This document shows, piece by piece, positions 1 to 64,000 of a stretch of 64,000 nucleotides of DNA. The stretch is from Flavobacteriaceae bacterium (GTDB lineage: Bacteria; Bacteroidota; Bacteroidia; Flavobacteriales; Flavobacteriaceae): contig JABHWD010000029.1 of NCBI GenBank assembly GCA_018657955.1, positions 1 through 64,000 of the forward strand, in the 5' to 3' direction. A program made the translations under genes and the position numbers. The notes beneath the pieces are model-generated. The model saw only the letters and a list, made by a program, of their open reading frames with translations. It searched no databases and was not told where the DNA came from. Within the stretch, counting starts at the first letter, position 1, and the number at the start of each line of letters is the position of its first letter.

Positions 1-27
1 AGTATTGATTTTTCTAATTTCATAATA

Positions 28-393
28 TCAAGATGCACTTGGTTTTACCGAAAACGCAAAATTAGTTGTCCATCCCCATTCTTCTTCTTTTTCTAGTGAC
101 GATTGATAGCTACTTTCAATTTTTGCTACAAATGAATCACCATTATTAGAAACTATTCCATCGTCATGATAAAAAGTTCCATTACCTATATGAGCTTTTA
201 AAGTTTCATAATCTCTCGCTGCCCAGGCCGCATCAATTTTTTTAAATACTTCTACGGTTTCTTGACTTCCCATCATAATAGTCTGATCTGAACCATCAAT
301 AAAACCATTTGTAGGTACATCACAAACATGATTATTATCAGCACATGAAATAAATAGCCCAATTAGGCTAAATAATAAAATATAATTTTTCAT
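28..393 (-). CDS. SnoaL-like lipoprotein, short or truncated at the C-terminus
   Basis: A 121-residue protein beginning with a lipoprotein signal (hydrophobic stretch then the lipobox LFISC, Cys at about residue 17), so it is probably membrane-anchored on the periplasmic side. The region around residues 40-110 resembles the NTF2/SnoaL-like fold of the lipoprotein at 35179-35751: both have a sequence of the type 'WAARDYETLKAHIGNGT' followed by a Trp-rich segment. Compared with that 190-residue paralogue the last 50-60 residues are missing; the stop lies only 27 bases from the window edge, so I cannot tell a genuine short form from a frameshift or nonsense mutation. No catalytic role can be assigned from sequence. 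Confidence 0.6.
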   Translation of the reverse strand: MKNYILLFSLIGLFISCADNNHVCDVPTNGFIDGSDQTIMMGSQETVEVFKKIDAAWAARDYETLKAHIGNGTFYHDDGIVSNNGDSFVAKIESSYQSSLEKEEEWGWTTNFAFSVKPSAS

Positions 394-474
394 AATATAG
401 TTTTTAATTAGCTCTCAAGATAGTGAAATAATAAATAAAAAAACTATAAAAATACTTGATGGTTAATCTGTTTT

Positions 475-1326
475 TTATAAATCTATTAATTTAAATTTTA
501 TCCTATTTCCCATGTGTTTTTGAGATAGTTTATTTATTGATTTTTTAGATAATTGAAGTATTCTAGGATATCCTCCACATGTTTGAGAATCTCTCATTAG
601 AATTATTATTTTTCCAGATTTAGTTAGCTGAACAGTTCCTTGCATTACTAATGAAGTAATTATAGGATCAAGTTGATTTTTGAATGACTCCTTTAATTGA
701 TAAGCCATTCTATCATTATTGTTTGAAATTGTAAATGTTTTATTTAATAAAACTTGTTTTTGTTTGGTTGTTAATTTATCAAATTCTGGCCCCTTGAAAA
801 CTTCAATTATATTGTTTTTAAAATGCTCCAAATAATTAACTTTAATTATAGTTCTTTTCGTTATTATATTTTTTAATTTTTTAATCTTCAAATTCTCACC
901 ATTTATGATTTTATTCGATTTAGTAATACTAGAATGCATACTTCTACTATTCATGATTTTACCTGCCAGGAAACCTCCAGAAACACTTAGGTAAGAACGT
1001 AACCCATATTTCAACTTTCCAAATTTCAAAACATCACCTTTATTGATTTGATATACTCGATTTATATCGATAGAATTGTCATTTATTGATGGACTAATAT
1101 CTGCCCCTGTTATACATATTTTAGTTTCCTCCAAGAATTTTAAAATAGGTCCTGTCATAGTTATTTCCATTACAGCATCATTGTCATTGTTACCTAATAA
1201 TTTATTTGACAGAACTGACGAAAGCTGATCCATTGATCCAGATATAGGAACTCCATAATTTTCATATCCAAACCTTCCAAGATCTTGTATTGTAGAATAA
1301 AGTCCTGATTTAATAATTTCAATCAT
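475..1326 (-). CDS. pxpC: 5-oxoprolinase subunit PxpC (KipA/AHS2 family)
   Basis: 283 residues matching the biotin-dependent carboxyltransferase-like AHS2 family. The start carries the family hallmark 'TIQDLGRFGYENYGVPISG' and the end has 'TCGGYPRILQLS'. PxpC works with PxpA and PxpB in ATP-dependent opening of 5-oxoproline (pyroglutamate) to glutamate in the cytoplasm. It is the last gene of a four-gene operon reading leftwards (Nramp-like, pxpA, pxpB, pxpC), and its start overlaps the end of pxpB by 8 nt, implying translational coupling. Urea amidolyase-type carboxyltransferases share the fold, but the adjacent pxpA and pxpB make 5-oxoprolinase the better call. Confidence 0.9.
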   Translation of the reverse strand: MIEIIKSGLYSTIQDLGRFGYENYGVPISGSMDQLSSVLSNKLLGNNDNDAVMEITMTGPILKFLEETKICITGADISPSINDNSIDINRVYQINKGDVLKFGKLKYGLRSYLSVSGGFLAGKIMNSRSMHSSITKSNKIINGENLKIKKLKNIITKRTIIKVNYLEHFKNNIIEVFKGPEFDKLTTKQKQVLLNKTFTISNNNDRMAYQLKESFKNQLDPIITSLVMQGTVQLTKSGKIIILMRDSQTCGGYPRILQLSKKSINKLSQKHMGNRIKFKLIDL

Positions 1327-2056
1327 TAATTTGAGTTTTTACTGGTTTATAAATATTGGATTCAACCTGTATCTTAATCAATTCATGTTCTTTTAATGAT
1401 ATTGGACTAAATTTTACTTTATCTCCAGGTTTAATAAAACATGGAGAGGTCTTATTAATATTAAATAAATTAATTGGTGAGTTTCCAATAATATACCATC
1501 CTCCAGGGCTATTATTTGGGTATATGCCAGTTTGAGACCCTCCAATTCCTACAGCCCCCTTAGGAACATTTAAAACTGGTTTTTCTTTACGTGGATGATG
1601 TATCTTTTTATCTAATCCCCCTAAATATAAAAAACCAGGAAGAAAACCTATATTATAAACTCTATAATCTTTAGAACTATGCAAAGAAACAATCTCTTCT
1701 TTTTTTATAGAAAGGCTTTTTTCTAAATAATTTAAATCATGTCCAAGTTCAATATCATAACAGACAGGTATTTCCCATTTATTAAAATCCTTTTTTTGTG
1801 TTGATCCAATTTTTATATAAATATTTTTTAATTCAGAGATTTTACTTTTAGGATTTATATTTTCTTCATATGTAATTAGTAGAGAATTATAGGAGTTTTT
1901 TAAATAGATATTATTATTGAGATATTTATTCTCAATTTCTGATTTAAATAATAAAATATTTTCTAAAATAGATTCATGAATTATTGAGGGCCATTCAACT
2001 AGAATAGAACTTTCTCCAAATCTTTTATATTTTAAATTATATGATTTTAATTTCAA
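1319..2056 (-). CDS. pxpB: 5-oxoprolinase subunit PxpB (KipI/AHS1 family)
   Basis: 245 residues of the AHS1/KipI family. The C-terminal half has the family signature 'GFLPGFLYLGGLD', then 'PRKEKPVLNVPKGAVGIGG' and 'SPGGWYIIGNSP'. In Bacillus subtilis the homologue KipI was first described as an inhibitor of the sporulation kinase KinA; the general role is as the partner of PxpC in 5-oxoprolinase. The ATG at 2056 overlaps the end of pxpA by 20 nt and the 3' end overlaps pxpC, so the three subunits are tightly coupled. No other in-frame ATG is close, which supports this start. Confidence 0.9.
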   Translation of the reverse strand: MKLKSYNLKYKRFGESSILVEWPSIIHESILENILLFKSEIENKYLNNNIYLKNSYNSLLITYEENINPKSKISELKNIYIKIGSTQKKDFNKWEIPVCYDIELGHDLNYLEKSLSIKKEEIVSLHSSKDYRVYNIGFLPGFLYLGGLDKKIHHPRKEKPVLNVPKGAVGIGGSQTGIYPNNSPGGWYIIGNSPINLFNINKTSPCFIKPGDKVKFSPISLKEHELIKIQVESNIYKPVKTQIND

Positions 2057-2768
2057 TATTATTTAATTTTAAGTGTAACTCTTCTAGCAATTCAATAGCA
2101 TTTGGATTATCACCATGAATACATAAGGTGTCAAACTCAACACTTATTTCTTTTTTATCAACGCTTATAATTTTATTATTAATAATATTATAAACGTGTT
2201 TAAACATTTCGTTAGAATTTTCTATTAATGCATTAGGATTGTCCCTAGAAACCAATGTTAGGTTAGAGTTATAGTTTCTGTCTATAAATAATTCATTACA
2301 TATTTTAACTCCTTCTTCTCTAGCCATTTTAGAAATAAGAGAAGAATAGGGGGTATATAATTTTGTGTTGATCTCTTTTGTTAAATCAATTATAATTCTT
2401 GCAGTTTCTTTATCATTTGATGCAAAATTATAAAGTGCTCCATGAGGTTTTATATGATTTAAATCAACATTTTCTTGAATCAATATAGTTCTTAAAGCTT
2501 GTATTTGATTTTTCAAAGATTTTACTAGCTTGTCCTTACTAATATTCATTATTTTTCTGCCAAAATTTTTCCTATCAGGAAACGATGGATGAGCACCAAT
2601 TTTTAAATTATTCTTTTTAGCTAATCTTACAACTGACAACATTGTCTCTAAATTACCAGCATGTCCTCCACAAGCTATATTACAAGAAGAAATTAATGGA
2701 AAAAGTTGATCTTCATTCCCAATCCCTTCACCGACATCTGCATTTATATCAATTTTAAGATTTTTCAT
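2037..2768 (-). CDS. pxpA: 5-oxoprolinase subunit PxpA (LamB/YcsF family)
   Basis: 243 residues with the LamB/YcsF signature at the start ('INADVGEGIGNE', then 'SCNIACGGHAGN') and the later motifs 'KIGAHPSFPDRKNFGR', 'HIKPHGALYN' and 'LCIHGDNPNA'. This is the subunit thought to catalyse the ring-opening step of 5-oxoproline hydrolysis together with PxpBC. Conserved His and Asp residues of the TIM-barrel-like active site are present. It begins directly after the stop codon of the Nramp-like transporter and overlaps pxpB, so uptake and hydrolysis are probably co-expressed. Confidence 0.92.
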   Translation of the reverse strand: MKNLKIDINADVGEGIGNEDQLFPLISSCNIACGGHAGNLETMLSVVRLAKKNNLKIGAHPSFPDRKNFGRKIMNISKDKLVKSLKNQIQALRTILIQENVDLNHIKPHGALYNFASNDKETARIIIDLTKEINTKLYTPYSSLISKMAREEGVKICNELFIDRNYNSNLTLVSRDNPNALIENSNEMFKHVYNIINNKIISVDKKEISVEFDTLCIHGDNPNAIELLEELHLKLNNIEIKII

Positions 2769-3995
2769 TTATAATAATTCAAAAACTTTTAGAATACTTT
2801 TCAATCCAAGAAAAATAGTAATAACCAGAATTGCTAAACCAATAAAATTTTGCCATTTAGAATTTTTATATTTTCCTAGAATGGAATCTTTATTTACAAT
2901 CCATATTAAAAAACCTGCAATTACAGGCAGTAATATTCCATTAGCCACTTGAGCAAATTTTATTATTTCTATAGATTTGTATCCTGAAGATGAAGATATA
3001 ACTCCAGCGAGTAAAATAAACATCCAAACACTTCTAAACTTTAAACCTTTCATGTTCAATGACCATCCCAAACATCCAGCGGCCACAAAAGATGCAGCTA
3101 GGGGAGCGGTTATTGCACTTGTTATTCCAGCTGAAAATAATCCAACAGCTAAGATGTATTTAGAATACACACCATAAAGTGGTTCAATTCCCTTTGCTAA
3201 ATCAGCAGCATTATTAATGTTTTCAATATTTAATGAAGCACTAGAAATAATTATACACATAGAAACTATTCCTCCAAGTATAATAGAAATTATAGTATCA
3301 TTTCTTGCAAATTTTAAATCACTTTTATTTTTCCATCTTTCTTTAACTAATGAAGCATGAAGAAAAAGATTGTATGGCACTACAGTTGTGCCAATTAATC
3401 CAATAATTATTAAAATACTTCCTTTAGGGAACTTAGGTATAAATAAACCCTTTAATAAATCAATTATATCTGGTTTAGTTATTATAGCAGTTATAATAAA
3501 TGATAAACTCATTATTATTACTAGAAAAATTAATGATCTTTCAAGAATTTTATAATTTCCTGCGTACAATAAAGCAAATGCTATTAATCCTAAAATAATG
3601 CTATAAAAATTAATATTAATATTTAGAATATTTAAGGTTTTTTCTCCAAAGACAGCTTCTAATCCTAATACTCCTCCACTTATATTTCCAGCTTCATAGG
3701 CTGCATTTCCTATTACTATAGAAGACAATATTAGTGTTATTACAACATTTCTAAAATTAGGGTTTTTAATTTCTTCTCGAATAACTTGAGAAAGTCCTTT
3801 ATTAGATATAATTCCAAGACGGGCAGACATCTCTTGAAGAACTATTGTAGCAATTATTGATAAAACTAGAGTCCATAAAAGAGAAAAACCAAAATCAACT
3901 CCAGCTATACTACATAAAGTAACAGTTCCTGGACCAATAAATGCTGCAGCGACTAACGGTCCTGGACCAATATTATTAATCCATTTTTTCACCAA
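2769..3995 (-). CDS. Nramp-family (LeuT-fold) transporter lacking canonical metal ligands
   Basis: 408 residues with about 11 hydrophobic segments and the Nramp family layout. In metal-transporting Nramps the TM1 motif is DPGN and the TM6 motif is MPHN. Here the corresponding stretches are 'FIGPGTVT' (residues 19-26, Gly21 for Asp and Thr24 for Asn) and 'VPYNLFLH' (206-213, Val and Tyr for Met and His). It is the first gene of the pxp operon; B. subtilis also carries an Nramp-like gene (ycsG) beside ycsF. Family membership is clear, but manganese or iron transport is doubtful; import of 5-oxoproline or another small organic substrate is an inference from context. The ATG at 3995 is divergent from the endonuclease gene. 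Confidence 0.85.
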   Translation of the reverse strand: MVKKWINNIGPGPLVAAAFIGPGTVTLCSIAGVDFGFSLLWTLVLSIIATIVLQEMSARLGIISNKGLSQVIREEIKNPNFRNVVITLILSSIVIGNAAYEAGNISGGVLGLEAVFGEKTLNILNININFYSIILGLIAFALLYAGNYKILERSLIFLVIIMSLSFIITAIITKPDIIDLLKGLFIPKFPKGSILIIIGLIGTTVVPYNLFLHASLVKERWKNKSDLKFARNDTIISIILGGIVSMCIIISSASLNIENINNAADLAKGIEPLYGVYSKYILAVGLFSAGITSAITAPLAASFVAAGCLGWSLNMKGLKFRSVWMFILLAGVISSSSGYKSIEIIKFAQVANGILLPVIAGFLIWIVNKDSILGKYKNSKWQNFIGLAILVITIFLGLKSILKVFELL

Positions 3996-4036
3996 TAGTT
4001 ATTTAATTGCAATTTAATAACTTTAAAGAAGAATTT

Positions 4037-4660
4037 ATGATTTATCTAAAATTTAAAAAATATCTTTTATTACTCCTCATAATTCTTTTTTCGTGTAGTG
4101 AAAGTGAAGGAGAAGATTCAATTCCAGTCCTTAGATCTAATGTGCTTATAGACAAAGGAATATTTAAGGTGTCTTATAATGAAATTTTTGAACAACCAAA
4201 CTGGATTGAATATACTGTTTCAAACCGTCCAAAAAATGTAGATAGAGGAAACAAAGATTTTTATTTAGAATCAGGAGTTTTTACTTCAGATAACGCTGAT
4301 TATTACAAAAACGAATGGGATAAAGGACATTTAGCCCCAGCCGCAACATTTAGTGATAGTGAAGATAATCTCAATAAAACATTTTCATTTATAAATTGTG
4401 CAATGCAAATTGATAATTTAAATAGGGGGGAATGGGCTCAATTAGAACAACAGGTAAGAGATTGGTCAGTAAATGGAAATGTTAATGTAAAGATTGAATT
4501 AGTTTTTGCTGCTAACCATATTATTAGAACTACAGGTGTGCATGTGCCAACTGGGTTTTGGAAGAATTTAACTTTCTCTAATGGAAATCAAACGTGCTAT
4601 TACTTTCCAAACTCTTCAACTAATAAAAATTGGGATCAATACGAAAACACTTGTAATTAA
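4037..4660 (+). CDS. DNA/RNA non-specific endonuclease, lipoprotein
   Basis: About 207 residues from the ATG at 4037; an upstream TTG at 4007 in the same frame would put ten polar residues before the signal peptide, so the ATG is preferred. The N-terminus is a lipoprotein signal ending in 'LFSCSES'. The NucA-type (beta-beta-alpha metal) signature DRGH appears as 'DKGHLAPAA', followed by the Asn-bearing 'DNLNRGEWAQLE', which supplies the metal-binding Asn. The His of 'KGH' would be the general base. The protein is short for the family, and the C-terminal strand ends at 'YENTCN'. Likely role: periplasmic or surface degradation of extracellular nucleic acid. Confidence 0.85.
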   Translation: MIYLKFKKYLLLLLIILFSCSESEGEDSIPVLRSNVLIDKGIFKVSYNEIFEQPNWIEYTVSNRPKNVDRGNKDFYLESGVFTSDNADYYKNEWDKGHLAPAATFSDSEDNLNKTFSFINCAMQIDNLNRGEWAQLEQQVRDWSVNGNVNVKIELVFAANHIIRTTGVHVPTGFWKNLTFSNGNQTCYYFPNSSTNKNWDQYENTCN

Positions 4661-4670
4661 TTTTATAGAG

Positions 4671-5267
4671 TTAAAATCTTTTACCAATTGAAAAACCTCC
4701 TCTTACAACTACTGTTGATCTATCGCCGTTATTATCATCATCATCATATAAGCCGTTATTATCATCATCATATAATAAATTTCTACCTAACCCAAATAAA
4801 ATTTCAAAAGTAAAACCTTTTCTATTGATCCATTTACTACCAACAGCAAGGCCTGGTGCTATATCAAAGTAATTCTCCATTCCTGCTTCTCCAAAAGCAA
4901 ATTTTGAAAAAGCTTCAGCAAAGAATCCCTTACTTCCAAAATCTTCTGATTTTGAAAAATAGAATCTGTAATAAGGTGTTATTACAAATTTATCATTCCA
5001 GTCAATCCCATCATCATTATTACTACCTAAATTTAAAAAAAGTGTTGCTCCAAAACCAGAAGATGAGTCATTGGTTTTTTCATATCCCACAGTTAATGCA
5101 GGGAGTATTAATAAATCTAAGAAATCAATTTTTAATTCATTTTGTCCTAATGAACTTGTAAATTCTTCAATTTGTTTGTCTGATTTAATAACAACAACTT
5201 CATTGACATCGTTTTGTGCAATTAGAATAGATGGAATGATTAGAAATATTAATACGAATTTTCTCAT
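4671..5267 (-). CDS. Putative outer-membrane beta-barrel protein
   Basis: 198 residues with a cleavable signal peptide ('FLIIPSILIAQ') and then alternating amphipathic strands rich in Gly and aromatics ('PALTVGYEKT', 'PYYRFYFSK', 'GFFAEAFSKFAFGE', 'GFSIGKRF'), ending in a C-terminal Phe as many outer-membrane barrels do. I see no enzymatic motif. Near the C-terminus an acidic loop is encoded by an imperfect tandem duplication (4725-4775) giving two copies of a D-rich 'DDDNNGLY'-like block, which could bind calcium or simply be a length-variable surface loop. It is convergent with the endonuclease gene, 10 bp apart. Confidence 0.65.
   Translation of the reverse strand: MRKFVLIFLIIPSILIAQNDVNEVVVIKSDKQIEEFTSSLGQNELKIDFLDLLILPALTVGYEKTNDSSSGFGATLFLNLGSNNDDGIDWNDKFVITPYYRFYFSKSEDFGSKGFFAEAFSKFAFGEAGMENYFDIAPGLAVGSKWINRKGFTFEILFGLGRNLLYDDDNNGLYDDDDNNGDRSTVVVRGGFSIGKRF
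4725..4775. repeat. Short tandem duplication in outer-membrane protein gene
   Basis: Two adjacent copies of a GCCGTTATTATCATCATC-type unit: 4725-4751 (27 nt) and 4752-4775 (24 nt). They differ by one ATC triplet, so the reading frame is kept. On the minus strand they encode acidic D/N-rich repeats. The pattern suggests slippage-driven length variation in a loop. Confidence 0.75.
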
Positions 5268-5361
5268 GAATTTTTTTTTGCAATATAATAAATATTTGTA
5301 TTAAGCTTTATTTTAAAATATTAATAATTAATAATTATTTTTTGTTTAATTAAATTCCTTA

Positions 5362-5402
5362 CTAAACCATAGGGCAATCTTCTTCTTCTTTTAAAATTAT
5401 TA
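5362..5402 (-). repeat. Attachment-like repeat, copy A (outermost)
   Basis: Begins CTAAACCATAG like the others, then diverges (GGGCAATC) and has one extra TTC before TTTTAAAATTATT. Read on the minus strand in the recombinase frame it still gives LKEEEDCPMV and a stop, so its 3-nt length difference is in frame. It is the most diverged copy and the farthest from the recombinase. Confidence 0.85.
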
Positions 5403-5423
5403 TCAAGTGTTTATGATTTATTT

Positions 5424-6674
5424 TCAGATTTTAATCGTTAAAACATCTCCAAATCGTGTAGTATAACAAGGAGATAGTTTCTCTTGTCTGAGCTTCCATT
5501 TTCTTACAAATCCTTGTGCAGCCAAACGAATCTTATCTCTACCCATCAACATATTTATTTTATCTACCGAATACATCAATTTCTTTTGTTTATCTCTATT
5601 TATTGTATCAAACAAACTCATTTGCACCTCATCTTGTGGTGTAGTATTTCCTACTATCACTCCTGCCTTTTTATATACACAATCATCTCTGTAAATATAC
5701 TCAAGTGCTTTGTTTGCCATATTCACTATCTCCATACTATCATTGGTAGGTATTTCAAAATTGAGTGTGATGTATGGGTGGTATTGTTTCATATTAGGTT
5801 TAAAAGGATTTGTTGTGATAAATACACTTATTTTAGAACAGCAACTCTTCTCCTTGCGTAATTTAGTTGCACAAGTATTTGCAAAGGTGCTGACGGCTTC
5901 ACTTAACTTCTTGCAGGACTTCACTTCTTTACCAAAGGAACGAGCCGTACAAATGTTATTTTTACGTTGCGTTGTGAGTTCCAAGTCATAACACTTTTCT
6001 CCTTTGAGTTCTTTTTGTAAACGAACAGCATTTACCGAGAAATTTCTTCTTATCCAACCTTCATCCGTACTTATAAACTCCAATGCAGTACGGATTCCGG
6101 ATTGTTTCAATCGTTTTGCATATTTCCTGCCAACACCCCACAAATCTTCCACAGGAAACACATTTAATGCCCTTTTGATGAGGTCTTCATCATCCAAGAT
6201 AAATATACCTTTCTTGGTGTGTTTCTTAGCGATATGATTTGCCACTTTCGCTAAGGATTTTGTAGATGCTAAACCAATGGAAATAGGAATCCCTGTCCAT
6301 TGTTTTACTTTCTTTATGATGGCTAATGCCCTATCCAAATCTACTAAATCAGAAAAGTCCAAAAAGGCTTCATCAATGGAGTAAACCTCCATAACTTCAA
6401 CTTCCTCCCTTATCACACTCATTACTCTATCAGACATATCTCCATATAAGGCAAAATTTGTAGAGAATACATTGACTTTGTTCTTATCAATTAAGGACTT
6501 AATTTTAAAAGCGGGTTCCCCCATCTTTATCCCTAATGCCTTGGCTTCATTACTCCTTGCAATTACACATCCATCATTATTGGATAGTACTACAATAGGT
6601 TTGTTCCTTAATTTAGGATTAAACGCCCTCTCACAAGAGGCATAGAAGTTATTGCAATCGGCTAATCCTATCAT
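5424..6674 (-). CDS. umuC: Y-family DNA polymerase V catalytic subunit UmuC
   Basis: 416 residues. The N-terminus has the Y-family metal-binding motif 'DCNNFYASCERAF' and the palm has the catalytic pair in 'YSIDEAFLDFSD'. The HhH/thumb region follows, with the little-finger domain and a C-terminal DUF4113-like tail. UmuC performs error-prone translesion synthesis with processed UmuD. It overlaps the end of umuD by 4 nt (ATGA), a coupled operon. The pair sits between repeat copies A and B as the cargo of one unit, and it appears less AT-rich by eye than the surrounding chromosome, consistent with acquisition. Confidence 0.95.
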   Translation of the reverse strand: MIGLADCNNFYASCERAFNPKLRNKPIVVLSNNDGCVIARSNEAKALGIKMGEPAFKIKSLIDKNKVNVFSTNFALYGDMSDRVMSVIREEVEVMEVYSIDEAFLDFSDLVDLDRALAIIKKVKQWTGIPISIGLASTKSLAKVANHIAKKHTKKGIFILDDEDLIKRALNVFPVEDLWGVGRKYAKRLKQSGIRTALEFISTDEGWIRRNFSVNAVRLQKELKGEKCYDLELTTQRKNNICTARSFGKEVKSCKKLSEAVSTFANTCATKLRKEKSCCSKISVFITTNPFKPNMKQYHPYITLNFEIPTNDSMEIVNMANKALEYIYRDDCVYKKAGVIVGNTTPQDEVQMSLFDTINRDKQKKLMYSVDKINMLMGRDKIRLAAQGFVRKWKLRQEKLSPCYTTRFGDVLTIKI

Positions 6675-7108
6675 ACAAAATGATGAATTGAGTGAGCCAC
6701 TACACCAAATACCACAAAGTCCATATCTTTGGTTATCTCAATCGGTTTGTAATTATCGTTCTCTGCATTTAGGAACATTTTGGTTTTGGTCTTTTTGATA
6801 CGCTTTACTGTAAATTCTCCATCCAAGTAAGCCACCACAATACAGTTGTTTCTTACTTCAAGGGATTTATCCACTACCAACAAATCACCACTTACAATAC
6901 CCGCGCCAATCATAGAATCACCTATTACACGAACATAATAGGTTGCTGAAGGATGTTCTACCAAAAGGTCGTTTAAATCCAACTTAGCATCCAAATAATC
7001 GGCAGCAGGAGAAGGAAACCCTGCCGATACTCCATTTTCAAAATAAGGCATCTGTAATGGTTTTCCCACCTCAGCAGTATAGAACTCCAATGCCTTTGTT
7101 TTTTTCAT
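6671..7108 (-). CDS. umuD: UmuD-like S24 family autopeptidase
   Basis: 145 residues of the LexA/UmuD S24 family. The self-cleavage site is Ala29-Gly30 in 'GVSAGFPSP', the catalytic Ser is Ser65 in 'GDSMIGAGI' and the catalytic Lys is Lys102 in 'FTVKRI'. There is no N-terminal DNA-binding domain, which separates it from LexA. After RecA-stimulated cleavage it would activate UmuC for mutagenic bypass. It is first in the umuD-umuC operon; the 75 bp between its start and repeat copy B must contain its promoter, but I see no clear operator there. Confidence 0.95.
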   Translation of the reverse strand: MKKTKALEFYTAEVGKPLQMPYFENGVSAGFPSPAADYLDAKLDLNDLLVEHPSATYYVRVIGDSMIGAGIVSGDLLVVDKSLEVRNNCIVVAYLDGEFTVKRIKKTKTKMFLNAENDNYKPIEITKDMDFVVFGVVAHSIHHFV

Positions 7109-7183
7109 AATTATAAGTTATAAAATGACAATATTCATTAAGTTAAGAAATTATTAATAGACAATAAAACACTCTATAAAATT

Positions 7184-7220
7184 CTAAACCATAGGCATAT
7201 CTTCTTCTTTTAAAATTATT
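7184..7220 (-). repeat. Attachment-like repeat, copy B
   Basis: The 31-bp core is identical to the copy inside the recombinase gene, and is followed by the arm ATTATT. The arm supplies the TAA stop of the small gene reading leftwards (7216-7437). The core read in the recombinase frame gives LKEEDMPMV and a stop. Confidence 0.9.
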
Positions 7221-7437
7221 TTTCACATTCTTCGTGAACTTCTGATATAATAGGTTTTATATGTATATGTTCTTTTGGGATTAAAAAACTCGCACTTAAT
7301 TCAATTATCATTGCAATAAATGCTATTGATGAAGTAATATAAGCTTCTTCATAAACTGCAGTAATAAATTCTACAAAATGAAAAATTGAATGAATTCTTA
7401 GCCCAAATCTAATTATTTTAATATAATATTTTTTCAT
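7216..7437 (-). CDS. Small hydrophobic protein of unknown function (cassette cargo)
   Basis: 73 residues from the ATG at 7437; a TTG at 7458 would add seven residues but is less convincing. The start is basic ('MKKYYIKIIRFGLR'), followed by two likely membrane-spanning stretches around residues 15-35 and 36-52 and a charged tail with His and Glu ('HIHIKPIISEVHEECEK'). No recognised domain. It is the only gene in the 0.35-kb unit between copies B and C, and its stop codon falls inside the arm of copy B. A small integral membrane protein is likely; the role is unknown. Confidence 0.5.
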   Translation of the reverse strand: MKKYYIKIIRFGLRIHSIFHFVEFITAVYEEAYITSSIAFIAMIIELSASFLIPKEHIHIKPIISEVHEECEK

Positions 7438-7531
7438 AAAAACAGTTTCTGGCCACAATAATAAGATTTAATATCTAATAATTTAAGAAAGAAAAACAAA
7501 GATTGTAAACGATAGCGTTTCAGTCCACTTA

Positions 7532-7576
7532 CTAAACCATAGGTATATCTTCTTGTTTTAAAATTATTGTAAATTG
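7532..7576 (-). repeat. Attachment-like repeat, copy C
   Basis: Core with two substitutions relative to the recombinase copy (GGTATATC and CTTCTTG), followed by the longer arm ATTATTGTAAATTG shared with copy D. Read in the recombinase frame it gives LKQEDIPMV and a stop. The next gene starts 5 nt beyond the arm. Confidence 0.9.
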
Positions 7577-7581
7577 ATTGT

Positions 7582-7839
7582 ATGAAAGACATTAACAAAA
7601 AAATGTACTCTACATATGCACTAAACACACACATATTAGTTCAGCTTGGACAAAATATTCGCAAAATTAGAGAGAAGAAAAAAATTAGTATTGAAGATTT
7701 ATGTTACAATTTAGGCACTACAAAGAGAATCCTCTCAACTATAGAAAATGGCAATAAAAAACTTAGTATTATGTACTGTGAAAAAATAGCTTTTTCATTG
7801 GAAGTCCCACTGTGGAAACTTTTGAAATTTGAAGATTAA
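7582..7839 (+). CDS. XRE/Cro-type helix-turn-helix protein (cassette cargo)
   Basis: 85 residues with one helix-turn-helix domain at about residues 20-80: 'LGQNIRKIREKKKISIEDL' for the first helices and 'TTKRILSTIENGNKKLSI' for the turn and recognition region, ending 'VPLWKLLKFED'. It is a small DNA-binding regulator. It starts 5 nt after the arm of repeat copy C, so any promoter must lie in or before the repeat. The next gene begins 6 nt downstream on the same strand, so the two form a pair. Possible roles are autoregulator of the pair or antitoxin-like partner; the sequence does not decide. Confidence 0.8.
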   Translation: MKDINKKMYSTYALNTHILVQLGQNIRKIREKKKISIEDLCYNLGTTKRILSTIENGNKKLSIMYCEKIAFSLEVPLWKLLKFED

Positions 7840-7845
7840 TAAAAA

Positions 7846-8271
7846 ATGAATTTAAAAGTTATTAGATACAAAAACTACGGATGTACTATGTCTTCTATGC
7901 CAGGTAAAGATATTTATGATAATAACTTCTTTTGGTCTTTTTACGAATTAAATAATGGAGAAATTATTGTATTAAATTATGTTGAGAACCTTACAAATAA
8001 CAAAGTAACTTCAAATAGTTATGAGTTTAATTATGCAAAACACGAATTAAAAAGTGGAAAAATTATAAATTATGAATTTGGTAACGCAAAGGCTATTAAT
8101 AAGAAAGAGATGTCTAAAGAGTTTTTTGATTGGTTTGATTCAGAACCGCCAGCAAAAGATATAAAAGAACTTAAGTTTCCGAACAAAAAGGAAAAAAAAT
8201 GTGTTAAAGAGTTCTTTATTAAAAATATATTAAAAACTAAAGAAGTTGCAACTGATGTTATTAATACCTAA
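7846..8271 (+). CDS. Unknown protein paired with the HTH gene (cassette cargo)
   Basis: 141 residues, soluble, rich in Lys, Asn and Glu. No signal peptide, membrane segment or recognised motif. The N-terminal half ('WSFYELNNGEIIVLNYVEN') looks beta-rich and the C-terminal half is basic and probably helical ('KKEKKCVKEFFIKNILK'). It follows the HTH gene by 6 nt, so the two are probably co-transcribed. Its stop codon TAA is the first TAA of repeat copy D, so insertion or loss at that site would preserve or change the protein end. Function unknown. Confidence 0.6.
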   Translation: MNLKVIRYKNYGCTMSSMPGKDIYDNNFFWSFYELNNGEIIVLNYVENLTNNKVTSNSYEFNYAKHELKSGKIINYEFGNAKAINKKEMSKEFFDWFDSEPPAKDIKELKFPNKKEKKCVKEFFIKNILKTKEVATDVINT

Positions 8272-8312
8272 ACCATAGGCATTTCTTCTTCTTTTAAAAT
8301 TATTGTAAATTG
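8268..8312 (-). repeat. Attachment-like repeat, copy D
   Basis: One substitution (GCATTTC) within the 31-bp core, then the arm ATTATTGTAAATTG as in copy C. Read in the recombinase frame it gives LKEEEMPMV and a stop. On the plus strand its first TAA terminates the 141-residue gene. Confidence 0.9.
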
Positions 8313-8331
8313 TAGGTATAAATTAAACATT

Positions 8332-8913
8332 ATGAAAAATATATTAATTACTCTTGCTTTACTTGTTTCTTTTAGTTCTATTGGGCAAACTGCTGGGATT
8401 GATAAGCTGAAAGCTATATGGATTGATGAAATGATTGAATTTGGGGATATATCAATTAAAAATATAGATTGGACAGCCACCTTTGTTCCATATTATACAA
8501 TAAGGGTAAATCCATACAATGGCTTAGCGATACCTTATAAGAAGTTTGAATCAAACCTTTCAATGATTTTGGGTAAATTAGATCTTCAGATGGGGGATTA
8601 TTATACAAAAAAAACTGCTAAAGATGCAAACAATAGAGAGATGACTTTATCTACTAATAGAATTGCAAGAGGAAGATATTGGATTGACTTTGAAGGTGCT
8701 GGATATGCTTCTTATATAAATCTTACTATTACAGATTCAAAAAATAATTTTGTGACTGTAGGAACTATTAGATTTGATAAAAAAGTAGAAGCTTATAAAA
8801 ATTACGATAAGACATATAGCAAATATATTAAGAAAAGAAAAATTGATAAAAGAAGAGCTAAAAGCGGTGAACAAGTACTTTTTGAGGAAATCCTAAAAAG
8901 ATATAACAACTAA
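8332..8913 (+). CDS. Secreted protein of unknown function (cassette cargo)
   Basis: 193 residues with a cleavable signal peptide ('LALLVSFSSIGQ'), so probably periplasmic or exported. The mature part has mixed polar and aromatic strands ('WTATFVPYYTIRVNPYNG', 'RGRYWIDFEGAGYASYINL') and ends in a strongly basic Lys/Arg-rich region. No recognised domain. It lies in the unit between copies D and E, 19 nt after the arm of D. Its TAA stop is the first TAA of copy E, which is at the same time the 3' end of the recombinase gene on the other strand, so the two genes converge and overlap by 4 bp. Confidence 0.65.
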   Translation: MKNILITLALLVSFSSIGQTAGIDKLKAIWIDEMIEFGDISIKNIDWTATFVPYYTIRVNPYNGLAIPYKKFESNLSMILGKLDLQMGDYYTKKTAKDANNREMTLSTNRIARGRYWIDFEGAGYASYINLTITDSKNNFVTVGTIRFDKKVEAYKNYDKTYSKYIKKRKIDKRRAKSGEQVLFEEILKRYNN

Positions 8914-8940
8914 ACCATAGGCATATCTTCTTCTTTTAAA
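8910..8940 (-). repeat. Attachment-like repeat, copy E, inside the recombinase 3' end
   Basis: The 31-bp core is the last nine sense codons (LKEEDMPMV) plus the TAG stop of the recombinase; beyond it the sequence is recombinase coding DNA, not the ATTATT arm found in the other copies. By analogy with integrons this would be the attI-like receiving site. Confidence 0.85.
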
Positions 8941-9953
8941 TCAGCAATCTCCAGACCGCGTAAGTAAGTTAAGCTTACATTTATAGATGAATGTCCCATT
9001 GCTTTCTGCAACTTGGTTAATGAACCAGTTCTTTTAAAGATTTCTATAGCACCAGAGTGTCTAAATGAGTATAGTGTTTGTCCTTGTTCAAGCAGATTAG
9101 ATTGCCTCTTAAAACGACTCCAAAGGGTCTTAAAATAGTCTTGATTTAAAGGTTGAGGTCTTCCAGAAAAGATATTATGATGAGGTTCTCCTTTCACAAG
9201 AACATCCCTAATATAAGAAGGTACAGGAACAATTCTATTTCTACCTGACTTATTCCTATGTCCCGATAAATTAATGTATTTCAGGTCATCAGAAAAGTCA
9301 CCCCAAGTAAGTTCTCTTATCTCACGATGTGGTCTTAAAAGGCATCCATAGGTCATTAGACAGCATAGATATAACTGTTTGTTATATGCTTTAATAGATT
9401 CAAGTATCTCATTGATATTGTCTAAGGGTTTATGAAGCGTTGAGGTAGGTTTCTTCAGTTTTACACTTTGAACTAAATTAGGTTTTAATTCAGTTAATAA
9501 TGGACTTAATGTAGATTTTACAGTTAGTTGCGTCTTTGGACTCCAATTAGGTCTTATAAGAAAGTTTCTAATATCTGATACTTGTAAGTTGTCAAGCATT
9601 AAGTTTCTTCTATTGTATTCAACCTCATAACGTTTCCAAAGAATAACTATCCGTTTTAAATCTTTTATAAAGCGTTCAGAACATCCTTGTGTAATCTTAA
9701 CCTCAACACCTTGAGCAAGTGCTTGAATAACTGTGATAGGTACTTCTTTAACTTCCTTTTTCTTTTGTTTAGGTCTCCAACCTTCTCTAAATTTTAATTC
9801 AAACGCTGCTTTGAGTAATGCAGGGTTATCGATACATCTTAATTTGATTTGAATAGCTTTTCCATTCCAAAAACGAAAACGCCTGTTATTATAATAAACA
9901 TTAATGAATACTTGTTTTTTGTCTTGACCAATTGTTACGTTAAAAGAGTTCAT
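8910..9953 (-). CDS. Tyrosine recombinase/integrase of the cassette island
   Basis: 347 residues. The C-terminal catalytic domain shows Arg207 ('CLLRPHREIRELTW'), Lys235 ('NKSGRNR'), Tyr295-x-x-Arg298 in place of HxxR ('LYSFRHSG'), His321 ('MGHSS') and nucleophile Tyr330 ('VSLTYLRGLE'). The N-terminal part is a basic, core-binding-like region. I see no IntI-specific insertion. The last nine codons, starting about 9 residues after the nucleophile, are the sequence repeated at 8268, 7532, 7184 and 5362. The gene reads away from the tRNA remnant and appears less AT-rich by eye than host genes. Two ACTGTCAGT boxes abut the start codon. Most likely role: site-specific capture or loss of the cargo units. 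Confidence 0.93.
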   Translation of the reverse strand: MNSFNVTIGQDKKQVFINVYYNNRRFRFWNGKAIQIKLRCIDNPALLKAAFELKFREGWRPKQKKKEVKEVPITVIQALAQGVEVKITQGCSERFIKDLKRIVILWKRYEVEYNRRNLMLDNLQVSDIRNFLIRPNWSPKTQLTVKSTLSPLLTELKPNLVQSVKLKKPTSTLHKPLDNINEILESIKAYNKQLYLCCLMTYGCLLRPHREIRELTWGDFSDDLKYINLSGHRNKSGRNRIVPVPSYIRDVLVKGEPHHNIFSGRPQPLNQDYFKTLWSRFKRQSNLLEQGQTLYSFRHSGAIEIFKRTGSLTKLQKAMGHSSINVSLTYLRGLEIADLKEEDMPMV

Positions 9954-9975
9954 ACTGTCAGTTATTACTGTCAGT
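9954..9975. promoter_or_regulatory. Paired near-palindromic boxes at the recombinase start
   Basis: ACTGTCAGT occurs at 9954-9962 and again at 9967-9975, 13 bp apart (about one and a quarter helical turns). Each box is nearly self-complementary. They lie immediately upstream of the recombinase ATG, so a protein bound here would control its expression, or they may be recombinase or accessory-factor arm sites. Confidence 0.5.
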
Positions 9976-10012
9976 CTTGAATAAAATAATTGTAACTTAA
10001 TGAAATCCAGCA

Positions 10013-10078
10013 GCTTGCATTGGTTAGAGCGTCGGATTCATAACCCGGAGGTCCCGAGTTCAAATCTCGGTCTCGCTA
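10013..10078 (+). tRNA. 5'-truncated tRNA-Met (CAU) remnant
   Basis: Canonical parts visible: 3' D-stem GAGC (10027-10030), anticodon stem-loop with loop TTCATAA (10037-10043, anticodon CAT), five-base variable loop (10049-10053), T-arm CCGAG/TTCAAAT/CTCGG (10054-10070), 3' acceptor strand TCTCGCT and discriminator A at 10078; no CCA. The 5' acceptor strand that should pair (GGCGAGA or similar) is absent; the upstream sequence does not pair. A left half of the D-stem (GCTT, 10013-10016) can still pair weakly. This looks like the 3' part of a tRNA left by integration. No intact tRNA occurs elsewhere in the window. Confidence 0.7.
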
Positions 10079-10095
10079 CTATTTTTCTAATAAAA

Positions 10096-11466
10096 TTAAC
10101 TTAATTTCTTTACTAACTGGGTTAGAGTTAATAATTCCTGAGAACCAGAATTCATGTCTTTAAGATTATACTTTTTATCATTTAATTCATCATCACCAAC
10201 AAAGACAACATAAGGTATATTGTTTTTATTTGCGTAACCCAATTGCTTTTTCAAGCTTAGTAGGTCTGGGTACAATTCTGTAGATATATTGTTTTCTCTC
10301 AATTTACTAATTGCATCTAATGAAAATAGAGAATTTTCTTTACCAAAGTTTAGAAATAAAACATTAACAGAGCTACCTTCTACAACTGGGAATAAATTTA
10401 ATTCATCTAAGACCATATATATTCTGTCTAATCCAAAACTAATACCAATACCACTCATATTAGATAATCCAAAAATTTCTGTTAGATTATCATACCTTCC
10501 TCCTCCAGCTATAGAGCCTATTGAAACAGTATTAGGTGCTGAAACTTCAAAAATTACACCAGTATAGTAGTCAATTCCTCTTGCTAAACTTAAATCAAAA
10601 TTTATAGAACAGCTTTTAAGACCAAGATCTTCTATTGTTGAATAGATAAATTCTAAATCACTGACCCCTTCTAAACCTGTTTTTGAATCTTTAAAAGTTG
10701 ATTTCAATAAAGGCATAGCCTTCCTGAAATCTCCTGAAAAATTTATTAGTTCAATTATAGTATTTATAGATTTTTTTGAAAACCCTTTTGATTCTAATTC
10801 CTGACCAACAGATTCTATTCCGATTTTATCTATTTTATCTAAAGCAGTTGTTAAATCATTAAATTTATCTTTACAGTCTAATATTTCAGAAAGTCCAACT
10901 AATATCTTCCTATTATTAATTTTAACTCTAGTTCCATTTAACATTAATGAATCAAAGATGCTATCAAACAACTGGATTAGTTCAATTTCTTGATAAAGCG
11001 ATTTTGATCCTATTACATCAGCATCACATTGAAGAAATTCTCTAAATCTTCCTCTCTGAGGTCTATCTGCTCTCCATACAGGTTGAATTTGAAATCTTTT
11101 AAAAGGAAGAGTGATCTCATTCTGGTTTTGAACTACATACCTGGCAAAAGGAACAGTTAGATCATATCTTAACGCTTTATCTGATATTTTAGAAGCAATT
11201 TTACCTTTATTACAATCAACTAAATCTTGATTATCCAGATCTTTTAAAAAATCTCCAGACTTTAAAATTTTAAAGATTAGCCTATCCCCTTCATCTCCAT
11301 ATTTACCCAATAGAGTGCTTGACCTTTCAAAGCTTGGAGTTTCAATTGGGTTAAATCCAAACTTCAAAAAGTTAGCTTTAATTATTTCAATTATATAATT
11401 TCTTTTATATAATTGAAGAGAATCAAAGTCTCTAGTCCCTTTTGGTATACCTGGTTTGTTCTTCAT
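10096..11466 (-). CDS. hisS: Histidyl-tRNA synthetase
   Basis: About 456 residues from the ATG at 11466; an in-frame ATG at 11475 overlaps a TAATTTTG promoter-like element (11473-11480), so the inner start is preferred. Class II features: 'PKGTRDF' at the start, motif 2 region 'QRGRFREFLQCDADVIG', the histidine-specific 'LARGIDYYTGVIFE', and 'GGGRYDNL' in motif 3. The C-terminal anticodon-binding domain begins around residue 360. It charges tRNA-His in the cytoplasm. It stands alone between the tRNA remnant and the ribosomal-protein operon. Confidence 0.95.
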   Translation of the reverse strand: MKNKPGIPKGTRDFDSLQLYKRNYIIEIIKANFLKFGFNPIETPSFERSSTLLGKYGDEGDRLIFKILKSGDFLKDLDNQDLVDCNKGKIASKISDKALRYDLTVPFARYVVQNQNEITLPFKRFQIQPVWRADRPQRGRFREFLQCDADVIGSKSLYQEIELIQLFDSIFDSLMLNGTRVKINNRKILVGLSEILDCKDKFNDLTTALDKIDKIGIESVGQELESKGFSKKSINTIIELINFSGDFRKAMPLLKSTFKDSKTGLEGVSDLEFIYSTIEDLGLKSCSINFDLSLARGIDYYTGVIFEVSAPNTVSIGSIAGGGRYDNLTEIFGLSNMSGIGISFGLDRIYMVLDELNLFPVVEGSSVNVLFLNFGKENSLFSLDAISKLRENNISTELYPDLLSLKKQLGYANKNNIPYVVFVGDDELNDKKYNLKDMNSGSQELLTLTQLVKKLS

Positions 11467-11527
11467 GTCAAACAAAATTATAATTTAATTATAAGTATTT
11501 AATTCTTTTATTAAAATAATTAAATAA

Positions 11528-11556
11528 AAAAACACCTATTTGAAATAGGTGTTTTT
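11528..11556 (-). terminator. Rho-independent terminator after the rpsF-rpsR-rplI operon
   Basis: Perfect 13-bp stem (11528-11540 with 11544-11556) around a TGA loop. It is flanked by A-runs on the left and T-runs on the right, so it can act on both strands. It lies 23 bp beyond the rplI stop. Confidence 0.85.
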
Positions 11557-11579
11557 AAAAAATATATTTTGATTTTATA

Positions 11580-12032
11580 TTATTTTTTTTCGGCAACTAC
11601 TTCAAATGATAAGTCAAATATTACATCTCTATGTAATCTAATAACTGCATTATATTTTCCTAATTTCTTTATTAAATTACCTGTAATCATTATTGATTTT
11701 TTATCAATTTCAATACCTTTTTCTTTTAGTTCGTTCTGAACATTTATATTGTTAACAGAGCCAAAAAGTTTCTTCCCCTCTCCTACTTTAGATTTTATTT
11801 TTATATCTAAAGCTTTAATTTTCTTTGCAACCTTATTTACATCATCAACTATTTTCTTATTCTTAACAGCTTGCTGTTTAATGTTTTCTGTTAATATTTT
11901 CTTGGCTGAAGATGTTGCTAGTATTGCTGAACCATTTGGTATTAAGAAATTCCTACCAAAACCATTCTTAACAGTAATGATATCATCCTTAAATCCAACA
12001 CCTTCTACGTCTTTTTTTAATATTATTTCCAT
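11580..12032 (-). CDS. rplI: 50S ribosomal protein L9
   Basis: 150 residues. The N-terminal rRNA-binding domain has the L9 pattern 'MEIILKKDVEGVGFKDDI' followed by 'VKNGFGRNFLIPNGSA'; a long connecting helix and a C-terminal domain follow. Normal family length. It is the last gene of the rpsF-rpsR-rplI operon, 12 nt after rpsR, and is followed by a strong hairpin terminator. Confidence 0.97.
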   Translation of the reverse strand: MEIILKKDVEGVGFKDDIITVKNGFGRNFLIPNGSAILATSSAKKILTENIKQQAVKNKKIVDDVNKVAKKIKALDIKIKSKVGEGKKLFGSVNNINVQNELKEKGIEIDKKSIMITGNLIKKLGKYNAVIRLHRDVIFDLSFEVVAEKK

Positions 12033-12044
12033 GTTTTAGGGATT

Positions 12045-12341
12045 TTACTTCAACAAATCAGCTACATATGGCATTAAAGCAAGATGTCTAGCTCTTTTTA
12101 CAGCAACAGACACCTTCCTTTGATATTTTAGTGATGTTCCTGTTAATCTTTTAGGCAATAACTTACCTTGTTCATTTACAAATTGTAATAAAAAATTGGG
12201 ATCTTTGTAATCTATATATTTAATTCCATATTTTTTAAACCTACAATATTTCTTTACAATAGTATTATCTATGTCTAAAGGAGTTAAATATCTAATTTGC
12301 CCATCATTTTTTCCTTTTGCTTGTTCTTGAATATTTGACAT
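12045..12341 (-). CDS. rpsR: 30S ribosomal protein S18
   Basis: 98 residues with the S18 core '[19 protein letters not shown]', '[18 protein letters not shown]' and '[14 protein letters not shown]'. The N-terminal tail has the usual low-complexity charged start. It binds S6 on the small-subunit platform. It begins 4 nt after rpsF and is followed by rplI; no priB or single-strand-binding gene lies in between, as is usual in Bacteroidota. Confidence 0.97.
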
Positions 12342-12345
12342 AACT

Positions 12346-12684
12346 TTATGCTTTTATTTTTAGTTTTTCCCTTCTTTTCTCTGCCCATTCAATTGCATAC
12401 TTACCTAACTTTACAGTTAAAGTTCTCATAAACCTTTCATCTCTTCTAAATTCAACTTCTAGCTCTGAAATAACATTTGATTCAACAGAGTATTGAAAAA
12501 GGTGATAAAACCCACTCTTTTTATTTTGAATAGGATAAGCTAACTTTTTTAATCCCCAATTCTCCTTGGAAACAATTTTAGCACCTTTAGATGTTAAAAA
12601 CTTCTCATACTTCTGTACTGTTTCCTTTATCTGATCTTCAGATAAAACGGGATTTAAAATGAAAACAGTTTCATAATTATTCAT
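12346..12684 (-). CDS. rpsF: 30S ribosomal protein S6
   Basis: 112 residues from the ATG at 12684 ('[17 protein letters not shown]'). The reading frame is open for 18 more codons upstream, but a promoter (TACTTTTG at 12708-12715 with TTG 20 nt upstream) lies inside that extension, so the inner start is right. The S6 fold signatures '[11 protein letters not shown]', 'GFYHLFQYS' and '[16 protein letters not shown]' are present. It binds 16S rRNA together with S18. It is the first gene of the rpsF-rpsR-rplI operon. Confidence 0.95.
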
Positions 12685-12707
12685 TTCTATTTGTTTTTTT
12701 AATGGCG

Positions 12708-12738
12708 CAAAAGTAGGTATTTTAAATTGTTTTGACAA
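12708..12738 (-). promoter_or_regulatory. rpsF operon promoter (Bacteroidota type)
   Basis: On the minus strand: TTG (12738-12736), 20-nt spacer, TACTTTTG (12715-12708). This fits the Bacteroidota sigma-ABfr consensus TTTG/TAnnTTTG, 23 bp before the rpsF start. Confidence 0.7.
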
Positions 12739-12803
12739 TTTTTTAGTTTAAATAAGCAAATTAGTTAATTTTATGATTAGAAAACATAAACTATTTTTTA
12801 AAA

Positions 12804-13490
12804 TTGATCCCAAATTGTATAATAATTGACCAAGATCCTAAGAATTTAGAAATTCTTAAAATACTAATAGAAAAACAAACATCTTTTTCAATATTATCAT
12901 GTTTTGATAATTTTAATGATTCAAAACATTTTTTAAACTCTATTAATGTTGATGTAATATTTATTGCCTTTAGTCTTCCTGAATTTGATCCATTTATCTT
13001 TTTAGATTCAATAAAATCAGATTCACAAATTGTTTTTATTAGCAATCAGACAGAGCATGCTTTTAAGAGTTTTGAATACAATGCCCTAGACTATATAGAA
13101 CATCCATTAAATGAAGAAAAAATTCAAAAAATTGAAATGAAATTACAGAAATTATACAATAATTCTGATCAAAAAAGTAAACCTCATTTATATCTTAAAA
13201 GTAACCTAAAAAAAAGGAAGGTATATACTAAAGATATAAAATGGGTAGAAGCATTAGGAGACTATGTTAAAGTTATTACATCAAAGTCAGATATTCTAGT
13301 ATTATCTTCTTTGAGGAGTTTTGAAAAAAAACTGCCTAGAAATAAATTCCTAAGAATTCATAAATCTTATATTATAAACCTTGACAGGATTGATAATCTT
13401 AGTAGCAAGAATGTAGAAATTGAATCTAACTTAATTCCTGTTAGTCGAAATAAAAAGGCAGAACTAGAGAAAATGCTAGAATCTAAATAA
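12804..13490 (+). CDS. LytTR transcriptional regulator with degenerate receiver domain
   Basis: 228 residues. The N-terminal receiver-like domain (residues 1-115) keeps the fold but not the chemistry: the acidic pocket is 'IIDQDP', the phospho-acceptor Asp is replaced by Ala55 in 'VIFIAFSLPEFD' and the conserved Lys by His100 in 'DYIEHP'. The C-terminal LytTR DNA-binding domain ('DIKWVEALGDYVKV', 'FLRIHKSYIINLDRI', 'IPVSRNKK') is intact. The start is a TTG, because no in-frame ATG follows the upstream stop. Divergent from rpsF, convergent with priA. Probably a phosphorylation-independent regulator. Confidence 0.88.
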   Translation: MIPNCIIIDQDPKNLEILKILIEKQTSFSILSCFDNFNDSKHFLNSINVDVIFIAFSLPEFDPFIFLDSIKSDSQIVFISNQTEHAFKSFEYNALDYIEHPLNEEKIQKIEMKLQKLYNNSDQKSKPHLYLKSNLKKRKVYTKDIKWVEALGDYVKVITSKSDILVLSSLRSFEKKLPRNKFLRIHKSYIINLDRIDNLSSKNVEIESNLIPVSRNKKAELEKMLESK

Positions 13491-13491
13491 A

Positions 13492-15942
13492 CTAGTAATT
13501 ATCCACATTTAAGATTACATTCACAGAATTATAGCTTGAAATAGAGTGTAATTTATCTTTAGATTTTTTAATGAAATTTTTAGTTGCAGTTAGTGATTGG
13601 TTAGAAGGAATTTTTATAAGAATATTTTTTTGATATTTATTTCTAACTCTATTGATGTTTGGGAATTCAGGGCCTAGCACATTAGCCTTAAGAACAGCAG
13701 ACAAATTTTTAGCTAACCAGTTTGCAGATTCATTAACAAGTGCAAAATTTTTATGTTTTAATGTTATCTTGACTAATTTAAAGAACGGAGGATATTTAAA
13801 TCTTTCCCTTTCTTCTATTTGGCTATTGAACATCGATTCGTAATCATTAGTAATAATCTGGTTAAAAATATCATTTGATGAATCATATGTTTGAATTAAC
13901 ACTTCTCCTCTTTCTAATGATCTTCCTGACCTTCCTGCTACTTGTTGAATTAATTGATAACATCTTTCATATGCTCTAAAATCAGGAAAATTTAATGAAT
14001 TATCAACATTTAAAACTCCTACTAGCTTAACATTTTTAAAATCTAACCCTTTTGTTACCATTTGTGTCCCAATTAAAATGTCAAATTCATTCTTTTCAAA
14101 AGATGAGATTATATTATTAAAACTATTCTTTCCTCTAGTTGTATCATAATCTAATCTTTTTACTCTATAATTTGGAAATAACTCACTTATTTCAAGCTCT
14201 ACTTGCTGAGTTCCAAATCCCTTGGAAATCACATCCTTATTTGAACATGAAGGACAAGAATAGATTAAATCAATATTATAACCGCAATAATGGCATCTTA
14301 AAGATTTATTATTATAATGATATGTTAAACTTACATCGCAATTAACACATCTAGGTGTATATCCGCATTTATTGCACTCAATGATTGGAGAGAAGCCTCT
14401 TCTATTTTGAAATAAAATAACTTGTTTTTTTTCATTTATTGTTTTACTGATTTTCTCTAAGAGTTCATCACTAAAAATCCCTACCATTTTTCCTTGTTTA
14501 TGTTTTTCTCTAATATTAATTAGCTCAATTATTGGTAGAGGCACATTATTATATCTTTTATTTAGACTAACTAAATCATATTTTTTCAGGACTACTGCAT
14601 TATAATAACTTTCAATACTTGGTGTAGCAGATCCAAGCAGAACATTAGCACTAAAATATTTTGATAAAACAATTGATGAATCTCTTGCATGATATCTTGG
14701 TGAAGGCTCATGTTGTTTATAGGACTGTTCATGCTCTTCATCAACAATAATTAATTTTAAATTACTGAAGGGCAATAATAAAGATGACCTAGCGCCTATT
14801 ATTAATTGGGGTTTCTTTGAGTTTAAAACTTTATTCCAAATTTCAACTCTTTGATCAATTGAAAATCTAGAATGATACACTATTAATTCTTCTGAAAATA
14901 CTTCTGATAATCTATTCACTAATTGAGTTGTTAATGCAATCTCTGGAACTAGGTATAGAATTTGATTACTTCCATTTAATATAGACTGAATTATTTTTAT
15001 ATAAACCTCAGTTTTACCCGATGATGTTACACCATTAAATAATACTATATTATTTTTTCTAAATGACTCTTTTATTTGATTATATGCAAGATTTTGATTA
15101 TTGCTTAAATTACTTTTTTTATTAGAGCTTTTTTGATTGCTTTGAATTCTATCTACTTGAATATAAGACTCATGAAAAATTCCTCTATTAATCATTTTTT
15201 TAATAATAGCAGAAGATGAATTAGAGATGTTTTTTAGATCAGATATTTCTATTAAATCATTATTGTCACTGGAATTCAAAAAAGATATTAATACCTCTAA
15301 TTGTTTAGGTGACCTTTTTAACTTTTTTTTTAATTCTTTAATCTGATCATCATTGAAAAATGAATCTAACAAATTTACACACCTTGACAATTTTGGTTTA
15401 TATCTAGAATATAATTTCTCATTTATAGATATCAAATTCTTAATGGATAATGAGTCTAAATGAGTAAAAATATTTTTCTTATTTAAAATATCTGAAATTT
15501 CATTAATCCTTAAGGGTGATTGAGCCTCTAAAGCTTCCATTATTAAGAATTCCTCATCATTCAGCTCTTCAAAATTTATACTTAAATCATCTCTTACAGA
15601 AATTAATGTTTCACTCTCAAGTAATAAAATACTAGGAATAGCTGCACGTAGAACCTCTCCTATTGAGCACATATAATATTTAGAAATCCACACCCAAAAT
15701 TTTAATTGGATCTCATTAATTAGTGGTTTTTCATCAATTATTTGATAAATAGATTTAACCTCATAATTAACAGGTAAATTGGTGTGTACAGAGTTTACTA
15801 TTGAAGTATAAATCTTCTTTTTTCCAAATGGTACTGCAACTCTCATTCCTGGTTTTATAAATGAGTATTCAGCTTCATTAATTCCATAAGTAAATACCTG
15901 ATTAACAGGAATAGGCAAAACAACATCTATAAAATGATTCAT
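13492..15942 (-). CDS. priA: Primosomal replication helicase PriA
   Basis: 816 residues, normal length. Domains in order: N-terminal 3'-DNA-binding domain, winged helix, superfamily 2 helicase with Walker A 'GVTSSGKTEVY' and DEEH box, then a zinc-binding insertion with eight Cys starting 'CNKCGYTPRCVNC', then helicase motifs 'GTQMVTKGLDF' and 'QQVAGRSGRS'. PriA restarts collapsed replication forks and reloads the helicase. It converges on the LytTR regulator with 1 bp between stops, and is divergent from rlmH across an inverted repeat. Confidence 0.97.
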   Translation of the reverse strand: MNHFIDVVLPIPVNQVFTYGINEAEYSFIKPGMRVAVPFGKKKIYTSIVNSVHTNLPVNYEVKSIYQIIDEKPLINEIQLKFWVWISKYYMCSIGEVLRAAIPSILLLESETLISVRDDLSINFEELNDEEFLIMEALEAQSPLRINEISDILNKKNIFTHLDSLSIKNLISINEKLYSRYKPKLSRCVNLLDSFFNDDQIKELKKKLKRSPKQLEVLISFLNSSDNNDLIEISDLKNISNSSSAIIKKMINRGIFHESYIQVDRIQSNQKSSNKKSNLSNNQNLAYNQIKESFRKNNIVLFNGVTSSGKTEVYIKIIQSILNGSNQILYLVPEIALTTQLVNRLSEVFSEELIVYHSRFSIDQRVEIWNKVLNSKKPQLIIGARSSLLLPFSNLKLIIVDEEHEQSYKQHEPSPRYHARDSSIVLSKYFSANVLLGSATPSIESYYNAVVLKKYDLVSLNKRYNNVPLPIIELINIREKHKQGKMVGIFSDELLEKISKTINEKKQVILFQNRRGFSPIIECNKCGYTPRCVNCDVSLTYHYNNKSLRCHYCGYNIDLIYSCPSCSNKDVISKGFGTQQVELEISELFPNYRVKRLDYDTTRGKNSFNNIISSFEKNEFDILIGTQMVTKGLDFKNVKLVGVLNVDNSLNFPDFRAYERCYQLIQQVAGRSGRSLERGEVLIQTYDSSNDIFNQIITNDYESMFNSQIEERERFKYPPFFKLVKITLKHKNFALVNESANWLAKNLSAVLKANVLGPEFPNINRVRNKYQKNILIKIPSNQSLTATKNFIKKSKDKLHSISSYNSVNVILNVDNY

Positions 15943-15991
15943 CTTAAAACTTTAAAATCTATTCTATTTTCCTTGACTGATAAATTTCAAT

Positions 15992-16034
15992 ATAATTTAA
16001 TCAGCTTAGTAATAAGAAATGCTGATTAAATTAT
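15992..16034. repeat. 14-bp perfect inverted repeat between priA and rlmH
   Basis: ATAATTTAATCAGC (15992-16005) and its exact complement GCTGATTAAATTAT (16021-16034), separated by 15 nt, in the divergent promoter region of priA and rlmH. It could be an operator or a hairpin in the rlmH leader. No T-run follows, so it is not a typical terminator. Confidence 0.6.
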
Positions 16035-16083
16035 GTATAAAATATAGTACTTTTATAAATATATTACAATATAAGTTTATATA

Positions 16084-16551
16084 GTGAAGATCAAATGTAT
16101 AGCCATAGGAAAAACTAAAAATCAAGAGCTTATTAGTATAATTACATCCTATATAAGTAAAATTGAACACTATATAAATTTTGAGTTTATAATTATAAAT
16201 GATATAAAATCAACAAAGAACAAAAAAGTTCAAAAAAATAAAGAAGGCGAATTACTTTTGTCTAAAATTAAAAAGAATGAGCATGTAATTGTTTTAGATG
16301 AAAACGGGAAGGAATACAGCTCTATATCATTCTCAAATTTTATTCAACATCATATGAGCTCTAGTAAAAAAGAGATAATATTTTTAATTGGAGGTGCATA
16401 TGGATTCTCCGAGAAAATATTAGAAAGAGCCAATCAGAAAATTTCTTTATCAAAAATGACTTTTTCACATCAAATGGTTAGAATTTTATTTTTAGAACAG
16501 CTCTACAGAGGCTTTACTATTCTAAAAAACGAACCCTACCATAATAATTAG
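16084..16551 (+). CDS. rlmH: 23S rRNA (pseudouridine1915-N3)-methyltransferase
   Basis: 155 residues of the SPOUT-fold RlmH family: start 'MKIKCIAIGKTK', SAM-binding knot 'IIFLIGGAYGFSEKI' and C-terminal 'FSHQMVRILFLEQLYRGF' plus the terminal 'YHNN' common to the family. It methylates pseudouridine 1915 in helix 69 of 23S rRNA. The start is GTG. rdgB follows after 5 nt, so the two form a small operon. Confidence 0.96.
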   Translation: MKIKCIAIGKTKNQELISIITSYISKIEHYINFEFIIINDIKSTKNKKVQKNKEGELLLSKIKKNEHVIVLDENGKEYSSISFSNFIQHHMSSSKKEIIFLIGGAYGFSEKILERANQKISLSKMTFSHQMVRILFLEQLYRGFTILKNEPYHNN

Positions 16552-16556
16552 AGCAG

Positions 16557-17135
16557 ATGAAACTAGTTTTTGCCACAAATAATTCAAATAAAATAAAAGA
16601 AGTAAACAATTTGATTAGTAATCAAATAGAGATTATAAGCCTTAAAGATATTGGCTGTAACGAGGATATAGTTGAGAGTAAAAATACGATAATTGACAAT
16701 GCTATTTTAAAAGCAAATTATATAAAAAATAATTATGATTATGATTGCTTTGCAGATGATACTGGCCTTGAAGTTGATTTTTTAAATGGTAGGCCTGGAG
16801 TATTTTCAAAAAGGTTTGCTGGAGAAAACTCAACTGATGAATTAAATATGAAAAAATTACTGGAATGCATGGAAGAAAGCAAAAATAGAAATGCTAGATT
16901 TAGAACGGTAATTGCTTTAAATATTAATAATCAGGTAATTACTTTTACTGGAGTATGTGAGGGAGAAATACTACAAAAAAGAAAAGGAAGTAATGGGTTT
17001 GGGTATGATCCTATTTTTTTGCCTAAAGGTTATAATAATTCATTTGGAGAAATGAGTTTAATAGAAAAAAATAAAATTGGCCATAGATCAAAGGCTGTAA
17101 AAAAGTTAATTAATTATTTAAATAAGTTTTGTTAA
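16557..17135 (+). CDS. rdgB: Non-canonical purine NTP pyrophosphatase
   Basis: 192 residues of the HAM1/RdgB family: 'FATNNSNKIKEVNNL' at the start, 'ADDTGLEVDFLNGRPGVFS' and 'GSNGFGYDPIFLP' for nucleotide and metal binding, 'GHRSKAVKKL' at the C-terminus. It hydrolyses ITP, XTP and dITP to the monophosphates, keeping deaminated bases out of DNA. It begins 5 nt after rlmH. Confidence 0.96.
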   Translation: MKLVFATNNSNKIKEVNNLISNQIEIISLKDIGCNEDIVESKNTIIDNAILKANYIKNNYDYDCFADDTGLEVDFLNGRPGVFSKRFAGENSTDELNMKKLLECMEESKNRNARFRTVIALNINNQVITFTGVCEGEILQKRKGSNGFGYDPIFLPKGYNNSFGEMSLIEKNKIGHRSKAVKKLINYLNKFC

Positions 17136-17206
17136 ATATCAGTTAACTCAAACTATTTTTCTTCTTTAAACAACAAAGTTTACTATATTTAGCAATATTT
17201 TTACAG

Positions 17207-17980
17207 ATGAGAAAAATCCTTTTAACTATTCTCCTTCTTTTTTATGCCATTTCTTTTTCTCAAGAAATAACTACTGTTAAGGGTACAATTTTGAATGCAA
17301 ATAACAATATGCCACTAGAAAACGTGAATATTGTTAATCTAAATAAAGTAATTGGAACAGCTACTAATAGAAAAGGAGAGTTTGAGATTAGAGTTCAAGT
17401 AGATGACACACTTCATTTTTCATACCTTGGATTTAAATCTATTAGGGTTAGAGTTACAAATGACTGGATAAGGTATGGAATTAATACAAGTATTGAATTA
17501 ACAGAACTAGCTTTAGCTCTTGAAGAAGTTGTAGTGCATCAATTAAAATTAACAGGATATTTAGAGATTGATATAAAACAAGTTCCAATAAATAGAAATT
17601 TTAGGTATAGTATTTCAGGCCTGCCTAATATTGGATATGAGTCAAGTCCCAGACCAACTAGTGCAGCTACTAAAGCATTAAATGCGATTTTTAATCCATT
17701 TGATTTCCTTCATAAAATATTTGGGAAACAACCAAATGAGTTGAGAAAACTCAGAAAGATGAAAAAGGATAATAGAATACGTGATTTATTGTCTAATAGA
17801 TTTGATAGAGAAATGTTACTAGCATTACTTCATCTTAATAGAGTTGATTTAGATTTGTTAATCAGTGAATGCAACTATTCTGATGATTTTATTACTAAAG
17901 CTAATGATCTTCAAATATTAGACGCTATCAGCGAATGTTATGAGGAGTATAAAGTCTTAAATAGAAGTCTAAAAAATTAA
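17207..17980 (+). CDS. Exported protein with carboxypeptidase-like regulatory domain
   Basis: 257 residues with a signal peptide ('LLTILLLFYAISFSQ'). Residues 22-95 form a carboxypeptidase-D-regulatory-like beta-sandwich ('VKGTILNANNNMPLENVNI', 'GTATNRKGEFEI', 'LHFSYLGFKSI') of the kind found at the N-terminus of SusC/TonB-dependent receptors. The usual 'LEEVVV' hinge follows, but there is no plug or barrel; the remaining 150 residues are of unknown, mostly helical type. Probably a periplasmic or cell-surface protein. Its stop overlaps the stop of the convergent DUF975 gene by 4 nt. Confidence 0.8.
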   Translation: MRKILLTILLLFYAISFSQEITTVKGTILNANNNMPLENVNIVNLNKVIGTATNRKGEFEIRVQVDDTLHFSYLGFKSIRVRVTNDWIRYGINTSIELTELALALEEVVVHQLKLTGYLEIDIKQVPINRNFRYSISGLPNIGYESSPRPTSAATKALNAIFNPFDFLHKIFGKQPNELRKLRKMKKDNRIRDLLSNRFDREMLLALLHLNRVDLDLLISECNYSDDFITKANDLQILDAISECYEEYKVLNRSLKN

Positions 17981-18603
17981 TTTATATATTCCTGATTTTT
18001 AAAACTAGGGTTATTCTTGATGTCATCATAGAATTTAGCATAAACCACATTTTGATATGGAAGAAGCCAAATAAAGCCTATACCTAAAGTAACAACACAT
18101 AATATAGCAAGCCCAAAAAGTCTTAATCCTATTCTAAAAAACTTCCATTTATAGCCCTTCATCATATTCATGCTCTTAACAAGAGCATCATATGCGCTAA
18201 TTTCATTGTCTTCACCCATAATAAAAAATACTTGAGAAAACATTAATGCCACTATTACACCAGGAATTATTAATAAAATAAAACCTACAGCAACAAGAAC
18301 ACCCATCATGAGATAGGCTAATATCGAATTCAGCCAACTAGTTTTAAAAGGAATAAATAGATTTTCTATTTCAGGGTTATTATCTCTAGAGATATTTAGA
18401 GAAAATATGGTCATTCCAATAGCTAATGGAGGCGCAAAAATAAGAGAAGTAAGATTAGCTCCCCAATCTGCTCCTACTGTTAACCATCCTACAAGTGCTA
18501 CAGCTATATAAATTAATGCAAAAAGCAGATTTCCGCCTATAGCTAAGCCCCATTTACCTTTTAAAGAAGCGTAAGCCTCTTTCATTATTTTTGAATTTTC
18601 CAT
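17977..18603 (-). CDS. DUF975 family integral membrane protein
   Basis: 208 residues with about five transmembrane segments. The pattern 'AYASLKGKWGLAIGGNLLF' at the start, the Pro-Gly-rich 'LLIIPGVIVALMFSQVFFIM' in the middle and 'ALVKSMNMMKGYKWKFF' after it are typical of the DUF975 family. Molecular function is unknown. Upstream, CAAAAGTA (18628-18635, reading TACTTTTG on the minus strand) is a plausible -7 element. Confidence 0.8.
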   Translation of the reverse strand: MENSKIMKEAYASLKGKWGLAIGGNLLFALIYIAVALVGWLTVGADWGANLTSLIFAPPLAIGMTIFSLNISRDNNPEIENLFIPFKTSWLNSILAYLMMGVLVAVGFILLIIPGVIVALMFSQVFFIMGEDNEISAYDALVKSMNMMKGYKWKFFRIGLRLFGLAILCVVTLGIGFIWLLPYQNVVYAKFYDDIKNNPSFKNQEYIN

Positions 18604-18658
18604 AAAGTATATTTATATTTTGCAAAGCAAAAGTAATTATTAACTCTAAATAAATAAC

Positions 18659-18666
18659 TATCTTTG
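18659..18666 (+). promoter_or_regulatory. purB promoter -7 element
   Basis: TATCTTTG matches TAnnTTTG, 22 bp before the purB start. No good -33 TTG is seen at the usual spacing. Confidence 0.45.
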
Positions 18667-18688
18667 CAGATTACTTTTATTATTAACT

Positions 18689-20032
18689 ATGTCATCTTTT
18701 TCACTAAATGCAATTTCACCAATTGACGGAAGATATTCTAATAAAACATCTGTGCTTTCAAATTATTTCTCTGAAAAATCACTTATAAAAACTAGAATTC
18801 TAGTTGAAGTAGAATACTTTATATCTCTTTGTGAAATACCACTGCCTGAATTAAAATCATTTAAAAAATCTAATTTCAAAAAACTAAGAGATATTTATGA
18901 AAATTTCTCTGAAAAGGATGCAACAGCTATAAAAGAAATTGAAAAGAAAACGAATCACGATGTTAAAGCAGTTGAGTATTTTATTAAAAATGAATTTGAT
19001 AAACTTAATTTAAACCAATACAAAGAATTTATTCACTTTGGATTAACCTCCCAAGATATAAATAATACAGCAATTCCTCTTAGCTTAAAATATGCATTAA
19101 ATGATGTGTATTATCCTGAACTAGATTCCATCATTTCACGCCTTAATGACTCTTCAAAAAAATGGTCAAAAATACCAATGTTGGCAAGAACGCATGGTCA
19201 ACCAGCTTCTCCAACTAGACTTGGCAAAGAAATCGATGTATTTAAAGTAAGGATTATAGAACAATTGAGTCTTTTAAAACTCATTCCAATAGCTGCAAAA
19301 TTTGGTGGTGCAACAGGTAATTACAATGCGCATAATTTAGCTTATCCTAAAATTGATTGGAAAGAGTTCTCAAAGAAATTTGTGTTAAAAAATTTAGGAT
19401 TAAAACATTCATTTCCAACTACACAAATAGAGCATTATGATCATCTAGCAGCAATTTTTGATAATATTAAAAGAATCAATACTATTTTAATTGATCTAAA
19501 CAGAGATCTGTGGTTATATGTCTCTATGGATTATTTTAAACAAAAAATAAAAGATGGTGAAATAGGAAGTTCTGCAATGCCTCATAAAGTAAATCCAATT
19601 GATTTTGAAAATAGTGAAGGTAATTTAGGCATAGCTAATGCGAATTTTGAGCATCTTTCATCAAAGCTTCCAATTTCTAGATTGCAACGTGATCTTACTG
19701 ATAGTACAGTTTTAAGAAACATAGGGGTTCCTTTTGCGCACACTCTAATTGCTTTTAAGTCTACTATAAAAGGATTAAATAAATTAATAGTCAACAAAGA
19801 GAAAATATCCGTTGATCTAAATAATAACTGGGCAATTATAGCAGAGGCTATTCAAACAATATTACGACGAGAAGGCTATCCCCAGCCATATGAAGCTCTA
19901 AAATCTCTTACAAGAGTGAATTCTAATATATCAAAGGAAGAAATCCATAATTTTATTAATAAATTAGATGTTAATAATAACATTAAAAAAGAATTGCTTA
20001 AAATAACTCCAGAAAATTATACTGGCATATAA
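18689..20032 (+). CDS. purB: Adenylosuccinate lyase
   Basis: 447 residues of the fumarase/aspartase superfamily. 'AISPIDGRYSNKT' at the start, 'TSQDINNTAIPLSLKYAL', 'ARTHGQPASPTRLGKEI' and the signature loop 'GSSAMPHKVNPIDFENSEG' (near residue 290, with the catalytic Ser) are present. It catalyses two steps: SAICAR to AICAR in purine synthesis and adenylosuccinate to AMP. It is followed after 10 nt by a DUF885 lipoprotein gene. Confidence 0.97.
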   Translation: MSSFSLNAISPIDGRYSNKTSVLSNYFSEKSLIKTRILVEVEYFISLCEIPLPELKSFKKSNFKKLRDIYENFSEKDATAIKEIEKKTNHDVKAVEYFIKNEFDKLNLNQYKEFIHFGLTSQDINNTAIPLSLKYALNDVYYPELDSIISRLNDSSKKWSKIPMLARTHGQPASPTRLGKEIDVFKVRIIEQLSLLKLIPIAAKFGGATGNYNAHNLAYPKIDWKEFSKKFVLKNLGLKHSFPTTQIEHYDHLAAIFDNIKRINTILIDLNRDLWLYVSMDYFKQKIKDGEIGSSAMPHKVNPIDFENSEGNLGIANANFEHLSSKLPISRLQRDLTDSTVLRNIGVPFAHTLIAFKSTIKGLNKLIVNKEKISVDLNNNWAIIAEAIQTILRREGYPQPYEALKSLTRVNSNISKEEIHNFINKLDVNNNIKKELLKITPENYTGI

Positions 20033-20042
20033 AATATTAATA

Positions 20043-21716
20043 ATGCAAATATTTAATCATAATAAATATATATATTTTCTTACATTTTATTTAATATTAT
20101 CTGGATGTATAAATGAATCTAAAACCGATAGAGACTTTAACAAGATTGTTGAATCTTTTACCAGTAAAAAAAATAGCTTTTCAAAGACAAGTAATAGGTT
20201 AAGTGAAGAGTATATCTTTTCTGAACTAAGTGTAGTTAAAAATGAATTAAATAAACTAAGGTCAGTTCTATATGAAGATTTATCTAACGAAGAAAAAGTA
20301 GATTATAAATTCATTGAAAGTCTTTTAGTAGGTAAAGAGATTCGATACGAAGACATACAATCCTGGAAGAGAGATCCTAGAGATTATATGAATTTTAGAC
20401 AAATTTCAAGCACCATAAATGGACCAAAAACGTGTGAAGAGAAAATTATTTTTTTGACTGAATACCTGCCTATAATTCAAGAAGATTTAAAAAGTGGCTC
20501 TAAACAGCTTGCAGAATATGTTCCAAGGTTCCAAGAATTAGGACTTTATATGGCAAAGAATTCAAACGTAATTTTTGATGAAGAAATAAATAAGTTTTTT
20601 GAAAGCTGTAGTTCGATTACTCAAGATGAAAAAAATCAAATTAAAAGTGTAAGTTCTCAGATTATTAATGAGCTTAAAATATTTACAGATTATATTGAAA
20701 ATATATTGCCTAATAGAGAAGAATCAACTTTTTCAATAGGTAAATCAACATATAATAAGATGTTAAAATACCAATTTCTGTTAGAATATAATGATGAAAC
20801 CCTATGGGAATTTGGTTGGCAAGAATTTAATAGAACTCTAGATAAGATGGATGCTTTAGCTAAAGAAATTGATTCAACTAAAACTACAAAAGAGTTGCTT
20901 ATAGATATAAAAAATGAATATCCAGACCCTTATGATATGATAAAGGCACATCAGCATTGGGTTAATAATTCTGGTAAACACATAAAATCAAAAGGGCTTA
21001 TTCCTATTCCGTGGAAAGAAAGAGTAAACGTTGTTGCTAGGGAGGAATATCTAAGAAAAACGTCTTACTATGGTAATTTCTCAAGATCCAAGGGGAAAGA
21101 TGAAGAAGGTTATTTTACTTCAGAGTGGAAGATTAATCCTTTTGAAGATTATTGGGATGAAAAAACAAAAAATGAATATTTAGTAGAACATGATTGGGGT
21201 GTTATTATTGTAACAGCACCGCATGAAACGTATGGCGGTCATCATATTCAAGGTCTATATCAAATGCATAATCCAAATAAATTAAGAAAAAATAATGGAA
21301 TTTCTCTTTTTAGTGAAGGTTGGGGATTGTATAATGAACAACTGATGTTAGAGACAGGTTTTTATCCAAACAAAAAAATTAAACTTAGACAATTACAGTT
21401 AAGATTATGGAGAAATGCTAGAGTAATTTATGATGTTGGTATGCATTCAGGAAAACTCTCTTATGAGGAAGCTATAAGTTTAATGACAGATAAGGTTGGT
21501 TTTTTAAGGTGGGCTGCTCAATTAGAGATTGATTCATCTTCTTCTAGACCTGGATACTTTATTGGTTATTTTATTGGAATGACTGAAATTTTAAAAATGA
21601 GAGAAGAATTTAAAAAATTGATGGGAGAAAATTATGATATTTCAGATTTTCATGAAAAACTTTTAAAAGTCGGGAATATGCCTCCATCATTAATGAAGGA
21701 ATCCTTATTTAATTAA
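20043..21716 (+). CDS. DUF885 family lipoprotein, putative metallo-hydrolase
   Basis: 557 residues. Lipoprotein signal with lipobox 'LILSGC' (Cys about residue 22). The DUF885 hallmark 'HETYGGHHIQGLYQ' lies near residue 398 and is followed by 'SEGWGLYNEQLM', together resembling a gluzincin zinc site (HExxxHH plus a downstream Glu). Proteins of this family are thought to be metallopeptidases or related hydrolases anchored in the envelope. It may be co-transcribed with purB. Confidence 0.85.
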   Translation: MQIFNHNKYIYFLTFYLILSGCINESKTDRDFNKIVESFTSKKNSFSKTSNRLSEEYIFSELSVVKNELNKLRSVLYEDLSNEEKVDYKFIESLLVGKEIRYEDIQSWKRDPRDYMNFRQISSTINGPKTCEEKIIFLTEYLPIIQEDLKSGSKQLAEYVPRFQELGLYMAKNSNVIFDEEINKFFESCSSITQDEKNQIKSVSSQIINELKIFTDYIENILPNREESTFSIGKSTYNKMLKYQFLLEYNDETLWEFGWQEFNRTLDKMDALAKEIDSTKTTKELLIDIKNEYPDPYDMIKAHQHWVNNSGKHIKSKGLIPIPWKERVNVVAREEYLRKTSYYGNFSRSKGKDEEGYFTSEWKINPFEDYWDEKTKNEYLVEHDWGVIIVTAPHETYGGHHIQGLYQMHNPNKLRKNNGISLFSEGWGLYNEQLMLETGFYPNKKIKLRQLQLRLWRNARVIYDVGMHSGKLSYEEAISLMTDKVGFLRWAAQLEIDSSSSRPGYFIGYFIGMTEILKMREEFKKLMGENYDISDFHEKLLKVGNMPPSLMKESLFN

Positions 21717-21777
21717 TCTTTGAATTTTTCATTGATAGTTGTAGATTAGAAGTCATGTTTTTAAAAAATAAAATTTT

Positions 21778-23229
21778 ATGAAAAAAACATATATACTATT
21801 TTTTATCTCTATTATTTTATTTAGTTGTTTTGAAGATAGTGATGACACTATAGTATTTGCAAGTAACATAAATGATTTTGTTTGGAAAGGCATGAATGCT
21901 AGTTATCTCTACAAGCAAAATATAGAAGATCTTGCTAATAATAGGTTTTCATCATCAGAAGAATATACTGATTTTTTAAATCTATTTGAAAATCCTGAAA
22001 ATCTATTTGAAAGCCTAATTTACCAGAGAGAGAATATAGATAAATTTAGCTTTATAGTAGATGACTATATTGCCCTCCAACAATACTTAAGTGGAATTTC
22101 AAATAGTAATGGAATGGAATATGGGCTAAGATATGCTCCTGGAAGCAGTTATGATGTTTATGGATATGTCAGATATGTTCATCCAAATACTAGCGCAGAA
22201 GAAAATAATATTCAAAGAGGAGACGTGTTTAATAGTATTAACAATACCTCTCTAACAATTGATAATTACTTAGATCTTTTATCTTCCGATAACTACACGG
22301 TTAATTTTTCTAATTACTTAGATCAAAATACTTCAGAGACATCTGATGATCAAATAATATCAAATGACATAAATATTGAACTAATTAAAACTTCATATGA
22401 AAAAAATCCTATTCATATATCATCGATAATAGAAACTCCAAATCAAAGTGTTGGTTATCTTATGTTTAATAGATTTATAGGTGATTATAATGATGAATTA
22501 ATTAGTGTTTTTTCAAATTTTAAATCTAATGATATTAGTAACTTAATTCTAGACTTAAGGTATAACCCTGGGGGTTCAGTATATACCTCTATTTTGCTTT
22601 CAAGTTTAATTACGGGACAATTCTTTGGTGAGATAATTAGTACAGAGCAATGGAATGACGAAATTCAAGCCTATTATCTTAATCATGACCCTGAATTTTT
22701 AATTAATCGATTTATTGAGAATAACAGTAGTTTAAATTTAAATCGTGTCTTTATTATAACAACTCAAAGTTCAGCATCAGCTAGTGAACTAGTTATAAAC
22801 TGCCTAAATCCTTATATAGATGTTATTCATATTGGAACTAACACCTATGGGAAATATCAAGCATCTGTTACATTATATGATTCTGAAAATTTTATCCTTG
22901 AAGGTGCAAATCCAAATCATACTTATGCGCTCCAGCCTCTTGTTTTAAAAACCCTTAATTCTGAAGGCAATACTGATTATTTCAATGGTTTAACTCCTGA
23001 TATAATTCTTGAAGAAAATATTACTAATCTTGGAGTTTTAGGAGATGAAAATGAACCTCTACTTGCTCTTGCATTGCAACAAATAACATTAGATAGAAAA
23101 ATAATTGATCTAATCAATCCTGTCAAGCTAATAGATGATAGTAATAAATTTGAATTATTACAAAAAGAGATGTATATTGATTTAAAGAATGATTTTTTAA
23201 TAAAAAATAAAATTATAAATGAACTTTAA
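21778..23229 (+). CDS. S41 family peptidase, lipoprotein
   Basis: 483 residues. Lipoprotein signal with 'ILFSCFED' (Cys about residue 17). An N-terminal helical region, a PDZ-like segment ('VHPNTSAEENNIQRGDVFN', residues 137-155), then the tail-specific protease domain: 'LILDLRYNPGGSVYTS', the catalytic Ser in 'SSASASELVINCL' and Lys in 'NTYGKYQAS'. It would cleave periplasmic or surface proteins from their C-termini. The next gene starts 11 nt before its stop, indicating coupling. Confidence 0.9.
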   Translation: MKKTYILFFISIILFSCFEDSDDTIVFASNINDFVWKGMNASYLYKQNIEDLANNRFSSSEEYTDFLNLFENPENLFESLIYQRENIDKFSFIVDDYIALQQYLSGISNSNGMEYGLRYAPGSSYDVYGYVRYVHPNTSAEENNIQRGDVFNSINNTSLTIDNYLDLLSSDNYTVNFSNYLDQNTSETSDDQIISNDINIELIKTSYEKNPIHISSIIETPNQSVGYLMFNRFIGDYNDELISVFSNFKSNDISNLILDLRYNPGGSVYTSILLSSLITGQFFGEIISTEQWNDEIQAYYLNHDPEFLINRFIENNSSLNLNRVFIITTQSSASASELVINCLNPYIDVIHIGTNTYGKYQASVTLYDSENFILEGANPNHTYALQPLVLKTLNSEGNTDYFNGLTPDIILEENITNLGVLGDENEPLLALALQQITLDRKIIDLINPVKLIDDSNKFELLQKEMYIDLKNDFLIKNKIINEL

Positions 23230-23719
23230 TAAAATTTCAAATAGAGAGGTCATTGTATTATTATTTATAATTTTTGCTGCAATAATAAGGTTAATGCCTC
23301 ATCCTCCAAATTTTGCACCTATAACTGCAATGGCTCTATTTGGTGGGTTAAATTTTCAGAATAAAAAACTGGCATACTCTATCCCACTTCTAGCAATGAT
23401 AATATCTGATTTATATCTTGGATTTTATTCTATATCAATTTTTGTCTACACTTCATTTATAGCCATTACATTTCTAGGGACTGTAATTAAAAAAATTAAT
23501 ATATCAAATATATTTTTAAGCAGCTTATTGTTTTTTATAATAACTAATCTAGGAGTATGGAGTATGGGATATCCCATGACTATTGAGGGGCTATTAACCT
23601 GTTTTACTCTAGCTTTGCCATTCTTTGGGTATGCGTTAGCAGGAGATTTATTTTTCAGCTTATTATTTAAGTATGGTTTTAAAGCAGTAGAAAAAAAATA
23701 TCTAATTCATTTAAATTAA
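23219..23719 (+). CDS. Small integral membrane protein (DUF6580-like)
   Basis: 166 residues with about five transmembrane helices. The N-terminal part has the conserved 'RLMPHPPNFAPITAMALFG' and 'LLAMIISDLYLGFYS', which I associate with DUF6580, a family resembling the substrate-binding S components of ECF vitamin transporters. No energy-coupling genes are nearby. Starts inside the end of the S41 protease gene and ends 4 nt overlapping the convergent rmuC. Confidence 0.7.
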   Translation: MNFNKISNREVIVLLFIIFAAIIRLMPHPPNFAPITAMALFGGLNFQNKKLAYSIPLLAMIISDLYLGFYSISIFVYTSFIAITFLGTVIKKINISNIFLSSLLFFIITNLGVWSMGYPMTIEGLLTCFTLALPFFGYALAGDLFFSLLFKYGFKAVEKKYLIHLN

Positions 23720-24828
23720 TCTTCTAAAAGAGGTTTCTCAATTACTTCAGAATCAATATTTAATTGAGAGTTTCCAGATGATATTTTAATAACATCTTTG
23801 TCTATCTTTTTAAATTCCTTAGTACTATCATTATAGTGGTTCACTGCTGTTCCTAGTGTATTTCCTAGTTTATCATGATAAGTCTTATAAGCATTTAAGT
23901 GAGTAGATAATTTTTCAACATTCTTCAAAACATCATTAATAGAATCCTCTACTTTTAAATTATGTAGTGCCTTTACCGTAATCTGTAGCATTGGAAATAA
24001 ACTCATAGGAGATACTATCATTACTTTTTTTGTATAGGCATATGAAACTAAATCTCTCTGATTTATTTTTAAAGTCCCTACTCTACTATTTAACAAGTCT
24101 TGATATAAACCATCAGCAGGTATAAACATATAAGCATAATCAGTAGTATTTTCATTAGGTCTTATATACTTGGCTGTTTCGTCAATTCTGTTTTTGATGT
24201 CAGATTTAAATTTCTTCTCTAAATCGGCTAGCTCTTCCTTATTTGAACTTTCTATCATCTTATTATAATTATCAAGAGAAAATTTCGCATCAATTGGTAT
24301 TATATACGCACCTACTCTAACAATGGCATCAACTATCTCTTTATTTTTAAATGAATGCTGCATTTGAAAAAGTGCAGGTGGCAGTACATTTGCTAATAAA
24401 TTTTCTAACTGTATTTCGCCCAAGACTCCTCTTTGTTTCTGATTTCCCAAAATCTTTTCTAGAGTCTTCATCTGATTAGCAAAACTCAAAACCTGTTCAT
24501 TAGTGCCTTTAATTTTTTCTAATTCAGCAGTAACATCCTTTATTACCTTATTAGATTCCTTAAACTGCTGTGTTATATTAGACGTTGAAGTTTTATGAAA
24601 ATCATTAATCTGCTTATTTATATCTTTAAGTTTAGACTCAATCTCTGTCCTACTTTCCTTAGAATTAGTATCAATCTCCTTTCTTATTTCTTGAATTTGA
24701 GAACTCAATGAATTTGAAAATTGAATTAAGTTATTGGTAGATGTTGATCCTGCACTAGTTTTTGAATTATAGACCAGATATATTAACCCTAATATTATAA
24801 TACATAAAAAACCAATTACTATTTCCAT
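23716..24828 (-). CDS. rmuC: DNA recombination protein RmuC
   Basis: 370 residues: one N-terminal membrane segment ('IGFLCIIILGLIYLVY'), a long coiled coil (residues 35-110) and the RmuC nuclease-like domain with 'KQRGVLGEIQLENLLANVLP', 'PIDAKFSLDNY' and 'YAYMFIPADGLY'. The family limits inversions at short inverted repeats and is thought to be a PD-(D/E)XK-type nuclease. Normal length for Bacteroidota. Confidence 0.92.
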   Translation of the reverse strand: MEIVIGFLCIIILGLIYLVYNSKTSAGSTSTNNLIQFSNSLSSQIQEIRKEIDTNSKESRTEIESKLKDINKQINDFHKTSTSNITQQFKESNKVIKDVTAELEKIKGTNEQVLSFANQMKTLEKILGNQKQRGVLGEIQLENLLANVLPPALFQMQHSFKNKEIVDAIVRVGAYIIPIDAKFSLDNYNKMIESSNKEELADLEKKFKSDIKNRIDETAKYIRPNENTTDYAYMFIPADGLYQDLLNSRVGTLKINQRDLVSYAYTKKVMIVSPMSLFPMLQITVKALHNLKVEDSINDVLKNVEKLSTHLNAYKTYHDKLGNTLGTAVNHYNDSTKEFKKIDKDVIKISSGNSQLNIDSEVIEKPLLED

Positions 24829-24903
24829 AGTGTTAGAATTATTGTAAAAACAATTTACAAAATTTTACTGACGAAAAAACAAATAGAAAATTAAAATATT
24901 ACT

Positions 24904-27756
24904 CTATTTACTCAAGTACATTTTTCTTCTAGAATACAGCTCATAAAATTTCTCATCCTGAAGATTATCAATAAATAAAATACTCTCACCTGTACTCTTC
25001 ATCTCAGGGCCAAGCTGCTTATTTACATTAGGGAATTTATTAAATGAGAAAACAGGCTGCTTAATAGCATATCCTTTGTATGTAGGATTAAACTTAAAGT
25101 CTTTAAGTTTCTTTTCCCCTAACATAACTTTAGTTGCATAATTTACGTATGGCTCCTTATAAGCTTTTGAAATGAAAGGAACTGTTCTTGATGCTCTTGG
25201 ATTTGCTTCAATTATATATACCATGTCATCTACTATTGCGAATTGAATGTTAATAAGACCAATAGTATTTAGAGCCTTAGCAATTTTTTTCGTGTGATCT
25301 ATTATCTGTTGTAGAACTAAATCTCCCAAATTAAAAGGAGGTAAGCAAGCGTTGCTATCTCCGGAATGAATACCACATGGCTCTATGTGTTCCATTATTC
25401 CTATTATATAAATATCTTTACCATCACATATTGCATCTGCTTCTGCCTCAATAGCTCCATCTAAATAGTGATCTAAAAGAAGTTTGTTCTTTGGCATTTT
25501 CTTTAATAAATCAGCTACATGTTCTTTAAGGTCTTTTTTATTTATTACAATTTTCATACCCTGACCGCCAAGTACATATGAAGGTCTAATTAAAATTGGG
25601 AAATCTAATTTTCTAGATACTTTAAGAGCTTCATCTACGCTAGAGGCTGTATCAAATTTTGGATAAGGAATATTATTCTCTTTTAAAAGTTTTGAGAAGG
25701 AACCTCTATCCTCAGCTAAATCTAATGATTTGTAATTCGTTCCTATTATTTTTATTCCATATCTATCTAATTTTTCAGACAATTTTAATGCTGTTTGACC
25801 ACCCAATTGAACGATAACACCTTCCGGGTTTTCATGTCTAATTATATCATATATATGTTCCCAAAATACTGGTTCAAAATAGAGCTTGTCAGCAATATCA
25901 AAATCAGTAGAAACTGTCTCAGGATTACAATTAATCATTATTGTTTCATATCCACACTCTGCACTTGCTAAAACCCCATGAACACAACAATAATCAAATT
26001 CTATTCCTTGACCAATTCTATTTGGTCCTGAGCCTAAAACAATAATTTTTTTCTTATCACTAACTACACTTTCATTATGAGAATACTTTTTACCTTCTTT
26101 ATTCTCTATTTCATTTTCAAAAGTAGAATAATAGTAAGGTGTACTTGCAGTAAATTCAGCTGCACAGGTATCAACAAGTTTATAGACTCTATTAATATTC
26201 ATCTCCTGACGTTTATTATAAACTTGACTTTCTAAACAATTTAAAATATGGGCAATTTGACGATCACCATATCCTTTTTGTTTAGCCTCTAGAAGTAAAT
26301 CTCTTGATATTGAATCAATTGTGTATTTTGAAATTTCTTTCTGTAGTAAGTAAAGCTCTTCATATTGTCTTAAAAACCACATATCAATTTTGGTCAATTC
26401 ATTAATTGTACTTAATGGCATCCCTATTTGTATAGCATCAAAAATTACAAAAACCCTATCCCATGATGCATTTATTAATTTACTAACTATTAGATCTTTA
26501 TCCTTATAGCTCTTTCCATCGGCCCCAATTCCATTTCTTTTAATTTCCAAGGATTGGGTAGCTTTATGAAGAGCTTCTTGGAAGGATCTTCCAATACCCA
26601 TTACCTCACCAACTGATTTCATTTGTAACCCTAAGGTCCTGTCACTACCTTCAAACTTATCAAAATTCCATCTTGGAATTTTTACAATTACATAATCTAA
26701 AGTTGGTTCAAATAAAGCTGATGTAGATTTAGTTATTTGATTTTCTAGTTCATCCAGATTGTATCCTATTGCTAACTTTGAAGCTATTTTTGCAATTGGA
26801 TAACCAGTTGCTTTACTTGCCAAAGCTGATGATCTTGAAACCCTAGGGTTAATTTCAACTGCTATAATATCTTCTTTTTCATCAGGACTTACAGCAAACT
26901 GAACATTACAACCACCTGAAAAATCACCTATACTTCTCATCATCTTAATTGCCATATCTCGCATTTTTTGATAACAAGTATCACTAAGTGTCATGGCAGG
27001 AGCAACAGTTATTGAATCCCCAGTATGAATACCCATAGGATCCATATTTTCAATAGAACATATAATTACCACATTGTCATTAGAGTCTCTAAGTAATTCT
27101 AATTCATATTCCTTCCATCCAATCAATGCTTTATCTATCATTACCTCATGAATTGGAGATATCTCTAAACCTCTAGTCAATAATTCATTGAAATCCTCTT
27201 CTTTATATACTATAGAAGCTCCTGCACCTCCTAATGTGTATGAGGCTCTTATCACTAAAGGAAATCCAAATTCCTGTGCAATCTCCTTTCCTTTTAAATA
27301 AGAATTAGCGGTGGCTTGTGGAGCCATTTTAATTCCAATATCAAGCATTAAATTTCTAAATTGCTCTCTATCTTCAGTAATATTTATTGCGTTAATATCA
27401 ACACCTATAATTTCTACATTATGTTCTTCCCAAATTCCTTTTTCATCAGCTTCTATACATAAATTCAATGCAGTTTGCCCTCCCATTGTTGGTAAGACAG
27501 CATCAATTTGAGGGTGTTCTTTTAATATCTGAACAATTGATGTGGTATTTAGAGGTAATAAATATACATGATCAGCCATTGTTGGATCAGTCATTATTGT
27601 GGCTGGATTTGAATTTATTAGTATAGTTTCTATGCCATCTTCACGAAGAGATCTTAATGCTTGTGATCCAGAATAATCAAATTCACATGCTTGACCAATT
27701 ATTATAGGACCCGAACCGATTATTAGTGTTGATTTTAGTTTATCCCTTTTAGGCAT
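24904..27756 (-). CDS. carB: Carbamoyl-phosphate synthase large subunit without allosteric domain
   Basis: 950 residues with two homologous ATP-grasp halves: 'IIGSGPIIIGQACEFDYSG' starts the first and 'VLGSGPNRIGQGIEFDYCC' the second. Glutamate-rich metal sites are 'AVEINPRVSRSSALAS' and 'IIEANPRASRTVPFIS'. The chain ends soon after the second ATP-grasp ('YELYSRRKMYLSK'), so the C-terminal MGS-like regulatory domain of the about 1070-residue enterobacterial enzyme is missing. I believe this is common in Bacteroidota. It makes carbamoyl phosphate for pyrimidines and arginine. carA is not in the window. Confidence 0.95.
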   Translation of the reverse strand: MPKRDKLKSTLIIGSGPIIIGQACEFDYSGSQALRSLREDGIETILINSNPATIMTDPTMADHVYLLPLNTTSIVQILKEHPQIDAVLPTMGGQTALNLCIEADEKGIWEEHNVEIIGVDINAINITEDREQFRNLMLDIGIKMAPQATANSYLKGKEIAQEFGFPLVIRASYTLGGAGASIVYKEEDFNELLTRGLEISPIHEVMIDKALIGWKEYELELLRDSNDNVVIICSIENMDPMGIHTGDSITVAPAMTLSDTCYQKMRDMAIKMMRSIGDFSGGCNVQFAVSPDEKEDIIAVEINPRVSRSSALASKATGYPIAKIASKLAIGYNLDELENQITKSTSALFEPTLDYVIVKIPRWNFDKFEGSDRTLGLQMKSVGEVMGIGRSFQEALHKATQSLEIKRNGIGADGKSYKDKDLIVSKLINASWDRVFVIFDAIQIGMPLSTINELTKIDMWFLRQYEELYLLQKEISKYTIDSISRDLLLEAKQKGYGDRQIAHILNCLESQVYNKRQEMNINRVYKLVDTCAAEFTASTPYYYSTFENEIENKEGKKYSHNESVVSDKKKIIVLGSGPNRIGQGIEFDYCCVHGVLASAECGYETIMINCNPETVSTDFDIADKLYFEPVFWEHIYDIIRHENPEGVIVQLGGQTALKLSEKLDRYGIKIIGTNYKSLDLAEDRGSFSKLLKENNIPYPKFDTASSVDEALKVSRKLDFPILIRPSYVLGGQGMKIVINKKDLKEHVADLLKKMPKNKLLLDHYLDGAIEAEADAICDGKDIYIIGIMEHIEPCGIHSGDSNACLPPFNLGDLVLQQIIDHTKKIAKALNTIGLINIQFAIVDDMVYIIEANPRASRTVPFISKAYKEPYVNYATKVMLGEKKLKDFKFNPTYKGYAIKQPVFSFNKFPNVNKQLGPEMKSTGESILFIDNLQDEKFYELYSRRKMYLSK

Positions 27757-27795
27757 TAGGCACTATATTTTAGTAAAAATAATTATCAAAAACAT

Positions 27796-27824
27796 AAAAA
27801 AAAAGGTGTTACGTCAGTAACACC
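27796..27824 (-). terminator. rpmH terminator
   Basis: Perfect 8-bp stem GGTGTTAC (27805-27812) with GTAACACC (27817-27824), loop GTCA, followed on the minus strand by a run of T (27804-27796). It lies 27 bp beyond the rpmH stop. Confidence 0.85.
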
Positions 27825-27851
27825 TAATATAATATCAACAATTGTTAATTA

Positions 27852-28010
27852 TTATTTAGGGCTATTTTCAGAAGATACTGAAAGCTTTTTTCTTCCTTTA
27901 GCTCTTCTACGAGAAATAACTTTTCTACCACCAACTGTGGACATTCTCTCCATGAAGCCATGCTTATTTTTTCTTTTCCTTTTTGATGGCTGAAATGTTC
28001 TTTTAGGCAT
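27852..28010 (-). CDS. rpmH: 50S ribosomal protein L34
   Basis: 52 residues, translated by hand: it begins '[19 protein letters not shown]', continues '[20 protein letters not shown]' and ends with a short acidic tail '[10 protein letters not shown]'. This is the complete L34 consensus with a small C-terminal extension. The gene stands alone: the usual rnpA neighbour is absent and dnaA is not near. It has its own near-consensus promoter (28061-28091) and a strong terminator. Confidence 0.96.
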
Positions 28011-28060
28011 TTTATTTAATTTAACTTAATCTGCTTAAAAATATATTATTAAGTTTCCGG

Positions 28061-28091
28061 CAAATATACAAAGACTTTTTACTTTAACAAA
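28061..28091 (-). promoter_or_regulatory. rpmH promoter, full Bacteroidota consensus
   Basis: On the minus strand: TTTG (28091-28088), a 19-nt spacer, then TATATTTG (28068-28061). This matches the -33/-7 consensus exactly, 51 bp before the rpmH start. Confidence 0.8.
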
Positions 28092-28106
28092 TCTATTAAT
28101 TAATAT

Positions 28107-28114
28107 TATATTTG
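28107..28114 (+). promoter_or_regulatory. -7 element for the TPR-like gene
   Basis: TATATTTG, matching TAnnTTTG, 40 bp before the start at 28154. No clear -33 element. Confidence 0.4.
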
Positions 28115-28153
28115 ATTTTTATTAACTTTATTCATTGAAATTCATACACAATT

Positions 28154-28714
28154 ATGATTAATAAATATATTAAATTATTTTTTTGTTTTGTTTGTTTTGG
28201 AGTTTCAATATTTCAGTTTATGGGGGGATTAATTGGAAATGGAATAATGTATCTAATAATAGCATTAATTATTCTATTTCTGTTTTTCAAAAATGAATTT
28301 CTTCTTTTAGCATTTTTTCAACTAAGAAAACAAAATCTTGATGGAGCAGAGAAATGGTTAAATAGAATTAATAATCCTTCTAAAGCCTTAGTAACAAAAC
28401 AACAAGGTTATTATAATTATTTGAAAGGATTAATAGTTTCTCAAACAAATATGAATGAAGCTGAAAAATATTTTAAAGCAGCTATTAATTTTGGTTTAAA
28501 TATGGACCATGATTTAGCAATGGCAAAATTAAATTTAGCTGGAATTGCGTTTACTAAGAGAAGAAAACTTGAAGCGCAGAAACTACTTCAAGAAGCACAA
28601 AGATTAGATAAAAATGGAATGCTTACAGATCAAATTAAAATGATGAAAAATCAAATGAAAAGATCTCATATTCCAAATCAACACTTTGGCTCAAATAGAA
28701 TGGGAAGAAGATAG
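28154..28714 (+). CDS. Membrane-anchored TPR-like protein
   Basis: 186 residues. Two hydrophobic segments occupy residues 6-45 ('FFCFVCFGVSIFQFMGGLIG', then 'MYLIIALIILFLFF'). The remainder is helical and resembles two or three tetratricopeptide-type repeats ('GYYNYLKGLIVSQTNMNEAE', 'AKLNLAGIAFTKRRKLEA'), ending in a basic tail. It probably acts as a scaffold at the inner membrane; partner unknown. It converges on the alpha/beta hydrolase gene, 4 bp apart. Confidence 0.65.
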   Translation: MINKYIKLFFCFVCFGVSIFQFMGGLIGNGIMYLIIALIILFLFFKNEFLLLAFFQLRKQNLDGAEKWLNRINNPSKALVTKQQGYYNYLKGLIVSQTNMNEAEKYFKAAINFGLNMDHDLAMAKLNLAGIAFTKRRKLEAQKLLQEAQRLDKNGMLTDQIKMMKNQMKRSHIPNQHFGSNRMGRR

Positions 28715-28718
28715 GATT

Positions 28719-29381
28719 TTAATTCTCAATAATCTTAATAAGATTCTGGTTAAACCACTTTGCTCTAGTTATAATCATTTCATGTCTTCCATTCTCTATT
28801 ACAATCGAATCTTTAATATATTTTATGGGAAAAATATGATCTGAATTACCATGGATGTGTACAATGTTATCTAAAGTTATTTCTTGATCCCAATTTAATA
28901 GACAATTAATACTCCATTTCAAATAATCTTTGTCTCTTACAGTTAAATATCTATCGGCAAGATTAATTCTTTTATATATTTTATCAATTTTGGAATATTT
29001 TAAAAACTTAAAAAAATTATTAAAAGTACTCATTGGAAATACCTTGTGAATTTTTGTTGCCCTAATTAACTTGAAATTTTTAGGAAGTTCCTTGTTGTTT
29101 TTAATACTAGAAATAATTACTAGCTTTTTTGTTGACATTAACCTGCTAAGTTCCTGAATAATAACTCCTCCAAATGAAACCCCTATTAATATTATGTTTT
29201 CATGTTTAATTTCATTTGATAATCTAATACAATAATTATTAAGTGATTCATTCTTAATTGGCATAATCCAATCTAATAGATGGACACAGTATTTATCTTT
29301 AGGAAATTCTAAATATTCAAATATCAGCGAATTAGCTCCCAAACCTGGCATTAAATAAATATGTTCTTTAATATTACCCAT
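28719..29381 (-). CDS. Alpha/beta hydrolase
   Basis: 220 residues, cytoplasmic. The oxyanion strand 'YLMPGLGANSLIF' is followed by the nucleophile elbow 'IGVSFGGVIIQE' (Ser at about residue 84). The acid is likely in 'GNSDHIFP' and the catalytic His in 'GRHEMII' near the C-terminus, so the triad is complete. Substrate unknown. Monocistronic between convergent and divergent neighbours. Confidence 0.8.
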   Translation of the reverse strand: MGNIKEHIYLMPGLGANSLIFEYLEFPKDKYCVHLLDWIMPIKNESLNNYCIRLSNEIKHENIILIGVSFGGVIIQELSRLMSTKKLVIISSIKNNKELPKNFKLIRATKIHKVFPMSTFNNFFKFLKYSKIDKIYKRINLADRYLTVRDKDYLKWSINCLLNWDQEITLDNIVHIHGNSDHIFPIKYIKDSIVIENGRHEMIITRAKWFNQNLIKIIEN

Positions 29382-29417
29382 TTATTATATATAAATGCTT
29401 ATCTGCATTTTTTTTTA

Positions 29418-29425
29418 TAATTTTG
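29418..29425 (+). promoter_or_regulatory. -7 element for the small acetyltransferase gene
   Basis: TAATTTTG, matching TAnnTTTG, 22 bp before the start at 29448. No clear -33 element. Confidence 0.4.
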
Positions 29426-29447
29426 TAATTGCTTTTACTATAAATTT

Positions 29448-29732
29448 ATGGAAATTAATGATAATACATTTTTAAGGCAATTTGAGGCAAAAATAAATGG
29501 GAAACTTGCTATTATAGAGTATTCTCTTCAAGATAGAAAAATTTTCTTAACTAAAATAGTTGTCCCAGAAATTAAAAATAAAGATTCTTTTATCGATGAT
29601 TTCATTTCTAATGTATTAGAAATTATTAGGGATCGTAATATAAGTGTAGTGCCAACAGTTCCAGTAATTACTAAATACATAAGAAAAAATAGAAGATATA
29701 AATCACTTCTTCCAGTTGGAGTAAGAATTTAG
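29448..29732 (+). CDS. Small GNAT-fold acetyltransferase (YjdJ type)
   Basis: 94 residues matching the minimal GNAT-like YjdJ/GTLF3B group: 'GKLAIIEYSLQDRKIFLTKIVVP' in the first strands (quoted in part), then 'FIDDFISNVLEIIRDRNI' and the terminal 'VVPTVPVITKYIRKN'. The family probably binds acetyl-CoA; substrate unknown. It is convergent with mtaB, 4 bp between stops. Confidence 0.75.
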   Translation: MEINDNTFLRQFEAKINGKLAIIEYSLQDRKIFLTKIVVPEIKNKDSFIDDFISNVLEIIRDRNISVVPTVPVITKYIRKNRRYKSLLPVGVRI

Positions 29733-29736
29733 ATAA

Positions 29737-31077
29737 TTATAACGTTAGACATTCCTCTTGTATTTTCTCTTCTACCCTAATATACCCATCCTGATCAATT
29801 TTATTTATTGTTACAGATTTTAATTTATTTGCTAGTTTAGGATCCCAAGGAGCTCTAACCCTTAAATAATTTTCAGTATAACCATAAATATATCCTCTTT
29901 TGTTTTCAGTTTCATATAACACAGTTTTATCTTGACCTATTTGACTCTCATAAAAAATTCTTCTTTTTTTATCAGACAATGACCTAAGAATCATACTTCT
30001 TTTTGTTCTAACTTCTTTAGGAACTTGAAAATTCATTGTTGATGCAAGGGTGTTATTTCTTTCAGAATAAGTGAAAACATGCAAATAAGATATTTTTAAT
30101 TCTTTTAGAAAATCTAATGTCTCCATAAAATATTCGTCAGTTTCTCCAGGGAAGCCTACTATTACATCTACTCCAATACACGCATTTGGTATAGTATCAT
30201 TTATATAATTAATTCTATCAATGTAAAGATCCTTATTATATCTTCTCTTCATACTTCTTAATATTTGATCGCTACCGCTTTGCAAAGGGATGTGAAAATG
30301 TGGAACAAATAGTCTGCTTTTAGCCATAAATGAAATGATTTCTTTACTTAACAAATTTGGTTCTATTGATGATATTCTAAATCTATTTATACCATTAGAT
30401 CTATCCAATTCCTTAACTAAATCAAAAAGAGTATTATCATGTTTTTTGTTTCCATATTCTCCCTTTCCATAATCTCCAATATTTACTCCTGTTAGAACAA
30501 TTTCTTTTATTCCCTCTGAAGAAATTGTTTCTACATTATTTTTAATATTTTTAAGAGTATCACTTCTAGATATACCCCTAGCTAATGGAATTGTACAATA
30601 AGTACATTTATAATCACATCCATCCTGAACTTTTAGAAAAGCCCTAGTTCTATCGTTCGATGAATAGCTGCTAATATAAGTATCGATACTACTTATATCA
30701 CATGAATAAATATTTGGATATTTATTTTTTGATAAATCCCCTATATAATCTAATATATTAAACTTCTCATTAGCTCCAAGCACTAAATCAACTCCTTTAA
30801 CATCTGATAATTCGTTAGGTTTTAATTGGGCATAACAACCAATTGCAGCTATGAATGCATTAGGATTTAATCTATTCATTTTATTTACTACACTCTTAAA
30901 CTTATTATCAGCATTTTGAGTTACGGAGCAAGTATTAATTACGTATATATCTGCCTTTTTTGATGCACTAACAATTTTATAATTATTTCTTTTAAAATCT
31001 CTGGATATTGTTGAAGTTTCAGAATAATTCAATTTGCAACCAAGAGTATAAAATGCTACTTTTTTTATAACAGACAT
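29737..31077 (-). CDS. mtaB: tRNA t6A37 methylthiotransferase MtaB
   Basis: 446 residues. The N-terminal methylthiotransferase domain has three Cys for the auxiliary cluster ('TLGCKLNYSE', 'NTCSVTQNAD', 'IGCYAQLKP'). The radical SAM core follows with 'CDYKCTYCTIPLARG', and a C-terminal TRAM domain starts near residue 380. It converts t6A to ms2t6A at position 37 of ANN-decoding tRNAs. The shape 'GCKLN' rather than 'GCQMN' separates MtaB from MiaB. Confidence 0.94.
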   Translation of the reverse strand: MSVIKKVAFYTLGCKLNYSETSTISRDFKRNNYKIVSASKKADIYVINTCSVTQNADNKFKSVVNKMNRLNPNAFIAAIGCYAQLKPNELSDVKGVDLVLGANEKFNILDYIGDLSKNKYPNIYSCDISSIDTYISSYSSNDRTRAFLKVQDGCDYKCTYCTIPLARGISRSDTLKNIKNNVETISSEGIKEIVLTGVNIGDYGKGEYGNKKHDNTLFDLVKELDRSNGINRFRISSIEPNLLSKEIISFMAKSRLFVPHFHIPLQSGSDQILRSMKRRYNKDLYIDRINYINDTIPNACIGVDVIVGFPGETDEYFMETLDFLKELKISYLHVFTYSERNNTLASTMNFQVPKEVRTKRSMILRSLSDKKRRIFYESQIGQDKTVLYETENKRGYIYGYTENYLRVRAPWDPKLANKLKSVTINKIDQDGYIRVEEKIQEECLTL

Positions 31078-31123
31078 TCTCGTAAATTTATAAAGGGTTG
31101 TAAATTTACAATTAAATAGTAAT

Positions 31124-32746
31124 ATGAAAAAAAACTCAGCAAAAAGTAAAATATATAGTATATACCATTTTGCTGTATTGATCTCTATTTTATCTGTTTA
31201 TACTTGCACAAATAATAATGAAAATGACTCTGATCAGGTTTTTAGATATAATGAACATAAAAATATTAACTCATTAGATCCTGCTTTCGCTAAAGACGTT
31301 GCTAATATTTGGGCTGTAAATCAACTTTTTAACGGATTAGTAGAGATGGACAAAGAATTAAGGGTAATTCCGTCAATTGCTAAAAGCTGGATGATTTCTA
31401 ATGATGGATTAACATATAGTTTTACTCTAAATAATAATATTAAATTTCACAAGCATTCCATGTTAACTAACAGAAACGTTACAGCGAAGGATTTTGTGTA
31501 TAGTTTTGATAGGCTTTTAGATCCTATATTAGCCTCTCCCGGAGGATGGGTTTTTAATAAGGTCGATAATTATGAAGCAATTAATGATACCATTCTAGAA
31601 ATTAAACTAAAGGAGCCTTTTAATGCTTTTCTTGGCATACTTACCATGAAATATTGTTCAGTTGTACCTAAAGAGATTGTTGAGCATTATGGTGCTGAAT
31701 TTAGGTCTAATCCAGTTGGAACAGGTCCATTTAAATTTAAGAGATGGGAAGAAAATATAAAATTAGTTTTTAGAAAAAATAATGAATATTTTCAAAAGGA
31801 TTCCATTGGAAATTCATTACCCTATCTTGAGTCAGTTGCTATTACTTTCTTACAAGATAAGCAGAGTGAATTTCTGCAATTCATTCAAGAAAATTTAGAT
31901 TTTGTATCAGGCTTAGACGATTCCTATAAAGATGAAGTAGTAAATACTCAAGGAGAATTAAAAAATGAATATGTAAATCAAATTAATTTAATTAGAGGAC
32001 CTTACTTAAACACTGAATACTTAGCATTTTATTTAGACTCAAATAAAAATGAAATTAAATCAGAAATACTTAGAAAGGCTGTGAACCATGGATTTGACAG
32101 AAATAAAATGATAAAATACCTAAGAAATGGAATTGGCATTCCAGCAAATGGAGGATTTATACCAATGGGACTGCCAGGTTATTCAGATAAAATTGGATAC
32201 ACATATAATCCAGATTATGCTAAAGAATTAATCAGTCAGTATAAAAGCGATTTTAAAGAAATTCCAAGCCTAAAATTAACAACCACTAGTAATTACTTAG
32301 TTTTTTGTGAATTTATTCAAAAAGAATTAGAAAAAATAGGTCTTCAAATATCTATAGATGTTATTCCTGGAGCCTCCTTAAAAGAAGCAAAAGCTAATGG
32401 AAAATTAGATTTTTTTAGAGCAAGCTGGGTAGCAGATTATCCAGATGCTGAAAACTATTTATCTCTATTTTATTCCAAAAACTTTGCTCCTAAAGGACCA
32501 AATTATACTCATTTTACAGATAAAGCATTTGATGCACTATATGAAAGTTCTGTAGGTGAGACTAATCAAAATAAAATAGAGATTCTATACAAAAAAATGG
32601 ATTCATTGATTATTAGTAGATCTATCATTGTTCCACTATTTTATGATGAAGTAATAAGATTTACTAGAAAAAATTTAAATGGCATGCAGATTAATGCTAC
32701 AAATTTACTAGACCTTAGGTATGTAAAAAAGTTATCTAATTTTTAG
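31124..32746 (+). CDS. Peptide ABC transporter substrate-binding lipoprotein
   Basis: 540 residues of the SBP_bac_5 (OppA/DppA) family. Signal with a lipobox near 'VYTCTNNN' (Cys about residue 28), then 'NINSLDPAFAKDVANIW', 'FNGLVEMDKELRVIPSIAKS' and 'VTAKDFVYSFDRLLDP'. It binds oligopeptides in the periplasm for an ABC importer. No permease or ATPase genes are adjacent, so it is an orphan here. It starts 46 bp from the divergent mtaB. Confidence 0.9.
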   Translation: MKKNSAKSKIYSIYHFAVLISILSVYTCTNNNENDSDQVFRYNEHKNINSLDPAFAKDVANIWAVNQLFNGLVEMDKELRVIPSIAKSWMISNDGLTYSFTLNNNIKFHKHSMLTNRNVTAKDFVYSFDRLLDPILASPGGWVFNKVDNYEAINDTILEIKLKEPFNAFLGILTMKYCSVVPKEIVEHYGAEFRSNPVGTGPFKFKRWEENIKLVFRKNNEYFQKDSIGNSLPYLESVAITFLQDKQSEFLQFIQENLDFVSGLDDSYKDEVVNTQGELKNEYVNQINLIRGPYLNTEYLAFYLDSNKNEIKSEILRKAVNHGFDRNKMIKYLRNGIGIPANGGFIPMGLPGYSDKIGYTYNPDYAKELISQYKSDFKEIPSLKLTTTSNYLVFCEFIQKELEKIGLQISIDVIPGASLKEAKANGKLDFFRASWVADYPDAENYLSLFYSKNFAPKGPNYTHFTDKAFDALYESSVGETNQNKIEILYKKMDSLIISRSIIVPLFYDEVIRFTRKNLNGMQINATNLLDLRYVKKLSNF

Positions 32747-32765
32747 TAGATAGTGCAGGTCCTTC

Positions 32766-33188
32766 TTAAAGATATTTTTTCATTATAATATTATTCACTT
32801 TGAATCCATTTCGTGAATAAAAATTCACCAATTTTTCATTGCAAAATAATGTTATTCTGTAACAACCCTTTCTCCTAGAAATTTCAATTAATTCCTTAAT
32901 AAGTGAAACTCCTACCATTTTTCCTCTAACCTCGCTATTTACTACAATGTCTTCAATATGTCCAGCAACCTCTCCCCTTATCTTATTCTCAATTACCACA
33001 CTTCCATATGCTACAATTCTATTATTATAAATTCCAACAATTGAATTTGAGCTAGTATTAGAATTAAAATCATTCCATGCCTTCTTCCTGTCAATATTTT
33101 CAAGATCTATCTTTTTAAGTTGATTTAGAAGAATGAAAACATCATTAATATCTTCTTCTTTAATAAGTCTAAAATTAATTTCTGACAT
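32766..33188 (-). CDS. GNAT family N-acetyltransferase
   Basis: 140 residues with the GNAT acetyl-CoA site: 'GHIEDIVVNSEVRGKMVGVS' (motif A, R/Q-x-x-G-x-G/A-like) around residues 76-95, then 'KGCYRITLFCNEKLVNFYS' and 'RNGFKV'. Acetyl-acceptor unknown. Located after the substrate-binding lipoprotein gene (convergent) and downstream of rpmE2 on the same strand, but separated from it by a terminator. Confidence 0.88.
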   Translation of the reverse strand: MSEINFRLIKEEDINDVFILLNQLKKIDLENIDRKKAWNDFNSNTSSNSIVGIYNNRIVAYGSVVIENKIRGEVAGHIEDIVVNSEVRGKMVGVSLIKELIEISRRKGCYRITLFCNEKLVNFYSRNGFKVNNIIMKKYL

Positions 33189-33212
33189 TTACTTTTTATT
33201 TTTTTATAAAAG

Positions 33213-33245
33213 CAAAAAAAAAGCCTTTCATCATCTGAAAGACTT
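33213..33245 (-). terminator. rpmE2 terminator
   Basis: Hairpin AAGCCTTTCA/TGAAAGACTT (33221-33230 with 33236-33245, one C-A mismatch), followed on the minus strand by a T-run (33222-33214). It lies 24 bp after the rpmE2 stop. Confidence 0.75.
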
Positions 33246-33269
33246 AATTCTCTATGAATTTAAATCTTA

Positions 33270-33524
33270 TTATTTCTTCTTAAATTTAGCATATTTAGTC
33301 CTAAATTTATCAACTCTTCCTGCTGTATCTACAAGTTTTGCTTTACCTGTATAATAAGGATGAGAAGATCTAGATATTTCTAACTTAACTAGAGGATATT
33401 CTTTACCTTTTACATCTATAGTCTCTGAAGTTTTCGTAGTAGACTTAGCTAAAAAAACATCATTATTTGACATGTCTTTAAAAGCTACCAGTCTGTAATC
33501 TTTTGGATGAATTTCTTTTCTCAT
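33270..33524 (-). CDS. rpmE2: 50S ribosomal protein L31, type B
   Basis: 84 residues from the ATG at 33524; a second ATG directly before it (33527) is equally possible. 'KEIHPKDYRLVAFKDMSN', then 'EISRSSHPYYTGKAKLVD' and 'AGRVDKFRTKYAKFK' fit L31. There is no zinc-binding CxxC, so this is the zinc-independent B type. It is monocistronic, with a near-consensus promoter upstream and a hairpin terminator. Confidence 0.95.
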   Translation of the reverse strand: MRKEIHPKDYRLVAFKDMSNNDVFLAKSTTKTSETIDVKGKEYPLVKLEISRSSHPYYTGKAKLVDTAGRVDKFRTKYAKFKKK

Positions 33525-33543
33525 CATTTCTTGTTTTGAAGTG

Positions 33544-33573
33544 CAAATTTATATATTTTTTATAATTATACAA
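33544..33573 (-). promoter_or_regulatory. rpmE2 promoter
   Basis: On the minus strand: TTG (33573-33571), a 19-nt spacer, then TAAATTTG (33551-33544). It starts 20 bp before the rpmE2 start. Confidence 0.7.
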
Positions 33574-33616
33574 TATTAGATTAAACTTAATTTAATTATA
33601 CCTATTTGGCTTTTCC

Positions 33617-33624
33617 TATATTTG
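33617..33624 (+). promoter_or_regulatory. -7 element for the DUF4199/glycosyltransferase operon
   Basis: TATATTTG, matching TAnnTTTG, 22 bp before the DUF4199 start. No clear -33 element at the usual distance. Confidence 0.45.
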
Positions 33625-33646
33625 CATAAAATATAAGAAATTAACT

Positions 33647-34177
33647 ATGGAAATAGATGTGAAAAAAATATCAGCAGATGTAGGAGTAAAGTTAGGTTTA
33701 TTCCTTTTTTTATCAAATGCTATATTTTATATTATTGATGTAGATTTATTCCTTAATTGGAAATTAGGTTTAATCTTTCCTATAATAATAATTGGTTCAG
33801 GAATTTATTCAATACTACATTCTAGGAAAAAATTAGGAGGTTACATAAATTGGGGAGAGGCATTTGTGTCCTATATGGTATGCGTTACTGTTGGAATGGT
33901 TATAGCGGCATTAGTGCAAATGTTCATATTTATAATTTTAGATCCTGCTGCAGCTGAATATATTCATGAATCATCAATGGTAATGGCAAAAGAATGGTAT
34001 ACAGGATTTAATGTACCTGAAGAGGTAATTGAACAAGCTTTAATTGAAGCAGAAAAAAACCCTCCTTTCTCATTTAGTAATATAACACTCTCATTAGCTA
34101 TGGGAATAGCAATTCAGGCAATTTTTGGATCTATAAATGCTCTTATCTTTAAAAGAAGTAACCCGGAAATTGCTTAA
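33647..34177 (+). CDS. DUF4199 family membrane protein
   Basis: 176 residues with four transmembrane segments. The pattern 'GVKLGLFLFLSNAIFYIID' at the start, 'GGYINWGEAFVSYMVCVTVG' in the middle and a C-terminal helix ending at 'INALIFKRSNPE' are those of DUF4199, which in Bacteroidota commonly lies directly before a dolichol-phosphate-type glycosyltransferase. That arrangement is seen here, with 2 nt between the genes. Function unknown; it may help anchor or regulate the transferase. Confidence 0.85.
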   Translation: MEIDVKKISADVGVKLGLFLFLSNAIFYIIDVDLFLNWKLGLIFPIIIIGSGIYSILHSRKKLGGYINWGEAFVSYMVCVTVGMVIAALVQMFIFIILDPAAAEYIHESSMVMAKEWYTGFNVPEEVIEQALIEAEKNPPFSFSNITLSLAMGIAIQAIFGSINALIFKRSNPEIA

Positions 34178-34179
34178 CT

Positions 34180-35127
34180 ATGGATATTTCAGTTATAATT
34201 CCGCTTTTAAATGAAAGTGATTCGTTAAGTGAATTACATTCTTCCATTAAAAAAGTTATGAGCTCAGGCTCGTATTCTTATGAAGTTATTTTTATTGATG
34301 ATGGGAGCTCAGATAATTCGTGGGAGATAATTAATAGTTTATCTAAAGAGCACGAATCTGTGAAAGGAATTCGATTCTTTAAAAATTATGGAAAATCACA
34401 AGCTCTTCATGTTGGTTTTTTAAAAGCAAAAGGAGATGTTGTTTTTACAATGGATGCTGATCTTCAAGATGATCCTGAAGAAATTCCTGAATTATACAAT
34501 ATGATTAAAAATGAAAATTATGATCTAGTTTCAGGTTGGAAAAAGAAAAGATACGATTCTGTGTTATTCAAAAATATCCCTTCAAAAATATTCAATTTTG
34601 CTGCCAGACTAACTTCAGGTATCAAATTAAATGATTTTAATTGCGGATTAAAGGCTTTCAAGGCTGAAGTAGTAAAAAACATAGAAGTATACGGAGAAAT
34701 GCATAGATATATCCCTGTACTAGCAAAAAATGAAGGTTTTAACAGAATTGGTCAAAAAATTGTAAAACATAGCCCTAGAAAGTACGGTAAGACCAAATTT
34801 GGGCCTAGTAGGTTTATTCATGGGTTCTTAGACTTAATTACAATATGGTTTATTTCAAAATTTGGGAAAAGACCAATGCATCTTTTTGGGAGAATTGGTT
34901 TTTTAATGTTATTAATTGGATTTTTGTTTGCAGCCTATTTAGGTTATGACAAATTGTTTGTTAATCCTTATGGAAGTTTGATAACAGAAAGGCCTGAATT
35001 TTATATCAGTCTTGCAACTATGATTATTGGCAGTCAATTCTTCGCTATAGGCTTTATTGGAGAGTTAATCTTAAGATATAATAAATCTAAAACACACTAC
35101 AGAGTAAGACAAGAAGTTAACCTATAA
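34180..35127 (+). CDS. Family 2 glycosyltransferase, membrane-anchored (DPM1/GtrB-like)
   Basis: 315 residues. The GT-A domain has 'VIIPLLNESDSLSELH', 'VIFIDDGSSDNSWEI' and the metal-binding DxD in 'FTMDADLQDDPEEIP'. Two C-terminal transmembrane helices (about residues 230-255 and 270-295) fix it to the inner membrane. Such enzymes transfer a sugar from a nucleotide donor to undecaprenyl phosphate for envelope glycan or lipid modification. It is the second gene of the DUF4199 operon and ends at a terminator. Confidence 0.9.
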   Translation: MDISVIIPLLNESDSLSELHSSIKKVMSSGSYSYEVIFIDDGSSDNSWEIINSLSKEHESVKGIRFFKNYGKSQALHVGFLKAKGDVVFTMDADLQDDPEEIPELYNMIKNENYDLVSGWKKKRYDSVLFKNIPSKIFNFAARLTSGIKLNDFNCGLKAFKAEVVKNIEVYGEMHRYIPVLAKNEGFNRIGQKIVKHSPRKYGKTKFGPSRFIHGFLDLITIWFISKFGKRPMHLFGRIGFLMLLIGFLFAAYLGYDKLFVNPYGSLITERPEFYISLATMIIGSQFFAIGFIGELILRYNKSKTHYRVRQEVNL

Positions 35128-35130
35128 AAA

Positions 35131-35155
35131 AACCCTCACCAAAGTGAAGGTTTTT
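35131..35155. terminator. Bidirectional terminator between the glycosyltransferase and lipoprotein genes
   Basis: Hairpin AACCCTCAC/GTGAAGGTT (one C-A mismatch, loop CAAA) with an A-run before and a T-run after it, serving the converging genes on both strands. Confidence 0.8.
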
Positions 35156-35178
35156 ATTACAATAAATTAAGTCAGATT

Positions 35179-35751
35179 TTATTCTTCTGAAGCTTCTTCA
35201 GATACTGGTGCTGGAATTTCAGATTTGTAAACATAAAACATGCTTACAAGGCCATCATCATTAATATAACCGTCAATCATGTCTCTATGCTTAACTTCAA
35301 CACCATCAATAGTTTGAGTAACTAAATGTCCTGCAATTATCCATTCTTCACCACCTGTGACACCTTTATAAGGCATTCCCCAATAAACATTCCATTTTGG
35401 ATTAGCTGCTTCAAACCAAGCTGATAATGCAGCTTTGTGATTCTCTTTTCCTCTTATTGTTGAACCATCAGGTGATAAAATAAATATTGAATCTGTTTCC
35501 ATCGCTAAAATAGCCTCCATATCTTGATTGTTATGAGCATCGATATATTTCATCCATATATCCATTACATCATCAGATCCTACTACAAATTTTTCGTCTG
35601 GTTGATTAACAAAGAAACCAGCACCTTCTTGCTCTAATACAACAGGTTCTGGCTGCATTTTATCTACCATTCTTTCAACAGCAGAATTGTTACACGAATA
35701 ACTAATTACAGCAAGAACTGCAACAGTTATAATTAATTTAAATTTTTTCAT
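35179..35751 (-). CDS. SnoaL/NTF2-like lipoprotein
   Basis: 190 residues with a lipoprotein signal ('AVLAVISYSCNNS', Cys about residue 20). After a short linker the NTF2-like fold spans residues 60-175: 'DIWMKYIDAHNNQDMEAI', 'FILSPDGSTIRGKENHKAA' and 'WIIAGHLVTQTIDGVEVKH'. The acidic Glu-rich tail is unusual. It is a full-length relative of the short protein at 28-393. Role unknown; such folds can be enzymes or binding modules. Confidence 0.75.
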   Translation of the reverse strand: MKKFKLIITVAVLAVISYSCNNSAVERMVDKMQPEPVVLEQEGAGFFVNQPDEKFVVGSDDVMDIWMKYIDAHNNQDMEAILAMETDSIFILSPDGSTIRGKENHKAALSAWFEAANPKWNVYWGMPYKGVTGGEEWIIAGHLVTQTIDGVEVKHRDMIDGYINDDGLVSMFYVYKSEIPAPVSEEASEE

Positions 35752-35862
35752 AATTATTATTTTTTTTTATAAATGTATTAAAATATCTCTTTTAATCTCA
35801 TAACTGTTGTTAATTTATAAGTTTTTTAACAACCTTTACTAATAATTTTCTTCTTAATAGCT

Positions 35863-35870
35863 TAATTTTG
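35863..35870 (+). promoter_or_regulatory. -7 element for the phosphohexomutase gene
   Basis: TAATTTTG, matching TAnnTTTG, 19 bp before the start at 35890. No clear -33 element. Confidence 0.4.
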
Positions 35871-35889
35871 CAAATATATTTTAAAGAAT

Positions 35890-37602
35890 ATGTCTTTGAG
35901 TGAAATAGAGAAAAAAGCTGAAAAATGGTCAAATGATCCATTTTCTAAAGAAACCCGAGAAAAAGTTAAAGAACTTTATAATAATAAAAAACTTTTAGAA
36001 GACTGTTTTTATAAAGATCTAGAATTTGGTACTGGTGGTATGAGGGGTATAATGGGTGTTGGAACCAATAGAATAAATAAGTATACATTAGGGAAAAATA
36101 CTCAAGGAATTTGCAATTACCTTAATAAGACAGAAAAGGGAGAAATTAAAGTAGCAATAGCTTTTGACTGCAGAAATAACAGCGAATCTTTTGCTAAAAT
36201 TGTTGCAGATGTCTTTTCTGCAAATAAAATTAAAGTGTACATTTTTAACCAGTTAAGACCAACACCTGAGTTATCATTTGCTGTAAAAAACCTTAACTGC
36301 AATTGTGGAATTGTTTTAACAGCATCCCATAATCCTCCTGAATATAATGGATACAAGGTGTACTGGAAAGATGGAGGTCAAATTGTTCCACCAATAGATA
36401 AGCTATTAATTGAAGAAATAAATAATGTATCATTTGAAGAAATAAAATTCAATGGCAACTCAAATCTTATTGAAACTATTGATGAATTAATTGATAAGGA
36501 GTTTATTTCAAGTAGTATAAAAATTGGCAAGGTTGATAAAATAACCGATCGAGAAAATATGAAAATTGTTTTCACTTCTCTTCATGGAACCTCTTCTACT
36601 ATTATGCCAAAAGTATTTGAAAAAATTGGCTACAAAAATGTGTTATATGTACCAGAGCAAATGGAACCAGATGGTAACTTTCCTACAGTAGAATCACCTA
36701 ATCCAGAAGAAAAAGAAGCTTTATTATTAGGATTAAATCTAGCAAAGCAAAGTGATGCAGATATAGTCATAGGAACAGATCCTGATGCTGACAGACTTGG
36801 TATTGCTGTAAAAGACTTAAATAATGACTACATCCTACTTAACGGCAATCAATTAATGGTTATAATGATTGATTTCCTATTAAATAATTTAAAATCAGAA
36901 GATAAATTAAATACTAGTCAGTTTATAGCCACAACCATTGTTTCAACACCATTAGTAGGAAAAATTGCTAACTATTATAATCTTGACTGCAAACTGTGCT
37001 TAACAGGCTTTAAATGGATCGCTAAAATGATTGAAGATTATCCTAAATCAAGTTTTCTAATTGGAGGTGAAGAAAGTTATGGAATGATGATAAGTGATTT
37101 TGTAAGAGATAAGGATGCAATAACAGCTAGCTTATTTGCATGTGAAATTGCTAATTATTTAAAGCAGAATGGCTCATCAATGTTTAAGAATCTTATTGAC
37201 ATATATATCAAATATGGGTTATACAAAGAAGAATTAGTCTCGATAACAAAAAAAGGGAAAGAAGGTAAAATAGAAATAGCAAATATTATTGATGGCTTTA
37301 AAAATAATCCTCCTAAAAAAATTGGTGGATCTGAAGTAATTTCTATATACAATTATGAAAAATCTCAAAAAATAGATTTAAAAACAAATAGAGCAACTAA
37401 AATAAATTTTCCAAAATCTAATGTTATTGAATTTAATACTGCTAATGGGACTAAGGTAATTTTAAGACCAAGCGGTACTGAACCAAAAATCAAAATGTAT
37501 ATTAGTGTAACTATTAAACTTGAATCTAAAGAACAATATTTGGAAAAGAATAATTTTTTAAATAATAGAATTAAAGCAATAATTGAAGAAATTAATTTAT
37601 AA
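35890..37602 (+). CDS. Phospho-sugar mutase (phosphoglucomutase/phosphomannomutase)
   Basis: 570 residues of the alpha-D-phosphohexomutase superfamily: 'EFGTGGMRGIMGVGTNRIN' near the start, the phospho-serine loop 'TASHNPPEYNGYKVYW', the metal loop 'GTDPDADRLGIAV', sugar-binding 'GGEESYGMM' and the C-terminal phosphate loop 'RPSGTEPKIKMYI'. All four active-site regions are intact. It interconverts hexose 1- and 6-phosphates; the glucose/mannose preference is not clear, though its length and order match the PGM2-like group. The stop overlaps the start of the exporter gene (TAATG). Confidence 0.93.
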   Translation: MSLSEIEKKAEKWSNDPFSKETREKVKELYNNKKLLEDCFYKDLEFGTGGMRGIMGVGTNRINKYTLGKNTQGICNYLNKTEKGEIKVAIAFDCRNNSESFAKIVADVFSANKIKVYIFNQLRPTPELSFAVKNLNCNCGIVLTASHNPPEYNGYKVYWKDGGQIVPPIDKLLIEEINNVSFEEIKFNGNSNLIETIDELIDKEFISSSIKIGKVDKITDRENMKIVFTSLHGTSSTIMPKVFEKIGYKNVLYVPEQMEPDGNFPTVESPNPEEKEALLLGLNLAKQSDADIVIGTDPDADRLGIAVKDLNNDYILLNGNQLMVIMIDFLLNNLKSEDKLNTSQFIATTIVSTPLVGKIANYYNLDCKLCLTGFKWIAKMIEDYPKSSFLIGGEESYGMMISDFVRDKDAITASLFACEIANYLKQNGSSMFKNLIDIYIKYGLYKEELVSITKKGKEGKIEIANIIDGFKNNPPKKIGGSEVISIYNYEKSQKIDLKTNRATKINFPKSNVIEFNTANGTKVILRPSGTEPKIKMYISVTIKLESKEQYLEKNNFLNNRIKAIIEEINL

Positions 37603-39425
37603 TGAAGAACTACTTTAATAGAATATTTAGATATACCCTGCCTTATAAAAGGTTTTTCCTGTTAAACATCTTTACAAACATTTTTTATGCCTTGTTTGGC
37701 ACACTATCTATGATATCTCTTTTCCCAATGCTTAAAGTTCTATTTAATCAGACTGAATCCCTAACCACAGAACCTATATGGGCTGGTATTGGCGATATAG
37801 TTAATTATGCTGAGACTTATCTTAATTATTTTGTTACTATAAAAAAAGCTGAAGGAAATAATGATGTGCTGATCTTTATGGTCTCAATAATAATTGTCAC
37901 ATTCCTGCTAAAAAATCTCTTTAATTATTTATCAATGTTCTTTATTACTTTTTTAAAAAATGGGGTAATAAAAGATTTCAGAAATGAGATCTACAACAAA
38001 ATAGTAAAACTTTCTATGTCTTATTATTCGGAAAAGAAAAAGGGAGATATTGTTGCTAGAATTTCATCTGATGTTCTAGAAATTGATAATTCTTTTTTAT
38101 CAATATTTGAATTAATAATTAAAGAGCCGTTGATGATATTATTTACCCTTATATCAATGTATATAATAAGTCCCGAATTAACTGGATTTGTTATAATATT
38201 TATTCCCATATCAGCCATTTTTATATCAGTTGTTGGTAAATCATTAAAGCGCCAATCATTAAAAGTTCAAAAAGAGCAAGGTTTATTTATTTCACTGGTA
38301 GATGAGACCTTAAATGGATTAAAAATTGTAAAAATCTTTAATGCTGAAAATGCCTTTTCAAGAAAATTCTCTGAATCAACAAACAGATTATATAAATTCT
38401 CAAATAGTGTTATAAATAAGAAAAATCTAGCAGGCCCTTTGAGTGAATTTTTGGGAATTTGTTCTATTGCAATTATTCTATGGTATGGAGGAATGATGGT
38501 GTTAAAGGAAAATTCACTAGATGCCAGCACATTCCTAGTTTATTTAGGGTTAGCATATAACATTCTTACACCGGCTAAATCACTAAGTAAGGCAAGTTAT
38601 AAAATCAGAAAAGCTTATGGTGCTGCTGAAAGGGTTTTTCAAGTTCTCGATGATAATAGATTTATCAAATCTAATGAAGATGATACTTCTCTAGAAAATT
38701 TTAGTACTAGTATCGACTTTAATAACGTTTCATTTAGGTATGATAATGAAGATGTAATAAAAAATCTGTCGCTGATAATTAAAAAAGGAGAAACAGTTGC
38801 ATTAGTTGGACAATCAGGTAGTGGAAAATCTACAATTGCTAATTTAATTAGCAGATTCTATGATATATCTGAAGGTGAAATTAGAGTTGATGGTAAAAAC
38901 ATAAAAGAAGTAAATTTAAAATCATTAAGAAAATTAATTGGGTTAGTAACGCAAGATTCGATTTTATTCAATGATTCAATAAAAAACAATCTATTAATTG
39001 GAAAAGAAGATGCTAACGATCAGGAAATAATTCAGGCTCTTAAAATCGCCAATGCATGGGAATTTGTTAAAGAATTACCAGAGACAATTGAAAATAATAT
39101 TGGAGATTCAGGAAACAAACTCTCTGGTGGTCAGAAACAAAGACTTAGTATCGCAAGAGCTGTATTAAAAAACCCTCCAATTATGATCTTAGATGAAGCC
39201 ACCTCTGCACTAGATAGTGAAAGTGAGAATCTTGTACAAATGGCATTAGATAATGTAATGAAAAACAAAACTTCTCTTGTTATTGCTCACAGACTTTCAA
39301 CAATTCAAAAAGCAGATAATATTTTAGTATTAGATAAAGGAAAAATTATTGAGAGCGGGAACCATAAAGATCTAATGGATAAAGGAGGCATCTATACTAA
39401 TCTAGTCCGCATGCAAACAATATAA
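37602..39425 (+). CDS. ABC exporter, fused permease and ATPase (MsbA-like)
   Basis: 607 residues: six transmembrane helices in the first 330 residues, then an ATPase with Walker A 'ALVGQSGSGKSTIAN', signature 'LSGGQKQRLSIARA' and Walker B 'PPIMILDEATSALDSES', then 'IAHRLSTIQKAD' with the switch His. Half-transporters of this kind dimerise and flip lipids or export drugs or peptides. Translational coupling to the phosphohexomutase suggests an envelope role, such as lipid A or glycolipid export; the substrate is not determined. Confidence 0.9.
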   Translation: MKNYFNRIFRYTLPYKRFFLLNIFTNIFYALFGTLSMISLFPMLKVLFNQTESLTTEPIWAGIGDIVNYAETYLNYFVTIKKAEGNNDVLIFMVSIIIVTFLLKNLFNYLSMFFITFLKNGVIKDFRNEIYNKIVKLSMSYYSEKKKGDIVARISSDVLEIDNSFLSIFELIIKEPLMILFTLISMYIISPELTGFVIIFIPISAIFISVVGKSLKRQSLKVQKEQGLFISLVDETLNGLKIVKIFNAENAFSRKFSESTNRLYKFSNSVINKKNLAGPLSEFLGICSIAIILWYGGMMVLKENSLDASTFLVYLGLAYNILTPAKSLSKASYKIRKAYGAAERVFQVLDDNRFIKSNEDDTSLENFSTSIDFNNVSFRYDNEDVIKNLSLIIKKGETVALVGQSGSGKSTIANLISRFYDISEGEIRVDGKNIKEVNLKSLRKLIGLVTQDSILFNDSIKNNLLIGKEDANDQEIIQALKIANAWEFVKELPETIENNIGDSGNKLSGGQKQRLSIARAVLKNPPIMILDEATSALDSESENLVQMALDNVMKNKTSLVIAHRLSTIQKADNILVLDKGKIIESGNHKDLMDKGGIYTNLVRMQTI

Positions 39426-39469
39426 TTAATTAGTTGTTGTTTAAAAATAGTGAATAACTAATTAATTAT
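39422..39469. repeat. 14-bp inverted repeat after the ABC exporter gene
   Basis: 39422-39435 pairs perfectly with 39456-39469, with a 20-nt loop; it includes the exporter stop codon. It is all AT apart from two base pairs and no T-run follows, so it is only a possible weak terminator. Confidence 0.4.
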
Positions 39470-39506
39470 CCCTTCTTATTTAATACATAGTTTGTAATAA
39501 ATCGAC

Positions 39507-39514
39507 TAAATTTG
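39507..39514 (+). promoter_or_regulatory. purL promoter -7 element
   Basis: TAAATTTG, matching TAnnTTTG, 24 bp before the purL start. No -33 TTG at the usual spacing. Confidence 0.4.
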
Positions 39515-39538
39515 ATTTTCTATTTCTCATTACTTTAA

Positions 39539-42500
39539 ATGATACTTTTTTTTGATAATCGTGAGAATATAGTTTTTGCTGTAGAAACACAAAAACAACT
39601 ATCAAACTCTGATATTAATAAATTATCCTGGTTATTTGGAAATTCTTCCTTAGTAGATTCAGATATAATTAAAAATACCTATTTGGGACCTAGAGCTGTA
39701 ATGGTTTCTCCATGGAGTACTAATGCTGTTGAGATAACTCAGAATATGGGGATAAATCATATAAATAGAATTGAAGAATATGTTAAAGTAGATCAATATT
39801 TTAAAGAATACGATCCAATGTTATTTGAAAAATTTACAGAACTCAATCAATCTGTGTTTATTATAAATATAGATCCAGAGCCTATAAATCATATTGACAA
39901 TATTGAATCGTATAACGAATCTGAAGGTCTGTCATTAAGTAAAGAAGAAGTTAATTATTTACTTAATGTTTCAAATGAAATTGGCAGAAAACTGACAGAT
40001 TCAGAAATTTTTGGATTTTCTCAAGTAAACTCAGAGCATTGTAGACATAAAATCTTCAATGGAAAATTTATTATTGATGGTAGGGAAATGCCTAATAGTC
40101 TCTTTAAGATGATTAAAGAGACTTCAAAGATTAATCCAAATAAAATAGTTTCTGCTTATAAAGACAATGTTGCTTTTATAAAAGGTCCAATCGTAAACCA
40201 ATTTTCACCTGCTAGATCAGATATAGCTGACTATTATAAATTAAAACCATTTGAATCCGTTATATCCCTAAAAGCTGAAACACATAATTTTCCCACGACT
40301 GTTGAACCATTTAATGGTGCTGCAACTGGATCTGGTGGGGAAATTAGAGATAGACTAGCTGGGGGGAAGGGTTCTATGCCAATGGCTGGTACAGCAGTGT
40401 ATATGACGCCTTATTCTAGGTTTAATGAATATTCATGGGAGAAAAAAATTATAAAACGTGATTGGCTGTATCAAAATCCTATAGACATATTAATTAAAGC
40501 CTCTAATGGAGCTTCAGATTTTGGAAACAAATTTGGTCAACCTCTAATTTGTGGTTCCGTTTTAACTTTTGAACATCAAGAAAATAATGATATTCAAGGT
40601 TATGATAAAGTAATAATGCTAGCAGGGGGTATTGGTTATGCAAAAGCAACTGATGCTATAAAAGAAAATCCAGAATTAGGTGATAGAATAATAGTGATGG
40701 GTGGAGAAAATTATAGGATTGGAATGGGTGGAGCTGCTGTTTCCTCAGCTGATACAGGTGAATTTTCATCTGGAATAGAACTAAATGCTATTCAGAGATC
40801 AAATCCTGAAATGCAGAAAAGAGTTGCAAATGCAATTAGAGGAGTTATTGAAAGTGAAGATAATTTTATTGTTTCCATTCATGACCATGGAGCTGGAGGC
40901 CATCTAAATTGCCTAACAGAATTAGTGGAAAATTCTGGTGGAATTATAAATATTGATAAACTGCCAATTGGAGATTCAACATTATCCTTTAAAGAAATCG
41001 TTGGGAATGAGTCACAAGAAAGAATGGGATTGCTTGTAAATGAGAAAAAATTAGAATTACTTAATAAAATATGTGAAAGAGAAAGAGCTCCTATATATGA
41101 TGTTGGTCATGTTACAAATGATGGAAAATTTACTATTAAATCAGATACAACAAATACAAAACCTGTTGATCTAAAACTTAAACATTTTTTTGGAAGCTCC
41201 CCTACTACTATAATTGAAGATGTCTCATTTAAAAAAAATTATAGTGAGCTTAGCTATAACTCAAATGATTTTTATGTTCATCTAAAAGACCTTTTTAAAC
41301 TTGAAGCTGTTGGTTGTAAGGATTGGTTAACTAATAAAGTAGATAGATGTGTTGGAGGAAAAGTGGCTAAACAGCAATGTGTAGGTCAATTGCAATTACC
41401 ATTGAATAATTGTGGTGTAATGGCTTTAGACTATAATGGAAAGGACGGAATTGCAACATCAATTGGGCATTCACCAATATCAGGATTAATCGATCCTATT
41501 GCAGGTAGTAGAAACAGTGTTGCAGAAGCATTAACAAATATAATTTGGGCTCCATTAAAAGATAATATTTCAGGAGTATCTTTATCAGCAAATTGGATGT
41601 GGCCGTGTAAAAACAAAGGAGAAGACAGTAGATTATATGAAGCTGTTTCAGCAATATCAGAATTTGCAATTGAACTAGGCATAAGTATTCCAACAGGGAA
41701 AGATTCACTTTCTATGACTCAAAAATATAATCATAGAGAAGTTTCAGCGCCTGGAACTGTAATTATTAGTGCAGTTTCGCATTGTGATGATATAACTAGA
41801 GTTATTGAACCTGTTTTTAATTCCAAATTTGGTAATATATACTATATTAATCTATCCTGTGATGATTATAAATTAGGAGGAAGTTCATTTGCACAAATAT
41901 TGGGGAAAATTGGCAAAAAAACTCCTACTATAAAAGATTCAACTTTTGTAGTAAATGTATTCAATACTGTTCAAGATCTTATTAGAAAAGACTTGATATT
42001 TGCTGGTCATGATGTAGGTTCTGGTGGTTTGATAACTACTATTATGGAGATGTGTTTCGCAGATAATAATATTGCTGCAAATATTGATCTTACAGCAATT
42101 GGTGAAAAAGATTCAATAAAGTTACTTTTTTCAGAAAATCCTGGTATAATTATTCAATCTAAAGATCAATCAATAGAAAAGATATTAGATGATAAAGGAA
42201 TTGATTATTACAAAATTGGGAGCGTAACAACTGAACAAAAATTATTGCTTAAAAATCATTCAGATTCATATGAAATAAACATAGAAGAATATAGAGATTA
42301 TTGGTTTAAAACTTCAATGCTACTTGATAAAAAACAAACTGCTAATAATCTTTCAGAAATAAGATATATAAATTATAAAAAACAATCATTAAATTTTAAA
42401 TTTCCAATTGGGTTTTCAGGGATAAAACCAATAACTCTTGAAATGAAAAACAGACCAAAAGCTGCTGTAATAAGAGAGAAAGGAAGCAACAGTGAACGCG

Positions 42501-43210
42501 AATTAGCTAATGCATTATTTTTAGCAGGGTTTCAAGTTAAAGACATTCACATGACTGATTTAATTTCAGGAAGAGAAAATTTAGAGGATGTGCAATTTAT
42601 AGGAGTAGTTGGAGGATTTTCTAATTCTGATGTTTTAGGATCTGCAAAGGGTTGGGCAGGAGCCTTTTTATATAATGAAAAAGCAAAGAAATCAATTAAT
42701 AATTTCATTTCTAGAAAAGACACTTTATCAATTGGTTTATGTAATGGCTGCCAGCTTTTTATGGAATTAGAAGTTGTTAATCCAGATCATGAAATTCATG
42801 GAAAAATGACTTTTAATGATTCAAATAAACACGAAAGTGGATTTACTTCTGTAGATATTCAAAAAAATAATTCAGTAATGATGTCATCATTAGAGAATTG
42901 TAATTTAGGTGTATGGATAAGTCATGGAGAGGGAAAATTTGACCTACCCTATTCTGAAGATAAATACAATATAATCGCTAAATACTCCTATGAAGGCTAT
43001 CCATCAAACCCTAATGGCTCAGATTTTAATATTGCTATGATGTCTAGTTCGGACGGAAGACATCTAGTGACAATGCCGCATATAGAAAGATCTATTTTTC
43101 AATGGAATTGGGCATATTATGTAAGAGGAAGAAATGATGAAGTTTCACCGTGGATACAAGCTTTTATTAATGCAAGAGATTGGGTTATAAGTTACAATTC
43201 AAAAAAATAA
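39539..43210 (+). CDS. purL: Phosphoribosylformylglycinamidine synthase, single-chain
   Basis: 1223 residues, the large fused form. An N-terminal PurS-like domain, then FGAM synthase domains with 'QVNSEHCRHKIFNG', 'ETHNFPTTVEPFNGAATGSG' and the second half 'GHDVGSGGLITTIMEMCFA'. The C-terminal glutaminase begins at 'RPKAAVIREKGSNSERELA' and has the nucleophile in 'LCNGCQLFMEL', with the His/Glu pair in 'PHIER' near the end. It catalyses the ATP- and glutamine-dependent fourth step of purine synthesis. It is monocistronic. Confidence 0.97.
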   Translation: MILFFDNRENIVFAVETQKQLSNSDINKLSWLFGNSSLVDSDIIKNTYLGPRAVMVSPWSTNAVEITQNMGINHINRIEEYVKVDQYFKEYDPMLFEKFTELNQSVFIINIDPEPINHIDNIESYNESEGLSLSKEEVNYLLNVSNEIGRKLTDSEIFGFSQVNSEHCRHKIFNGKFIIDGREMPNSLFKMIKETSKINPNKIVSAYKDNVAFIKGPIVNQFSPARSDIADYYKLKPFESVISLKAETHNFPTTVEPFNGAATGSGGEIRDRLAGGKGSMPMAGTAVYMTPYSRFNEYSWEKKIIKRDWLYQNPIDILIKASNGASDFGNKFGQPLICGSVLTFEHQENNDIQGYDKVIMLAGGIGYAKATDAIKENPELGDRIIVMGGENYRIGMGGAAVSSADTGEFSSGIELNAIQRSNPEMQKRVANAIRGVIESEDNFIVSIHDHGAGGHLNCLTELVENSGGIINIDKLPIGDSTLSFKEIVGNESQERMGLLVNEKKLELLNKICERERAPIYDVGHVTNDGKFTIKSDTTNTKPVDLKLKHFFGSSPTTIIEDVSFKKNYSELSYNSNDFYVHLKDLFKLEAVGCKDWLTNKVDRCVGGKVAKQQCVGQLQLPLNNCGVMALDYNGKDGIATSIGHSPISGLIDPIAGSRNSVAEALTNIIWAPLKDNISGVSLSANWMWPCKNKGEDSRLYEAVSAISEFAIELGISIPTGKDSLSMTQKYNHREVSAPGTVIISAVSHCDDITRVIEPVFNSKFGNIYYINLSCDDYKLGGSSFAQILGKIGKKTPTIKDSTFVVNVFNTVQDLIRKDLIFAGHDVGSGGLITTIMEMCFADNNIAANIDLTAIGEKDSIKLLFSENPGIIIQSKDQSIEKILDDKGIDYYKIGSVTTEQKLLLKNHSDSYEINIEEYRDYWFKTSMLLDKKQTANNLSEIRYINYKKQSLNFKFPIGFSGIKPITLEMKNRPKAAVIREKGSNSERELANALFLAGFQVKDIHMTDLISGRENLEDVQFIGVVGGFSNSDVLGSAKGWAGAFLYNEKAKKSINNFISRKDTLSIGLCNGCQLFMELEVVNPDHEIHGKMTFNDSNKHESGFTSVDIQKNNSVMMSSLENCNLGVWISHGEGKFDLPYSEDKYNIIAKYSYEGYPSNPNGSDFNIAMMSSSDGRHLVTMPHIERSIFQWNWAYYVRGRNDEVSPWIQAFINARDWVISYNSKK

Positions 43211-43231
43211 TGGAATAATCTTTGATTATAA

Positions 43232-43239
43232 TATATTTG
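43232..43239 (+). promoter_or_regulatory. -7 element for the M14 peptidase gene
   Basis: TATATTTG, matching TAnnTTTG, 17 bp before the start at 43257. No -33 element at the usual spacing. Confidence 0.45.
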
Positions 43240-43256
43240 TAATCGATTAAGAGCAC

Positions 43257-45680
43257 ATGAAAAAACTAGTATTTCTATTAATTTTATTTCTTCAATTTAG
43301 TTTTGTTAATTCACAAGAAAATGAATTATTTCATAGAGTTAAAATAAATTATAATTCATCTGAAAATTTTGAAAAATTACTAAATTCTGGTATTGCAATA
43401 GATCATGGCATACATAAGAAAAATGATTACTTCGAATCTGATTTCTCTGAATCTGAAATACAAATAATAGAAAAATTAAACATTGATTATAAGATTATAA
43501 TCAATGACATAGTTTCTTATTATAAGAATATAAATAATCCAGATCACAAAGATTTTATATCTAAATCAGATTCTAAAAATATTATATGTGATGATTCAAG
43601 TTCGAACAATTATGAAACTCCTGTAAATTATGACATTAAAGATGGTAATGATTTTGGGGGATTCTATACATATAGTGAAATGTTAGATGAATTAGATCAG
43701 ATGCATCAACTATATCCAAATCTTATTTCTCTAAGATCAGACATAAAAGATCCTACTACAGACGAAAGCCCGCATATGCATGAAACATATCAGGGAAGAT
43801 TCCTCCAATGGGTTAGAATTTCTGATAATCCAAATCAAGATGAAAATGAACCACAAATTCTATATACAGCCATACATCATGCAAGAGAACCTGGATCATT
43901 ACAGCAATTAATCTTTTACATGTGGTATCTGCTTGAGAACTACAATCAGGATGATACAATTAAGGAAGTAGTGGATAATACAGAATTGTATTTTATTCCT
44001 TGTGTAAATCCTGATGGCTACATCCATAATGAAACTAATGATCCTGAAGGAGGTGGCATGTGGAGGAAAAATAGAAACAATAATCATGGTGTTGATAACA
44101 ACAGAAACTATTCATATATAGATGATAATGGAAATGAAGTTTGGAATACATCAGGAACATCTAGTAATCAAAATGGAAGTACTTATGCTGGTGATGGGCC
44201 TTTTTCAGAATCTGAAAATAAAGCTATTAGGTATTTTGTAGAAAATCACGATTTTATCCTTGCATTAAATAACCATACACATAGCAATCTCCTACTCTAC
44301 CCTTATGGATACGACTATAATCAATATACCGAAGATAACGATGTGTATGAATTTCTTTCTGAAGAGCTAGTTAAAGAGAATGGATATGATAATATCATTA
44401 GTGCTGATCTTTATCCAGCTGCTGGGGATAGTGACGATTTTATGTATGGAATGTTAGAGACAGAATCAGGTGGAAGCAGAAATAAGATATTTGCTATGAC
44501 TCCCGAAATTGGATCATCCTTTTGGCCTGCAGCATCTACTATTGAAGATCTTTGTAAAGAGATGATGTATCTTAATTTAACAGCAGCTCAAATGGCAAAT
44601 AATTATGCAACTCTAAAAGATATAACAACCTCAAATTTTATTAGCTCTTCATCCTATTCAACTAGTTATGAAATCCAAAGGCTTGGAATAGGTGGTCAAG
44701 GAGATTTTGATGTTTCAATTACTCCAATTTCCGATAATATTATATCTGGAACAAATACTAACAATCATAATCAAATGAGCTTAGGAGGAATCATTGGAGG
44801 GACTTTTACAATTGAATTAAGTAGCGAAATCCAATATGGAGATCAAGTTTCTTATATGTTAGTTCTCAATAATGGGTCTTTTAATAAAGAATATATTATA
44901 AATAAAATTTATGGTGATCCAATAATTGTTTTTGAAGATGAAAGTAGTATGATTCAAGATTATTGGGAATCTGATTCATGGAATATAACATATGAAGATT
45001 ATACCTCTCCAGACACATCAATAACAGATTCTCCAAATGCTAATTATAGTAATAATGAATATTCTGTAATTGAATTATCAAATTCAGTAAATCTGTCAGA
45101 TGCTTCATATGCAGAATTAAGTTTTAATGCAAAATGGCATACGGAAAGTGGTTACGACTATATTCAAGTAGAGATTTCAACAGATAATGGTCAAAGCTGG
45201 ACTCCTCAGTGTGGGAAATATACCAAAATTGGAAGTGACACACATGAAAACGCAATAGATGAACCTCTATATGATGGCCTTCAAGAATCATGGGTTAATG
45301 AGACCATATCACTATCTGACTATTTAAATAATGAAATTAAAATTAGATTTAAATTAGTTTCAGATAATTCTCAAAGAAGAGATGGATTTTATTTTGACGA
45401 TTTAAAAATCAATATTATTAGCAGTAATTTAAGTATAAATAGTATTGATAATATACCTGTCCAATTTTATCCTAACCCGGCTAAGGAAAAAGTTTTTATT
45501 AATACTACCCTAATTAATTATAATATTACTATTTATAATATACTTGGTAAACAGATTTTTAGAACCATCGGCAACAGCGGTAATACTACAATTAACTTAT
45601 CTTCATTACCTCATGGAATTTTCTTACTTAAATTGAATAATGGGGAAAAAATTAAAACTTTTAAGATAATTAAAAATTAA
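43257..45680 (+). CDS. M14 zinc carboxypeptidase exported by type IX secretion
   Basis: 807 residues. A signal peptide ('LLILFLQFSFVNSQ') and a pro-region (to about residue 120) are followed by the M14 catalytic domain: zinc ligands HxxE in 'AIHHAREPGS' and His in 'NNHTHSNLLLYPYG', and the catalytic Glu in 'MTPEIGSSFWP'. A beta-sandwich/MAM-like region follows, and the last 80 residues are a type A T9SS sorting domain ('QFYPNPAKEKVFINT', 'YNILGKQIF', 'LPHGIFLLKL'). A secreted or surface-attached scavenging peptidase is likely. It shows that the organism has type IX secretion. Confidence 0.93.
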   Translation: MKKLVFLLILFLQFSFVNSQENELFHRVKINYNSSENFEKLLNSGIAIDHGIHKKNDYFESDFSESEIQIIEKLNIDYKIIINDIVSYYKNINNPDHKDFISKSDSKNIICDDSSSNNYETPVNYDIKDGNDFGGFYTYSEMLDELDQMHQLYPNLISLRSDIKDPTTDESPHMHETYQGRFLQWVRISDNPNQDENEPQILYTAIHHAREPGSLQQLIFYMWYLLENYNQDDTIKEVVDNTELYFIPCVNPDGYIHNETNDPEGGGMWRKNRNNNHGVDNNRNYSYIDDNGNEVWNTSGTSSNQNGSTYAGDGPFSESENKAIRYFVENHDFILALNNHTHSNLLLYPYGYDYNQYTEDNDVYEFLSEELVKENGYDNIISADLYPAAGDSDDFMYGMLETESGGSRNKIFAMTPEIGSSFWPAASTIEDLCKEMMYLNLTAAQMANNYATLKDITTSNFISSSSYSTSYEIQRLGIGGQGDFDVSITPISDNIISGTNTNNHNQMSLGGIIGGTFTIELSSEIQYGDQVSYMLVLNNGSFNKEYIINKIYGDPIIVFEDESSMIQDYWESDSWNITYEDYTSPDTSITDSPNANYSNNEYSVIELSNSVNLSDASYAELSFNAKWHTESGYDYIQVEISTDNGQSWTPQCGKYTKIGSDTHENAIDEPLYDGLQESWVNETISLSDYLNNEIKIRFKLVSDNSQRRDGFYFDDLKINIISSNLSINSIDNIPVQFYPNPAKEKVFINTTLINYNITIYNILGKQIFRTIGNSGNTTINLSSLPHGIFLLKLNNGEKIKTFKIIKN

Positions 45681-45744
45681 TTTGAACTATACAATGCGTG
45701 CATAGTAATTAATTTATTATATTGTATTTTGCAATTATTGAATA

Positions 45745-46200
45745 ATGAAAAGCAGTAAAACCAGGTTTGATTTAATTGATCTTAATCTTAGAACTTTATG
45801 GCAGTCTGTCAGAAGGATGTATAACGAAGAAGCTATTAAATATGGGGTAACGTATGGAATTGGTTTTACTCTCTTAAGTATTGATCCAAAAAAAGGAACT
45901 CCATCGACATCGATAGGACCCATTATGGGAGTTGAAGCAAACAGCCTATCTAGGTTATTAAAAAAAATGGAAATAGACAAATTGATATATCGAAAACCTA
46001 ATCCACGTGATGGAAGAGGAGTTATAATTTCACTTACAAAAGAAGGTCTAAAAAAAAGAGATATTACAAAAAATAAAGTACTAAAATTTAATAGCCTAAT
46101 TAAAGATAACATTACAAAAGAAGAATTGAATATATTTTTAAAAACTACTAATACTATCAAAAATTTAATTTCTGAAAATACTGTATTTAAAAACAAATAA
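45745..46200 (+). CDS. MarR family transcriptional regulator
   Basis: 151 residues with a winged helix-turn-helix: 'GVEANSLSRLLKKMEIDKL' is the recognition helix, and 'IYRKPNPRDGRGVIISLTKE' the wing with its typical Asp-Arg. The flanking helices form the dimer interface. It lies directly before the fad operon: the next gene starts one base after its stop. It is therefore probably the regulator of fatty-acid degradation, responding to an acyl-CoA; this is inference from position. A GTATTTTG stretch about 14 bp upstream is a weak -7 element. Confidence 0.9.
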   Translation: MKSSKTRFDLIDLNLRTLWQSVRRMYNEEAIKYGVTYGIGFTLLSIDPKKGTPSTSIGPIMGVEANSLSRLLKKMEIDKLIYRKPNPRDGRGVIISLTKEGLKKRDITKNKVLKFNSLIKDNITKEELNIFLKTTNTIKNLISENTVFKNK

Positions 46201-48606
46201 ATGAATAGAAAAATTAATAAAGTAGCTATTATTGGTTCTGGAATTATGGGAAGTGGTATTGCATGTCATTTTGCCAATATTGGCATAGAGGTGCTATTAT
46301 TAGATATAGTTCCAACCAAACTTTTAGATACAGAAATTAAAAAAAATCTTAGTCTAGAGGATAAAATCGTTAGAAATAGAATTGTTAATGAATCCCTAGC
46401 AAAAGCAATAAAATCAAAGCCCTCTCCACTATATCATAGGAATTTTAAAAATAGAATAACGACTGGTAATTTAACTGATAATCTAGAAAAAATATCTGAA
46501 GCTGACTGGATTATTGAAGTAGTAATTGAAAATCTTGAAATTAAAAACCAAGTTTTTAAAGAAATTGAAAAATACAGAAAGTCTGGCACTATTATTACTT
46601 CAAATACTTCTGGAATTCCTATAAAATTCATGAACAGCGAACGATCTGAAGACTTTCAACAACATTTTGCTGTTACTCATTTTTTTAATCCTCCTAGATA
46701 TTTAAAATTATTTGAAATTGTACCTGGTCCAAATTGCAAAAATGAAGTAATAGAATTCCTTAATATGTTTGGTGAAAAATTCTTAGGAAAAACTTCAGTT
46801 TTAGCAAAGGATACACCAGGTTTTATAGGTAATAGAATAGGGAATTTTGGAATACAAGATCTTTTCCATAACATGAAAGAATTAGATATTTCAATAGAAG
46901 ATCTAGATACTTTAACTGGTCCACTTATTGGAAGGCCTAAATCTGCAACTTTTAGAACCGCGGATCTTGTTGGAATTGACACTTTATCTAGAGTAAGTAA
47001 TGGAATATATGAAAATTGCCCTGATGATGAATGTAGAAATGTTTTCGTAACTCCAGATTTTATAAAAGACATGCTAGAGAAAAATTGGCTTGGAGATAAA
47101 ACAGGCCAAGGTTTCTATAAAAAAACAAGAGATAAAAATGGAAAAAGGGAGATTCTTGTTCTGGATTTTGATTCTATGGAATATAGAAAAACGAATAAAA
47201 CAAAATTTGATATTGTTGGCAAGGCTAAGAAAATAGAAAATACAATAGATAGGTTTAAAGTTTTAATTGATGGAGATGATAAAGTAAGTGAATTTTATAG
47301 AAAAACATTAGCTGGAATGTTTTCATATGCTCAAAATAGAATTCCAGAAATATCGAATGATACATATAGTATTGATGATGCTGTAAAAGCAGGGTTTGGA
47401 TGGGAAAATGGTCCTTTTGAAGTATGGGATTCTATTGGTATTCAAGAAGGTATTGATCTGATGAAATCCTACAATAAAAAACCTGCAAAATGGATAGAAG
47501 AATTAGTTAATTCAGAAACTAAAAGCTTCTACTCTATTAAGAATGGTTTTACTTATTATTATGATATATCTGAAAAGAAACATCTTGTTAAACCTGGTCA
47601 AGAATCATTTATAATTTTAGATAATATAAGGAAAAATAATCTTGTTTGGGAAAATGAAGAATTTGTTATAGAAGATATAGGCGATGGGATTTTAAATGCA
47701 GAGTTTAGGTCTAAAATGAATTCAATTGGAGAAAATGTTCTATTAGGAATAGATAAAGCAATTGATTTAGCTGAAGAAAATTTTCAAGGACTTGTAATTG
47801 GAAATCAAGCTGCTAGTTTTTCTGCTGGTGCAAATCTAGCAATGATACTTATGGCTGCAGCAGAACAAGAATATGATCAAATAAATTCTACTATCAAAAA
47901 ATTTCAAGATACAACGATGCGTTTACGCTGTTGTAATGTTCCTACAATTGCTTCAGTCCAGGGGATGACACTTGCTGGAGGCTGTGAAGTTGCAATGCAC
48001 TGTGATAAAATAGTTGCAAATGCTGAAACCTATACAGGCCTAGTAGAAGTGGGTGTTGGACTAATTCCTGCTGGAGGTGGAACAAAAGAGATGACATTAA
48101 GAGCCTCTAATAAATACAATAAAAATGATGTAGAATTGAATATTCTTCAGGAATATTTTTTAACGATTGGGATGGCTAAAGTATCTACATCTGCATATGA
48201 GGCTTATGACTTAGGAATATTAATTAAGGGTAAGGATATAATTGTAATGAATAATAAAAGTCAAATTGCAATAGCAAAAAGTCATGCAAAAATTATGGCT
48301 GAAACAGGATATGTCCCTCCTTTAAGAGAAAGAAATATAAAAGTGCTGGGGAAACAAGCATTAGGAATGTTTCTTGTTGGAACACATTCAATGGAATCAG
48401 CAAATTATATAAGTGAATTTGATAAAAAAATTGCTAATAAGTTAGGGTATGTTATGTCAGGAGGTGATCTGTCAGAATCTACAATGGTATCTGAACAATA
48501 TCTCTTAGAACTTGAAAGAGAAGCTTTTCTTAGTCTTTGTGGAGAACGAAAAACATTAGAAAGAATTCAACATATGTTAACTAAAGGGAAACCCTTAAGA
48601 AATTAA
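46201..48606 (+). CDS. fadN: Bifunctional 3-hydroxyacyl-CoA dehydrogenase/enoyl-CoA hydratase (FadN type)
   Basis: 801 residues. The NAD-binding dehydrogenase domain comes first ('VAIIGSGIMGSGIACHFANI', then 'HFFNPPRYLKLFEIVPG' with the catalytic His, and 'KDTPGFIGNRIG'), and the hydratase/crotonase domain last ('AASFSAGANLAMI', 'GMTLAGGCEVAMHCD'). This order is the reverse of proteobacterial FadB and matches FadN of Bacillus. It performs the middle two steps of beta-oxidation. Contiguous with the MarR gene and 7 nt before the thiolase. Confidence 0.92.
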   Translation: MNRKINKVAIIGSGIMGSGIACHFANIGIEVLLLDIVPTKLLDTEIKKNLSLEDKIVRNRIVNESLAKAIKSKPSPLYHRNFKNRITTGNLTDNLEKISEADWIIEVVIENLEIKNQVFKEIEKYRKSGTIITSNTSGIPIKFMNSERSEDFQQHFAVTHFFNPPRYLKLFEIVPGPNCKNEVIEFLNMFGEKFLGKTSVLAKDTPGFIGNRIGNFGIQDLFHNMKELDISIEDLDTLTGPLIGRPKSATFRTADLVGIDTLSRVSNGIYENCPDDECRNVFVTPDFIKDMLEKNWLGDKTGQGFYKKTRDKNGKREILVLDFDSMEYRKTNKTKFDIVGKAKKIENTIDRFKVLIDGDDKVSEFYRKTLAGMFSYAQNRIPEISNDTYSIDDAVKAGFGWENGPFEVWDSIGIQEGIDLMKSYNKKPAKWIEELVNSETKSFYSIKNGFTYYYDISEKKHLVKPGQESFIILDNIRKNNLVWENEEFVIEDIGDGILNAEFRSKMNSIGENVLLGIDKAIDLAEENFQGLVIGNQAASFSAGANLAMILMAAAEQEYDQINSTIKKFQDTTMRLRCCNVPTIASVQGMTLAGGCEVAMHCDKIVANAETYTGLVEVGVGLIPAGGGTKEMTLRASNKYNKNDVELNILQEYFLTIGMAKVSTSAYEAYDLGILIKGKDIIVMNNKSQIAIAKSHAKIMAETGYVPPLRERNIKVLGKQALGMFLVGTHSMESANYISEFDKKIANKLGYVMSGGDLSESTMVSEQYLLELEREAFLSLCGERKTLERIQHMLTKGKPLRN

Positions 48607-48613
48607 TACAAAT

Positions 48614-49804
48614 ATGAATACAGCATATATTATTTCAGCATACAGAACTGCAGTTGGTAAAGCACCTAAAGGACTTCTTAGATTTAAAAGGCCTGATGAA
48701 TTAGCTGCAGAAACCATTGAATATATGGTAAATAAAATTCCTAATCTAGATAAATCTCGAATTGACGATGTGATTGTTGGTAATGCAACCCCTGAAGCAG
48801 AACAAGGATTAAATATTGCTAGATTAATCTCATTAATGGGTTTAAAAACAAATGATGTCGCTGGAGTTACTGTAAATAGATACTGTGCTTCTGGCCTTGA
48901 AACTATAGCTATGGCAACAGCTAAGATTCAATCAGGGATGTCAAACTGTATTATAGCGGGTGGCGTTGAAAGCATGAGTATAATGCCAATGGGAGGATAT
49001 AAACCTAGTCCAGATTATAAAATAGTCAGTCAAGGAAATGAAGATTATTATTGGGGAATGGGATTAACAGCAGAAGCAGTCGCTAAGCAATACAAAATAT
49101 CTAGAGAAGATCAAGATGAGTTTTCTTATAATTCACATATGAAAGCATTAAAGGCTCAAAAAGAAGGAAGATTTAATGATCAGATTGTGCCAATTAATAT
49201 AAGTCATACATATGTTGACGAGAATAACAAAAGGGCTACAAACAAGTATACTGTTACAAAAGATGAAGGCCCTCGAGAAGGAACTAATATAGAAGTGCTT
49301 AACAAATTAAGGTCTGTTTTTTCAAATAAAGGTAGTGTGACTGCAGGAAATTCTTCTCAAATGAGTGATGGAGCTGCATTTACCCTTATCATGAGTGAAG
49401 CTATGGTAAATGAACTTAATTTAAAACCTATTGCAAGAATGGTTAATTATGCTGTAGCTGGAGTAGAACCACGAATTATGGGGATAGGACCTGTCAAAGC
49501 TGTTCCTAAAGTTCTTAAACAATCTGGGTTAAATCTAAATGATATATCTCTTATAGAATTAAATGAAGCATTTGCTTCTCAGTCATTAGCTGTAATTAAT
49601 GAGTTAGATTTAGATAAAGAAATAATTAATGTAAATGGCGGAGCAATTTCATTAGGTCATCCATTAGGATGCACAGGAGCAAAATTAAGTGTTCAGCTAT
49701 TTGATGAAATGAGAAAAAGAAAGTTAAATAATAAATATGGTCTAGTAACTATGTGTGTTGGAACAGGTCAAGGAGCGGCTGGAATATTTGAATTAATAAA
49801 TTAA
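48614..49804 (+). CDS. fadA: Acetyl-CoA C-acyltransferase (3-ketoacyl-CoA thiolase)
   Basis: 396 residues with all thiolase active-site motifs: nucleophile Cys in '[15 protein letters not shown]', His in '[17 protein letters not shown]' and the second Cys in '[15 protein letters not shown]'. It carries out the last, thiolytic step of each beta-oxidation round. It lies between the FadN-type enzyme and the acyl-CoA dehydrogenase, and the following gene begins 2 nt after its stop. Confidence 0.95.
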
Positions 49805-49806
49805 TT

Positions 49807-51609
49807 ATGTTACAAAATAGTAAAATAAAGGGTGGAGAATTTATTGTTAAAGAATTAGACTGTAATCATATATTTACACCTGAAGATTTCTCTGAAGAAC
49901 AAAAAATGATGAGAGATTCTATAATAGAATTTAATGACAGAGAAATAATAGCTAATAGAAGTCGATTTGAAGCAAAAGATTTTAAACTAACTGAAGAAGT
50001 TATGAAAAAAGCTGGTGAGATGGGGTTTTTAGGTGTTCATGTCCCAGAAGAGTATGGAGGTTTAGGAATGGGTTTTGTTTCTACAATGCTCGTATGTGAC
50101 TACATCTCTAGTGGTAGTGGCTCCATTAGCACTGCATTTGGGGCACATACAGGAATTGGCACTATGCCTATTTTATTTTATGGAACTGAAGAACAAAAGA
50201 AAAAATATTTACCAAAACTTTCTTCAGGTGAATGGTTTGGTGCATATTGCCTGACTGAACCTAATGCTGGAAGTGATGCTAACTCAGGAAAAACAACTGC
50301 AGAACTAACATCTGATAAAAAGTATTATAAAATTAATGGGCAAAAAATGTGGATCTCAAATGCAGGGTTTGCAAAATTATTTATAGTATTTGCAAGAATT
50401 GAAAATGATAAAAATATAAGTGCATTTATTATTGAAAAAGATGAAAATAATGGCATTATTTTAGGAGAAGAAGAGAAAAAACTTGGAATAAGGGCTTCTT
50501 CTACTAGACAAGTTTTTTTTAATGACACAACTATACCTGCTGAAAATATGTTGGGTAAAAGAGGGGAAGGATTTAAAATAGCTGTGAATTCTTTAAATGT
50601 AGGAAGAATCAAACTGGGAGCTGCATGCCTTGATTCACAAAGAAGATGTGTTACAATCGCTGTTCAGTATGCAAATAACAGAAAACAATTTAATACCAGA
50701 ATATCAGATTTTGGTGCAATTAAATATAAGATTGCTGAAATGGCAACGAATGCATACATTAATGAATCTGCTTGTTATAGAGCTGCAAAAGATATAGAAG
50801 ATCGAATAGAAAGTTTAATTGCAAATAATTATTCAGAACAAGAAGCTGAATTAAAAGCATTAGAAGAATTTGCTATTGAGTGTTCAATAATTAAAGTAAC
50901 AACATCTGAAGATATGCAGATATGTTCTGATGAAGGAATTCAAATATTTGGAGGAATGGGATTCTCTGAAGAGACTCCAATGGAGGCTGCATGGAGAGAC
51001 GCAAGAATATGTAGAATTTATGAAGGAACTAATGAGATTAATAGAATGGTCTGTATTGGAATGCTTCTTAAAAAAGCAATGAAAAAAAATATCGACCTTT
51101 TAAGTCCTACTAAAGGAGTATTTAAGGAAATTATTGGTATACCATCATTTTCATTTAAATCAAAAGATTATTCAATTCTATTTACTGAAGAAAAAATATT
51201 ATTAAAAAATCTAAAAAAGGTATTTTTGATGATTAATGGATTTGCTGTTGAAAAATTTGGCAAAGATTTAGACAAACATCAGCAAACAATCCTAGCATTA
51301 GCAGACATATTGATGGAAATATATATGGCTGAATCAGCTTTATTAAGAACCGAGAAAAATGCTATTAAACTTGGAGAGAAAGAGTTAAAAACTCAAATAG
51401 ATATGTCTAAATTATATTTATATAATTCAGTGGACATAGTATCAAAAGCTTGCAGACAAATTATAGTATCTATTTCTAGAGGAAGTAAACAAAAAATGCT
51501 TTTAAAAGGTTTAAATAAATTCACTAAATATAAAAACTACCCAGATATAATTGGAATAAGAAATAATATTGCAGAAAAAATTAAAAATGAAAATAAATAC
51601 TGTTTTTAA
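49807..51609 (+). CDS. fadE: Acyl-CoA dehydrogenase, long form (FadE type)
   Basis: 600 residues. The acyl-CoA dehydrogenase core has 'GMGFVSTMLVCDYIS', the FAD-contact 'YCLTEPNAGSDANSG', 'QKMWISNAGFAKLF' and the C-terminal 'GGMGFSEETPMEAAWRDARI' and 'RIYEGTNEINRMV' with the catalytic Glu. A further helical domain of about 190 residues follows, as in Bacillus FadE and in very-long-chain enzymes. It starts beta-oxidation by forming the trans-2 double bond. Last gene of the fad operon; it ends 16 bp from the convergent acyltransferase gene. Confidence 0.93.
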   Translation: MLQNSKIKGGEFIVKELDCNHIFTPEDFSEEQKMMRDSIIEFNDREIIANRSRFEAKDFKLTEEVMKKAGEMGFLGVHVPEEYGGLGMGFVSTMLVCDYISSGSGSISTAFGAHTGIGTMPILFYGTEEQKKKYLPKLSSGEWFGAYCLTEPNAGSDANSGKTTAELTSDKKYYKINGQKMWISNAGFAKLFIVFARIENDKNISAFIIEKDENNGIILGEEEKKLGIRASSTRQVFFNDTTIPAENMLGKRGEGFKIAVNSLNVGRIKLGAACLDSQRRCVTIAVQYANNRKQFNTRISDFGAIKYKIAEMATNAYINESACYRAAKDIEDRIESLIANNYSEQEAELKALEEFAIECSIIKVTTSEDMQICSDEGIQIFGGMGFSEETPMEAAWRDARICRIYEGTNEINRMVCIGMLLKKAMKKNIDLLSPTKGVFKEIIGIPSFSFKSKDYSILFTEEKILLKNLKKVFLMINGFAVEKFGKDLDKHQQTILALADILMEIYMAESALLRTEKNAIKLGEKELKTQIDMSKLYLYNSVDIVSKACRQIIVSISRGSKQKMLLKGLNKFTKYKNYPDIIGIRNNIAEKIKNENKYCF

Positions 51610-51625
51610 TAAATAAAACAATAGC

Positions 51626-52426
51626 CTATACCCATTGTCTTTTAGCATTTAATTCTTGCTGAATTTTTAATTCTTTCTCCGATAGAACTTTTAAAAAGGA
51701 TGGGTGCTGTTCTATAGCAAACTCTATTTTCTTAACTATCTCTTCAGTAGATTCGTTTTCATAATCAATTTTTAATGGTTGTTTGATCTCGATAGTTTGA
51801 AGTATATTTTTCTTTTTTATTCTAATTCCCTTTTTATCAAATGATCTCCTAAATCCATCAATTACAATAGGAATAACAATCGGCCTATATTGCTTAATTA
51901 GAAATGCCGTTCCTTTTCTAATTGGTTTAAATGGTGTAGTAGTCCCCTGAGGAAAAGTAATCACCCAACCATCATTTAATGCAATTCCTATTTTAGAAAT
52001 ATCACTCATTTTTACTTGTCTGTCTACATCTTTCCCGTGACTTCTCCAAGTTCTCTCTATACTAACAGAACCAGCATAAGCCAATATCCTTGGAAGCAAT
52101 CCTGAAGTCATTGTTTCCTTCGCTGCAATAAAATATAAATTCAATTTTGGATTCCACATATATCCGACATTTTTTATTGAGTCAACTCTCCCTTTTAAAC
52201 TTGCATTGAATACATGAAACATTGAAACTACATCCGCAAAGTAGGTTTGATGATTTGAGACAAATAATACATTATTGTCTGGAAGGCTCTTTATTACTTC
52301 AGATCCTTCTATTTTTAACTCATTAAAACCGCGGAATCTTCTATGACTTAAAAATCCCGAAATTCTTATTAGCCATTTCTTTAAAAAAAGTATATGACCA
52401 AAAGGATTTCTTTTAATAATTCTCAT
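51626..52426 (-). CDS. PlsC-type 1-acylglycerol-3-phosphate acyltransferase homologue
   Basis: 266 residues of the glycerolipid acyltransferase family. The catalytic box is 'SNHQTYFADVVSMF': His and Asp are separated by five residues rather than the usual four. The acceptor box is 'FPQGTTTPFKP', Gln for the usual Glu. 'SIERTWRSHGKDVD' and 'PIVIPIVIDGFRRSF' fill the other family positions. It probably acylates a lysolipid at the inner membrane, but the altered motifs make the acceptor uncertain. It is downstream of the Nudix gene (33 nt). Confidence 0.82.
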   Translation of the reverse strand: MRIIKRNPFGHILFLKKWLIRISGFLSHRRFRGFNELKIEGSEVIKSLPDNNVLFVSNHQTYFADVVSMFHVFNASLKGRVDSIKNVGYMWNPKLNLYFIAAKETMTSGLLPRILAYAGSVSIERTWRSHGKDVDRQVKMSDISKIGIALNDGWVITFPQGTTTPFKPIRKGTAFLIKQYRPIVIPIVIDGFRRSFDKKGIRIKKKNILQTIEIKQPLKIDYENESTEEIVKKIEFAIEQHPSFLKVLSEKELKIQQELNAKRQWV

Positions 52427-52459
52427 ATAAAAAATTTGATAACAAAAGTAAAAAAAAAG

Positions 52460-53104
52460 TCATAAAACAGACTTAATTATATCCTTTACTTCTGACAATA
52501 TCATTGCTGTAGCCCCCCAAACAAAATATCCATTTAATTTATAAGCGGGAACTAGTGTATTTAAGTACCTATTTGAGATCTGTGATCCTTTTGTTTTCAC
52601 AATATTATTATCAATAAACAATTGTTCTAAATCAACATTAATAATTTCTTTTACTTCATTTGTATCTTTTATGAATTTAAGCTCATTTTCTGTGTAGACC
52701 ATAAAAGGAGAAATATCGTAATTACTTGGAGGGACATATACATTTTGTAATTTTCGAATTAATTGAACTTTATTAATATCAATACCTATTTCTTCATTTG
52801 TTTCTCTTAATGCAGTATCAAAAATGCTTTTATCATTTTTTTCAAAACTCCCCCCTGGCAAACTAATTTGATTTGAATGCACTCCATCATATTCATTCCT
52901 TAAAATCAGTGTAAAACTTACTCTATTATTATATGGATGAAATAATATTGTAACTCCAGCATTTTTCGAGTTTTTATAATTATTTCTAGTTAACTCTAAT
53001 AAATCCTTTCTAAAAGGAGGCGCCATTTTTAACTGTGATACATTGGAATCAATAATCAATTCCTTAATTTTTGGAGTAATTTCTATAAATCTATCAATAG
53101 TCAT
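52460..53104 (-). CDS. Nudix hydrolase, CoA pyrophosphatase type
   Basis: 214 residues. The Nudix box is complete: 'GGSFEKNDKSIFDTALRE' continuing 'TNEEIGID' (GX5EX7REUXEEXGU). The preceding UPF0035-like region is 'VSFTLILRNEYDGVHSNQIS', quoted in part, with 'SLPGG' leading into the box; this matches CoA diphosphatases such as NudL. It would hydrolyse CoA or acyl-CoA to phosphopantetheine derivatives and ADP. It sits 6 nt after the DUF4442 gene in the trxB operon. Confidence 0.87.
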   Translation of the reverse strand: MTIDRFIEITPKIKELIIDSNVSQLKMAPPFRKDLLELTRNNYKNSKNAGVTILFHPYNNRVSFTLILRNEYDGVHSNQISLPGGSFEKNDKSIFDTALRETNEEIGIDINKVQLIRKLQNVYVPPSNYDISPFMVYTENELKFIKDTNEVKEIINVDLEQLFIDNNIVKTKGSQISNRYLNTLVPAYKLNGYFVWGATAMILSEVKDIIKSVL

Positions 53105-53110
53105 TTAAAC

Positions 53111-53563
53111 CTATTTTTCTCTAATTTTTAAAGACCATTCAAAGGTAAATTTAGATATAGTTGCATTCTGTTTATTTATTCCTGTTGATGACAGGACTAT
53201 TATTTGAGGAGTTTTTAAAGCAATTAGTTTTTCAATTGTATCATCAATTTTATTACCCTGGGTACAATTGAAAATAATTGTACCTGTAGCTTTTTTAAAA
53301 TAATTTGCTTTGTTTGAAATTAATAACATTGATATATCATATCCGCTTTTTTTAATCTTATCAACCATCATTAAGCCAGTGGTCAACTCTGCTGCCATTC
53401 CTTGAGCTGCCCAAAACATTGACTTAAATGGATTTTTATTAAACCAATTAAGTGTTATTTTAATCTCACATTGGGTAGAATCTAAAGATCTCATTCTAGC
53501 TCCACAAAAGTATGCTGCAGGTAATTTTTTTAAAAGGAATAAGTTGTGTTTTAAAAACTTCAT
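53111..53563 (-). CDS. DUF4442 hotdog-fold protein
   Basis: 150 residues resembling the DUF4442 hotdog-fold family, related to thioesterases: 'CGARMRSLDSTQCEIKITLN' in the first strand and 'FWAAQGMAAELTTGLMMVDK' on the central helix. The helix position normally carries the catalytic Asp or Glu, and a Glu is present ('AAELT'). A CoA-thioester substrate is plausible given the neighbouring CoA-type Nudix hydrolase. The start overlaps trxB by 4 nt, so expression is coupled. Confidence 0.75.
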   Translation of the reverse strand: MKFLKHNLFLLKKLPAAYFCGARMRSLDSTQCEIKITLNWFNKNPFKSMFWAAQGMAAELTTGLMMVDKIKKSGYDISMLLISNKANYFKKATGTIIFNCTQGNKIDDTIEKLIALKTPQIIVLSSTGINKQNATISKFTFEWSLKIREK

Positions 53564-54498
53564 TGATTTATTGATGATAGATATTTTTCTGCATCAAGAG
53601 CTGCTATACAGCCTGTTCCAGCTGCAGTAACTGCTTGTCTGTAAACATGATCTGCAGCATCACCAGAAACAAATACACCTGGAATGTTAGTTCTTGAAGT
53701 ACCAGGCTCATTTATAATATATCCTGTTTCATCCATATTTACATATGGCTTAAAAATTTCAGTATTTGGAGTATGTCCAATTGCCACAAAGAAACCAGTT
53801 ATAGGAATCATCTTCTCCTCTTCTGTTTTATTATTATAAACTAGAACATTTTCAACGACACTGTTATCACCTAAAATTTCCTTAGTTTCAGTACTATAAA
53901 GAATTTCAATATTATCAGTTTTTTTAACTCTTTCTTGCATTATTTTAGAAGCTCTAAATTCATCTCTCCTGACTAACATCGTAACTTTTTTACATAACTT
54001 CGATAAATAATGTGCTTCTTCACATGCAGAATCCCCTGCTCCTACAATTGCTACTTCTTGACCCTTATAAAAGAAACCGTCACAAACAGCACATGCAGAA
54101 ACACCTCCGCCTAATTCTAAATACTTTTTTTCTGAAGGAAGACCTAAATATTTTGCTGAAGCACCTGTAGCTATAATAACTGTTTCACAAATTATTTCAT
54201 CCTGATCATTAACCCACAACTTCAAATCATTATTAAAATCAACTTTTGTAATCCATCCATTTCTTACATCAGTTCCAAAACGTTCTGCTTGTTGTTGTAA
54301 TTCTACCATCATTTCAGGACCTGAAATGCCTTTTGGGTAGCCAGGAAAATTCTCAACATCAGTCGTAGTAGTTAATTGTCCTCCAGGCTGTATTCCTTGA
54401 TATAAGACAGGACTCATATTTGCTCTTGCGGCATAAATTGCTGCAGTATATCCAGCTGGGCCTGACCCAATAATTAAGCATTTTATTTTTTCTCCCAT
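53560..54498 (-). CDS. trxB: Thioredoxin reductase
   Basis: 312 residues: FAD-binding 'IIGSGPAGYTAAIYAARA', 'FPGYPKGISGPEMM', NADPH-binding 'VAIVGAGDSACEEAHYL', redox-active 'SACAVCDGFFYKG' (CxxC) and C-terminal FAD contact 'GVFVSGDAADHVYRQAVTAA'. All elements of the low-molecular-weight enzyme are present. It reduces thioredoxin with NADPH. First gene of a leftward operon with DUF4442 and Nudix genes. CAAATATA at 54509-54516 (TATATTTG on the minus strand) is the likely -7 element, which implies a very short leader. Confidence 0.96.
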   Translation of the reverse strand: MGEKIKCLIIGSGPAGYTAAIYAARANMSPVLYQGIQPGGQLTTTTDVENFPGYPKGISGPEMMVELQQQAERFGTDVRNGWITKVDFNNDLKLWVNDQDEIICETVIIATGASAKYLGLPSEKKYLELGGGVSACAVCDGFFYKGQEVAIVGAGDSACEEAHYLSKLCKKVTMLVRRDEFRASKIMQERVKKTDNIEILYSTETKEILGDNSVVENVLVYNNKTEEEKMIPITGFFVAIGHTPNTEIFKPYVNMDETGYIINEPGTSRTNIPGVFVSGDAADHVYRQAVTAAGTGCIAALDAEKYLSSINQ

Positions 54499-54606
54499 AA
54501 TAGTAATTCAAATATAATAATAAAAGTGTGTAATTTTCTCTTTGTATTTATATAAAATTGAATAGTGGATGAATATTCTATTTTTTGTAAATTGAACAAA
54601 AAAAGA

Positions 54607-55698
54607 ATGAAATATTTTTTTCTCATATTTTTATTTTCAATAAATCTTAGTTTATTGTCTACCACAACTTATAGTGATGAATATTCCTATAAAATAATTG
54701 TTTCTGAAATAGAGGTTCCTTGGGGATTTGTGTTTCTTGAAGATAATTCTATTTTAATTACTGAACGAAAAGGTGAATTAATTCACTTTATTAATGGGGA
54801 AAAAATAAAAATAAAAGGTTTGCCTGAAATTATTGCTAAAAATCAGGGAGGACTTTTAGATATTGAACTTCATCCGGAATATAAAAATAATGGATGGATT
54901 TATATATCCTACTCTTCCTCAAACGAAAATAAAAGTGGATCTAATACTTCAATAATGAGGTTTAAAATAGAGAAAAATACGATGATTCAAAAAGAGATTA
55001 TTTATAAAGCTCTACCAAATAGTAAACGTGATAGACATTATGGAAGCAGAATTGAATTTGATCAAAATAATTTTCTTTATTTCTCAATTGGAGATAGGGG
55101 AAATAGAGATGTAAACCCTCAAAATATACAAAGAGATGGTGGAAAAATTTATAGACTATATGATGATGGTCAAATACCTATTGATAATCCTTTTATTGGC
55201 AATAGCTCTGCAAAAAAAGCAATATACAGCTATGGGCATAGAAATCCACAGGGGATGGTTATAAACCCGTTTACTAAGGAATTATGGATTCATGAACATG
55301 GACCAAGAGGGGGGGATGAAATTAATATTATAAAAAAAGGAGCAAATTATGGATGGCCTCTAGCCAGTTTTGGTATAAATTATATAGGAACTAAATTTAC
55401 TGATAAAACTTCAATTCCTGGAATGGAAACCCCAATACACTACTGGGTTCCATCTATCGCCCCTAGTGGTATGGCTTTTATAACATCAGATGTTTATCCT
55501 AATTCAAAAGGAGATTTATTAATTGGATCACTAATATTCCAGTATCTCCATAAATGCAAAATAAAAAATAATAAAATCTATAAAGAAGAAAGAATCTTAG
55601 AGGATATTGGAAGGGTGCGATCAATTAGACAAGGGCCTGATGGATATATGTATATTGGTGTTGAGAATATGGGAATAATAAAGCTTATTCCAAATTAA
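54607..55698 (+). CDS. PQQ-dependent aldose sugar dehydrogenase-like protein
   Basis: 363 residues from the ATG at 54607; a GTG at 54565 in frame would put 14 residues before the signal peptide and is not favoured. An export signal ('YFFLIFLFSINLSLLSTTTY') is followed by a six-bladed beta-propeller of the GSDH/YliI family: 'VPWGFVFLEDNSILITERKG', 'LHPEYKNNGWIYISYSSS', 'GHRNPQGMVINPFTKELWI' and 'HGPRGGDEINIIKKGANYGW'. These contain the calcium- and PQQ-contacting residues of the soluble dehydrogenases. It probably oxidises aldoses in the periplasm. No PQQ-synthesis genes are in the window. Confidence 0.88.
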   Translation: MKYFFLIFLFSINLSLLSTTTYSDEYSYKIIVSEIEVPWGFVFLEDNSILITERKGELIHFINGEKIKIKGLPEIIAKNQGGLLDIELHPEYKNNGWIYISYSSSNENKSGSNTSIMRFKIEKNTMIQKEIIYKALPNSKRDRHYGSRIEFDQNNFLYFSIGDRGNRDVNPQNIQRDGGKIYRLYDDGQIPIDNPFIGNSSAKKAIYSYGHRNPQGMVINPFTKELWIHEHGPRGGDEINIIKKGANYGWPLASFGINYIGTKFTDKTSIPGMETPIHYWVPSIAPSGMAFITSDVYPNSKGDLLIGSLIFQYLHKCKIKNNKIYKEERILEDIGRVRSIRQGPDGYMYIGVENMGIIKLIPN

Positions 55699-55735
55699 TA
55701 ATACATTTGCTAATAACTATAAAAATAGAATTTAG

Positions 55736-56341
55736 ATGTTAATTATTGGAATATCTGGTGGGACAGGTAGTGGCAAGACAGCTATTTCTGAGGAACTAAA
55801 AAAAGAATTCGGAGAGAGTGATATTGGCTTTATTTCACAAGATTCATACTATAACGATAATGGCAATTTAAGTTTTGATGAGAAAAATAAAATTAATTTT
55901 GATCATCCAGATGCTATAGATTTTGAATTAATGATTAATCATCTTAATCTATTAAAAAATGGGAAAAACATCAATCAACCTATTTATTCATTTTTTTATC
56001 ATAATAGAACTGAAAAAACCAAATTACTTAAACCAAAGAAAATCATAATTATAGAAGGACTCTTAATTTTAAATAACATAAAATTAAGAGATCTAATAGA
56101 TCTTAAAGTTTTTGTTGATACCACTAAAAATTTAAGATTTAAAAGAAGACTTAATAGAGATATCAATCAAAGAGGAAGAACTGCTGAAGAAGTTATTGAA
56201 TTATTTAATAGCAGGCTAAATAAAATGCACAACCTGTATGTTGAACCAATGAAAAAAATTTGTGATATGATAATAGATAACAATAAGGAGAACTCATTAG
56301 AAATAGCTCCTTTAATAAACGTAATTAAAAGTCGTTTATAA
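55736..56341 (+). CDS. udk: Uridine kinase
   Basis: 201 residues: Walker A 'GISGGTGSGKTAISEELKKE', 'ISQDSYYNDNGNLSFDE', 'NFDHPDAIDFELM', 'IIIEGLLILNN' and the lid 'RFKRRLNRDINQRGRTAEEV'. It phosphorylates uridine and cytidine in the salvage pathway. The cluster udk, divIC and both methylmalonyl-CoA mutase genes, spaced by 1-9 nt or overlapping, is conserved in Flavobacteriia. Confidence 0.95.
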   Translation: MLIIGISGGTGSGKTAISEELKKEFGESDIGFISQDSYYNDNGNLSFDEKNKINFDHPDAIDFELMINHLNLLKNGKNINQPIYSFFYHNRTEKTKLLKPKKIIIIEGLLILNNIKLRDLIDLKVFVDTTKNLRFKRRLNRDINQRGRTAEEVIELFNSRLNKMHNLYVEPMKKICDMIIDNNKENSLEIAPLINVIKSRL

Positions 56342-56342
56342 A

Positions 56343-56642
56343 ATGAAATTTAAAATTCCGTCATTATTTAAAAATATGTATTTCATTATAATTATGTTGT
56401 TTATAATATGGATGCTATTTTTTGATAGTAATTCATGGTTAGTTCATAGAGAATTGAATAAAAAAGTTTATAAACTTGAAAATAAGAAAGATTTCTATAA
56501 AGGGGGAATGAAAAAAGATAAGGAAGAGTTATTAAAAATACAAACTGACACTGGTCTTGAAGAATATGCTAGAGAGAAATTATTTATGAAAAAAGAAGAT
56601 GAAGAAATATTTATAATAGAATTCGATACTGTAAAAGATTAA
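56343..56642 (+). CDS. Septum formation initiator, DivIC/FtsB-like
   Basis: 99 residues: one transmembrane helix (about residues 12-30, 'MYFIIIMLFIIWMLFFDS') followed by a coiled coil ('LNKKVYKLENKKDFYKGG') and the small C-terminal domain ending 'GLEEYAREKLFMKKEDEE'. This is the FtsB/DivIC layout; the protein links FtsL and FtsQ in the divisome. It starts one base after udk and is followed by the mutase genes. Confidence 0.9.
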   Translation: MKFKIPSLFKNMYFIIIMLFIIWMLFFDSNSWLVHRELNKKVYKLENKKDFYKGGMKKDKEELLKIQTDTGLEEYAREKLFMKKEDEEIFIIEFDTVKD

Positions 56643-56651
56643 TATTTGATT

Positions 56652-58025
56652 ATGGTAGAAAAAATTTTAGACGAATTTATTAAAACTGATTCCAAATTGT
56701 GGAATAAAAATTTTAGAGATGACTTAAAAAAACTAGGTCATAGTAATATTCCCGCTTATAATTCCAAAGAGAATATCAAAATAAAGCCATTCTATACAAG
56801 TGAAGACTTAAATAACTTAAAAAATACAGATTCTACCTATCCTAATAACTGGAGAATATGTCAAAACATAACTGCAGACAATTCAACAGATGCAAACATA
56901 AAGGCTCTTGAACTTATTAAAAAAGGTGCTGATAGTATTAATTTCATCATTCAAAATGATTCCATCTCTTGTGAAGAATTATTAAAAAATATAGATATAG
57001 AAAAAACTGAGTTATTTTTCGAAATTAAATTTCATTCAAACTCATTTTTAAAGTCATTAAATAATATTATAAAAAGCTCATCAACTTCATTTAATATATG
57101 TTATGACCCTATTGGTTCTTTTGCTAAATCAGGCAATTGGGGTTCTTCTATGAATGAAGATTTAAATAAATTGAACAAAAATATTAACATATTAAAAAAC
57201 TTTAATAATGTAATAATTATTGATTCTGGTTTATATCAAAATTCAGGAGCTAATATTTTTGAAGAAATCGCATTTACTCTTAGTCATGCGAATGAATATT
57301 TAAATCATTTTAATGGAAATTGTGCAAATAAAATTGCATTTAATATTTCAATTGGGTCAAATTATTTCTTTGAAATTGCAAAATTAAAAGTATTAAGATT
57401 ACTCTGGGCAACAATAACTAAAGAGTATAATAATGAGATCCATTATCCTCATATAATAGCAAAACCTTCTAAAAGAAATAAGACTATATATGATTATAAT
57501 AATAACATCTTAAGAACTACAACAGAATGCATGTCAGCAATTCTCGGAGGAGCTAATACTATTTCGAATATTACATATGATAAGATTTTTAATACTAAAA
57601 ATGAATTCTCTGATAAAATAGCATTAAATCAATTATTGATAATCAAACATGAAACTCATATAGATAAAGTAAAAAATGCAGCAGATGGATCATATTACAT
57701 CAATAGTTTAACAAATAGAATAGCTGAAGAATCATTAAGGATGTTTAAGGATATAGAAAAGAACGGTGGGTTTATATCAGCATTAGAAAAAAATTTAATA
57801 CAAAACAGGGTTAATAAAAGTCATAAAGTAGAGCAAGAATTGTTTAATAATAATCAGGAGAAACTGCTTGGAATAAATATTTTTGCTGATATAAATCAAA
57901 AAATTAAATCTAAAATTAAAAAATCTGTTTTAACTAATTCTACTACAAGAAATACTGAAATCACACCCATTTCTGAAATTAGACTAGCTGAAGAAATTGA
58001 ATTAAATAGAATTAAAAATGAATAG
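56652..58025 (+). CDS. mutA: Methylmalonyl-CoA mutase small (non-catalytic) subunit
   Basis: 457 residues from the ATG at 56652 (an in-frame TTG at 56646 is less likely). It aligns with the N-terminal barrel of the large subunit ('[13 protein letters not shown]', '[19 protein letters not shown]') but lacks the B12-binding C-terminal domain and most substrate residues, as is usual for the small subunit. It stabilises the heterodimer that isomerises methylmalonyl-CoA to succinyl-CoA. Its end overlaps the large-subunit gene by 8 nt, ensuring equal expression. Confidence 0.9.
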
Positions 58026-60153
58026 GAAGAATCTTCAAAATATTAATCTAAAAAAGTTAGATTTCTCCAAGTCTTTCGTTAAAAGAAAAAATGAAAAATT
58101 TCTTACTTCAGAAAATATAAATCTAAAATCTTATTACTCAAAAGATGATTTAAATAAACTTGAACAAATAGATTTTGGAGCGGGCATAGAACCTTTTCTA
58201 AGAGGCCCATATTCAACTATGTATGTCACAAAACCATGGACTATAAGACAATATGCTGGGTATTCAACTGCAGAAGAAAGCAATATGTTTTATAAAAGAA
58301 ATTTAAAATCTGGACAAAAAGGTTTATCAGTAGCGTTTGATTTACCTACACACCGAGGTTATAATTCAGACAATAATAGAGTATATGGTGATGTTGGTAA
58401 AGCAGGAGTTGCTATTGATTCTGTAGAAGACATGAAAATACTATTTGATGGAATTCCTCTTGATAAAATGAGTGTTTCAATGACTATGAATGGTGCCGTA
58501 TTACCTATAATGGCATTCTACATAGTAGCTGCAAATGAACAAGGAGTAAAAATATCTGATCTTAGGGGAACTATTCAAAACGATATATTAAAGGAATATA
58601 TGGTTAGGAATACATATATATATCCGCCAAAAGAGTCAATGGAAATAATATCTGATATTTTTAAGTTTACTAGTAAAGAAATGCCAAAATTTAATAGTAT
58701 TAGTATTTCAGGATATCATATGCAGGAAGCTGGAGCTACAAATGATTTAGAACTTGCTTATACTCTTGCAAATGGTCTAGAATATGTTAGAAATGGAATA
58801 GCAGCTGGATTAAAAATTGATGAATTTGCTCCAAGATTATCATTTTTTTGGGGAATTGGGATGAATCATTTTATGGAAATTGCAAAATTAAGAGCAGCTA
58901 GAGTATTATGGGCTAAATTAATTAAGACCTTTAATCCAAAATTAAATAAGTCAATGGCATTACGAGCTCATTGTCAAACAAGTGGATGGAGCTTAACAAG
59001 ACAAGACCCTTTTAACAACATTACAAGAACTACAATAGAAGCTTGCTCTGCAGTTTTTGGAGGAACACAAAGTCTTCATACAAATTCATTAGATGAAGCC
59101 ATAGCACTGCCTACTGATTTCTCAGCAAAAATTGCAAGAGACACTCAATTATATCTTCAAAATGAAATTAAAATCACTAATACTATTGATCCATGGGCCG
59201 GAAGTTATTATCTAGAATCTATAACCGATGAGCTTATTAAAAAATCTTGGGGTCATATTCAAGAAATTGAAAATCTTGGGGGAATGACTAAAGCAATTAA
59301 AAAAGGCATACCAAAACTTAGAATTGAACAAGCCGCAACAAAAAAGCAAGCTAAAATTGATTCAAAAGAAAGTATTATTGTTGGAGTAAATAAATTTGAA
59401 TCAGATGATGAAGATGAAATAGATTATCTAGAAGTTGACAATAATAAAGTCAGAAATCAACAAATAGAGAGAATTAAAAAAATAAAACTAGAGAGAGATA
59501 ACCTAAAAGTAAAAAAGGTATTAGATGAATTAAGAAGTGCTGCAAAAAATAAAAATAAAAATTTATTAGCTTTGGCTATTGATGCAGCAAAAGAACGAGC
59601 AACAATAGAAGAAATTAGTGCATCACTTGAAGATGTTTACGGAAGATATAAATCAGAAATAAAAACCTTTACTGGAGTGTATAAGTCTAATATTAATAAT
59701 GACAAATCATTTAATCATGCTGTTAAACTTGCAAATGATTTTGCTAGTCATGATGGAAGACGTCCTCGAATATTAGTTGCAAAAATAGGCCAAGATGGTC
59801 ATGATAGAGGAGCAAAAATAGTAGCTACGGGCTATGCTGATATAGGATTTGATGTTGATATAGGTCCTCTTTTTCAAACACCTGAAGAAGTTGCAAAACA
59901 AGCTGTTGAAAATGATGTACACATTGTAGGAATATCAACACTAGCTGGTGGTCATAAAACATTAGTTCCAAAATTAATTAAAGAGTTAAAAAATTATGGA
60001 AGACAAGATATTTTAATAATACTTGGAGGGGTAATTCCAAAGCAAGACTATAAATCTCTTTTAAAAACTGGAGTTTCTGCAATTTTTGGCCCTGGATCTC
60101 AAATCAGTAAAACAGCTATAGAAATTCTTAATTTACTGATTAAGAAACTTTAA
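58018..60153 (+). CDS. mutB: Methylmalonyl-CoA mutase large (catalytic) subunit
   Basis: 711 residues. The catalytic barrel is complete ('[20 protein letters not shown]' and '[20 protein letters not shown]' with the substrate-contacting residues) and the C-terminal cobalamin-binding domain has the DxHxxG lower-ligand motif in '[19 protein letters not shown]', then '[15 protein letters not shown]' and '[10 protein letters not shown]'. It uses adenosylcobalamin for the radical rearrangement of methylmalonyl-CoA. It completes the udk-divIC-mutA-mutB operon. Confidence 0.96.
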
Positions 60154-60238
60154 TATTTTTAACAAATTCTGTTAACAAGTTATATTTTAAATCAAGTCAA
60201 ATAATTGTACATTTATTCGAAGTTATTTATAAAAATAA

Positions 60239-61000
60239 ATGGCAAAAGTAATTGCAATATCTAATCAAAAAAGCGGGGTTGGAAAAACAACAACAGCTGT
60301 TAATTTATCTTCTTGCTTAGCTGTATTAGAAAAGAAAGTTTTGCTGATTGATCTTGATCCTCAAGCAAATGCTACTTCTTCATTAGGCATAGAAAATGAT
60401 AGTATTGAAAATGGTATATATCAATTATTTGAGAAATTATGTTCTACATCAGATTGTATCATAGAGACTAAAATTGTCAATCTAGATATTATACCTTCTC
60501 ATATTGACTTAGTTGGTATTGAAATTGAGTCTATAGATTTGATTGATAGAGAAAATATATTAATGAATGCTATTGATAAAATTGAGAAAGAATATGATTA
60601 TATTATAATAGACTGCCCTCCTTCTCTAGGACTATTGACTATAAATGCATTGACAGCTTCTAATTCTGTGATTATTCCAATTCAATGTGAATCTTTTGCG
60701 TTAGAAGGACTTGGTAAACTTTTGAATACAATAAAGAGTATTCAAAAAATACATAATAAAAATCTATCTATAGAAGGATTACTTCTTACTATGTACGATT
60801 CCAGGCTTAATTTGTCAAATCAGGTAATAAAAGAAGTTAAATTACATTTTAATGAGATGGTATTTAAAACTATTATTCATAGAAATGTAAAACTTGGTGA
60901 AGCTCCTAGCTATGGAGAAAGCATATTAGATTACGATGTTAGTAGTACTAGATCTAATAATTATTTAAATTTGGCAAGAGAATTGATACTAAATAGTTGA
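60239..61000 (+). CDS. parA: Chromosome-partitioning ATPase ParA (Soj)
   Basis: 253 residues. The deviant Walker A reads 'NQKSGVGKTTTAVNL', Ser for the usual second residue Gly (KGGVGKTT), but the signature Lys and the P-loop Lys are both kept. Walker A' 'VLLIDLDPQANATSSLG' and Walker B 'YIIIDCPPSLGLLTINA' are normal. It forms an ATP-dependent dimer on DNA and pulls ParB-parS complexes for segregation. It is followed by parB 2 bp later. Near-by upstream sequence has a weak TTAACA/TGTTAA inverted repeat but no parS-like site. Confidence 0.95.
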   Translation: MAKVIAISNQKSGVGKTTTAVNLSSCLAVLEKKVLLIDLDPQANATSSLGIENDSIENGIYQLFEKLCSTSDCIIETKIVNLDIIPSHIDLVGIEIESIDLIDRENILMNAIDKIEKEYDYIIIDCPPSLGLLTINALTASNSVIIPIQCESFALEGLGKLLNTIKSIQKIHNKNLSIEGLLLTMYDSRLNLSNQVIKEVKLHFNEMVFKTIIHRNVKLGEAPSYGESILDYDVSSTRSNNYLNLARELILNS

Positions 61001-61002
61001 TA

Positions 61003-61884
61003 ATGGCAAAAGCAACAAAAAAACAAGCATTAGGTAGAGGATTATCATCAATTTTAAATAAAGATTCAAATTCAACTAAATCTTTAAATTTTAATAAAAG
61101 AAAATCAACTATTGATAATATAGATATAAATCTAATAACTGTAAATCCGTACCAGTCTAGATCTAATTTCAATGAAAAATCTCTAAAAGAACTTACTACT
61201 TCAATTAAAAATATTGGGGTGATACAGCCAATAACTGTAAGGAAAATTAAAAAAAATTCTTACCAATTAATTTCAGGTGAAAGAAGATTGAAGGCATGTA
61301 AAAATTTGGAGTTGAACAATATTCCAGCATATATAAGAACTGCCAATGATCAAGAGTCTCTAGAAATGGCATTAATTGAGAATATACACAGACAAGATTT
61401 AGATGCAATAGAAATTGCAGTTTCATATAAAAGGCTTATTGATGAAATTAATTTAACACAAGAAGAATTAAGCAATAAAATTGGTAAAGACAGAACAACA
61501 ATAACAAATTATCTTAGACTGTTAAAATTGAATCCAATAATTCAAAGTGGAATAAAAGATGGCTTCATATCAATGGGGCATGGAAGATCCATAATTAATA
61601 TTGAGAATAAATCAGATCAGATTAAAGTTTATGAAACTATCATTTCCAAAAATCTTTCTGTAAGAAATACTGAAGAACTTGTAAAAAATTATAAAAAGAA
61701 TCAAGTAACGAAAAAGTCAATTGATAAACCAAAATACATTTCAGATGCAATTACCAAATTATCTGAAATACTCAAAACATCAGTAAGAATAAATATATCT
61801 AGAAATAATCAAGGTAACATAATTATTCCCTTTAAATCAGAAGCAGAATTTAAAAAAATTAATAAAAAATTAAATGATTCATAG
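61003..61884 (+). CDS. parB: Chromosome-partitioning protein ParB (Spo0J)
   Basis: 293 residues from the ATG at 61003, which reads directly after the parA stop; a TTG at 60997 overlapping that stop is less likely. 'ALGRGLSSILNKDS' starts the chain, then 'NPYQSRSNFNEKSLKEL', the CTPase/sulfiredoxin-like motif 'YQLISGERRLKACKNLEL', 'ALIENIHRQDLDAIEIA' and the HTH 'LTQEELSNKIGKDRTTI'. It clamps on parS and spreads. It overlaps the DUF5683 gene by 11 nt. Confidence 0.95.
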   Translation: MAKATKKQALGRGLSSILNKDSNSTKSLNFNKRKSTIDNIDINLITVNPYQSRSNFNEKSLKELTTSIKNIGVIQPITVRKIKKNSYQLISGERRLKACKNLELNNIPAYIRTANDQESLEMALIENIHRQDLDAIEIAVSYKRLIDEINLTQEELSNKIGKDRTTITNYLRLLKLNPIIQSGIKDGFISMGHGRSIINIENKSDQIKVYETIISKNLSVRNTEELVKNYKKNQVTKKSIDKPKYISDAITKLSEILKTSVRINISRNNQGNIIIPFKSEAEFKKINKKLNDS

Positions 61885-62422
61885 AAATATTATAATCATA
61901 TTAATATTTTTCTTTTCAAGCCAAATTATTTTTTGTCAAAATAATAAGGACGATGAAGAAAAGAAGGTTTTAGGTCCTGCAAAGGCAGCATTTTATTCAG
62001 CTGTTTTACCTGGTCTAGGACAGGTTTATAATAAAAAATACTGGAAAGTCCCTATAGTTTATGGAGCATTAGCAGCAGGGATATATTATTATAATCATAA
62101 TAATGATTTATATCATGATTATAGAGATGCCTATAAAAGAAGACTTGCTGGTTTTACTGATGATGAGTTTTATGGAGATGGGTCCGTTCCTGCAATTTCA
62201 AATGATGGTTTAATAAGAGCTCAAAAAAGTTTAAAAAGAAACAAAGAATTGTCTATTCTTGTAACGATAGGCATATATGCATTAAATATTATAGATGCAA
62301 ATGTTGATGCTCATTTACTTCAATACAATCTTGATGAGAACCTTACCTTAGGTCCAGAACTACATTATAATGAAATAACTTCAACATCTAATGTATCATT
62401 ATCACTAAAATTGAAATTATAA
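61874..62422 (+). CDS. DUF5683 family protein
   Basis: 182 residues with a signal peptide ('IILIFFFSSQIIFCQ') and a hydrophobic patch around residues 40-70. The central motif 'SAVLPGLGQVYNKKYWKVPI' and 'YGALAAGIYYYNHNNDLY' is typical of DUF5683, which in Flavobacteriia regularly follows parB. Function unknown; an envelope location is likely. In many relatives dapB comes next; here lepB follows instead. Confidence 0.87.
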   Translation: MIHRNIIIILIFFFSSQIIFCQNNKDDEEKKVLGPAKAAFYSAVLPGLGQVYNKKYWKVPIVYGALAAGIYYYNHNNDLYHDYRDAYKRRLAGFTDDEFYGDGSVPAISNDGLIRAQKSLKRNKELSILVTIGIYALNIIDANVDAHLLQYNLDENLTLGPELHYNEITSTSNVSLSLKLKL

Positions 62423-62510
62423 ATTATATTATTTTTAACAAGTATTTATTATTAATTACTTTTCAATAACTTAATTTTGAAACTATAATAGTTATTCATA
62501 ATATCCTAAA

Positions 62511-64000
62511 ATGAAGACTTTACTTGCTTTTTTGTTATTAATTCATCTAATTCACGGATTTGGGGCTTGGAAATTATACTCTAAAGCAGGTTATAAATCT
62601 TGGAAAGCATTTATACCCATATATAGTATAATTATCTTAATGAAGATAATTAACAGGCCTAGATGGTGGATTATTCTTTTAATACTCCCTGTTATTAATG
62701 TAATAATGATTCCTGTAGTATGGGTAGAATTATCAAGGAGTTTTGGTAAAAATAGCTATTTAGATACATTATTATCAGTTTTAACTTTAGGATTCTATAA
62801 TTATTATCTTAACTATTTTGTTAATATTGAATATGTGACAAACAGAAATACTAATCCAAAAAGCTCAAATGGAGAATGGACTAGTTCATTAATATTTGCA
62901 ATTGTAGCAGCAACAGTAATTCATACATATTTTATCCAACCCTACACAATTCCTACATCTTCATTAGAAAAAACATTACTTGTAGGGGATTTTCTGTTTG
63001 TTAGTAAAGTCAACTATGGAGCCAGAGTGCCAATGACTACAATAGCTGCTCCAATGGTCCATGATACGCTTCCATTTATAAAAAAGAAATCGTATTTAAA
63101 TAAAGAACAAATTCCTTTTATAAGTGAACTTCCATATTTAAGATTTCCTGGTTATCAAAAAATTAAGAATAATGATATTGTAGTCTTCAACTGGCCTGTT
63201 GATACTTTCGTAAATATGTATTATACTGATAAGAATTATTACAAGCCTATTGATAAAAAAACAAATTATGTGAAAAGAGCTGTAGGTATTGCTGGAGATA
63301 CATTAGAGGTAATAAATGGCTATGTTTACATAAATGGAAAAAACAACATTCTTCCTGATGAAGCTAAACTTCAATTTTCATATTTAGTTCAACCCAAAAG
63401 GAATAGATTTAGTAAGAAAGTAATGATTAATAAATATGACATTACTGATGCATTTGGCATCATTAATCGAAATAACACATATAAGTTTATGGGTATAAGT
63501 GATATTGCATTAAACAAGTTTAAATATCATCCTAATGTTGAATCGATAGCTAAAGACACTCTACCAAAGGGCTATAGAGATGCAACTGTTTTTCCTCAAA
63601 ATGAAAATTATAATTGGAATAATGATTTTTTTGGACCAATTTATATTCCAAAAAAAGGTGAAACAATAGAAATAAATATTAATAATATTTCACTATATAA
63701 ACGTCTAATAGATGTGTATGAAAATAATGATCTATTAGTAAAAGAAGCTAAAATTTACATCAACAATAAAGAAGTATCAGAATATACCTTTAAACAAGAT
63801 TATTATTGGCTCATGGGAGACAATAGAGGGAATTCTCAAGATTCAAGATCATGGGGATTTGTACCATTTGATCATGTTGTTGGTAAACCAGTTTTTAAAT
63901 GGTTTAGTTGGGATTCAAATGCTAAAGGATTTGAAAAAATTAGATGGAATAGATTATTTACTTCTATTGCTGGAAAAGGAGGAGCAATTAACTTAATTCT
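62511..64000 (+). CDS. lepB: Signal peptidase I, incomplete at the window edge
   Basis: Open from the ATG at 62511 to the end of the window (496 codons), so the 3' end is missing. The N-terminus has two or three extra membrane segments ('LLAFLLLIHLIHGFGAW', 'WWIILLILPVINVIMIPVVW') typical of Bacteroidota LepB with a DUF5684-like front. The S26 domain follows: catalytic Ser in 'YTIPTSSLEKTLLVGD', Lys in 'NYVKRAVGIAGDTLEV' and the 'MGDNRGNSQDSRSWGFVP' box. A long insertion separates the two halves. It removes signal peptides of exported proteins. Confidence 0.93.
   Translation, partial: MKTLLAFLLLIHLIHGFGAWKLYSKAGYKSWKAFIPIYSIIILMKIINRPRWWIILLILPVINVIMIPVVWVELSRSFGKNSYLDTLLSVLTLGFYNYYLNYFVNIEYVTNRNTNPKSSNGEWTSSLIFAIVAATVIHTYFIQPYTIPTSSLEKTLLVGDFLFVSKVNYGARVPMTTIAAPMVHDTLPFIKKKSYLNKEQIPFISELPYLRFPGYQKIKNNDIVVFNWPVDTFVNMYYTDKNYYKPIDKKTNYVKRAVGIAGDTLEVINGYVYINGKNNILPDEAKLQFSYLVQPKRNRFSKKVMINKYDITDAFGIINRNNTYKFMGISDIALNKFKYHPNVESIAKDTLPKGYRDATVFPQNENYNWNNDFFGPIYIPKKGETIEININNISLYKRLIDVYENNDLLVKEAKIYINNKEVSEYTFKQDYYWLMGDNRGNSQDSRSWGFVPFDHVVGKPVFKWFSWDSNAKGFEKIRWNRLFTSIAGKGGAINLI

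Follow-up and report, generated by a model that had tools for sequence, protein, structure and literature searches.

The window, by which we mean the whole stretch of 64,000 nucleotides analysed here from a Flavobacteriaceae bacterium, carries an array of gene cassettes behind a tyrosine recombinase gene, int, and comparison with related genomes makes it likely that this array belongs to a gene-cassette system that resembles integrons by convergence, works with a recombinase other than IntI and is not itself an integron. As far as we found, the system is real, widespread and apparently undescribed. The comparison established its sites and cassettes, the shuffling of cassettes, insertion polymorphism, solitary insertions, and a tRNA island together with its empty site. 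Integrons, best known for the spread of antibiotic resistance, are regarded as the principal means by which bacteria gather single genes as exchangeable cassettes through a dedicated recombinase. Their hallmarks are IntI, attC sites that act as single-stranded DNA hairpins, and an attI site that is non-coding and adjoins the 5′ end of intI, and their promoterless cassettes are transcribed from a shared promoter. Another, unrelated form of this gene swapping appears to have evolved in bacteria. If so, a non-homologous second platform would be common in abundant small-genome marine flavobacteria, the solution would have evolved more than once, cassette capture would have evolved without the single-strand hairpin, and a large reservoir of mobile genes, most of them unknown (secreted proteins, membrane peptides, stress enzymes, umuDC), would be opened up. 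It also raises the questions of whether the end of a recombinase's own gene can serve it for attachment and whether capture alters the enzyme, and the site could serve as a gene-stacking tool. No description of the layout was found in the open-access journal literature searched. Of the known families tested, the system fell outside integrons, with whose way of working it converges.

Five direct copies of a 31-bp core, CTAAACCATAGGCATATCTTCTTCTTTTAAA, were found in the window with starts at 8910, 8268, 7532, 7184 and 5362, as a preliminary description of this DNA had reported, and dinucleotide-shuffled windows gave 0 matches. The start-to-start spacings are 642, 736, 348 and 1822 bp, the first four copies have 0–2 mismatches, and the copy at 5362 has a 3-nt insertion. 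The copy at 8910 forms the 3′ terminus, together with the stop codon, of a minus-strand ORF (8910..9953) for Int, a 347-aa tyrosine recombinase with a Phage_integrase domain (PF00589, E=3e-13), a predicted tyrosine-recombinase fold and catalytic residues that are kept in 49 relatives. This end of int (8910..8942, minus strand) encodes LKEEDMPMV* and is regarded as an attI-like site, a reading that draws on a crossover near −13, a disordered tail of Int and variable tails in relatives; it would have been donated by the last-inserted cassette. The other copies are on the plus strand. Copy 2 (8268..8298, 1 mismatch) is followed by the conserved leader half-site of cassette 1 (8299..8322, plus strand), ATTATTGTAAATTGTAGGTATAAA, a type found at 31 of 165 sites, and by the gene of that cassette (8332..8913, plus strand), which encodes a 193-aa protein with a signal peptide and has its stop codon within the core. 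Behind copy 3 (7532..7562, 2 mismatches), cassette 2 holds gene a for an HTH_19/Cro-type regulator (7582..7839) and gene b for an unknown 141-aa protein (7846..8271), both on the plus strand, the latter again with its stop codon within the core; a homologous unit occurs in another species (G003:C44, 78%). Cassette 3, behind the identical copy 4 (7184..7214), has a minus-strand gene for a small membrane protein (7216..7458), and this gene recurs elsewhere (G000:C29, 95%; G005:C4, 89%; G002:C9, 88%). Cassette 4 consists of gene a for a UmuD-like S24 peptidase (6671..7108; PF00717) and gene b for UmuC, a Y-family DNA polymerase (5424..6674; PF00817, PF11799, PF13438), both on the minus strand, and copy 5 (5362..5395) is the last in the window. 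All four units thus contain the cargo first proposed for them, the peptidase being of the LexA/UmuD type. In the host genome, G000 (a draft of 1.44 Mb in 31 contigs, whose relatives mark it as that of a marine flavobacterium), a 24-nt core pattern has 20 copies on eight contigs, and the reversed control pattern has 0.

Relatives of Int were found at no fewer than 180 loci in GTDB species genomes, and the best 80 of these 180 are almost all from Bacteroidota, mainly marine Flavobacteriaceae. In every case inspected, the site coincided with the coding 3′ end of int. Further site copies at int loci have an orientation bias, with 44 downstream in the same orientation versus 10 upstream and 4 inverted (476 and 671 kb; P=2e-9). 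The site pattern occurs in 26 of 399 genomes of the host's family, and a control pattern gave 2 matches in total. When the DNA behind the int 3′ end was compared among relatives, as had been suggested, it held core-flanked units in variable number and order; these arrays support the earlier proposal that units are captured at the recombinase's own 3′ end, with Int as the putative catalyst. The tRNA-integrated island around the array, the apparent rewriting of the site by each cassette and the solitary cassettes elsewhere in the genome go beyond that proposal. A phage origin was rejected: IMG/VR held no exact site, and phage and plasmid records gave only remote integrases (~24–27% identity).

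In genus g5, three genomes have 6–8 sites and no int was found in them, which speaks against the system proposed here, although these genomes may be incomplete or their arrays orphaned. They would also fit the view that another recombinase, either host XerCD or a second island integrase, acts on the sites and that int is a mere target, as would a core that stays constant between islands with different tRNA attachment sites. We consider this highly improbable, since the site is the 3′ end of int family-wide, with the cassettes on its 3′ side, and since the core-encoded DMP is invariant in 49 Int proteins. On inspection by eye, the core GAATTAAAAGAAGAAGATATGCCTATGGTTTAG had no dif-like symmetry and, as a point against the reading we prefer, no obvious symmetric pair of recombinase arms. 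The dif/pdif modules of Acinetobacter, which depend on host XerCD and a 28-bp dif made of two Xer-binding regions, are likewise discrete modules between tyrosine-recombinase sites and are shuffled (PMC6449649, PMC13141974), whereas a dedicated recombinase with its own docking site is found here.

Int is not IntI. Three Int members scored 18.5, 14.8 and 20.1 bits on the IntI model TIGR02249 (cutoff 265), and the AlphaFold model of Int (mean pLDDT 86, pTM 0.54) has an N-terminal beta domain, which sets it apart from integron integrases, ahead of a helical core-binding domain and a catalytic domain. The nearest solved folds to the model are Tn1549 Int, an integron integrase (IntI) and lambda Int.

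The cassettes themselves are compact. Across 101 site-to-site intervals the median length is 852 bp and the median coding fraction 0.79, and 62 intervals contain a single ORF. Two thirds of cassette ORFs point towards int, with both strands in use, and the stop codon of 22 is formed by the TTTAG of the site. A Bacteroidetes promoter-like box, TAnnTTTG, precedes 20 of 75 first ORFs versus 4.6 expected. The cargo includes secreted proteins, lipoproteins, small membrane proteins, cupins, CspA, RidA, ScdA/hemerythrin, HTH proteins and umuDC, and additionally a T9SS-sorted FG-GAP protein. As in integrons, most cassettes have one gene and one site, stand behind a tyrosine-recombinase gene in shuffled order, and are gained or lost precisely, with presence or absence leaving one site. 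Solitary insertions and orphan arrays resembling CALINs are further likenesses; solitary insertions of integron cassettes at genomic look-alike sites, attG, are described by Loot et al. 2024, as cited in PMC11389934. The differences from integrons that had been put forward, in site position, hairpins and cargo strand, all hold. The site is the 3′ end of int and has no single-stranded hairpin, and the cassettes often have their own leader and are read on both strands. When the window-type site was folded, either strand gave a minimum free energy of 0, and the long type did no better than shuffles; a hairpin attC was rejected on this basis. Among the integron features tested, the system lacks three defining ones: IntI, a hairpin attC and the attI position.

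Comparison of arrays indicates that cassettes change places. Cassettes B, C, D and F each turn up in more than one array, with other neighbours and in another order. For example, B and C have opposite orders in L093 and L095, the order behind int is C then F in L101 and F then C in L102, and D was found in L074, L095 and L171. Several pairs of arrays differ by inserts bounded by a site repeat of 60–80 nt. A presence/absence difference was also seen between sister species, one cassette of G005 being absent in G003 with a single site remaining; numbered in the int direction with the first base of GAAGATATGCC as origin, as are all such positions in this text, the breakpoint falls between −33 and −8. 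One cargo unit, together with its core half, is common to two genera, and homology begins at −12. In G000 a solitary cupin cassette was identified at a native intergenic spot, flanked by what we take to be apaG and a DUF5103-type gene, and sister species hold other cassettes at this spot with conserved flanks. A core half, TAAAACAAGAAGATATGCCTATGGTTTAG, opens the cassette and a leader half, ATACCTACAATTTACAATAATT, closes it, and TAATT is present at both junctions.

The edges of the sites point to the place of exchange. Int-like similarity at the 165 sites ends mostly at −10..−25, with a second group at −35..−55, and at 107 of the 165 unrelated DNA lies past the sharp left edge at −10..−25. Sites of genus g5 are joined to unrelated DNA at −24..−13, the breakpoint in L171 is at about −17, and in cassette cores a codon-like pattern persists over −18..+18 but is absent further left. 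We infer a crossover about 13 bp left of GAAGATATGCC, inside int, with an overlap that would be roughly TAATT. One junction in G000:C18, where the site is joined to a SnoaL-like gene, does not fit this and would require a breakpoint near +14. The Tyr-codon palindrome TTTAACCTACTTAAGAGGTTTAG could explain the long form of the site; it was not adopted as the recombination core because it is absent from short-form sites.

The same edges bear on the idea that the arrays are remnants of islands that inserted serially, each with its own int, and then lost the int bodies so that the 3′ ends were left as sites. Tandem islands and truncated int copies do occur (e.g. L109, L111), and a minority of sites have int sequence to about −55. 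However, random deletion predicts a full range of remnant lengths, only 7 of 165 sites reach 70 nt or more, and to the left of −13 many sites show a leader or unrelated sequence. The units, moreover, are mostly single genes in shuffled order, some with stop codons fitted into the site. We rejected an int-remnant origin for most sites on the length distribution over the 165, and serial islands have very little chance of being the explanation of the arrays.

A second pattern was seen in Polaribacter-type arrays, where the segment −48..+2 differs between copies of the same cassette and is uncoupled from the cargo on both sides. Such reassortment is not expected from one conservative crossover at −13; two exchange points, or added homologous exchange, would explain it. 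Resemblance of the segment to the resident int is barely above that to other ints, and local gene conversion from the resident int was rejected for this reason. The independence of the segment from both neighbours is, however, what frequent exchange or gene conversion would produce, and RecA-type homologous exchange between the sites (35–75 bp), instead of Int, could be what moves and deletes cassettes. The sites are similar enough for pairing, and L122 and L141 have a near-identical cassette with breakpoints that fit flanking homology. We nevertheless regard this as unlikely, because it leaves unexplained the solitary unit at a native location that lacks a site, the sharp left edge with unrelated DNA beyond it, the orientation bias, and the identity of the repeat with the 3′ end of the recombinase gene, and the weak similarity to the array's own int indicates that local conversion is not dominant.

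The reading we prefer remains exchange by the recombinase. Int, a phage-type tyrosine recombinase, would carry its island into tRNA genes by a tRNA-side attachment site upstream of int, and would use the 3′ end of int itself as a second site, for cassettes. A cassette would normally comprise one gene, one site and a leader or promoter of its own. In its linear form the core half (TTAAAAGAAGAAGATATGCCTATGGTTTAG) would come first and the leader half last, and in a circularised cassette, the presumed intermediate of exchange by Int, the two halves would join into an attC-like site. Insertion would take place at attI, between cassettes and occasionally at look-alike native spots. Since the crossover near −13 lies inside int, any cassette that enters at attI would bring with it the final ~10 codons of Int and the stop (LKEEDMPMV*), swapping those of the resident gene for its own. 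Such tail replacement is consistent with the codon-like pattern limited to −18..+18, with the disorder of tail residues 337–347 in the AlphaFold model, and with the variable tails after DMP or DMPMV in relatives (MVWSTYNNF, MVELVLNLN, NIKTPAKCKGL). We give even chances to a more specific reading, a lambda-type recombinase that acts on two unrelated double-strand sites, the tRNA and its own 3′ end, and whose tail is rewritten by cassettes. Under that reading the array could alter the specificity or activity of its own recombinase, because each captured cassette rewrites the C-terminal tail of Int. SCC elements, which accrete in tandem, insert at the 3′ end of rlmH and supply its last codons, and are alike in both the attachment at a gene 3′ end and the donated codons. 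They are large, use serine recombinases and target a host housekeeping gene, whereas here the recombinase is of the tyrosine type and the target is the recombinase gene itself.

Upstream of int, the window contains a 60-bp 3′ fragment of tRNA-Met (10020..10079, plus strand), taken as attR of the island, and no whole tRNA was found in the window; an intact tRNA identical to the fragment is located at G000:C19:18583-18642. In the sister species G004 and G002 the site is empty: the left flank of this intact tRNA and the hisS flank on the right are joined there by a single tRNA. Relatives at L081, L084, L086, L117, L129 and L132 repeat the arrangement, each with a piece of a tRNA gene immediately upstream of int and, 1–10 kb downstream, a complete tRNA of matching type. 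The fragment, the empty sites and the recurring anatomy together indicate that Int belongs to a tRNA-integrated island, of which the window is the right end; the recombinase is at one end of this island, which is spread over several contigs. Tycheposons and other tRNA islands (PMC10872708) are similar in their Met and other tRNA targets, terminal tyrosine recombinase, cargo and small-genome marine hosts. The tRNA-island anatomy of tycheposon-like elements is present here, with the tRNA fragment upstream of int, the intact tRNA at the other end and the empty site in G004 and G002. To our knowledge, neither tycheposons nor such other islands have been described as having a further attachment system, at the 3′ end of int, for the storage of single-gene cassettes. 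The islands of relatives target Met, Ala and Asn tRNA genes, with His and Arg as candidates, and chimeric tRNAs in L079 and L097 put the island crossover in the anticodon loop. Across islands the tRNA attachment sites vary and the core is constant.

The umuDC-type error-prone repair operon is carried as a cassette at window positions 5424-7108. Beyond the array, the genes at 475-3995 were interpreted as the 5-oxoprolinase genes pxpABC together with a transporter gene of the Nramp type, and since this region is not syntenic in the sister species and has a paralogous copy (65%) elsewhere in the same genome (G000:C20:335913), these genes are probably further cargo of the island.

The chimeric tRNA-Met genes, located at 16234-16307 of locus L079 and, in L097, upstream of the recombinase gene int, arose as island integration joined two kinds of tRNA-Met at the anticodon loop. 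In the sister species G003, a different insert of ~1 kb lies between the same tRNA-Met and hisS (G003:C17, L194, 8237-9304).

Arrays were also present in the genus g5 (for example on G009:C20), with 6-8 sites in each of the species G009, G267 and G418 (L232-L241), and no full int was found in these three species. They may be orphan arrays, resembling CALINs.

In G000, a cassette site cuts a SnoaL-like gene (L041 4790-4830, G000:C18) that is intact in three sister species. Here the junction is on the right-hand side of the core, near +14 (counted in the direction of int), and is not accounted for by the inferred crossover at -13. A solitary cassette site on G000:C20 adjoins a second tyrosine recombinase gene (L044 8990-10225), unrelated to Int.
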